Source: a virus
Direction: 5' to 3' (one strand)
IMG/VR virus record: IMGVR_UViG_3300007276_000162
Coordinates: 1-32,699 of that record
DNA: 32,699 nt
The notes under the pieces were generated by a model. The model worked only from the letters and a program-made list of their open reading frames with translations. It had not been told where the DNA came from and did not search any database. The translations under genes and the position numbers were made by a program. Numbering within the stretch: the first letter of the stretch is position 1; every line of letters begins with the position of its first letter. Shown piece after piece: positions 1 to 32,699 of the stretch.

Positions 1-230
1 TAGTTACCAGCATAAGTCTCAAGTACTTGACCTACATACGAACCAATATAACTCTCTTGTGCAGCACGTTCATAATTACCGACATAGTTCTCAGCAGGGG
101 AACCAGCATAATCACCAGTATAAGATTGGAGTTCGACACGACCATAAGAACCGACATAGTTTTCCGCAATAACACCAACATAATCACCGGTATATGGTTG
201 GAGTTGGGTACGGTTATAGTTACCCGCATA
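1..230 (-). repeat. dodecapeptide array resumes, continuing past the window edge
   Basis: Units restart at 230 (YAGNYNRTQLQP, YTGDYVGVIAEN, YVGSYGRVELQS, YTGDYAGSPAEN and so on) and run in frame to base 1. Bases 13-122 are about 90% identical to 985-1094, at an offset of 972 nt (27 x 36), showing a higher-order duplication that spans the interruption. Confidence 0.85.
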
Positions 231-3200
231 CGTGATAGCATCATCACGTATATATTGAGTGGCATATGCGGTAACAGCAGGGCCAGTGTAGTACTCTAAC
301 CCGACTTCTTGATTAGTCATTCCCACATACGAACCTACATAAGCACCGGGAGCGGTTGTCAGGTATGGGCCACCACTTACAAAGGTAGGACTGTAGTTTC
401 CGGCATAAGCCAGGCCAGTACCTGTCCTTGAGACATAATAGAATACGCCGCCTGGGTTACTCGTGACGAAGTTTCCACGGGTGTACGTGTAACCACCGGC
501 AGCCACTGACGTTGTAGTAAAATCGCCACCGGAAGAGGAGTACACCAGAACGCCGCCCCAGTAGATATAGACACCTGAACCGTAGTTACCATAAGACCCA
601 ACCCGCCAGTACGTGGCATATGCAGTGGTGTTATAATACGGGCCTGTGGTTGTACCTGCTCCAATATACGTCCCCACATAGGCACCAGCATCATAGTAAT
701 TGGTGGGGCCAGTATAGAATATTGGCCCTAGATAGGTACCAAGGTAATCCCCTATATAAGCACCTTGATAGGCTCCCTCAAACGTCTGATCCGCACCGAT
801 ATAGTATCCTATTCCACCAACACCAGTATAACCCGTTACGTAGTTTTCTATCACATCACCATTATAAACACCAGTATAAGTGGTAGGTTGCGACCGAGTA
901 TAGTTACCGGTATAAGTCTCTTGTACATCTCCAACATAAACACCGGTATAAGTGGTAGGTTGCGACCGAGTATAGTTACCGGTATAAGTCTCAAGTACTT
1001 GACCTACATACGAACCAATATAATTCTGTTGTGCAGAACGTTCGTAGTTACCAACGTAAGTCTCAGTAGGTGAACCAGCATAATCACCAGTATAGGTTTC
1101 TTGTGCATCACCTACGTATGTACCTGTGTACCCTTCTTGAACAAGACCTGCATAAGTTCCGGTGTATCCTTGTTGTGCAGCACGATCGTAGTTACCAGTG
1201 AAGTTTTCTTGGTTGTTTCGGTTATAGTTACCACTATAGGTTTCTTGTACATCACCTACGTAGTTACCAGTATAAGTCTCTTGTACCGCACCTTGATAGG
1301 TGCCAGTGTAAGTCTCGCCTACAACACCAACATACGAACCAACGTAGTTCTCGCCAGGATTACCTGCGTAGTCACCAGTATACGGTGTAGGTTGAACACG
1401 TGTATAGTTACCGGTGTACGTTTCTTGTACAGCACCAGCATAGTCACCCGTGAAGTTAGTGATTTGGGTACGTGCATAGTTACCAGTATAAGTCTCTTGT
1501 ACATCACCAGCATAGTCACCAGAGTATGGTTCTGCGGGTGCGCCGACATAGTTACCGGTGTATGTTTCAAGTTGAACACGTGCATAGTTACCTGCATAGT
1601 TCTCAGCAGGTGCGCCAGTGTAGTTGCCAGTGTAGGCTGCAATTTGTTCTCTTTCGTAGTTACCGGTGTAAGTCTCTTGTACCGCACCAGCATAGTCACC
1701 AGAGTATGGTTGAAGTTGAATACGAGTATAGTTGCCCGCATAGGTTTCGTTTACATCACCGACATATGAACCAGTATATCCTTCTAGAACGACACCAGTG
1801 TATGGGCCAACGTAGTTTTCATTGACAACACCAACATAGTTACCCGAGTATGGTTGTGGGGCAATACGAGTATATGAACCAACATAGTTTTCCAGTACCG
1901 CACCAGTATAGTCACCAGTATAGGTGTCAGCTTGAATACGAGTGTATGATCCTATGTAGGTTTCTGGAACTCCTCCAGTATAGTTACCAGTATATCCTTC
2001 TAGAACGACACCAGTATAGTTGCCAGTATATCCTTCAACCTGAGTACGGGTATATGATCCAGTGTAGTTTTCTGCAACAATGCCAGTATAGTCACCGGCA
2101 TAATCAATTATTATTGTTCCGGCGTAATTACCTACATATTCTTCATTTATTGCACCAGTATAGTTACCAGTAAAGGTTTCTTGTACATTACCCGCATATG
2201 ATCCGGTATATCCTTCTTGTACAGCACCAACATAATTACCCGAATAGTTCTCAGCAGGTGCGCCAGTATATTCAGAAGTATAAGATTGTAAGACCTGACC
2301 AGTGTATGGGCCAGTGTATCCCTCTAGTGCAACACCAGTATAGTCGGTAGTGTAGTTCTCTAGTGCACCACCTTCATAGTTACCAGTATAGGGTTCTTGT
2401 ACAGCACCAGCATAATCACCCGAGAATGCTTCTTGTACACCACCGGCATAGTCGCCAGTATACGTTTCAATTGCATCCCGAGTATAGTTACCAGTGTACG
2501 TGTCTACTTGATCACGAGTATAGTTACCAGTATAAGTGTCAGCTTGAATACGAGTATAGTTACCCGCATAGTTTTCTGCTTGAGTTCTCTCGTAGTTACC
2601 CGTGTATGTCTCTAGCGCATCACCACCGTAGTTGCCAGTGTAAACCTCTGCAACAATACCGGTGTAGTTACCAGTGTAAGGTTCCGCAGGTGCACCAGTG
2701 TAGTTACCTGAATAGTTTTCTGCGGGTGAACCAACGTAATTACCGGAGTAAGTCTCTGCAACAATACCTTCATAACCACCAGTATAGTTTTCTGATACGA
2801 CACCAGTGTATGGGCCAGTGTAGGATTGTAATACATCGCCAACATAGTTACCACTGAAGTTCTCACCCGGAGCACCAGTATAGTCACCGGAGTAAGTCTC
2901 GATCACATCACCGGTGTAGTTACCAGTGTAAGGTTCTACAATAACACCTTCGTAGTTACCAGAATAAGTCTCGGCAAGAGTACCACCGTAATCACCAGTG
3001 TAGTTTTCTATCACATCACCAGCATAGTCACCGGAATAAGTCTCGGCAGCAATACCAGTATAATTTGTGATATAGGAACCAGCATAGTTCTTGTTGTAAT
3101 TACCGGTATAGGTCTCGCCTACAACACCAGTATAATCACCAGTATATGGTTCTACAATGATACCTACGTAATCGCCAGTATACTGTTCTAGAACAACACC

Positions 3201-6200
3201 ACCGTAATCACCGGAGTAAGTTTCTTGTACTTCACCAATGTAGTTACCGGTGTAGTTGTCGACTTGAGTTCTTTCGTAGTTACCTGTGTAGGTTTCTACA
3301 TCAATACGACCATATTGACCAGTATAGGAATCTGTTTGGGTTCTCTCATAACTTCCGGTATAGTTTTCTGCGATAATACCTTCATAGTTACCTGTGAAAG
3401 ATTCGCCAGGCGCACCAACATAGTTACCAGAGAATGCGTCTGTTTGATCACGTTCGTAGTTACCAGTAAACGTTTCTTGAGCTAGACCAATATAGTTACC
3501 AGTAAATGAAGTTACTTGGTCACGTGTATAACTACCAGTGTAAGTTTCAATTACATCGCCACCATACTCACCGGTGTACGGGTCTACTTGAGTTCTTTCA
3601 TACTCTCCGGTGTACGTTTCTTGTACAATACCTTCATACGAACCAGTGTATGCGTCAGTTTGGTTTCTTTCGTAGTCCCCAGTAAAAGTTTCCGGAACTC
3701 CACCAGTATATTCTCCAGTGTAGTTGTCAACCTGAGTCCTTTCGTAGTTACCGGTATATGTCTCTTGTACATCACCCGCATAGTCACCAGTATAGGAATC
3801 AACTTGAATACGAGTGTAGTTCCCCGTGTATACTTCTAGAACGTCACCACCGTAGTTACCAGCATAGTTTTCTGATTGGATGCGTTCGTAGTCACCGGTG
3901 TAAGTCTCTAAAGGTTCGCCAGTATAGTCACCTGAGTACGATTCTAAAGGTTCGCCAGTATAGTCACCAGCATAGTTTTCAGAATCAATTCTCTGATAGT
4001 TGCCAGTGTAGTTATCTGCCTGAGTTCTTTCGTAGTCCCCAGTAAAAACATTTGTCTGAGTGCGTTCGTAGTTACCCGTGTAGGTTTCACCAACGTCACC
4101 ACCATAATCACCAGTGTAGAGTTCTAATACGTCACCGGTGTAATCGCCAGTATAACCCTCTGCAACAATACCTTCGTACTCACCTGTGTATTGTTCAACA
4201 ATGACACCTTCATAATCACCCGTGTAAGTGTCAACTTGAGTACGTGCATAGTCCCCAGTAAATGCCGCTGTCGTAACACGTTCATACTGACCTGTGTATG
4301 CATCGGTTTGACTTCTAGCGTAATCGCCCGTAAATGAGTCTGCCTGTGTTCTTTCGTAATCACCAGTGTACAGATCTGTTTGAGTTCTTTCATACTGACC
4401 CGTATAGTTATCTACTTGAGTTCTTTCATAGTCCCCAGTAAAGTTAGTGATTTCAGCACGACCATACTCACCCGTATAGATCTCTGCATCAGTTCTTTCG
4501 TAATCACCGGTATAGACATCAATTTGTGCACGTTCATATTGACCAAGGTAGTTGTCGGCTTGTGCACGTTCATAATCACCAGTATAAGTTGTTTCGGTGA
4601 CACGACCATACTCACCCGTATAGGTGTCCGCCTGACTTCTCTCATAGTCGCCAGTATAGGTTTCGATCTGAGTGCGTTCATAGTTACCAGTGTAGGTAAC
4701 AGGGGTATCACGGGTATAGTCCCCAGTAAAACCTTCTAACGCTTCACCAGTGTACACACCAGCATAGAGTTCTTCAACTTCACCGGTGTACTCTCCAGTG
4801 TATGTTTCAACAATAACACCAGTGTATGGGCCAGTATAGTTCTCTGGGACTTGACCTGAGTACTCTCCGGTGTAAGTTTCAAGAACCTCACCAGTATACT
4901 GAGCGGTGTAGTCTTCTTCTATCTCACCAGTGTAATCACCAGTATACGGTTCAACAATGACACCAGTATAGTTACCCGTGTAAGATTCTTGAATGTCAGA
5001 TTCATACTGACCAGTGTAAACCTCTTGAATATCGCCAGTATAATCACCGGTGTAATCTTCTAAGGCTTCACCTAGGTAATCCCCAGTATAGGGTTCTGCA
5101 ATATCACCAGTATAAAGAGAAGTGTAAGTCTCTGGAACACCACCGGTATAATCACCAGTGTATGTCTCTGCAATGATACCAGTATAGTTACCGGTGAAAG
5201 GGTGATCGTTAAGACCAGTATATTCACCAGTGTATGTTTCTAGAACATCGCCAGTGTAGTTACCTTCGTACAACTCCGTAACAATGCCAGTGTAATCTCC
5301 GGTGTAAGTCTCAATGACAACACCCTCATACTCGCCCGCATAGAGTTCACTGTCAGATCTTTCATAATCTCCAGTGTAGATCTCTGCATCGGTACGACCA
5401 TACTCACCTGTAAAGACGGTGGGATCTAGTCGACCATATTCTCCGGTGTACCCATCAGTCTGGTCTCTCTCGTAATCACCAGTGTACATTTCCAAAACAT
5501 CAGATTCATATTCACCAGTATAGTTCTCCGCAATCTCTCGGACATACTGACCTTCATAAATCTCATCATCTTCTCTCTGATACTCACCGGTGTATACTTC
5601 TGAAATATCACCAGAGTAATCACCTGTGTATGAGTCTGCCTGCGTTCTTTCGTAGTTACCGGTATAACCCTCTTCGATTGCAGAGTTGTAGTTACCAGTG
5701 TAATCTTCAGCGTCAGTGCGTTCGTAGTTACCCGTATAGGAGTCAGCTTGTGCACGTTCGTAATCGCCAGTGTAGGTTTCGGAGATATCACCCGCATAAT
5801 CACCGGTGTATAACTCTTCCTGAATCCGACCATACTCACCTTCGAAAGTCTCGGAGATGTCACGTACGTATTCGCCTGTATAGATTTCTACTTCTGTACC
5901 AGTGTAATCACCGGTGTACACTTCCTGTGCATCACCTGCATACTCACCCGTATAGGTAACCTGAGTTGTTCTTTCATATGCACCTTGGTAGTCGGTCACA
6001 TACTCTTTGTTAAACTCGTTCTGATAATCACTTAGGTAATTTTCGGAATAGGTAGTCTCATAGTTTGTATCTTCATATACTGCAATGTATAATGAAGTAT
6101 ATACCGACAGGTAATCGCCAGTAAAGACAGTTTCGTAATCAGAAACGTAGTCTTGGTCAGCAAAGTTTGCAACAAAGGTACTACTGAAGACACCTTCGAA

Positions 6201-7829
6201 ATCTGTTTCATACTCACTGGCATAGTCGCCAGTATAGGTTTCTTCGATATACGTAGAGGAGTAATCTTCAATCGACACTTCACCAGTGTATTGTGCAGTG
6301 TATTGTTCTGTAATATCTGCACCAGTATAATCACCAGTGTAGGGTACTGTGAAGTTACCAGTATAGACATTGTCAACGTAGGTCTTTTCGAAGTCACCTG
6401 AATAGTTTTCTGCGAAGTCGGTTGCGTATTCACCAACGTACTTGGTACCATAGTCACCAGTATACAATGAGATAAATGAACCGATGTAGTTACCTTCGAA
6501 CTCAGCCTCATAGTTCTGTTCATAGTTACCAACAAAAGCAGTCTCGTAATCGGGAATGTAGGAACCACTATAGTCTTGGTTGAATGGTGCGTCACCCGTG
6601 TATCCCGGATCATCAAAATAAGTTTGACGTGTATCAAGTGCATTACCACGTGATCGCCATGTACCAAGATCAGTGGGAGTTCCCTGAGAAGAAGAACGTA
6701 GTTGATATCTACCAATGCCAGTTGACAAGATCAACTGTTTAACACGTTCACCAAAGGTATACTGTATCTCAGGATCTGATAGTTGTTTCAGACCTTTAAA
6801 GATACCGTTCTGACGGAAGACTGAAATTGGTGACCGTTTGACGGGTACAGTTAATCCTGTTCCCTTCATCCATATGTGATAGTAGTTGTTGGTACCGTCA
6901 CCACGTGTATCGGTGAACATGTTTTCAATAAACTTAAAGTAACCTGCACCGGGTTGACCAGCGGACAGACGGAAACTGCCAGGGAGTTCGTCATTTACAA
7001 TCTTACGGGCAAACTTGGTACAAAGAACATCCAACTCCGTATCTGACATTTCCTTCAAACCCAGCGGTTGAGTCTGCCAGTATACGGGGTTCTTCTTCAG
7101 TTCACCTTCGCCTGGAATATCTGCGGGGTTCTGGTATAGGTTTGTTTGTTCTTCCACACTACTAGGAGGACGAGTCTCTTGTACCTCAATGGTAGGTAAA
7201 GTGACAGATAAACTGCCTTCGTTAGTTGAGTTGTCAACGTCAACAGAACTTGTATCAATAGAGATGTTGAGTGAACCAACTTCTGTCAGGGTATAACGAT
7301 AGATTCCTCGATAGTTACCTGATAGGGATGTTGATTCGAAGTCCTGCCACATAATAGAACCGTCACCTGAAATACTAGTAGGTGCGGGAGTACCATTAAT
7401 GGTTTCAGAGAACACTGCACTACCGGCAGTAGATGCATTAAGAATGATTGTTTCGAAACCGGTACCGTTAACCTCGGTAGCGTTGACTACGATATTAAGT
7501 TCTAAGGTATCGCCAATGTATACAGTCTCAGGCAAACCACCGCCCTGTGAAGTATGGGTGTGAATGCCATTAGAGGTGTTGGATGTTATTGCAACCTGAA
7601 ACTCTGTAGAAAGTACTAGAGGATTGGTGTTTGAAGTTTCATCGAAGAATGTGTTAGAAAATGTACCTACTAACTCACTACCCTGATCAAATCTGGATAG
7701 TGCAGATGCGTCAGATGAGTCCATAGCTGCAAGATGAAGTCCCGCCTGATAGGAGAGATAGTCTTCATCTGCCAGAGTGAACTCTTGAAGTTTACCACCA
7801 GCTAAACTTTTTAGGGGTCTATATGACAT
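1..7829 (-). CDS. giant tyrosine-repeat virion protein, probable fibre/adhesin (3' end outside window)
   Basis: The reading frame from the ATG at 7829 has no stop down to the window edge, so at least 2609 residues are encoded. Seen: residues about 1-230 are Ser/Thr-rich and beta-like, with an Ig-like stretch near 100-220. Residues about 245-400 hold two related helical modules, GLKEMSDTELD and GLKQLSDPEIQ, each followed by a G-S/R-F/Y-R/Q-L end. From residue about 420 an aromatic recurs every four residues, and from about 614 a 12-residue repeat takes over, interrupted at about 2342-2533. The repeats have about two Tyr per 12, no Cys and almost no Lys; their charge is mainly Glu, Asp and Arg. 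Known: T4 keeps fibre genes downstream of its wedge genes, and I recall large marine-phage structural proteins with a similar N-terminus and [YF]-x-G-x tracts. Inferred: a very long fibrous tail appendage anchored by its N-terminus. AGGA lies 13 nt before the ATG. Confidence 0.85.
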   Translation of the reverse strand, partial: MSYRPLKSLAGGKLQEFTLADEDYLSYQAGLHLAAMDSSDASALSRFDQGSELVGTFSNTFFDETSNTNPLVLSTEFQVAITSNTSNGIHTHTSQGGGLPETVYIGDTLELNIVVNATEVNGTGFETIILNASTAGSAVFSETINGTPAPTSISGDGSIMWQDFESTSLSGNYRGIYRYTLTEVGSLNISIDTSSVDVDNSTNEGSLSVTLPTIEVQETRPPSSVEEQTNLYQNPADIPGEGELKKNPVYWQTQPLGLKEMSDTELDVLCTKFARKIVNDELPGSFRLSAGQPGAGYFKFIENMFTDTRGDGTNNYYHIWMKGTGLTVPVKRSPISVFRQNGIFKGLKQLSDPEIQYTFGERVKQLILSTGIGRYQLRSSSQGTPTDLGTWRSRGNALDTRQTYFDDPGYTGDAPFNQDYSGSYIPDYETAFVGNYEQNYEAEFEGNYIGSFISLYTGDYGTKYVGEYATDFAENYSGDFEKTYVDNVYTGNFTVPYTGDYTGADITEQYTAQYTGEVSIEDYSSTYIEETYTGDYASEYETDFEGVFSSTFVANFADQDYVSDYETVFTGDYLSVYTSLYIAVYEDTNYETTYSENYLSDYQNEFNKEYVTDYQGAYERTTQVTYTGEYAGDAQEVYTGDYTGTEVEIYTGEYVRDISETFEGEYGRIQEELYTGDYAGDISETYTGDYERAQADSYTGNYERTDAEDYTGNYNSAIEEGYTGNYERTQADSYTGDYSGDISEVYTGEYQREDDEIYEGQYVREIAENYTGEYESDVLEMYTGDYERDQTDGYTGEYGRLDPTVFTGEYGRTDAEIYTGDYERSDSELYAGEYEGVVIETYTGDYTGIVTELYEGNYTGDVLETYTGEYTGLNDHPFTGNYTGIIAETYTGDYTGGVPETYTSLYTGDIAEPYTGDYLGEALEDYTGDYTGDIQEVYTGQYESDIQESYTGNYTGVIVEPYTGDYTGEIEEDYTAQYTGEVLETYTGEYSGQVPENYTGPYTGVIVETYTGEYTGEVEELYAGVYTGEALEGFTGDYTRDTPVTYTGNYERTQIETYTGDYERSQADTYTGEYGRVTETTYTGDYERAQADNYLGQYERAQIDVYTGDYERTDAEIYTGEYGRAEITNFTGDYERTQVDNYTGQYERTQTDLYTGDYERTQADSFTGDYARSQTDAYTGQYERVTTAAFTGDYARTQVDTYTGDYEGVIVEQYTGEYEGIVAEGYTGDYTGDVLELYTGDYGGDVGETYTGNYERTQTNVFTGDYERTQADNYTGNYQRIDSENYAGDYTGEPLESYSGDYTGEPLETYTGDYERIQSENYAGNYGGDVLEVYTGNYTRIQVDSYTGDYAGDVQETYTGNYERTQVDNYTGEYTGGVPETFTGDYERNQTDAYTGSYEGIVQETYTGEYERTQVDPYTGEYGGDVIETYTGSYTRDQVTSFTGNYIGLAQETFTGNYERDQTDAFSGNYVGAPGESFTGNYEGIIAENYTGSYERTQTDSYTGQYGRIDVETYTGNYERTQVDNYTGNYIGEVQETYSGDYGGVVLEQYTGDYVGIIVEPYTGDYTGVVGETYTGNYNKNYAGSYITNYTGIAAETYSGDYAGDVIENYTGDYGGTLAETYSGNYEGVIVEPYTGNYTGDVIETYSGDYTGAPGENFSGNYVGDVLQSYTGPYTGVVSENYTGGYEGIVAETYSGNYVGSPAENYSGNYTGAPAEPYTGNYTGIVAEVYTGNYGGDALETYTGNYERTQAENYAGNYTRIQADTYTGNYTRDQVDTYTGNYTRDAIETYTGDYAGGVQEAFSGDYAGAVQEPYTGNYEGGALENYTTDYTGVALEGYTGPYTGQVLQSYTSEYTGAPAENYSGNYVGAVQEGYTGSYAGNVQETFTGNYTGAINEEYVGNYAGTIIIDYAGDYTGIVAENYTGSYTRTQVEGYTGNYTGVVLEGYTGNYTGGVPETYIGSYTRIQADTYTGDYTGAVLENYVGSYTRIAPQPYSGNYVGVVNENYVGPYTGVVLEGYTGSYVGDVNETYAGNYTRIQLQPYSGDYAGAVQETYTGNYEREQIAAYTGNYTGAPAENYAGNYARVQLETYTGNYVGAPAEPYSGDYAGDVQETYTGNYARTQITNFTGDYAGAVQETYTGNYTRVQPTPYTGDYAGNPGENYVGSYVGVVGETYTGTYQGAVQETYTGNYVGDVQETYSGNYNRNNQENFTGNYDRAAQQGYTGTYAGLVQEGYTGTYVGDAQETYTGDYAGSPTETYVGNYERSAQQNYIGSYVGQVLETYTGNYTRSQPTTYTGVYVGDVQETYTGNYTRSQPTTYTGVYNGDVIENYVTGYTGVGGIGYYIGADQTFEGAYQGAYIGDYLGTYLGPIFYTGPTNYYDAGAYVGTYIGAGTTTGPYYNTTAYATYWRVGSYGNYGSGVYIYWGGVLVYSSSGGDFTTTSVAAGGYTYTRGNFVTSNPGGVFYYVSRTGTGLAYAGNYSPTFVSGGPYLTTAPGAYVGSYVGMTNQEVGLEYYTGPAVTAYATQYIRDDAITYAGNYNRTQLQPYTGDYVGVIAENYVGSYGRVELQSYTGDYAGSPAENYVGNYERAAQESYIGSYVGQVLETYAGN
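231..806 (-). other. 192-residue Gly/Tyr-rich interruption within the repeat array
   Basis: On the minus strand the dodecad pattern stops after YVTGYTGVGGIG and resumes at YAGNYNRTQLQP. The 192 residues between are rich in Gly, Tyr, Thr, Ser and Val, contain no Lys or Cys and only about 13 charged residues, and include the segments YWRVGSYGNY and VYIYWGGVLVY. Traces of Y-x-G-x remain, for example YQGAYIGDYLGTYLG and YVGSYVG. The length is exactly 16 x 36 nt, so repeat register is kept on both sides. It may be a small beta domain or binding tip inserted in the fibre; I do not recognise a fold. Confidence 0.75.
807..5990 (-). repeat. 144-unit 36-nt (dodecapeptide) coding repeat array
   Basis: The consensus on the minus strand is [YF]-[TSAV]-G-[DNES]-Y-x-[GR]-x-x-x-[ED]-x, for example YTGDYTGAPAEN or YTGNYERTQVDN. 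First-Tyr codons checked at 5990, 5954, 5918, 5882, 3938, 986, 914 and 842 are all separated by exact multiples of 36 nt, giving 144 units with no net register change. Two flavours recur: Y-E-R-T-Q and Y-T/A/V-G-x-V/P/I. ERTQ-type units are frequent between about 3240 and 4710, and TG-type units dominate about 4740-5300 and 1100-3230. Glycine and tyrosine codons vary between units, so most of the array is old and held by protein-level selection. Confidence 0.9.
864..992. repeat. recent 72-nt tandem duplication inside the array
   Basis: Bases 864-920 and 936-992 are identical except for one A/G difference (873 against 945), an offset of two 36-nt units. Most other units differ at many synonymous sites, so this pair is a recent copy. 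It encodes two YTGNYTRSQPTT units, each followed by a YTGVY unit. Confidence 0.8.
6369..6572 (-). repeat. aromatic tetrapeptide run (17 units of 12 nt) in the giant protein
   Basis: Read on the minus strand, 17 consecutive four-residue units begin with Tyr or Phe, from YSGS at 6572 to YVDN ending at 6369. Typical units are FVGN, YEQN, YIGS, YTGD, YVGE, FAEN and YSGD. Between 6368 and 5991 the spacing continues with occasional single-residue insertions. The run abuts the 12-residue array, whose unit can be read as three such tetrads with the third aromatic replaced. Confidence 0.85.
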
Positions 7830-7866
7830 TTATTTGTTATTCCTAACGCAAATTAGTTTATTAGTA

Positions 7867-8106
7867 CTATTTATGCATTATAGAAAGTAACAATTCCAAA
7901 GAATGCTTGATTTCTGAAATATCTTTTTCCAGACCATCTAGTCGATTCTTTTGTGTCATCTCTTCTTGTTCCTTTAATTGACGATGTTTTTTACGTGCAA
8001 TACCCTGAGAGATCGCAACGCTATTGGTGTTAATAATAGCGTTGCTCTCTGTGTCTCGGACTAAGTGGGGGTGACCTTTCACTGGTACATAATTATCTAT
8101 GCCCAT
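7867..8106 (-). CDS. small coiled-coil protein, unknown function
   Basis: A 79-residue protein lies between the DUF4815 gene (3 nt gap) and the giant fibre gene. The N-terminal half contains VPVKGHPHLVRDTESNAIIN, and the C-terminal half (about residues 40-79) is a charged heptad-like helix ending in LELLLSIMHK, probably a coiled coil. I recall similar short proteins, with a P-V-x-x-H/G-x-x-L-V-R-D-x-x-x-x-A-I-I-N-T-N opening, in marine T4-like phages, but know no function for them. Its position in the late baseplate operon suggests a minor virion or assembly protein. It overlaps no other frame with a credible product. Confidence 0.8.
   Translation of the reverse strand: MGIDNYVPVKGHPHLVRDTESNAIINTNSVAISQGIARKKHRQLKEQEEMTQKNRLDGLEKDISEIKHSLELLLSIMHK
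7868..7875 (-). promoter_or_regulatory. T4-type late promoter variant (CATAAATA) before the giant gene
   Basis: The minus strand reads CATAAATA, one base from the TATAAATA recognised by the gp55-type late sigma factor. It lies about 40 nt before the giant gene's ATG and overlaps the His-Lys-stop codons of the 79-residue gene. The position fits the other late motifs in the window. The first-base mismatch lowers confidence. Confidence 0.5.
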
Positions 8107-8109
8107 AAT

Positions 8110-11100
8110 TTATCGTGACAGGTACTTGATTGATATAGTTTTCAGAGAAGGATTCTTTGAACCACCTTTCATGACAAACTTAGTCTGCGCTTGGTTGAAT
8201 GGTTTCAATGTACCATTTTGACCACCAGCAAGATACTCCGTCTGTGCAAACTCTCCATCATTTCTGTTTACTAGAGGGTTTCTAGGTTCTTGTAGAATCC
8301 AAGGTTGCAACGTGATGTCCTGATCCGCTTGTGCGGTTCGGAAGTAGAAATCAACGCCTGCATCCTCTGGTAGATTTATTCCTACACGAGCATCAATACC
8401 GACCGCAGGGATTGGTAATGTAACTGGTGAAGTAATATGTTTGGACGCAGTTGAACCTCCTATTGGTGCAGTCTCTGCGACAGGGTGGAGATGAGGAGTC
8501 ACGGATGGATCATCCAGACAATATCCCGCAGCAATCAAAGAAGATCTCTGTAAGTCAATGATAGGCGAAACATAATCATCTCCTGACTTGAAGTCTACCT
8601 TGATATATGCAGATCTCACACCCGCACCAAGATTAGCCGTTTCGGATGCAGCGTTGTAGATCGTACGCGGTGTATCAAACTCAACATTCTCTTCAGGAGT
8701 AATGCGTGAGTATTGTGCATCTTGAACGAAACGAGTCTCTCCGCCACTAATGTTTGATCCAGAAGTAAACTTCGCAGACACATCAATGGAAGTAGATCGT
8801 GGTATAGAGTTCTCTAACTGAAGGTTTGCAGTAGTAAATACAACGTTACCTTGAGATCGAATCTTTTCACCACCACCGAATCCACTAAAGGTTGCACTGT
8901 CAACATCAATAGTATAACCGTGTGCGTCAATCTGTGCAACAGTATGAGTAGTATTGAATGCGCCAGTAGTGATACCGAAGAATCCTGCAGCACTATCCAA
9001 AGATGCCGTATCTCCTACACGAAGACCGTGACACATATGTTGGACAAATACACGAGGAGATCCACCAGTAGTCAACAATGGATTCTCGGGTAATTCACGT
9101 GGTGCAAGATCTGCATTGTTCAATATCAAAGAACCGCCACCTTGAGCAAACTTCGCACGAATCAGACGGAACATTAGATCTTGATCTTTAGACGCAACCC
9201 AGTTAGTACCATTCTGTGGTAGGAATAGACTACCCGGAATTGGTTGAGTAGTTACACGTTTAACCGAAGAACCTAGTACTGGATTACCTGCGGTTGCACT
9301 GAACAACTCGTATTCAGTCGATGCAGATGATACTACGATCGCATACTGTTTCCAAGGTTGTAAGTGAACCGGTTCATCAAACTCAAAAGTTGTAGGTCTA
9401 GACTGTACAGTTGAGAGGATAGGTGAACTACCAATCGCATCAACCTCACCCACATTTAGGAATACGTGGGAGTCTGGAACAATAACGTTTTGAGAAGGTT
9501 TGCCATTCTCTACTGGACGTATATGCAACGACACCGGAAGATTACCACTATCCTTTGTACGGAAGTACAATTGGATCTTGGTTAACACCAATCCATATGG
9601 GTTGTCAACATAGAACGTCTGTGACATTGGGTTCTCAGGCGGTGTGATAGGATTGACTTCCGTAGACGCTTGGTGGTTAAGATCCACACCAATATAATCC
9701 GACAGAACACCAGACATTGTATTAGCATTGTCAATGTTGCGTAACTGTGCAACAGTCAGACCCGCAGCGTTAGTACCGTGTAGACCCGCAAGTTTAGGTT
9801 CAGAAAGGTTTACACCACCCGCAGAAATCAAATCTAGTTGTTTCTTCTGTTCTTTGGTCAATCGAACTGATTGTTTTTTACTTAACCACGAGAAGGGGTT
9901 GGGTGCGTCTGGATAACGATTCCAGTTCCAGTGAGTAATGGAATGTAATGCTATACCCATCGATGCATAATATGCAAACGCCTTAGATCCTGCCTCTCCC
10001 CAATCGGGTGTGTCGATGTCTAGTAACATGAACTCACGTACACCTGCACGGAATCTCTGACCAGAACCTTCGTTATAGTAATTGTTGGGATCAAACTTCT
10101 TACCCCATTTTCTTATTTCTTTAGACTTTGCCACACGGATCGAAGGAATGAAATATGAACCGATGATCTCACCGTTAGCATCTGATATCAAATCAGACTT
10201 ACCACTTGGGTGTTCGGTGATTGCATAACCATAACGGTTACCAATGTCTTCATTCCGATCAGACCAACGAATAAACGCTGCTTCTTCGCGACACCAGTTC
10301 TGTACATTGAATCCATCAAAGAATGGAGTAAATCTTGTATTAGGTTTCAGACCTTTCGCGTGGAAGTATACCTTACGTGAACGTATGAATGGAACGAGTG
10401 CAAGATCGACATACTTCTTACCAAATCGTTGGCGAAGTGAGGCAGATTGGAGTACTCGTTGTCTTGTTATTATGTGTCCGGCGATGCGCTTACGCGTAGA
10501 GAAAGCATAACTACTCTCTCCTTTCCTCTTGGTAAATGTCGGTATCGTTAACCTCGTTGTGTCACGACCCTGCCAGTTCCACTGCCATGCGTTCCATACG
10601 AACGCTTGATCGGTAGATAACTTATCTGTACCTTCAATTGCACGGTTTGCATTCGAGTAAGTATCTTTCCACTCATCCGAAGATGGTGACATCCTGAGTG
10701 TACCGGTGTTGGATACGTGACCGAATGGGTTTACCTTGAGGTGGTTGGACGCAAGACTCTGGAATGCGTACTCTTCGCTGTCGTAAGACAGGTATACGTT
10801 ATCACCAACCTTAGTGACACCTGTTGATAGACTATTATTGAACAGGAGTCGCACGTTCTCTTCTTGTGCTTTAGGATTAATAACCTGCGCTTCAGGGTCT
10901 AAAGATGCAGCGTAATCTTCGTTCTCAGTATCAGATGAGACATGATCATTGTTACCGTCCACTTGGATAGCAACCTCTATTCTTTCGTCACCCGCACTAT
11001 CCAAAGAAGCGTTTAAACGGTTCTCTAACTCCAGTATAGATAAAGCTGTCTCTTCTTTTAAAACATCTACCTTTGTCTCTAAAGCAGCAATATCTTTCAT

Positions 11101-13476
11101 AGTATAATGCTTATGTTCTAAAGGTACAAAAGATAAATCCTTAGCATTTAAAGTATTAGGATTTAATACAATATTATATAACTCTAACACATTATCTGGT
11201 GTAGGTTTGAACTGTGGATCTGCTGCTTGGTTACCCATCAACAACTGCAATTCACCCTCTTGAGTAAGCAACAGTTTATCTGCACGTCCCAAGTAGTAAC
11301 TAATGTCTGCGGTTACATTATCTCCATTCTTAGGAAGATAGTTGATATTAGTAAACGTACCATTGTCATTATCTGAACGGAAGTCGAGATAGTTGAATAG
11401 ACTTAGTTCGTCACCAGTCTGATTAACATGAGTAGGTATATTAGTATAACCTAAAGTGTTATATGACGATGCAGCAAAGAAGTCTCCATCGTTATTGTGA
11501 CGTAGTCTCTTATAGTTAACATACAAAGTAGATGGTGCACTGTCTTCACCATTGTGGATTAGACGTGAACGTTGATAGTAATTGTCTCTCTGACCATCGT
11601 CTAGTACGAAACTGTTCATCACATCCAGACCAACAGACACGGCATCTCGCACAGAGTCTAGATCTGTTACATCAACATGATCGAACTCATAGTAGTGATA
11701 TGCAACAGAGTTTTGTAAATCGAACCCAGTCCGTTTAGTTAAGGTGTCAGTAATACCTGTCAGTTCTGTCTTGGTACGTACCGCAGCAGTCTTCTGGACA
11801 TAGTATAATACTTCAAGAACAACACCGTCTGCAACGTCTGAGAGAGTTATCTCGCCATTGGATCCGTTGACTGTGTGTGGAATAAAACCACGAGTAGAAG
11901 ACGCAACCACCCAATTGGTGGTGTCAACAAAGGATTCCCCTGCACCCAGTACAGAAGAGATGTCAATCTTACTTGAGGCGACCGTTTTACTTCCGACATG
12001 TCGTTGTACTTTCAAAACTATATCAGACATCGACTGGAGTCTAGGTTGACTCAAAGGCATCAACAAAGTATTATTTTGTGTGCCATATAACTGTACATCA
12101 CTGTCCGAACCATAGATCGCAGTGGATAACTTGTACAGGTTAGTCGTAGAAGTACCGATTGACTTGGTGTCAGCAATGGACTTGTCTGAGTCAACATTGA
12201 CATCAAAGACATAAACTTTATGGGTTCCGTTGTTGGGGAGACTACTACCTTTCTCTACCGCACGGATTCTTGCAGTACCAATAATACCACTACTCGGATC
12301 GGTCAGACTAGTACTGAGGTTGACTGTGGTCATATCCAGATCAGGCAGTCCTCGAGCCGAATCGGCAAGGAAGTAGTTACCATACTCAATAGGAACGATG
12401 TCGTTGTTACGGTTGTCTGTAGTCTGAGGACGTGGTACTCTCAGTTTAACTGGAGATGGAGTTTCTACTCTATAACCATTAACGTATGCACTACCATTTG
12501 ACACAACCAATTCCAAGGAGGAATCACCAGAGACTGCATCTTCGAAGTGAATAGTGTATGGGTTGACAATGTAGTCTCCCGACTCTTCTTCGGTACGCAA
12601 TGCGATCAGTTCATTGATCTTGTTGTATGCATCACCCTCTTCTATTTCTTCAACAATCTTTGAGTTCTCGATATTTGCCAAAAACACAAAAGTATCATCA
12701 GCAGAAACCTTCGCCTGATCAACTAGTGTCAGGGTGATGCGGTATCTGTCTGCACCGGGAGATGCGTTGTTAAGTGTTCCACCGGTGTTGTCATACAGAC
12801 TGTTGTCATCTGATACAGTAAGAACTTCTTGTGTAACCTTAAATCCAATTGCCCCAGTAAAGGTTTGGGTATATGGACTTAGGATAATGCTTTGTTTGGC
12901 GGCATGTACAAATCGACCCAATACAAAAAACTCACCCGTCTCAACGTCAAACCTTACGCCACGACCAGATGCATTTGGGGTCTCTGTGATTAACTCATAA
13001 CCACTACCAGACTGGTCGAATAATGTTACCTTGTCGCCGAAACGGTCAGGTAAACCAGAAATCGCAGTCTGATCTGTATTGATATACTGAATGTATAAGG
13101 TGTCATAGGTAAACCCGGCACTAGTGTTCCGTGGTTGTACTTCAATTACCTTTGCTTCAAGACCAGTGACATCGTCTCGGAAAACAGTACCGACAGCAAT
13201 GTCTGCAAACGCAGAACCCGCATTGGTAGACGCAATCTTAACGTACTCGTGAGCAGCATTGATTGCCGTTCCACCAGAAGAAACCGCGGCACCTTCTTTG
13301 AAGATGTTACGTCCAAAACGTCCAATCTCTTGATAGATTAAACTTTGGAGTTGCGTTAACTCTCGTGCTTGGAGTGCTCTACCACTGTTGAATAGTATCT
13401 GGTGAAATCCCTTATCTTCGTTGAGATCATCATCATATGTACCACCTAACGTTGCGGATGTGAATGTAGTTGCCAT
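8110..13476 (-). CDS. large baseplate wedge / virion structural protein, DUF4815-type, gp7 position
   Basis: This 1788-residue protein starts 10 nt after gp8 and is longer than T4 gp7 (about 1030). The N-terminus (residues about 15-60), with GFHQILFNSGRALQARELTQ and LIYQEIGRFG, fits the DUF4815 domain of large structural proteins in marine T4-like phages. A central segment, VPFIRSRKVYFHAKGLKPNT followed by RFTPFFDG, is also typical of those proteins. Further on there are beta-rich carbohydrate-module-like stretches, for example around LHIRPVENGKP. No membrane segment or catalytic motif is evident. By synteny with T4 (6-7-8) it is a peripheral wedge component that probably anchors the fibre gene product encoded next. 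Order here is gp6-gp8-this protein, so whether it matches gp7 or gp10 cannot be settled by reading. Confidence 0.8.
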   Translation of the reverse strand: MATTFTSATLGGTYDDDLNEDKGFHQILFNSGRALQARELTQLQSLIYQEIGRFGRNIFKEGAAVSSGGTAINAAHEYVKIASTNAGSAFADIAVGTVFRDDVTGLEAKVIEVQPRNTSAGFTYDTLYIQYINTDQTAISGLPDRFGDKVTLFDQSGSGYELITETPNASGRGVRFDVETGEFFVLGRFVHAAKQSIILSPYTQTFTGAIGFKVTQEVLTVSDDNSLYDNTGGTLNNASPGADRYRITLTLVDQAKVSADDTFVFLANIENSKIVEEIEEGDAYNKINELIALRTEEESGDYIVNPYTIHFEDAVSGDSSLELVVSNGSAYVNGYRVETPSPVKLRVPRPQTTDNRNNDIVPIEYGNYFLADSARGLPDLDMTTVNLSTSLTDPSSGIIGTARIRAVEKGSSLPNNGTHKVYVFDVNVDSDKSIADTKSIGTSTTNLYKLSTAIYGSDSDVQLYGTQNNTLLMPLSQPRLQSMSDIVLKVQRHVGSKTVASSKIDISSVLGAGESFVDTTNWVVASSTRGFIPHTVNGSNGEITLSDVADGVVLEVLYYVQKTAAVRTKTELTGITDTLTKRTGFDLQNSVAYHYYEFDHVDVTDLDSVRDAVSVGLDVMNSFVLDDGQRDNYYQRSRLIHNGEDSAPSTLYVNYKRLRHNNDGDFFAASSYNTLGYTNIPTHVNQTGDELSLFNYLDFRSDNDNGTFTNINYLPKNGDNVTADISYYLGRADKLLLTQEGELQLLMGNQAADPQFKPTPDNVLELYNIVLNPNTLNAKDLSFVPLEHKHYTMKDIAALETKVDVLKEETALSILELENRLNASLDSAGDERIEVAIQVDGNNDHVSSDTENEDYAASLDPEAQVINPKAQEENVRLLFNNSLSTGVTKVGDNVYLSYDSEEYAFQSLASNHLKVNPFGHVSNTGTLRMSPSSDEWKDTYSNANRAIEGTDKLSTDQAFVWNAWQWNWQGRDTTRLTIPTFTKRKGESSYAFSTRKRIAGHIITRQRVLQSASLRQRFGKKYVDLALVPFIRSRKVYFHAKGLKPNTRFTPFFDGFNVQNWCREEAAFIRWSDRNEDIGNRYGYAITEHPSGKSDLISDANGEIIGSYFIPSIRVAKSKEIRKWGKKFDPNNYYNEGSGQRFRAGVREFMLLDIDTPDWGEAGSKAFAYYASMGIALHSITHWNWNRYPDAPNPFSWLSKKQSVRLTKEQKKQLDLISAGGVNLSEPKLAGLHGTNAAGLTVAQLRNIDNANTMSGVLSDYIGVDLNHQASTEVNPITPPENPMSQTFYVDNPYGLVLTKIQLYFRTKDSGNLPVSLHIRPVENGKPSQNVIVPDSHVFLNVGEVDAIGSSPILSTVQSRPTTFEFDEPVHLQPWKQYAIVVSSASTEYELFSATAGNPVLGSSVKRVTTQPIPGSLFLPQNGTNWVASKDQDLMFRLIRAKFAQGGGSLILNNADLAPRELPENPLLTTGGSPRVFVQHMCHGLRVGDTASLDSAAGFFGITTGAFNTTHTVAQIDAHGYTIDVDSATFSGFGGGEKIRSQGNVVFTTANLQLENSIPRSTSIDVSAKFTSGSNISGGETRFVQDAQYSRITPEENVEFDTPRTIYNAASETANLGAGVRSAYIKVDFKSGDDYVSPIIDLQRSSLIAAGYCLDDPSVTPHLHPVAETAPIGGSTASKHITSPVTLPIPAVGIDARVGINLPEDAGVDFYFRTAQADQDITLQPWILQEPRNPLVNRNDGEFAQTEYLAGGQNGTLKPFNQAQTKFVMKGGSKNPSLKTISIKYLSR

Positions 13477-13486
13477 CGTTTTCCCT

Positions 13487-14833
13487 TTACTTTGTTCCCA
13501 AATCGATTACGATTCGGAAGTCTTCGGTTTGTGTGCCTGTTTTTATTATTGCATCTTTGAGGTTATTTATGTACAATAAATCACCCGAATATCTGTTAAA
13601 GTCTGGTTGAATAATCGCATCAACTACCTTTGCTGTTGAGGTAGCTATTGAAGTGATTGTACCACTAACGTCAAACTCTCCATACCCTGTAGAGTCATTC
13701 TGCACATAGTATAGTCTGTTGTTTGAGTTATCGTGCCAGAAAGTCTTACCCCTAGTCTGTGTCGGGGTCTCGAAGATCTCATCTGCAACAAAGATACCAC
13801 TACCACCACTGACAGTAAAGGAATGCATTGCAGTTCCTATCTGAGCAGTAAATAAAGTTTTGGCAGAATCCGCGAGTTCCAAGTTACGCAATAGGGCAAC
13901 CTGTTTGAAATCGTTAGCAGGATCTGCAAGTGGTACTACATTACCCTCATTGTTCTGTACAGTGTTCTGTAACATAATCTTACCCGCACATAGAGATGCG
14001 ACCGGGTCTTTGTTGACACCACCGTTTGGTGCGATGATTGGTCTCAGTATTGCGTTACCCGCAGAAGGAAAAACCTTTGCGTAGTCATAACCACTACCGT
14101 GAAGAATGCGTCCAAAGTTATCAGAGTCTGCCACAATCTTAACAATCTTGCCATCAGAGATAGTCCCGACAAAGGTAGCGCCAGTGCCATTACCCTCAAG
14201 ATCTATACGAGGATTGAATTGATAATTAGACCCACCGTCTACAATTGCAACACCAAGAATCTCTCCCGCAATCGCAGTGGTCTGGAGATTACTTTGTTCA
14301 ATGGTTTCTGCAATGACACCAGAACCTACAATCTTCTGTACCGGCATGAACTCAGATGTTTTAAAGTTGTTAACAGAACTACCCGACATCTTGTAAAGAT
14401 ATCTCCAAAGATAACCGTCACTTGTAGGGAAAGTTCTTGACAATCCATCATATGCAAGTGCAAGAGTCGATGAGGGTTCTACTGAAGAACCGGTAGCAAT
14501 ACCTGTGCTGGTCTTACCAGTCTCAATACAAATGAAGACTTCGTTCTTACCATTCGAAACATAGAACTGTGTGCGATTAGTGTCGTTGTTGTCGTATTGG
14601 TTATATACTGTTCCTGAGATCCAGTCATATGTTTCGACAACAAAACTGTTTGCACTGATCGTTTTGACGAAATGCATTTCGTTTCTTGCAAGTATCTGAT
14701 CGTGCAGTCCCGCAGTTGACGAGTCCGCACCAGATAGTCCGAGATAATACGAGTCACTATCACCGTCCAAACTCTTTTTGAACTGGTTGATTAGGATCTT
14801 TCTACCGTCAGATGTTATTGAACTGGTTCCCAT
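13487..14833 (-). CDS. 8: baseplate wedge protein gp8
   Basis: This 448-residue protein is gp8-like, against 334 in T4. The N-terminus, with ITSDGRKILINQFKKSL and SYYLGLSGAD, and the segment FPTSDGYLWRYLYKMSG are characteristic of gp8 of marine T4-like phages. In T4, gp8 dimers bind gp10, gp7 and gp6 in each baseplate wedge. The gene lies directly after gp6, with its own TATAAATA motif at the gp6 stop codon, and is followed 10 nt later by the large wedge gene. A C-terminal part of about 110 residues beyond the T4 length is beta-rich and not recognised separately. Confidence 0.85.
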   Translation of the reverse strand: MGTSSITSDGRKILINQFKKSLDGDSDSYYLGLSGADSSTAGLHDQILARNEMHFVKTISANSFVVETYDWISGTVYNQYDNNDTNRTQFYVSNGKNEVFICIETGKTSTGIATGSSVEPSSTLALAYDGLSRTFPTSDGYLWRYLYKMSGSSVNNFKTSEFMPVQKIVGSGVIAETIEQSNLQTTAIAGEILGVAIVDGGSNYQFNPRIDLEGNGTGATFVGTISDGKIVKIVADSDNFGRILHGSGYDYAKVFPSAGNAILRPIIAPNGGVNKDPVASLCAGKIMLQNTVQNNEGNVVPLADPANDFKQVALLRNLELADSAKTLFTAQIGTAMHSFTVSGGSGIFVADEIFETPTQTRGKTFWHDNSNNRLYYVQNDSTGYGEFDVSGTITSIATSTAKVVDAIIQPDFNRYSGDLLYINNLKDAIIKTGTQTEDFRIVIDLGTK

Positions 14834-14861
14834 GAAACTTACACTCTGTTATTTGTCTATC

Positions 14862-14869
14862 TATTTATA
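14862..14869 (-). promoter_or_regulatory. T4-type late promoter (TATAAATA) before gp8
   Basis: The minus strand carries a perfect TATAAATA whose TAA is also the stop codon of gp6. It ends 28 nt before the gp8 ATG, the right place for a late transcript with a short leader. Known: this octamer is the -10 element used by the T4 gp55 sigma factor with gp33 and the gp45 clamp. Confidence 0.75.
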
Positions 14870-16661
14870 ATGAATCTGTGAGGATAGCATTCGCAAATGA
14901 TGACGCAGCATCATATCTTAGAATGTTATTTCGCAGAGGTGATATTGTTGCCTGATTCTCTGGAGTTGCAACGATCTTGACATGATCTCCGCTTGTCAGA
15001 CTAATAGTAAAGTTTTCTAGATTCAATGTACCCGTTGCAGCATCATAGGTACCCACATTATCCAATACAAGTTTACCTGAGTTAACGTTGAACAACTCAA
15101 GGACATTTGAACCCAGACGATTGCGAAGGTAACAGATGTCACCCCCATATCGGAAGTTCTTTGATATAACTGTGTGTACTTTATCGTCAGGTGCAGCAAT
15201 TGAAGTTGGGTAGTACACTTTATAGTTGGTTTGACCCGTCACTGGTAGGAATCTGTTCTGCATTTTAATTTCCGCACGGGAAGATAGAACAGAAGGGTCT
15301 GTGTCATCTATCTCAGTTAACAGATTAGAACGCCGGAATGACTGATCGAAGTCGCCGAGGTTTGCATCGAAGTGAGACTGCATGGTTGTCTTGACGTTGT
15401 TCTGAACAGACGACTGATTCAATGCAGTCAGGTTCTGATTGTACTGGAAGAAAGTCTGTACCTCAATGAATGTCTCAATGGGGTCTACAAACTCAAGACC
15501 AAAGGTAACGACTGCGAGATCCTTTAACAGACCTCGGATACCATCCTTAGTTGTTTGTTTGATGGTTGTGTCATCAGATGCAAATACGAGTGACGTGAAT
15601 ACCGTACCGTATTGAGGAGGAACATTGTCTTCTCCACCCCATGTCTTTACATCAGTAATAACATTACTATACTCTCGTAATATCAAGGAGGAGTAATCTT
15701 CTGCGGTCACTGCACGGTTCTGTGCAGCATACTGATAGGGTGCATTCTTACGAATAGAATCTAGATCTTCTTTGAGTGATCCCCCAGAGGATATAGTCGT
15801 GGTGGTAATTTGTATTGGTTTGCCGTTGATACCTGAAGCGGGGGTGAAGGTACGTGCACCGTTTGCCTCTGGCCCTGCAACTATATCATAGACTACTTCA
15901 ATCCGATTACCAGACTGGGGAGAAAGTCCTATTGAGGTACCATTAGTAAAGGTGATCTCATAGGATCCATTAGGAGTTTCTTTAATAACAAATATCTTTG
16001 AAGAAGAACTGATATTGGTCGTGGTGTTTAGATTGGTATACACATCATATGAAGAAGTTGAGGTATCATTATACACTCTTACCTCTACGGTGGCAAGGTC
16101 TAAACGTGTCTCAGGTATAACATAAGAATCGTTCTCGGACACAGGGCCAGCAATAAAGTTCTTAGATCGGGGAATACCTTCGTGTATGGCGACGTTAGTG
16201 TTTGCATTGACAGCAAAATAGTATAGACCGTTACCATCGTCATTACCTATTAATACATCTCGGGTCTTATAGGTAAACGTTTTGTTATCCACAGTACTGG
16301 TAAACTGAAAACCTTTAGGCATGGTAACAGACGCAGGTCGAGTCACATCAGATGAATAGTCCAGATACATTCTTACAACACCAAAGGATGCATTACGAGA
16401 CGCTACCGTGTAACCCAATGAACTTGCAAGACCAACCAAAGATGATCTCAACTGTGCAGTCGATATGAATGACTCATTCAACGCAAAGTTTGCAAGAAGT
16501 GCATTGTAGTGTGTGTTATACGCAAGCACGTCTAGTAAGTTCGAGACACCGGATGCTTCGAAATTATAATCGACAAACTCTTCCTTCTGTGCGAGGAACA
16601 ACTTTAGATTATTCTTGATTCCATCAAAGTCTAATTCGGTCGACTTTATTGTTGTTGCCAT
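14865..16661 (-). CDS. 6: baseplate wedge protein gp6
   Basis: A 598-residue protein, close to T4 gp6 (660). The opening, LFLAQKEEFVDYNFEASGVS followed by NLLDVLAYNTHYNALLANFA and a SSLGYT segment, is the conserved gp6/phage J-type wedge N-terminus. The segment AVTAEDYSSLI in the middle is also typical. In T4, gp6 dimers form the inner ring that holds the wedges together through gp53 and gp25. It lies 12 nt after gp25, in the order of the T4-like wedge block. No anomaly is visible. Confidence 0.9.
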   Translation of the reverse strand: MATTIKSTELDFDGIKNNLKLFLAQKEEFVDYNFEASGVSNLLDVLAYNTHYNALLANFALNESFISTAQLRSSLVGLASSLGYTVASRNASFGVVRMYLDYSSDVTRPASVTMPKGFQFTSTVDNKTFTYKTRDVLIGNDDGNGLYYFAVNANTNVAIHEGIPRSKNFIAGPVSENDSYVIPETRLDLATVEVRVYNDTSTSSYDVYTNLNTTTNISSSSKIFVIKETPNGSYEITFTNGTSIGLSPQSGNRIEVVYDIVAGPEANGARTFTPASGINGKPIQITTTTISSGGSLKEDLDSIRKNAPYQYAAQNRAVTAEDYSSLILREYSNVITDVKTWGGEDNVPPQYGTVFTSLVFASDDTTIKQTTKDGIRGLLKDLAVVTFGLEFVDPIETFIEVQTFFQYNQNLTALNQSSVQNNVKTTMQSHFDANLGDFDQSFRRSNLLTEIDDTDPSVLSSRAEIKMQNRFLPVTGQTNYKVYYPTSIAAPDDKVHTVISKNFRYGGDICYLRNRLGSNVLELFNVNSGKLVLDNVGTYDAATGTLNLENFTISLTSGDHVKIVATPENQATISPLRNNILRYDAASSFANAILTDSL

Positions 16662-16673
16662 TTTACTTTGTCC

Positions 16674-17345
16674 TTATACTTGTTCGGATAGTATTACTTC
16701 TTCGTTCTGTGTCAGTAATTGTATATCGCCATTGGTTCCAACGGTCAGGATTGCACCATCCAGAATACCTAGTTCGTCTGTTCGTAATAACAACCCAGCA
16801 AACGTCAATAGACGATTACCCGCTTCAGATAGTATAATCTCATCTGGTACTGGCGTTGCAGTGACCGGTAGAACCACGGGTAACACACCACCCTGATCAC
16901 TGAGTTTAATTCGTAACGTATCCGATACCTGTGAGTTAACTATTCTAAACTCAATAACTACAGATATCTCGTTGTAATCTGGGGTTGCAACAATCTTTAG
17001 GTTAGTGATAATTGCACGAGGTTCGAATCTCTTAACGGAGGCACGAATCTGTTGAATCATTTTATCCGCAGTAGTCGTGTCCATCATCTCAAACAATAGA
17101 CTACTTAGATCCCCACCAAATGCAGGTCGGAATGGTTTCTCGAACCTGTTAGTTAACAAAAGATTCTTCAGTGATTGTTTTACTGCTGCAGCATCTGTCT
17201 TACGCAGAACATCACCGTCACCAGAAGAATACGTGGGCGCAATTCGTGCATCCAATGTCAAGTCGACATCAGAGAACGTACGTTCGCGTGTTACCCTAGT
17301 ACTCTTACTGAGGTTACCGTCTTCGGGTGAAAATATCTTTGCCAT
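16674..17345 (-). CDS. 25: baseplate wedge protein gp25 with a C-terminal extension
   Basis: At 223 residues it is much longer than T4 gp25 (132). The core (about residues 45-155) has KQSLKNLLLTNRFEKPFRPA, then GGDLSSLLFE, and the FEPR motif near residue 107, which marks the GPW/gp25 family. gp25 initiates sheath assembly on the baseplate. About 65 further residues, beginning around PVVLPVTATPVPDE, form an unexplained extension seen neither in T4 nor in compact gp25 proteins. A TATAAATA late promoter lies 25 nt upstream of the ATG. Confidence 0.85.
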   Translation of the reverse strand: MAKIFSPEDGNLSKSTRVTRERTFSDVDLTLDARIAPTYSSGDGDVLRKTDAAAVKQSLKNLLLTNRFEKPFRPAFGGDLSSLLFEMMDTTTADKMIQQIRASVKRFEPRAIITNLKIVATPDYNEISVVIEFRIVNSQVSDTLRIKLSDQGGVLPVVLPVTATPVPDEIILSEAGNRLLTFAGLLLRTDELGILDGAILTVGTNGDIQLLTQNEEVILSEQV

Positions 17346-17369
17346 ATGATCAGTGAAACCTTTTTCTTT

Positions 17370-17377
17370 TATTTATA
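17370..17377 (-). promoter_or_regulatory. T4-type late promoter (TATAAATA) before gp25
   Basis: A perfect TATAAATA on the minus strand sits in the 33-nt gap between the 208-residue gene and gp25, ending 24 nt before the gp25 ATG. It would drive gp25-gp6 and possibly on into gp8. An AAAAAGG Shine-Dalgarno-like run follows it. Confidence 0.75.
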
Positions 17378-17378
17378 A

Positions 17379-18005
17379 CTATTCTTCAGGCAGAATCTCT
17401 AACAACTCCGACTGAGTTTGTAAAGTGCCATTGAATGTGGTGTTTATATCATAATTAAAAGAAACATCAAAGTCTCTCCCTACTTCAGGAACAGAAAGTA
17501 GAATCGTTGTAACAAGATCATTGTTAGGATCAAAGGTGTCATATGCGAGTTCTATCTCGTCATAGTCCAGATAATCTTTCCAAAACACGGCGAGGTCATA
17601 AGTCTTACGAGGATCACTCTTGCCGTGTTTGTCTATCAGTTGATAACCAATACCACGACCGGTGCGGCGTAGGTCATTGAATCCTGTGGGTCTTTCGCCC
17701 TTATAACCATCCGAAGTAAAGTCTTGGTAAGGTTCGTAGACACCATCCGATACCACCAGTCTGTGTTGTGTAAACTCAGAGTTGAAGGTGACACTATTCA
17801 TTGCATTCGCATGAAGGACTAGATTACGTGCAACCTGATCGCGGTCTATTGGGCCACTGAATGAGTCATCGTATAGTCTATCAAACTGTGTACGTGATCC
17901 CAATGCACCAAGGAACTTCGCACATGTGATACCCGGTGCGAGTTTGGTGGATGACGTAATGTCCTTTCCAGCAGGGTTATAGGTGGGGTCAACTAATATT
18001 TTCAT
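17379..18005 (-). CDS. hub-operon protein of unknown function, weakly M15-peptidase-like
   Basis: This 208-residue protein overlaps the needle gene by ATGA (18002-18005), so it is translationally coupled to the hub genes. I do not recognise it firmly. Its layout loosely resembles an M15-type peptidoglycan peptidase: an early segment KLAPGITCAKFLGALGS, a central helical RDQVARNLVLHANAM, a strand LVVSDGVYEP, then RRTGRGIGYQLID where M15 enzymes have H-x-x-G-x-A-x-D. If that alignment is right, the zinc His is Arg and the Asp is Gly, so it would be inactive. The C-terminal third is beta-rich. Alternatives are a hub decoration protein or needle chaperone. Confidence 0.7.
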   Translation of the reverse strand: MKILVDPTYNPAGKDITSSTKLAPGITCAKFLGALGSRTQFDRLYDDSFSGPIDRDQVARNLVLHANAMNSVTFNSEFTQHRLVVSDGVYEPYQDFTSDGYKGERPTGFNDLRRTGRGIGYQLIDKHGKSDPRKTYDLAVFWKDYLDYDEIELAYDTFDPNNDLVTTILLSVPEVGRDFDVSFNYDINTTFNGTLQTQSELLEILPEE

Positions 18006-19459
18006 GTGTTCTCATTCACCTTAAATCTCTTACTACGGTTGTCAGATGGGTTGTTACCAATCAACTCTTGTCCAAATCTCATTGTGCCTCTCTTGTTTGC
18101 AGACCGTCCAATGTTCCTCGGTATGTTAACCTTAAACTCACTGTTCAGTTTTCCTTCACCTACAAGGAAACTTGTGAACTTACCATTGTTCAAGTTAGAC
18201 GGGTCTCGTAACTTAGAACGGATCTCATCTATAGTAGGATCGTGACTGAACAACTCAGAGTAATCGTCTGACTTGAGGATCTTCTCTTCCAACTTGTCAT
18301 CAACACTTACACCTCTGATACCATAACGACTTGTAGATAACTGTAGTTCTACGATTGCAGGGTTGGGTAATGGTGCAGTTGATGGCAGGGGGATGTAAGG
18401 CATGATACCAATCTTAGGAATACCGGGTAGGACAACACATGGTGATTCCTTCGCTGCAATGACCGCATTCTTTGCACCTTTCGCAAAGTCAGCAAAGGTA
18501 GACTTAATCGCATAGTCTGCATGAATCGCTTCTGTTGCGCGACCTACCAGAGTACCGTAGAATGTGGACAGGTTGGTGAGACCCCCAGGCATACCACCGT
18601 AAGTCTTACCGTAGTAGTCCATCATAGGGCCACCAAACGTTCCCTTGTGACCAATCATTGATACATGTCGTGCAGTTATGTTTGCAGTAGAAGACGCAGC
18701 GACCCACTCGTTTACCGCAGTGGTAATCAGATCCACACCCGTCAAGAGTTCGGTTGATGCTTCGGTAAACATATTCAGGTTACCCTTAGTGATCAAGTAT
18801 CGATCTCCCAGAGTGGTAGAGGTATTCATACCCACAACCTGTTCACCTTTATTACCCTTGACCGTACTGTTCTGATCGCGGTTTATAGTTTGGGTGTGTC
18901 GACCTTTGATATTTTCGACTTTGTCTCCAGACACATCAACATTATAATCCCCACCAACACTAACATTGAAATCGCCATCTATGCGTAGGTCAACGTTACC
19001 TTTATAAACTAGATCCCCTTCCCCTTCGACAATAGTTTTGGAATCACCACCAACAACTTCGATACGTTGTTTGCGGGTTGAAATGACAACACTACCATCC
19101 GCACGTAATTCAATACCTGCACCGGTTCGATGTTTAATTAATATACGTTCACCACCCGGTGTGTCATCCATCTCAAATGAATGCCCACTCGGCGTCTCGG
19201 ATACCTGATTGTACGGGAATACAGAGGGTTCTTGATCAGGTAGATCCAAATCTACTCCGACATCTCCACCCCCTATGGAAAGGTTGTTGACCTTCTCTCC
19301 TGTCGCGGCTTTACTAATACTATTATCGTAGAAGTATTCGCGTTTAGGAAACTCGCCGGTCGGATCAGAAAACCCATCCTTGGGGATACCCTCCGTAACT
19401 TCTTTTGCAATACCCTGTTTGTCTACTCGGGTCTTGTATTCATCTGAAAAGTTTGTCAT
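18002..19459 (-). CDS. 5: gp5-type beta-helix needle (cell-puncturing spike) protein
   Basis: A 485-residue protein equivalent to the C-terminal needle of T4 gp5, encoded alone. Residues about 82-135 carry the gp5/VgrG entry segment (FPYNQVSETPSGHSFEMDDT, then PGGERI and ELRADGSVVIS). Residues about 150-215 show the eight-residue beta-helix period: VDLRIDGDFNVSVGGDYNVD, then VSGDKVENIKG. This repeat builds a trimeric triangular spike that pierces the outer membrane. Residues about 340-485 are proline-rich and then charged, and are not recognised. It overlaps both neighbours by ATGA, and the OB-fold part lies two genes upstream. Confidence 0.85.
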   Translation of the reverse strand: MTNFSDEYKTRVDKQGIAKEVTEGIPKDGFSDPTGEFPKREYFYDNSISKAATGEKVNNLSIGGGDVGVDLDLPDQEPSVFPYNQVSETPSGHSFEMDDTPGGERILIKHRTGAGIELRADGSVVISTRKQRIEVVGGDSKTIVEGEGDLVYKGNVDLRIDGDFNVSVGGDYNVDVSGDKVENIKGRHTQTINRDQNSTVKGNKGEQVVGMNTSTTLGDRYLITKGNLNMFTEASTELLTGVDLITTAVNEWVAASSTANITARHVSMIGHKGTFGGPMMDYYGKTYGGMPGGLTNLSTFYGTLVGRATEAIHADYAIKSTFADFAKGAKNAVIAAKESPCVVLPGIPKIGIMPYIPLPSTAPLPNPAIVELQLSTSRYGIRGVSVDDKLEEKILKSDDYSELFSHDPTIDEIRSKLRDPSNLNNGKFTSFLVGEGKLNSEFKVNIPRNIGRSANKRGTMRFGQELIGNNPSDNRSKRFKVNENT

Positions 19460-21369
19460 GAGTTGATCTCATTCGTGGTAAATGGCCCCCTAGTTATTGG
19501 GGTATCGAACTTGGAGTCCTTGTCAAAGTTTGACTTAACGTATGCACGAACATCAAATCCGGGATCATTAGTCAAGTCGTCAATATCAGAGTGTCCGATC
19601 ACCTGTCCACCCGGATAGACATTATAGAATGCACGACAGAAGTGGTCAAAGGAATTGAACTGACTACGGGTCAATGATTGTGCGGAGATGTATCGAGTGA
19701 TATTCTGAGTCTCACTAGGTACGTTGATACCACCCACAAAACAAATTGCGATACTATATCGATTGTGATTATTGAAGAGACCAGCGGAAGCGTGTTCACC
19801 CTCTAGGTTGACAGGGCGTCCTCTCTGAATAGATCCATCTCTTCGAATGATGTAGTGATAACCAATGCCGTCCAACCCTTCTTCTAGGTGGATGTTATTG
19901 ATCTCTTCACTACCGATGTTCTTGTTGGTCGGGGTTTCTGTCCAGTGACAAACTACCTCAGTAACCTCTCTCCGGATGTTACGGAGTTCTGCCTGTAGTT
20001 CTTCTACCGAAGAAACGTATGGGAAGACTGGTTCACCTTTTCCTTTAGTCCACGACTTCGCATAGGAACCGATTATGTAAGGTGTATCGAAGACTTGAGT
20101 GGATACCGTACTGCGAGTCGCAGAGGTTATGGTGGTGTCGATCGTCTTTAGGAACGTTCGGATATCTTGTGCATCTTTGCCGGTGGACTTATATAATAGA
20201 TCAATACATAGAGATACGTCCTGTGAGTTACCCTGAGATAACTTTATTATTCTGGAGTACTCACTCTTTGGCAACTTTGGCGCAAATGCTTTTAAACGTT
20301 TGTTTATATCTGTTAGAGTTTTAATAGACAGTGAGCTTATTATACCAGTTTCGCCGTCATTGGCAAGCTTTGATTTCACCAAACTGTTCTTTTGATCTGC
20401 GAGTGCTAGGTATCGGTTACGCAGATTCTGTTGATTCTGTGACGACTCAATGACTTCTTTACCCGTGGCAGTTTTACTTCCCGATAATGTTTTGAAATCA
20501 TTCTCTCCACCAACCAGATTCTGTTTGATCTCTTGTGCCTTGGTAATGACATTTGAAAGGGATGCAAGCGGATCTGTCTTCACATTCTTGATTGCAAGAG
20601 AGAACTCGCTATCACCGGTAGGCATAGACGAGGTAAAACTACTCGATGTGAACTCACCGAATGTAGGAGATGTTGAATCGTTGTCCATGGCAGAGGGTAA
20701 GATCATAGTGCGGTTTACATCAGTAACACTACCCACCAAGGTTGTCAGTTCGTCTGTTACACTTGAGATCGCATCTGTTGCAAGTGAATTGATTGAGGTA
20801 GAGGTGAATCCACCAATCTTACCTGTTAGATCTGTACCTGCCTGTAACAAACCAGCGGGAGATGCATCCATCACCTTCTTAGTCAGATCACCTGCAAGAT
20901 CACTAGGATCAGGTAAACCTTTCCCCAAACCGGTAATTGCTTGTAGTATTGCTGCAATTGTACCCGAAATACCCCCTGTAACGTCCAGAGAAGACGTATC
21001 AGGGAGGGTTAGTCCATTAGAGTCAGTGGTAAAGGATATTTCAACCTTTGCAGCAAATGCACCAGAGATTTTACTCTTGACCGCATTGACCGCATCAGTC
21101 TTGAGGTTCTCGATACTCGCAGACCCCGCATCCAATAGACCTTCGGTAGTAACACCCTTGAGTTTAGCAGACGCATCCTGAAACTTGTCGACCTTTGAGG
21201 TCAGTGACTTGACTCCACCATTAACCTCATTGACAATCGCACCTGCTTGAGAAACCTTTGCGTTGATCTGTGCATTGGTTGCAGTCTGTGCTGACTTGGT
21301 TAAGGAGGTTCTATCAAAGGAGGATGAACTTCTCTGTACCAGATCCTTTAGTTTTGATTTATCGGTCAT
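19456..21369 (-). CDS. tail hub protein with C-terminal N-acetylmuramoyl-L-alanine amidase domain
   Basis: A 637-residue protein between the OB protein and the needle, overlapping both by ATGA. Residues 1-420 are Ser/Thr/Ala-rich, helical and low in aromatics, and look like a spacer or structural region. Residues about 470-612 are a type-2 amidase (Amidase_2, T7 lysozyme/AmpD fold): CHWTET (His475), GIGYHYIIRRDG (His505), GEHASAG (His526) and GHSDIDDLTNDPGFD (His593, Asp602). His475, His593 and Asp602 are the expected zinc ligands. The Lys that precedes the Asp by two in AmpD is Thr600 here. The enzyme would cut the amide bond between MurNAc and L-alanine to open peptidoglycan during injection. 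It probably replaces the lysozyme activity of T4 gp5. Confidence 0.85.
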   Translation of the reverse strand: MTDKSKLKDLVQRSSSSFDRTSLTKSAQTATNAQINAKVSQAGAIVNEVNGGVKSLTSKVDKFQDASAKLKGVTTEGLLDAGSASIENLKTDAVNAVKSKISGAFAAKVEISFTTDSNGLTLPDTSSLDVTGGISGTIAAILQAITGLGKGLPDPSDLAGDLTKKVMDASPAGLLQAGTDLTGKIGGFTSTSINSLATDAISSVTDELTTLVGSVTDVNRTMILPSAMDNDSTSPTFGEFTSSSFTSSMPTGDSEFSLAIKNVKTDPLASLSNVITKAQEIKQNLVGGENDFKTLSGSKTATGKEVIESSQNQQNLRNRYLALADQKNSLVKSKLANDGETGIISSLSIKTLTDINKRLKAFAPKLPKSEYSRIIKLSQGNSQDVSLCIDLLYKSTGKDAQDIRTFLKTIDTTITSATRSTVSTQVFDTPYIIGSYAKSWTKGKGEPVFPYVSSVEELQAELRNIRREVTEVVCHWTETPTNKNIGSEEINNIHLEEGLDGIGYHYIIRRDGSIQRGRPVNLEGEHASAGLFNNHNRYSIAICFVGGINVPSETQNITRYISAQSLTRSQFNSFDHFCRAFYNVYPGGQVIGHSDIDDLTNDPGFDVRAYVKSNFDKDSKFDTPITRGPFTTNEINS

Positions 21370-22217
21370 TCAAATGCCTCATCGTATGCGGTCTGTGCAA
21401 GTATGTCAGTACGGTTTGTTGTGATAATATAATTCCTGTTAAAGATTCTACTGGCAGACTCGATGTCTGTAGTGTTCAACAGTTTACGATTAACTGAACT
21501 ATATCTATTCCGTAACTCAAACAACACATAGGATAGTTGTATTGAAAACAATCTCCAGTCAGACGTGGGTTGGAATTGTTGTGCAAACGCAAGCAGTCCA
21601 TTGAATCTACTACCAACATTGTCAGAACGTTCCCAACCTGCAATACCTATTTTAGGATCTGTAATATTATGAAAGGTTCTGAATAGTGATACAGACTGTA
21701 ACGCACCAGTGATTGCAGCGGCATGAATAAGATTGTATCCATTATCAAGGAAGAACTTCATGGACTGTTGTCGTCTCAATTGACTAGAAGTCAATGCGAC
21801 ATCATCGTCTGCAAGTGGTTCCTGTACTGAGTTCTGTAGACGAGCATTGGTTTCTATTGATCCTGTCTTACCTAACTGTACGTTAGTGGGGAACTCTAGT
21901 CGAGGTAGACTACCCATCACCAGAGGTATCTGAGAGGACGCACCATCAAGGAAACAACCAAACACGAATGATCCTGCAAGGAGTTGTGGTATGCGACCAA
22001 AACCGGATACACCACCCTCGGTCGTAGGAAGTAATACCTGTGCCCACGGCAGATCCTTCTCGGGTATCTCACCGGTACTTGGATTGTGTACACCATTGAT
22101 ACGTACCTTAACACGACCCTCTAGTCCACTAGGAGGATGTGCATTGATAACGGTACCAAAGAACCACCGGTAGTCGTCACCATAATACTCTTGTTGTATT
22201 GGTCTTAGAATGTTCAT
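21366..22217 (-). CDS. gp5-like hub protein: OB fold plus degenerate tail-lysozyme-like domain
   Basis: A 283-residue protein. Residues about 15-105 form the gp5/VgrG-type OB fold (RWFFGTVINAHPPSGLEGRV, then GVHNPSTGEIPEKDLPWAQV, then GVSGFGRIPQLLAGSFVFG). Residues about 148-265 resemble the phage tail lysozyme family (PF18013-like): FFLDNGYNLIHAAAITGALQ, GIAGWE, SRFNGLLAFAQ, QLSYVLFELRN. The family's G-N-L-x-x-E-S motif is GALQSVS at 171-177, with Val176 where the catalytic Glu belongs. So the fold seems kept and the activity lost. It follows the gp27-like gene by an ATGA overlap, matching the gp27-gp5 partnership in the T4 hub. Confidence 0.8.
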   Translation of the reverse strand: MNILRPIQQEYYGDDYRWFFGTVINAHPPSGLEGRVKVRINGVHNPSTGEIPEKDLPWAQVLLPTTEGGVSGFGRIPQLLAGSFVFGCFLDGASSQIPLVMGSLPRLEFPTNVQLGKTGSIETNARLQNSVQEPLADDDVALTSSQLRRQQSMKFFLDNGYNLIHAAAITGALQSVSLFRTFHNITDPKIGIAGWERSDNVGSRFNGLLAFAQQFQPTSDWRLFSIQLSYVLFELRNRYSSVNRKLLNTTDIESASRIFNRNYIITTNRTDILAQTAYDEAFE

Positions 22218-23557
22218 AGGGTAAAGGTACTCGGTATGTCACCCAGTTTAACTAATCGTGCACTCACACTGTGATCCTCATCTAACATATTATGGGCAGT
22301 GTTCATCAGTAGATAGTCACCTGATCTCTTGTTATCAATACTCTTGTTGACATCTTTCGAGGATGCTGAACTGTTAGGGTTCAGGAATATCAATCGTAGT
22401 CTTGCACCCGGCGATATCTTACTTTCAAAGAACAACCCACCGTCCATCTCAATATCAATCATATTCTTTCTGAGAATCTGACGTATGATTTTGTTCTTGA
22501 CTTTTAGTCGTGACTCGTATAGAGTAGTACCATCAATCAACTGTGACTCGTCGTGGTAACTCTTGAATTGGTTATAGGTGTTAGACGAGGTCACTTGATG
22601 TATTGCAATCGCATCGTACTCATCTGAGGGTTTGCCTCCGATAACCAAGGAGGGATCGAATATGGTCTGAGTTGTTGTTGGACTAATCAACTCGTTGGTA
22701 TAGAAGTCTTGAATAATCTCTCGTACGGATATGTGAGTATCAAACCTTTGACCAGTGTGTGTATCCAGACTAGAATAGAAAGAACCGATTGCACCCTCTT
22801 CGTATAGTGCGAGAGCATCTTCCGCATTAGTCTCTTCGAAGTGTGTGATTTGTTCACGATCAACGTCACCTTCTCCAGACATCATCGCATCAGTGTATCG
22901 GAGTGGCAAGTCCTCGTTGATTACGTCAGCTCGTAACAACTCATCCAATGATTGGAATATGAGATCGTTATTATAGAGATCCGCAGAGAGGTAAATGGGA
23001 GAACCTGTACGAGTGGTCATTCGATTTTTCAACCACACGATAGTCTCTAGGGGACTCATATATGGGATGACGAACTTTCTTTGTCCCTGTGCACTACCCT
23101 CGAACCTTTTTGTTTTGATAACTTCTTTACCAAGATCTCGTTGGGATATGTCAATGATTGCGTCTTCTAATGTACCTTCGTAGGATCTACTGATACACTT
23201 CATCGCATTGACATAGACGTGTTCTTCCACTAGATCAATGGACAGTACTTCTGATCGTTCGTTTGTCTTCTCGACATCGTTGATCTTAGAGAAGAAGAAT
23301 GTCTTATTGATATGGGGCGCATGGGGGTTATCACCATTCGCAACGACTATGTTGATTCTCTCGGTACCTGTCGTGGATAGTTCAGTTCGAAAACCAAAGT
23401 CGTCCAGCATGACCATACGTGCATCAACATATTCTTTGTGTAAACTTTCAAAGAAACTTAGTTCGACTATGTTCTGACGCACGTCAATGACTTTATTGTC
23501 CGAACCCGAAGATAGGATGACATCCGCATTGATGATTGTGAATCGTGATTTAGCCAT
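22214..23557 (-). CDS. 27: baseplate central hub protein, gp27-like
   Basis: A 447-residue protein (T4 gp27 has 391). Identified mainly by its place between gp53 and the OB-fold gp5-like gene and by its beta-rich hub-like pattern, with IVELSFFESLHKEYVDARMV and GTERINIVV near the N-terminus and MSPLETIVWLKNRM near residue 170, as in gp27/Mu gp44-type hub proteins that switch three-fold to six-fold symmetry. It ends with SARLVKLGDIPSTFTL. Its start shares one base with the gp53 stop (TAATG), and its end overlaps the next gene by ATGA, indicating coupled translation. It would form the trimeric platform for the needle and the first tube ring. Confidence 0.8.
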   Translation of the reverse strand: MAKSRFTIINADVILSSGSDNKVIDVRQNIVELSFFESLHKEYVDARMVMLDDFGFRTELSTTGTERINIVVANGDNPHAPHINKTFFFSKINDVEKTNERSEVLSIDLVEEHVYVNAMKCISRSYEGTLEDAIIDISQRDLGKEVIKTKRFEGSAQGQRKFVIPYMSPLETIVWLKNRMTTRTGSPIYLSADLYNNDLIFQSLDELLRADVINEDLPLRYTDAMMSGEGDVDREQITHFEETNAEDALALYEEGAIGSFYSSLDTHTGQRFDTHISVREIIQDFYTNELISPTTTQTIFDPSLVIGGKPSDEYDAIAIHQVTSSNTYNQFKSYHDESQLIDGTTLYESRLKVKNKIIRQILRKNMIDIEMDGGLFFESKISPGARLRLIFLNPNSSASSKDVNKSIDNKRSGDYLLMNTAHNMLDEDHSVSARLVKLGDIPSTFTL

Positions 23558-24309
23558 TAATCGTTTGCCAACTGTCTCTTCAACTCACCGACTAACTCAC
23601 CTACTAGATTCTTTTTGATTACACGTATCCTTTTGGATTTATCATTCTCATCAATCAACCACTGTAGGTTTGTTACTGGATCTACACCACCCATTGGATC
23701 GAAGAACCGATCTTTCTCTTCCCCAGAATCGTTTGCATAATGGTGTGTACCTTCATACTCATACACGGTATCCAGCAGACTTGCCCCTAACTGTAGTGGA
23801 TCTGAACTGTCTGGTAATTGATAGGATAAAGTACTATTTCCGGTTAGGTTGGTGGTCGAAGAAACCACAATCTCAGCGAGACCTAGGTTCTTACGTACGA
23901 CCGTACCCTTTTTATTTCCCACATAGACTTCAGTCCCAGTAGGATATAACCCAGAGAACAACGCAGCACTGTCCGCAGTGAGTGCCTGTAACTTACAGGT
24001 GTAGTGTTTAAAGTATTCACTCTGTGCACGTTCCATAATCTGTGTACGGGACATAGGCCATCCAGTCTCTCGTAGACGTTCGTTCATTAGATAGAACGTC
24101 CAGTCATAGTCACTCTTCTCATAGAGACGATAGGATAGTGTATCGGGTCGTTCTCCGTCACGTATCTCATACTCTGTATATGCAGAAGCATCATCACGAT
24201 ATGTGTCAATTAGATCGGAATAGTTGGCAAGGTTCTGAAACTGAGTTGAATTGTTTTCATTGCCGAATATGTATGCGATCTTTGGAACTTTTTCGAAATA
24301 ACTTGACAT
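23557..24309 (-). CDS. 53: baseplate wedge protein gp53
   Basis: A 250-residue protein (196 in T4). The N-terminal half has the gp53 signature: YEIRDGERPDTLSYRLYEKS followed by DYDWTFYLMNERL, a pattern resembling a LysM-like fold. The C-terminal half continues with beta strands and ends NLQWLIDENDKSKRIRVIKK. In T4, gp53 links gp6, gp25 and the central hub when wedges join into the hexagonal baseplate. The gene's A of ATG is the last base of the gp48 stop codon (24309). Confidence 0.88.
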   Translation of the reverse strand: MSSYFEKVPKIAYIFGNENNSTQFQNLANYSDLIDTYRDDASAYTEYEIRDGERPDTLSYRLYEKSDYDWTFYLMNERLRETGWPMSRTQIMERAQSEYFKHYTCKLQALTADSAALFSGLYPTGTEVYVGNKKGTVVRKNLGLAEIVVSSTTNLTGNSTLSYQLPDSSDPLQLGASLLDTVYEYEGTHHYANDSGEEKDRFFDPMGGVDPVTNLQWLIDENDKSKRIRVIKKNLVGELVGELKRQLAND

Positions 24310-25457
24310 TAGAATCCTTCCTTGCTAACTTTGCCTTTGTGCATTGCGGCAATCTCGCGGAAACTCAAGTTGACTTGAACTTCAACAAACTCTCTTCCTT
24401 CAAACATACCACTAGATGTTCCGTTGAATGTAGTGTCTACACTCTCCAGATAACATCTCTGTATGTTGAATCCGGGGTTGGTACCGTCTCGGTTCTTGAT
24501 ATCAATCTGGAACACATTGGGGAACTCGTAGGCAAAGGGCGCACCTCCAGAAATCGTTATTGCTTCTGGATATACTTCTGAACGGAAGAACTTTAAGATC
24601 TCTTTGATCTCTACCTGTTCGTCTGCTTCTCGTGCAATCATAGTAAACGAGAATGCAAAGTTCCGCAGTTTGACTCGTTCGAATAACGTTCTCTCATTGG
24701 GTGCAGTGGATACACGTGTCGCACTCTGTGCAATGGCACCGGTCTGTGCTGCAATACTAGCACCACCGAGACCACCCAATGCAGCTCCACCCAATTTACC
24801 AAGTGCAGCACCGACAATACTACCTGCGGCAGGGCCCAATGCTTTACCAGCTGCATTTATTGCAAGGGACTTTGCAGCACCAGTCAACCGTCCGTCTTCA
24901 GATGATGCACTGCCTATATCTCCGGCAGCACCAAGTAGACCAACATCTACAACATTGTATGATACACCATCAGTATACTTTAGTCCACGTGAGAGGGGAA
25001 AGGTAACTGACCCGCCTGGATCCCCACCATCGACATTCTCGTATGACTTTAACAGTGTCTTGATTACACCGGAACTGGCTTCAGCCACAACTCCATCTCT
25101 CGCCTCGGAAGCCTTCTTCTCCGCTGTTGATCTTATCTCATTGACTTTGTTGATTGCTTCTCGACTAGACTTCGTTCTAGCATCAGTATCAACTTCTCCA
25201 CTGAGGTCAAAGAAGGAATCTATTTTGAAAACAGTGAAAATAATCCGACCCGGTGCGGTATCGAATCCACCATTGAGAGGATATCGTAAGTCCCGAGTTC
25301 GGTCTATTGTTTCTTGTGAGATGTCGACTGCGACTTCTCTATTGGGTGCACTATGTTGGGCCAGAACCACTTCCTCAGTCTTTGTCTGAGTTTCCTGTTT
25401 CCCCGGATCGACTGTCGATCGATTGATTGCTTTACTACCGCGTGTGCCACGTGACAT
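24309..25457 (-). CDS. 48: baseplate tail-tube cap protein gp48
   Basis: A 382-residue protein, near T4 gp48 (364). The N-terminal part holds LRYPLNGGFD and GRIIFTVFKID, and the central LSRGLKYTDGVSYN is characteristic of gp48. A hydrophobic Ala/Gly-rich run lies at about residues 195-245. The C-terminal part (FAFSFTMIAREADEQVEIKE, then ILKFFRSEVYPEA, then EVQVNLSFREI) is the tube-family fold. gp48 caps the hub and, with gp54, starts tube polymerisation. It is the first gene of the minus-strand baseplate operon, with a TATAAATA motif 41 nt upstream. Confidence 0.87.
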   Translation of the reverse strand: MSRGTRGSKAINRSTVDPGKQETQTKTEEVVLAQHSAPNREVAVDISQETIDRTRDLRYPLNGGFDTAPGRIIFTVFKIDSFFDLSGEVDTDARTKSSREAINKVNEIRSTAEKKASEARDGVVAEASSGVIKTLLKSYENVDGGDPGGSVTFPLSRGLKYTDGVSYNVVDVGLLGAAGDIGSASSEDGRLTGAAKSLAINAAGKALGPAAGSIVGAALGKLGGAALGGLGGASIAAQTGAIAQSATRVSTAPNERTLFERVKLRNFAFSFTMIAREADEQVEIKEILKFFRSEVYPEAITISGGAPFAYEFPNVFQIDIKNRDGTNPGFNIQRCYLESVDTTFNGTSSGMFEGREFVEVQVNLSFREIAAMHKGKVSKEGF

Positions 25458-25469
25458 TTTTAGTATACC

Positions 25470-25477
25470 CTAAATAA
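25470..25477 (+). promoter_or_regulatory. possible late promoter variant (CTAAATAA) for the gp4 operon
   Basis: On the plus strand, CTAAATAA resembles the late -10 octamer with mismatches and lies 36 nt before the gp4 ATG at 25514. It sits in the same 56-nt gap as the perfect minus-strand motif. An AGGAAAA ribosome-binding site follows at 25506. This is weaker evidence than for the other late motifs. Confidence 0.35.
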
Positions 25478-25497
25478 GTTTATAACATTTGTCTGTC

Positions 25498-25505
25498 TAT
25501 TTATA
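25498..25505 (-). promoter_or_regulatory. T4-type late promoter (TATAAATA) for the gp48 operon
   Basis: A perfect minus-strand TATAAATA lies in the 56-nt divergent gap between gp48 and gp4, ending 40 nt before the gp48 ATG. Downstream, AGGG lies about 10 nt before that ATG. It would drive the whole gp48-53-27-5 block. Confidence 0.75.
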
Positions 25506-25513
25506 GGAAAATA

Positions 25514-25999
25514 ATGGCGTATAAAGGAAAGTTTAAACCAAAAAACACTAAGAAATACGAAGGAGATCCTACTACTATTATTTATCGTAGTCTTTGGGAA
25601 CGACAATGTTTTCGTTGGTGTGATGATAATAAAGACGTGAAGTCGTGGTCAAGTGAAGAAGTGGTGATTCCCTATCTCTATGAGGTGGATAAGAAGTATC
25701 ATCGTTACTATATGGATCTCAAGATAACCTATAACAATGGTAAGACGGTACTTGTCGAAGTTAAACCTGACGCACAAACCCGTCCTCCTACTGGTCAGAG
25801 ACGTACCAAGCGGTATATCACTGAGGGATATACCTACGTTAAGAACATGAACAAGTGGGGTGCAGCAATGGAATATGCGTTGGATCGGGGGTGGACGTTC
25901 GAGATATGGACAGAGAAGACTCTGAGTAAGATGGGGATACTACCCAAGTCAACAAAACCACTGAAACCTCTTAAACCTTTCAAGAAAAAGACTAAATAG
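25514..25999 (+). CDS. 4: head completion nuclease gp4 (T4 gp50/gp4 family)
   Basis: A 161-residue protein, close to T4 gp4 (about 150). RSLWERQCFRWCDDN (Glu29), EEVVIPYLYEVDKKYHRYYM with Asp68, and TVLVEVKP (Glu82, Lys84) form the TnsA-like PD-(D/E)xK nuclease core typical of this family, followed by the conserved RPPTGQRRTKRYITEGYTYV-like tail. In T4, gp4 is needed to complete filled heads before tail joining, perhaps by trimming the packaged DNA end. It is the first gene of the plus-strand operon, with AGGAAAATA before the ATG. All apparent catalytic residues are present. Confidence 0.9.
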   Translation: MAYKGKFKPKNTKKYEGDPTTIIYRSLWERQCFRWCDDNKDVKSWSSEEVVIPYLYEVDKKYHRYYMDLKITYNNGKTVLVEVKPDAQTRPPTGQRRTKRYITEGYTYVKNMNKWGAAMEYALDRGWTFEIWTEKTLSKMGILPKSTKPLKPLKPFKKKTK

Positions 26000-26003
26000 A
26001 ATC

Positions 26004-26585
26004 ATGGCCGGATTATTTCAAAAAGTAGAATTAGAAGCGTTTCGTGCGGGGATCACACCTCGTACACGAGAGTCACGTGCGTGGTTCCGTAAGAAAGTAC
26101 AGAACATGGGTGTCAATAGACGCAGTTTGATGCGAGAAGAACCAGTGGAACAACGTGCAAAGTATGCAGCGGGTTCTATGTTTATGTTCTTTTACGATCC
26201 CAAACATCGTGACACCCTACCGTACTACGATTCGTTTCCATTGATCATTGCAATTGGCCCCGCACCGGGTGGATTCCATGGTCTGAACTTGCACTACCTA
26301 CCAATACCGTTACGTGCAAAGTTTCTGGATAGTCTAATGGACATCACAAACAATAAAAGGTATGACGAGTCAACTAAGTTTGATATGTCATATCAGTTCT
26401 TGAAGTCTTCGTCTACCATGAAGTACTTCAAACCCTGTTTCAAACACTACCTAACCAAACAGGTAGAGGGTAAACTCGCATACATTCCACCACCAGAGTG
26501 GGAGATTGCCACATTCTTACCTGCGGCACAATGGCAGAAAGGTGGTAGAAGTCAAGCATACTCAGATGCAAGGAAAATGATCTAA
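26004..26585 (+). CDS. conserved-looking phage protein, function unknown
   Basis: A 193-residue protein that starts 5 nt after gp4 and whose last stop base is the A of the next ATG (26585). I do not recognise a function. Seen: a basic N-terminal region (TRESRAWFRKKVQNMGVNRR, residues about 21-40), then SMFMFFYDPKHRDTLPYYDS and FPLIIAIGPAPGGFHGLNLH, a hydrophobic core suggesting a small globular fold, and an acid/aromatic end PPPEWEIATFLPAAQW. The FHGLNLHYLP segment is familiar to me from marine T4-like phages, where it is left as hypothetical or structural. Placement between gp4 and the tube gene suggests a head-completion or baseplate role. Confidence 0.8.
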   Translation: MAGLFQKVELEAFRAGITPRTRESRAWFRKKVQNMGVNRRSLMREEPVEQRAKYAAGSMFMFFYDPKHRDTLPYYDSFPLIIAIGPAPGGFHGLNLHYLPIPLRAKFLDSLMDITNNKRYDESTKFDMSYQFLKSSSTMKYFKPCFKHYLTKQVEGKLAYIPPPEWEIATFLPAAQWQKGGRSQAYSDARKMI

Positions 26586-27346
26586 TGAGAATACCTAACG
26601 TAGATGATTTAAAGGCAAAGATCACCGCAGGTAAAGGGTATGCAAACCCTAGTCTGTACTATGTTCAGTTACCCGCACGTAATTTGTCAGGTGAACAGAA
26701 ACAATCGATCGAATACTTTGTCCGTAATGTCACGTTGCCCTCAAGAAACATGTTGACCGTAGAAAGAAATATCGGCGTGGATCAAACCAAGGTACCCTAT
26801 GGATATACCAATGGGACTGTATCAATGACCTTCCGTGTACTTAATGATCAGTTGACTCGACAGTATATCGAAGACTGGCAGAACACTATGGTTCAACGAT
26901 ACGAAGAAAACGTAGAGGGTCATGTTGCAATTGCATACCCCAAGACTTACATGCGAGATATTAAGATCTCTCAGTTGGATCGAGGTATCTCCTTTGCAGG
27001 ACTGAATGCGAATAAAGGTATTGGTGTTGGCCCCATCAACGTTAACGTTTCCCTAGATGTGGATATACGCCAATCTGGACGTGAGGTATACCGATGGGTA
27101 CTCAAGGACGCATATCCTATTTCCTTCACTCAGGAACAGTTGAGTGACGACAGGAAGGGTGTTACGAGTGAAATAACCGTAGAGTTCGCATACAAGTACT
27201 TTACTGGCACAGAGGTTAACGGCAGTCGTACAAGTGGTATTGATGCAAATGTCGGAGTCTCAACAGACGCGGCACAGAAGGCAGGAAAGTTAGTAAACGA
27301 TACATTTGATAAACTTGGCAAGAAGATATCAGATTTAATATTTTAA
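26585..27346 (+). CDS. 54: tail-tube family protein, probable baseplate-tube initiator gp54
   Basis: A 253-residue protein. SIEYFVRNVTLPSRN near the N-terminus, GTVSMTFRVLNDQLTRQYIE in the middle, and LKDAYPISFTQEQLSDDRKG then EITVEFAYKYF at the end are the gp19/gp54 tube-fold hallmarks. T4 gp19 (major tube) has 163 residues and gp54 has 320. Length, and position in a baseplate operon beside gp26 and gp29, favour gp54, which adds on top of gp48. The last 40 residues (after FTGTEVNG) are a polar tail. The start is coupled to the previous gene through TAATG, with AGGA upstream. A second tube-like paralogue remains an alternative. Confidence 0.72.
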   Translation: MRIPNVDDLKAKITAGKGYANPSLYYVQLPARNLSGEQKQSIEYFVRNVTLPSRNMLTVERNIGVDQTKVPYGYTNGTVSMTFRVLNDQLTRQYIEDWQNTMVQRYEENVEGHVAIAYPKTYMRDIKISQLDRGISFAGLNANKGIGVGPINVNVSLDVDIRQSGREVYRWVLKDAYPISFTQEQLSDDRKGVTSEITVEFAYKYFTGTEVNGSRTSGIDANVGVSTDAAQKAGKLVNDTFDKLGKKISDLIF

Positions 27347-27362
27347 TTAGTGGAGCTTTATA

Positions 27363-28049
27363 ATGGCATTACCGAAGTTAAATGAAACACCCAAGTACAG
27401 TTTGACAGTCCCATCTACCGGCAAAGAGTGTAGATATCGACCATACTTAGTGAAAGAGGAGAAGATCCTCCTCATGGCATCTTCATCAGAAGATCCCAAA
27501 CAGATAATGAATGCAGTACATGATACGGTAGGTGCATGTGTAGAAGGTCTTGACGTACGATCACTGACCACGTTTGATCTGGAATATATCTTCATTCAGT
27601 TGAGATCCAAATCAACGGGCGAGACCAGTGACATTCTACTGAAGTGTCCTAAGTGTGAGAGTCAACAGAAGGTGACTATACCACTAAACGAGATTAAGGT
27701 ATCTAACTCGACCGCAGACCCGGTCATTAAGATATCCGACACAGTAACGGTAGTGATGAAGTATCCTAGTTATCAGGATATCCCTACTGACGCAGGAGAA
27801 GATGTGGGTTTCAATCTGATTGCAAGTAGTATCAAGAGTGTGATCAGTGGAGACGAGAAGATAGAGGTCGAAGACGAACCGTTTGAGGGTGTGATTGGGT
27901 TCCTTGAATCTATGACACAGGATCAGTTCAAGTTGATCACACAGTTTTTCGAAGACTCACCGGTGGTAAAGTATGACTTACCTTTCGTGTGTCAGAGTTG
28001 TGGTGCAGCAGAAGATATTGAAATAAAGGGAATGCAAAGTTTTTTTTGA
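27363..28049 (+). CDS. 26: baseplate hub / tail assembly protein gp26
   Basis: A 228-residue protein (208 in T4). The opening MALPKLNETPKYSLTVPSTG, then YRPYLVKEEKILLMA and FDLEYIFIQLRSKS, is the T4 gp26 baseplate family (T4_baseplate). Two CxxC pairs, Cys95/Cys98 (CPKC) and Cys210/Cys213 (CQSC), could bind one zinc. In T4, gp26 is needed for hub assembly. The gene ends in a run of eight T (28040-28047) just before TGA, and a second ORF continues in the -1 frame, so a gp26-gp51 fusion of 293 residues is likely made by frameshifting (see the separate entry). It precedes the tape-measure gene, as tail-assembly chaperones do. GGAG lies before the ATG. Confidence 0.87.
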   Translation: MALPKLNETPKYSLTVPSTGKECRYRPYLVKEEKILLMASSSEDPKQIMNAVHDTVGACVEGLDVRSLTTFDLEYIFIQLRSKSTGETSDILLKCPKCESQQKVTIPLNEIKVSNSTADPVIKISDTVTVVMKYPSYQDIPTDAGEDVGFNLIASSIKSVISGDEKIEVEDEPFEGVIGFLESMTQDQFKLITQFFEDSPVVKYDLPFVCQSCGAAEDIEIKGMQSFF

Positions 28050-28111
28050 TATGCCTCGCACATGAAGAACTTTCCAATTACTTTAAAGTAAACTTCTTGT
28101 TGCAGAGGCAT
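28025..28111 (+). promoter_or_regulatory. probable programmed -1 ribosomal frameshift signal at the gp26/gp51 junction
   Basis: Three elements align. The slippery heptamer T TTT TTT is at 28040-28046 in the gp26 frame, immediately before the TGA at 28047. An AAGGG Shine-Dalgarno-like stimulator lies at 28026-28030, nine bases upstream, a spacing like that of E. coli dnaX. A stem forms between ATGCCTCGCA (28051-28060) and TGC-A-GAGGCAT (28101-28111): ten pairs with one bulged A, starting 4 nt after the heptamer. Inside it AAGAA/TTCTT (28065-28069 with 28094-28098) and TTAC/GTAA (28078-28081 with 28088-28091) can extend the structure. The -1 ORF has no ATG in frame before residue about 32. Confidence 0.75.
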
Positions 28112-28243
28112 CATAATTATACATTGACTGAACTAGATATGATGATACCGTGGGAGAAAGAGGTACATACCATTCTCCTGCTCCAAGCACTGGAAGAAGA
28201 GAAAGAAGCTAAAGAGAAGGCAAAACATGGCAATAACACTTGA
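28046..28243 (+). CDS. 51: gp51-position ORF, -1 frame extension of gp26
   Basis: Sixty-five codons in the -1 frame relative to gp26, beginning at TTG inside the T-run. Seen: ELSNYFKVNFLLQRHHNYTL, then TELDMMIPWEKEVHTILLLQ and a charged helical end EEEKEAKEKAKHGNNT. In T4 the gene after 26 is 51, a hub-assembly protein of about 249 residues, so this is far shorter and may be a domain rather than a separate protein. No in-frame ATG exists near the start, and the nearest purine-rich site is 15 nt from the TTG, too far for ordinary initiation. Expression as the C-terminal part of a gp26 fusion is more likely. It overlaps the gp29 start by 17 nt. Confidence 0.78.
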   Translation: MICLAHEELSNYFKVNFLLQRHHNYTLTELDMMIPWEKEVHTILLLQALEEEKEAKEKAKHGNNT

Positions 28244-29720
28244 AGACGTAGTCCTCGAACAAATGGACACCAACGAAACTCTCGGTAGGTTAGTCGATAG
28301 GACTAACATTCTGATCGAGATGGAAGGTGACAGTTTCGCGGGTCTTGAGTTACTCAACGAACAGTTCGAAACGTTCCTTGGTCTTGTGCGTAAACAATAT
28401 GCACTTGAGGACGAGGCACGCCGTGAGAAAAGGGATGGACTCGTACCTGCTCCTCAAGATGACGAGGAGAAGTTGAAACCTGAAGAAGCGTACAAAGGCA
28501 TTGAAATGCCTATCATCACTTTAGGTGCGGGACTCGCATTATTCGCAAGAGACTTTGTTAAAGGTTTTGTTGAACAGACCAAGAAGATGTTTAGGGTAAA
28601 CGTTTTCAAACCAATAGAGTCTATATTCGGATTCATCGGTGATAAACTCAAGTCAATCGGAAACTTCTTTAAGAACATCGGTAGTAAGATATCTGGTCTA
28701 TTTGGTGGAATATCAACCAGTGGTTTAGGCATTGTAGATAACATCAAGAAGATGTTGGCACCAATCACAGAGTTCGGTGCAAAGTTGATGCAGAGTCCTT
28801 TTGTGAAAGTACTGGCGGGTATTGGTAAACTACTAGGTAGATTCGCTGTACCTCTTGTTGCGTTATATGAAACCTTTACGAACGTGTCTGAGGAACTTGG
28901 AAAATCTGGCGACAATATCTTTGGGGTTGGTGGAAAGATTCAAGCGGTAATGAAGGGTCTCCAGAAAGCGGTTGTGGACTTCTTTGCAATCTTCTTAGAC
29001 ATACCCAAAGACATTATCAGTTGGTTTGCAGGTTTACTTGGATTTGATGGTGTAGAGAAAGCATTAGACTCCTTTACTTTCGCAGGTCTTGGTGATGCTA
29101 TTATCGATGGTGTGTGGGACATTATGAATGGCATAAATGCCTGGTTTGGCACACTCTTCACCAACGTAAAGGATCTTTTTACAGGTGAGATAAGCTTTGA
29201 TGACTTTGGTAAAAACCTAGTCAGGTCAGTGTTACCTGAAGCAGATACATTGAAGTTTGAGATACCTTCATTTGAAGTGTTCGGCAAAACTCTTGGTGGT
29301 GGGTCGATGCAACTGAATCCTATTCCTGATTCGGTGTACAACTATGCAGGAATGGAAGCACCGGGTGGAATTGGATTCATATCCAATAGTAGTGGTGGTG
29401 ACACATCCAACGTTTCAAGTGTAGGTGGTGAAACGACCAATAGTGATAGTACAGTCTCTACGGAGAACATTGAGAAGTTACGACAACAGTTTAATGCAGA
29501 GTCACTACAGGCAATTAATGAAGAGAATGCGATCACGAATGCGATCAATACAGAGAGTGTTACTAATGTAGGTAGTTCACAGAGCGCCCCAGTAATAATC
29601 CAAGACAACTCTGTGAACTCCTCCAATCAATCAAATGTCAATCAGTCTGTTCAAGGTCGGAGATCAATGCGATCCCCAACCTCTAACAATGGCACCCGTG
29701 CGAGTGCCTATGCGTCCTAG
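28227..29720 (+). CDS. 29: tape measure / baseplate hub protein gp29
   Basis: A 497-residue protein (T4 gp29 has 590). Residues 1-85 are charged and helical (NETLGRLVDRTNILIEMEGD). Residues about 92-330 hold repeated amphipathic, Phe/Ile/Leu/Gly-rich segments (VFKPIESIFGFIGDKLKSIG, LGRFAVPLVALYETFTNV, IISWFAGLLGFDGVE, GINAWFGTLFTNVKDLF) typical of tape-measure proteins, which extend inside the tube and may cross the host membrane. The last 120 residues are Ser/Asn/Thr-rich and disordered. AGAAGG precedes the ATG inside the previous ORF. The stop TAG overlaps the convergent gp32 stop in the palindrome CTAG (29717-29720). Confidence 0.85.
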   Translation: MAITLEDVVLEQMDTNETLGRLVDRTNILIEMEGDSFAGLELLNEQFETFLGLVRKQYALEDEARREKRDGLVPAPQDDEEKLKPEEAYKGIEMPIITLGAGLALFARDFVKGFVEQTKKMFRVNVFKPIESIFGFIGDKLKSIGNFFKNIGSKISGLFGGISTSGLGIVDNIKKMLAPITEFGAKLMQSPFVKVLAGIGKLLGRFAVPLVALYETFTNVSEELGKSGDNIFGVGGKIQAVMKGLQKAVVDFFAIFLDIPKDIISWFAGLLGFDGVEKALDSFTFAGLGDAIIDGVWDIMNGINAWFGTLFTNVKDLFTGEISFDDFGKNLVRSVLPEADTLKFEIPSFEVFGKTLGGGSMQLNPIPDSVYNYAGMEAPGGIGFISNSSGGDTSNVSSVGGETTNSDSTVSTENIEKLRQQFNAESLQAINEENAITNAINTESVTNVGSSQSAPVIIQDNSVNSSNQSNVNQSVQGRRSMRSPTSNNGTRASAYAS

Positions 29721-30604
29721 TCTTCATTTGCGAGTTTGGCGAAGAATGACATCGTATCTTCGTCGCCTTCAGATACCCGAGGTTCTGGAGCAGCACTGGA
29801 TCGCATTGGCGCTGGGTCACGGACTTCTTCCAGCGCTACCGCCTGAACTGTCGGGATCTGCGCCCTTGGAACCTCACCAAGTACCATCTGAAGACGAGTC
29901 TTCAACTCATCATAAGTCTTGTAAGAAGCAGGATCAGTAAACTCATTTAGATCATACAACTTTTCGTAGACAGACTCTAACTCTGCTTCGTCTTCTGACA
30001 GTGGGGTTGGAGATGCGAACTCAGACTTATCGTAGTTACGATATCCTTCAACGTTTCGAATCTTCAACTTGAACGATGCACCTTCCCAGAAGTCGAACGG
30101 ATTTACTGGTTCTTCATCTTGGAATTGTGGTTGCATCATGTCCATGACCTTATCAAAGATCTTCTTACCGAAAGTATAAAGGAATACTTTACCTTCATTC
30201 TCAGGGTTAGATGGATCGGACTCAACAATAATGTTAGCAACATAGTGCAGACGACGTTTACGTTCGCGAACGATCGCACGATTGTCATCAGTCTCAGTTG
30301 CCCATAACTCACTGTTCATTTCTGATACTGGATCTTGTTGACCAATAGAAGTCAAAGATCGTTCGATGTACCATTGACCGGTAGGCCCTTTAAAACCATG
30401 ATCCCAGTATCGCACGAAAGGTACGTTACCATCAAGACCCGGAAGGAAACGAACTACAGCATAACCATTACCTGCTTTATCAACAGTTGGTTTCCACTGA
30501 CGATCATCCTTATAGGACTTCTTGTCTGACTTGGTTTCGGGGGTGGCGGCGGCAACTAGGTCGCCAATTGAACTACGGTTACGTTTTAGATTTGCAAAAG
30601 ACAT
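29717..30604 (-). CDS. 32: single-stranded DNA-binding protein gp32
   Basis: A 295-residue protein (301 in T4). The N-terminal LKRNRSS matches the basic LAST motif (K/R-rich followed by Ser/Thr) that T4 gp32 uses for cooperative binding. The core has YAVVRFLPGLDGNVPFVRYW, then QWYIERSLTSIGQQDPVSEM, then KVFLYTFGKKIFDKVMDMMQ and NPFDFWEGASFKLKIRNVEG, the OB-fold region. The acidic C-terminus EGDEDTMSFFAKLANED is the usual partner-binding tail. There is no Cys anywhere, so the zinc site of T4 gp32 (His and three Cys) is absent. gp32 coats ssDNA in replication, recombination and repair. AAGGAAAT precedes the ATG. Confidence 0.92.
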   Translation of the reverse strand: MSFANLKRNRSSIGDLVAAATPETKSDKKSYKDDRQWKPTVDKAGNGYAVVRFLPGLDGNVPFVRYWDHGFKGPTGQWYIERSLTSIGQQDPVSEMNSELWATETDDNRAIVRERKRRLHYVANIIVESDPSNPENEGKVFLYTFGKKIFDKVMDMMQPQFQDEEPVNPFDFWEGASFKLKIRNVEGYRNYDKSEFASPTPLSEDEAELESVYEKLYDLNEFTDPASYKTYDELKTRLQMVLGEVPRAQIPTVQAVALEEVRDPAPMRSSAAPEPRVSEGDEDTMSFFAKLANED

Positions 30605-30624
30605 ATTTATTTCCTTGTATACAA

Positions 30625-30653
30625 TGTATAGTTTCTAGTTTATTAGTCGTCAC
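30625..30653 (-). promoter_or_regulatory. candidate host-type promoter for gp32
   Basis: On the minus strand GTGACG (30648-30653), a 17-nt spacer and TATACA (30625-30630) each match four of six bases of the bacterial -35 and -10 consensus. This would start transcription about 14 nt before the gp32 ATG. No TATAAATA lies in this 80-nt gap, in keeping with early or middle expression of gp32. The -35 region overlaps an inverted repeat GTCAC-N7-GTGAC (30649-30665), which could be an operator. Confidence 0.35.
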
Positions 30654-30684
30654 AGTATGCGTGACTAGTGTATATTGTATCACT

Positions 30685-31050
30685 TTAGATACCAGTTGGC
30701 AAGGGTTGCCAGACAGAATCCGCAGTAAATACAAATGACCCTAAGAACTCTTGATCCCAACGTTCAGGTTCAATCAGACTTAGAATCACCTTACCGTTAA
30801 TACGGTAAAGATGGTACTCCACTCCTACCCGAGGTGTGAAGTTATAAGATGCAGTATATATCAATTCGTTCAACTTGGCAAGCTCCACAAGTTTTCGGTA
30901 TTCATCATTAATGAGATCTATTTTGTTTTCAAAGTAATTACGTGCAAGAGACCCGCGTTGAGATAGGAACATATCATTGTCCGGTAACTCAATCGCGGGC
31001 ATATTTGAACTGGTACCATAGGGTAACAGTGCCTTTCTAGAAGAGGTCAA
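30685..31050 (-). CDS. DUF2452 family protein
   Basis: About 121 residues from the TTG at 31050. LLPYGTSSNMPAIELPD, then GSLARNYFENKIDLINDEYR, then YNFTPRVGVEYHLYRINGKV and SLIEPERW followed by LGSFVFTADSVWQPL match the DUF2452 family throughout. Function is not known; members occur in bacteria and marine T4-like phages. Start choice: the LPYG segment is part of the family, so the ATG at 31002 is too late, while codons upstream of 31050 only shadow metK. GGGAG four bases before TTG supports it. It overlaps the metK stop by 14 nt and is likely coupled to it. The ATG at 31089 cannot be excluded. Confidence 0.75.
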   Translation of the reverse strand: MTSSRKALLPYGTSSNMPAIELPDNDMFLSQRGSLARNYFENKIDLINDEYRKLVELAKLNELIYTASYNFTPRVGVEYHLYRINGKVILSLIEPERWDQEFLGSFVFTADSVWQPLPTGI

Positions 31051-32110
31051 GTTTCTCCCATGGCAGATCCTTGTTGCCAAAGTGACCATAGTTTGTCATG
31101 AGGGTAAGGTCTCTAGAGAAGAGTTTAAACCGATCTATGATTCCCTCGGGTGTAAGGTCAACCTTACTTCTAATCTCTTCTACGAGGTCGTCACGGACTT
31201 TGCCATCTGCATAGACGTACAGACTGGTGGGTTCTTTAACACCGATCGCATAACTCAACTGAACAGTACAGTTCTCTAACCCGAACTCATGTACTATATT
31301 CTTTGCGATATAACGTGCCATGTATGCACCAGACCGATCTACCTTAGTACAGTCCTTACCGGAGAACGCACCACCACCGTGAGGACAGTATCCACCATAG
31401 GTATCAACAATGATCTTACGCCCTGTCAGACCCGCATCACCATCAGGCCCACCAATGATGAACTGACCAGTGGGGTTGATCAGATACTCGGTATCAATGT
31501 CCACCCAACCCTCTAGAATGCGTTCAATGCACCCCTGTACGATGTTACGTACCGAACTAATACTCTGGGTCTCTTTGTGTTGAACACTACAGACAACCTT
31601 ACTGACTCGTACAGGTTTACCAATATCGTCATAGTCTACAGAAACCTGTGCCTTCGCATCAGGGCCATAAGGGAGAGTTTTAGTTACGTTCTTCAAAATC
31701 TCATGACTCAAGGAGATTGCAAGGGGCATATACTCTTTGGTTTCCTTACAGGCATAACCAAACATCAGACCCTGATCACCTGCACCAAAGTCGTCCGTAC
31801 CCATTGCGATATCAGAACTCTGTCCATGAAGATGGTTGGTGAAGTCAAAGGTCTCCCAGTGAAAACCTTCCTGTTCATAACCAATTTCTTTCACAACGTC
31901 ACGAGCGATCGTTTCACAGTCTTCGAGACTCTTGTTAGAACGATACTCTCCCGCAACAGTGACTGAGTTGGTAGTAACCATCGTCTCGACCGCAGCACGA
32001 TTCTCTTTCTTATAGTCGATTAGATAGGTAGCGATTGCATCCGAGATTGCATCGGCAACCTTATCAGGATGACCTGCACTAACACTCTCGCTTGTAAACG
32101 TGTACTTCAT
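31037..32110 (-). CDS. metK: S-adenosylmethionine synthetase
   Basis: A 357-residue enzyme that makes SAM from methionine and ATP (bacterial enzymes are about 384). Diagnostic motifs are all present: SAGHPDKVADAISDA (His14, Asp16, Lys17), FGAGDQGLMFGYAC (108-121), GGPDGDAGLTGRKIIVDTYGG at 220-240, GGGAFSGKDCTKVDRS (245-260) and the end YGHFGNKDLPWEK. It therefore looks active. The ATG is preceded by a strong AAGGAG. It lies between gp33 and DUF2452/gp32, so it belongs to the replication/late-control cluster rather than the tail genes. Inferred roles are SAM supply for DNA methylation, for polyamine or host metabolism, or replacement of SAM when it is depleted. It was presumably acquired from a bacterium. 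Confidence 0.95.
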   Translation of the reverse strand: MKYTFTSESVSAGHPDKVADAISDAIATYLIDYKKENRAAVETMVTTNSVTVAGEYRSNKSLEDCETIARDVVKEIGYEQEGFHWETFDFTNHLHGQSSDIAMGTDDFGAGDQGLMFGYACKETKEYMPLAISLSHEILKNVTKTLPYGPDAKAQVSVDYDDIGKPVRVSKVVCSVQHKETQSISSVRNIVQGCIERILEGWVDIDTEYLINPTGQFIIGGPDGDAGLTGRKIIVDTYGGYCPHGGGAFSGKDCTKVDRSGAYMARYIAKNIVHEFGLENCTVQLSYAIGVKEPTSLYVYADGKVRDDLVEEIRSKVDLTPEGIIDRFKLFSRDLTLMTNYGHFGNKDLPWEKLDLF

Positions 32111-32121
32111 GGATTCTCCTT

Positions 32122-32376
32122 CTATATGGGTAAGACCGAATCGTCCTGTTGGATATACCGGAGACGTTTTGCATCTGCCTCTAGTTTACCCTTGATCACC
32201 GGACTGATATACTTCTTGGCGTCTTCAGGTTCGATTGTGAATCTCTCACATAGGTAAATAATTGCGTCAAGGTAATTACAACGATGTTTCAAAACAACTT
32301 CTTCAATCATTGTTTGGAAACGTTTCTTGGTCATTACCACATCTTTAAGTTCAGTATCATTCGTCACTTCCTTCAC
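32122..32376 (-). CDS. 33: late transcription coactivator gp33
   Basis: An 84-residue protein. MTKKRFQTMIEEVVLKHRCN, then YLDAIIYLCERFTIEPEDAK and IKGKLEADAKRLRYI, matches gp33 of marine T4-like phages. gp33 bridges the host RNA polymerase beta flap and the gp45 sliding clamp so that late TATAAATA promoters fire during replication. The longest form starts at GTG 32376, overlapping the upstream gene by about 20 nt. Family members usually begin at the MTKKxF segment, which would mean the ATG at 32334. Neither has a clear ribosome-binding site. It ends 11 nt before the metK ATG. Confidence 0.82.
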   Translation of the reverse strand: MKEVTNDTELKDVVMTKKRFQTMIEEVVLKHRCNYLDAIIYLCERFTIEPEDAKKYISPVIKGKLEADAKRLRYIQQDDSVLPI

Positions 32377-32698
32377 CTTTCCATACTTTACAGATATCAG
32401 AATAGTATACTCCTATAGTTCGTTTGACTTCGCCTTTACTGTCATACGCAAGGGCGATACTGATTGGGGTGATCTTTCGATCACGGTTTAGTCCGTAACA
32501 ATCATCCTGCCAACAACCAGTCCGGAAATAGGTTTGCATGTTGGCGACGTACATCTTCGCGATAGGACTAGGATCTTTTGCATCCTTCCACGCAGTAAGC
32601 CACTGTCTGACCTTGTCTGGGTGTAGTCTGTGACCCTCCTCAAGATTCTTCAGTGACGGATGAATCGGAGTCTCTCGGTGCATAGTCGCACGAATGTG
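32357..32698 (-). CDS. conserved-looking phage protein, unknown, probably 5'-truncated by the window
   Basis: At least 108 residues from the ATG at 32683, but the frame stays open to the window edge (His-Ile-Arg-Ala-Thr before that Met) and no ribosome-binding site precedes the ATG, so the true start is probably outside. Seen: TPIHPSLKNLEEGHRLHPDK, then VRQWLTAWKDAKDPSPIAKM, then IGVYYSDICKVWKGEG. I recall similar uncharacterised proteins in marine T4-like phages but no function. Its 3' end overlaps the GTG start region of gp33, suggesting coupled translation in a gene 33-metK-DUF2452 transcript. Confidence 0.72.
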   Translation of the reverse strand, partial: HIRATMHRETPIHPSLKNLEEGHRLHPDKVRQWLTAWKDAKDPSPIAKMYVANMQTYFRTGCWQDDCYGLNRDRKITPISIALAYDSKGEVKRTIGVYYSDICKVWKGEGSDE

Positions 32699-32699
32699 A

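Follow-up and report, generated by a model that had tools for sequence, protein, structure and literature searches.

The question raised by this locus is how the gp51-type segment behind gp26, which lies in the -1 reading frame, is expressed. The window, that is, the stretch of DNA analysed here, is the whole virus record of 32,699 bases, and all features of the junction are on its + strand. The gp26 open reading frame (27363..28049, 228 amino acids), assigned as the short tail-assembly chaperone (TAC-N) by Pfam, PHROG and an AlphaFold model, reads AGT TTT TTT TGA at its 3' end by direct reading of the sequence. The slippery heptamer T_TTT_TTT occupies positions 28040..28046, inside a run of eight T (28040-28047), and is abutted by the zero-frame TGA of gp26 (28047..28049). 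A Shine-Dalgarno (SD)-like element, AAGGGA, is located at 28026..28031; its first five bases, AAGGG (28026-28030), end 9 nt before the heptamer. Following a 4-nt spacer (28047-28050), folding gives a stem with the 5' arm at 28051..28060 and the 3' arm at 28101..28111, consisting of ten pairs with one bulged base at 28104. The -1 frame extension (TAC-C, the gp51-type tail, 28046..28243) has 65 amino acids and a stop, and was recognized by its match to phrog_634 and by its third-position changes. It overlaps by 17 bases the next ORF (28227..29720, ATG at 28227, 497 amino acids), a probable tape measure protein in the gp29 position. The predicted fusion of 228 and 65 codons has 293 residues with the junction S-F-F-L-I-C. 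These elements had all been described in the initial annotation and were found again, base for base, where it placed them. One of its remarks, that the -1 ORF offers no start codon that could be used, needs a correction for the window: a TTG of that frame (28046-28048) overlaps the TGA of gp26.

The elements and their conservation in relatives point very strongly to a programmed -1 frameshift, which would fuse gp26 with the gp51 part into a long tail-assembly chaperone in a marine T4-like phage. Most ribosomes would read gp26 to the TGA and give the short form of 228 amino acids. With tRNA-Phe on both codons of T_TTT_TTT, and the ribosome held by AAGGGA upstream and the stem downstream, some ribosomes would slip back by one base, and both tRNAs could re-pair perfectly. 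Translation would then continue through the gp51-type tail to give the long form of 293 amino acids. By analogy with lambda gpG/gpGT, a comparison already drawn in the initial annotation and an apt one, the short form would be expected to bind the product of the next gene, the tape measure protein, and the long form, made in minor amount, to assist in initiating the tail tube on that protein. The slippage itself, its rate and its role in assembly are what we infer.

The identity of the two parts was compared with that of the corresponding T4 proteins. The window gp26 matches the Pfam family T4_baseplate (PF12322, E 4.8e-61, residues 10-228) and phrog_150 (baseplate hub, E 6.2e-64). The extension matches phrog_634 (gp51) with E 2.1e-20 (3.4e-20 in a second run), and also the C-terminal end of the gp26-family profile phrog_150 with E 1.3e-4 (0.0012 in the second run). 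T4 gp51 contains PF12322 at residues 1-201, followed by a 48-residue tail that aligns with the extension of the window, and it also matches phrog_634. Its residues 3-248 match phrog_150, a profile of 282 positions, as far as position 280, and the match of T4 gp26 stops at position 235; T4 and 44RR gp51 cover nearly the whole profile, and 44RR gp51 matches the fusion of the window over residues 14-268 in one piece. On the basis of the span of these profile matches and the alignment of the tail, T4 gp51, as read from its sequence, consists of another gp26-type domain that continues in frame into the tail; the marine gp51 is the tail only. This explains the apparent shortening of gp51 in a 2010 comparison, in a part of which cyanophage and marine vibriophage gp51 are given as about 200 residues shorter (PMC3037559): the missing part is gp26, read before the slip.

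The extension was compared with that of near relatives. It differs from the corresponding segment of L016 at 10 bases and from that of L097 at 11. Third codon positions in the -1 frame account for 9 and 10 of these differences, respectively, and the encoded protein changes by one amino acid in L016 and by none in L097. For the ORF after the fusion, the best matches are to tape-measure PHROGs and are weak (phrog_5448, E 1e-6; phrog_991, E 1.3e-4), and a Pfam search of this ORF gave no significant match. Further along the window, a DUF2452 protein (30685-31089, - strand) has an ORF that overlaps by 53 bases that of an S-adenosylmethionine synthetase (31037-32110, - strand), in which all three Pfam domains are present. 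The latter is a host-type metabolic gene in a phage, and it sits between a gp32-like gene and a gene for the late-transcription coactivator.

The AlphaFold model of gp26 has a pLDDT of 86. In the VIA-align ranking of this model, taken over 999 aligned chains, the HK97 tail assembly chaperone 2ob9_A is at the top with a Z of 7.3 (below 8) and an rmsd of 3.5 over 82 residues; it is tied with the uncharacterised 3fgx_A (Z 7.1), and the next chain has a Z of 4.4. Foldseek alone gives 2ob9_A an E of 1.6, and its search of the PDB with the gp26 model returned no match at E ≤0.001. A search of the sequences of solved structures with the gp26 alignment returned none up to E 1. In a viral structure library, the best named matches of the model were baseplate hub chaperones and subunits. 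The VIA-align ranking provides moderate evidence that the predicted gp26 fold may be like that of the HK97 chaperone. The TAC-C model (pLDDT 76.5) consists of three helices.

To assess the junction in relatives, loci were collected from IMG/VR by two scans, of which the best 80 matches of each were kept (three shared, giving 157 loci), and named phages were added. The resulting 172 records consist of the window and 171 loci; one locus, L004, is the window itself and was left out. The loci were picked by similarity to the gp26 of the window and are therefore mostly marine relatives; in L096 the gp26 is identical. The named members include cyanophages, pelagiphage Mosig, Pseudomonas Astolliot, Aeromonas Ahp1, Vibrio R10Z, Desulfovibrio 7757 and Agrobacterium OLIVR5. 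Both parts were found in 166 of the 172 records and on one strand in 164; the remaining two are T4 and an Acinetobacter phage, where they are separate genes. In L026, L123 and L157 there is no gp51 match, and these records end 1 to 30 bases past gp26. L013 and L014 have no gp51 match by profile and stand outside the 164; by eye, their gp51 part is in the -1 frame, without T_TTT_TTN. L007 has no gp26 match with the small profile.

Wherever the two parts share a strand, in 164 of 164 loci, the gp51 part follows in the -1 frame, and T_TTT_TTN is found at the junction of 163 of these loci, the exception being phiMAM1 (L006). This supports the frameshift reading and bears out the heptamer conservation that the initial annotation had proposed to look for. 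The A-site codon of the 163 sites is TTT in 90, TTC in 68, TTA in 4 and TTG in 1; the last five loci indicate that the site is retained where the second zero-frame residue is Leu. Other Phe-Phe pairs in the same loci are coded in slippery form in 57 of 715 cases, or in 57 of 288 if the count is limited to pairs that follow a codon with T or C as its third base (stop-to-stop frames with a minimum of 180 amino acids on both strands, unfiltered for real genes). Set against these controls, the recurrence of the slippery site at homologous junctions is more than chance. As the contrary case, the initial annotation had pictured relatives with an ATG for the second ORF and without a slippery run. The run is present at 163 of 164 junctions, and only far relatives partly resemble that picture: Ackermannviridae and Vibrio phage D532 are without T_TTT_TTN, and some of them have TAATG.

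Grouping of the 163 site-bearing loci at 50% identity gave 57 groups, which are drawn from loci having the site and are no separate test of its presence. In 82% of these non-redundant groups an SD-like tetramer starts 11-15 nt before the heptamer, compared with 8.5% on average, and never more than 23%, in 30 upstream control stretches. Codons for a conserved Lys/Glu-Gly pair of gp26 overlap the element, and for this reason selection on the protein and on the RNA is inseparable here.

The third element, the downstream structure, is more restricted. For the window, the whole predicted fold has -20.1 kcal/mol with a z of -3.5 (none of 200 shuffles was as stable), and the trimmed stretch has a z of -4.5. 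Over 57 loci, with the window counted twice, folding is strongest directly after the site (mean z -1.35, versus +0.31 to -0.64 at 15 other positions). A z below -2 is reached by 33% at the site, by 16% in the two neighbouring stretches and by 2-9% elsewhere, so that two thirds of the 57 groups are without such a fold at the site. With the window left out and stretches of 60 nt, the lowest mean z is -1.16 at +10 and the value at offset 0 is -0.73, where the paired test is modest (p 0.02, n=56).

The stem of the window itself is kept, with at least 6 of 7 outer pairs, in 10 of 163 loci, the window included, all of them near relatives; nine have 7 of 7 outer pairs and one has 6. When the 3' arm was slid in either direction by 1, 2, 3 or 6 bases, 6 of 7 pairs were reached in one locus (at +2) and 7 in none. 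The alignment of the stem holds eight of the ten loci, L096 and L100 having been dropped as identical there. In these eight sequences pairing amounts to 92% in an outer helix of 16 pairs and to 87% over the whole structure, as against 37-54% when slid. Five pairs carry changes in both partners, such as the replacement of C-G by U-A in L101. The covariation score was reached by none of 500 shuffles, the number of pairs changed on both sides by 32 of 500, and the number of further pair types by 174 of 500. A downstream structure common to all loci was rejected, since for the largest cluster (91 loci) RNAalifold returned no structure, and the stem of the window is limited to the ten loci. Other loci fold into different hairpins. 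One of about 9 bp recurs within the SLVNHYKT codons of the extension in L025, L043, L047, L050 and L075, some 20-45 nt past the heptamer; it could be either another type of stimulator or a coincidence of the coding sequence. Separately, an Rfam search over 27950-28260 gave a single match, cyano-S1, whose 18 bits (E 0.51) fall short of the gathering score of 39.9, and it was taken as chance.

Three other explanations of the junction have to be weighed. The one that survives best is stop-start coupling, in which the gp51 part is a separate short protein and translation restarts at a codon overlapping the gp26 stop, here the TTG at 28046. The overlap with the TGA is indeed present in the window, a -1-frame ATG overlaps the stop as TAATG in R10Z (L012), L176, L014, L178 and D532 (L013), and public records annotate gp51 as its own gene. 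However, a scan for start codons from the opening of the -1 frame to the position of a conserved His in the extension (His in 150 of the 163 loci) found neither ATG, GTG nor TTG in 114 of 163 loci, and no ATG in 136; the window is among the 49 that have a start codon there. Restart is therefore not the general mechanism, as judged from these reading frames. In the window, moreover, AAGGG ends 15 nt before the TTG, which is far for a usual start, and the coupling leaves T_TTT_TTN at 163 of 164 junctions unexplained. We regard this explanation as very unlikely for the window.

Slippage of the RNA polymerase on the T8 run is still less probable, and we give it a very small chance. One U added to a fraction of the mRNAs would put the same fusion in frame, and the eight T of the window would allow for this. 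But the run at the junction has only six T in 73 of the 163 loci, seven in 42 and eight in 48, and never more than eight. The codon phase of the site is also constant throughout, although neither this phase nor the SD-like element would be needed by the polymerase. A sequencing or assembly error splitting one ordinary gene, thinkable in an error-prone homopolymer where nine T would give one open frame, has a negligible probability and is refuted by the comparison across 164 loci, all with the same frame relation, including the independently sequenced isolates S-SSM5, Mosig and C48C1, and with 68 sites ending in C.

Programmed frameshifting at T_TTT_TTN is thus the preferred reading for the window and its relatives, and other arrangements are found in related lineages. 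In T4 (L005), 44RR (L007) and an Acinetobacter phage (L015), gp26 and gp51 are two genes on opposite strands, and gp51 is the fused form. In an unrooted tree, in which 44RR gp26 is a long branch, the six rows of this duplicated type fall together on the same side of one branch (94/88, not starred), a pattern that fits an origin from one duplication. Five loci of Ackermannviridae type (L006:3715-3765, L014:3760-3830, L174, L177 and L178) have the gp51 tail in the -1 frame with a site [AG]TTTTCAT, besides which L014 and L178 have TAATG; either another slip mechanism or a restart could operate there. The site of phiMAM1 (L006) is G_GTT_TTC, which we take to be the slip site of T7 gene 10. In Vibrio phage D532 (L013:3620-3760), where TAATG is present and a canonical heptamer is absent, the tail is likewise in the -1 frame, and its sequence suggests that it is probably made by restart. 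Schizotequatrovirus R10Z (L012) and its relative L176 also have TAATG, and a restart may operate there as well. Scans starting from L006 and L012 yielded two loci each, and one with the D532 protein yielded none.

These arrangements allow us to propose, tentatively and with a likelihood slightly short of even, that the TAC junction of T4-like phages is a recoding cassette of three parts, an SD-like element, T_TTT_TTN and a downstream structure. The third part would be rebuilt clade by clade, the group of the window having its own stem with compensatory changes. Related lineages would reach the same two-protein output by a different slip site, by a TAATG restart or by the gene duplication of T4. 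If so, this gene is a natural experiment on keeping or replacing a frameshift ratio; the clade-specific stem and the alternative solutions are the parts worth following.

It is important to note that public records misannotate the frameshifted gene. None of 12 annotated records (L001, L002, L003, L006, L008, L009, L011-L014, L177 and L178) has a joined CDS at the junction; ten list gp51 as its own gene, and L006 and L177 list nothing there.

The arrangement can be compared with several known systems. The E. coli dnaX cassette has an SD-like element, the heptamer A_AAA_AAG and a downstream stem, in that order. The order of elements in the window is the same, but the gene is unrelated and the heptamer is different. 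The frameshift site of lambda is G_GGA_AAG, as opposed to T_TTT_TTT in the window, and the likeness drawn here is one of arrangement. Tail assembly chaperone frameshifts of other phages were reportedly described by Xu, Hendrix and Duda in 2004. In lambda, as predicted for the window, a short chaperone and its -1 extended form are encoded, and in passages of PMC5009743 the two forms, gpG and gpGT, act on the tape measure protein. For Vandenendeviridae phage Adele, a part of PMC12846349 argues by sequence comparison that a TAC-C in the -1 frame precedes the tape measure gene and that a T-rich site is conserved. This phage belongs to another family, and its site is an invariant GTTTTT and not T_TTT_TTN (same part of PMC12846349).

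The closest system is that of the T4-like chaperones gp26 and gp51 themselves, which are of the same gene family and have the same two-part product as predicted for the window. According to Vladimirov et al. in 2022, the frameshift is reportedly conserved in several T4-like groups, and T4 is said to use genes 26 (TAC-N) and 51 (TAC-NC). The initial annotation knew of no report for this family, but, as passages of PMC10885494 and PMC12846349 have it, the tail-assembly chaperones of T4-like phages had been named by Vladimirov, Gautam and Davidson 2022 (Virology 566:9-15). The same passages mention poly-T frameshift signals in TAC-N genes of T4-like phages (PMC12846349) and, in some such phages, a separate short gene with a fused long gene instead (PMC10885494). 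A section of a T4 review presents gp26 and gp51 as hub assembly chaperones and also cites genetic evidence for gp26 as part of the hub, which counts against a chaperone-only reading (PMC3004832). In those parts of the open-access literature on T4-like TACs that were returned by queries directed at other matters, neither an SD-like element nor a stem at the junction is mentioned. The window is thus a well-supported new example of an arrangement known from T4 relatives, and not a new kind of system.
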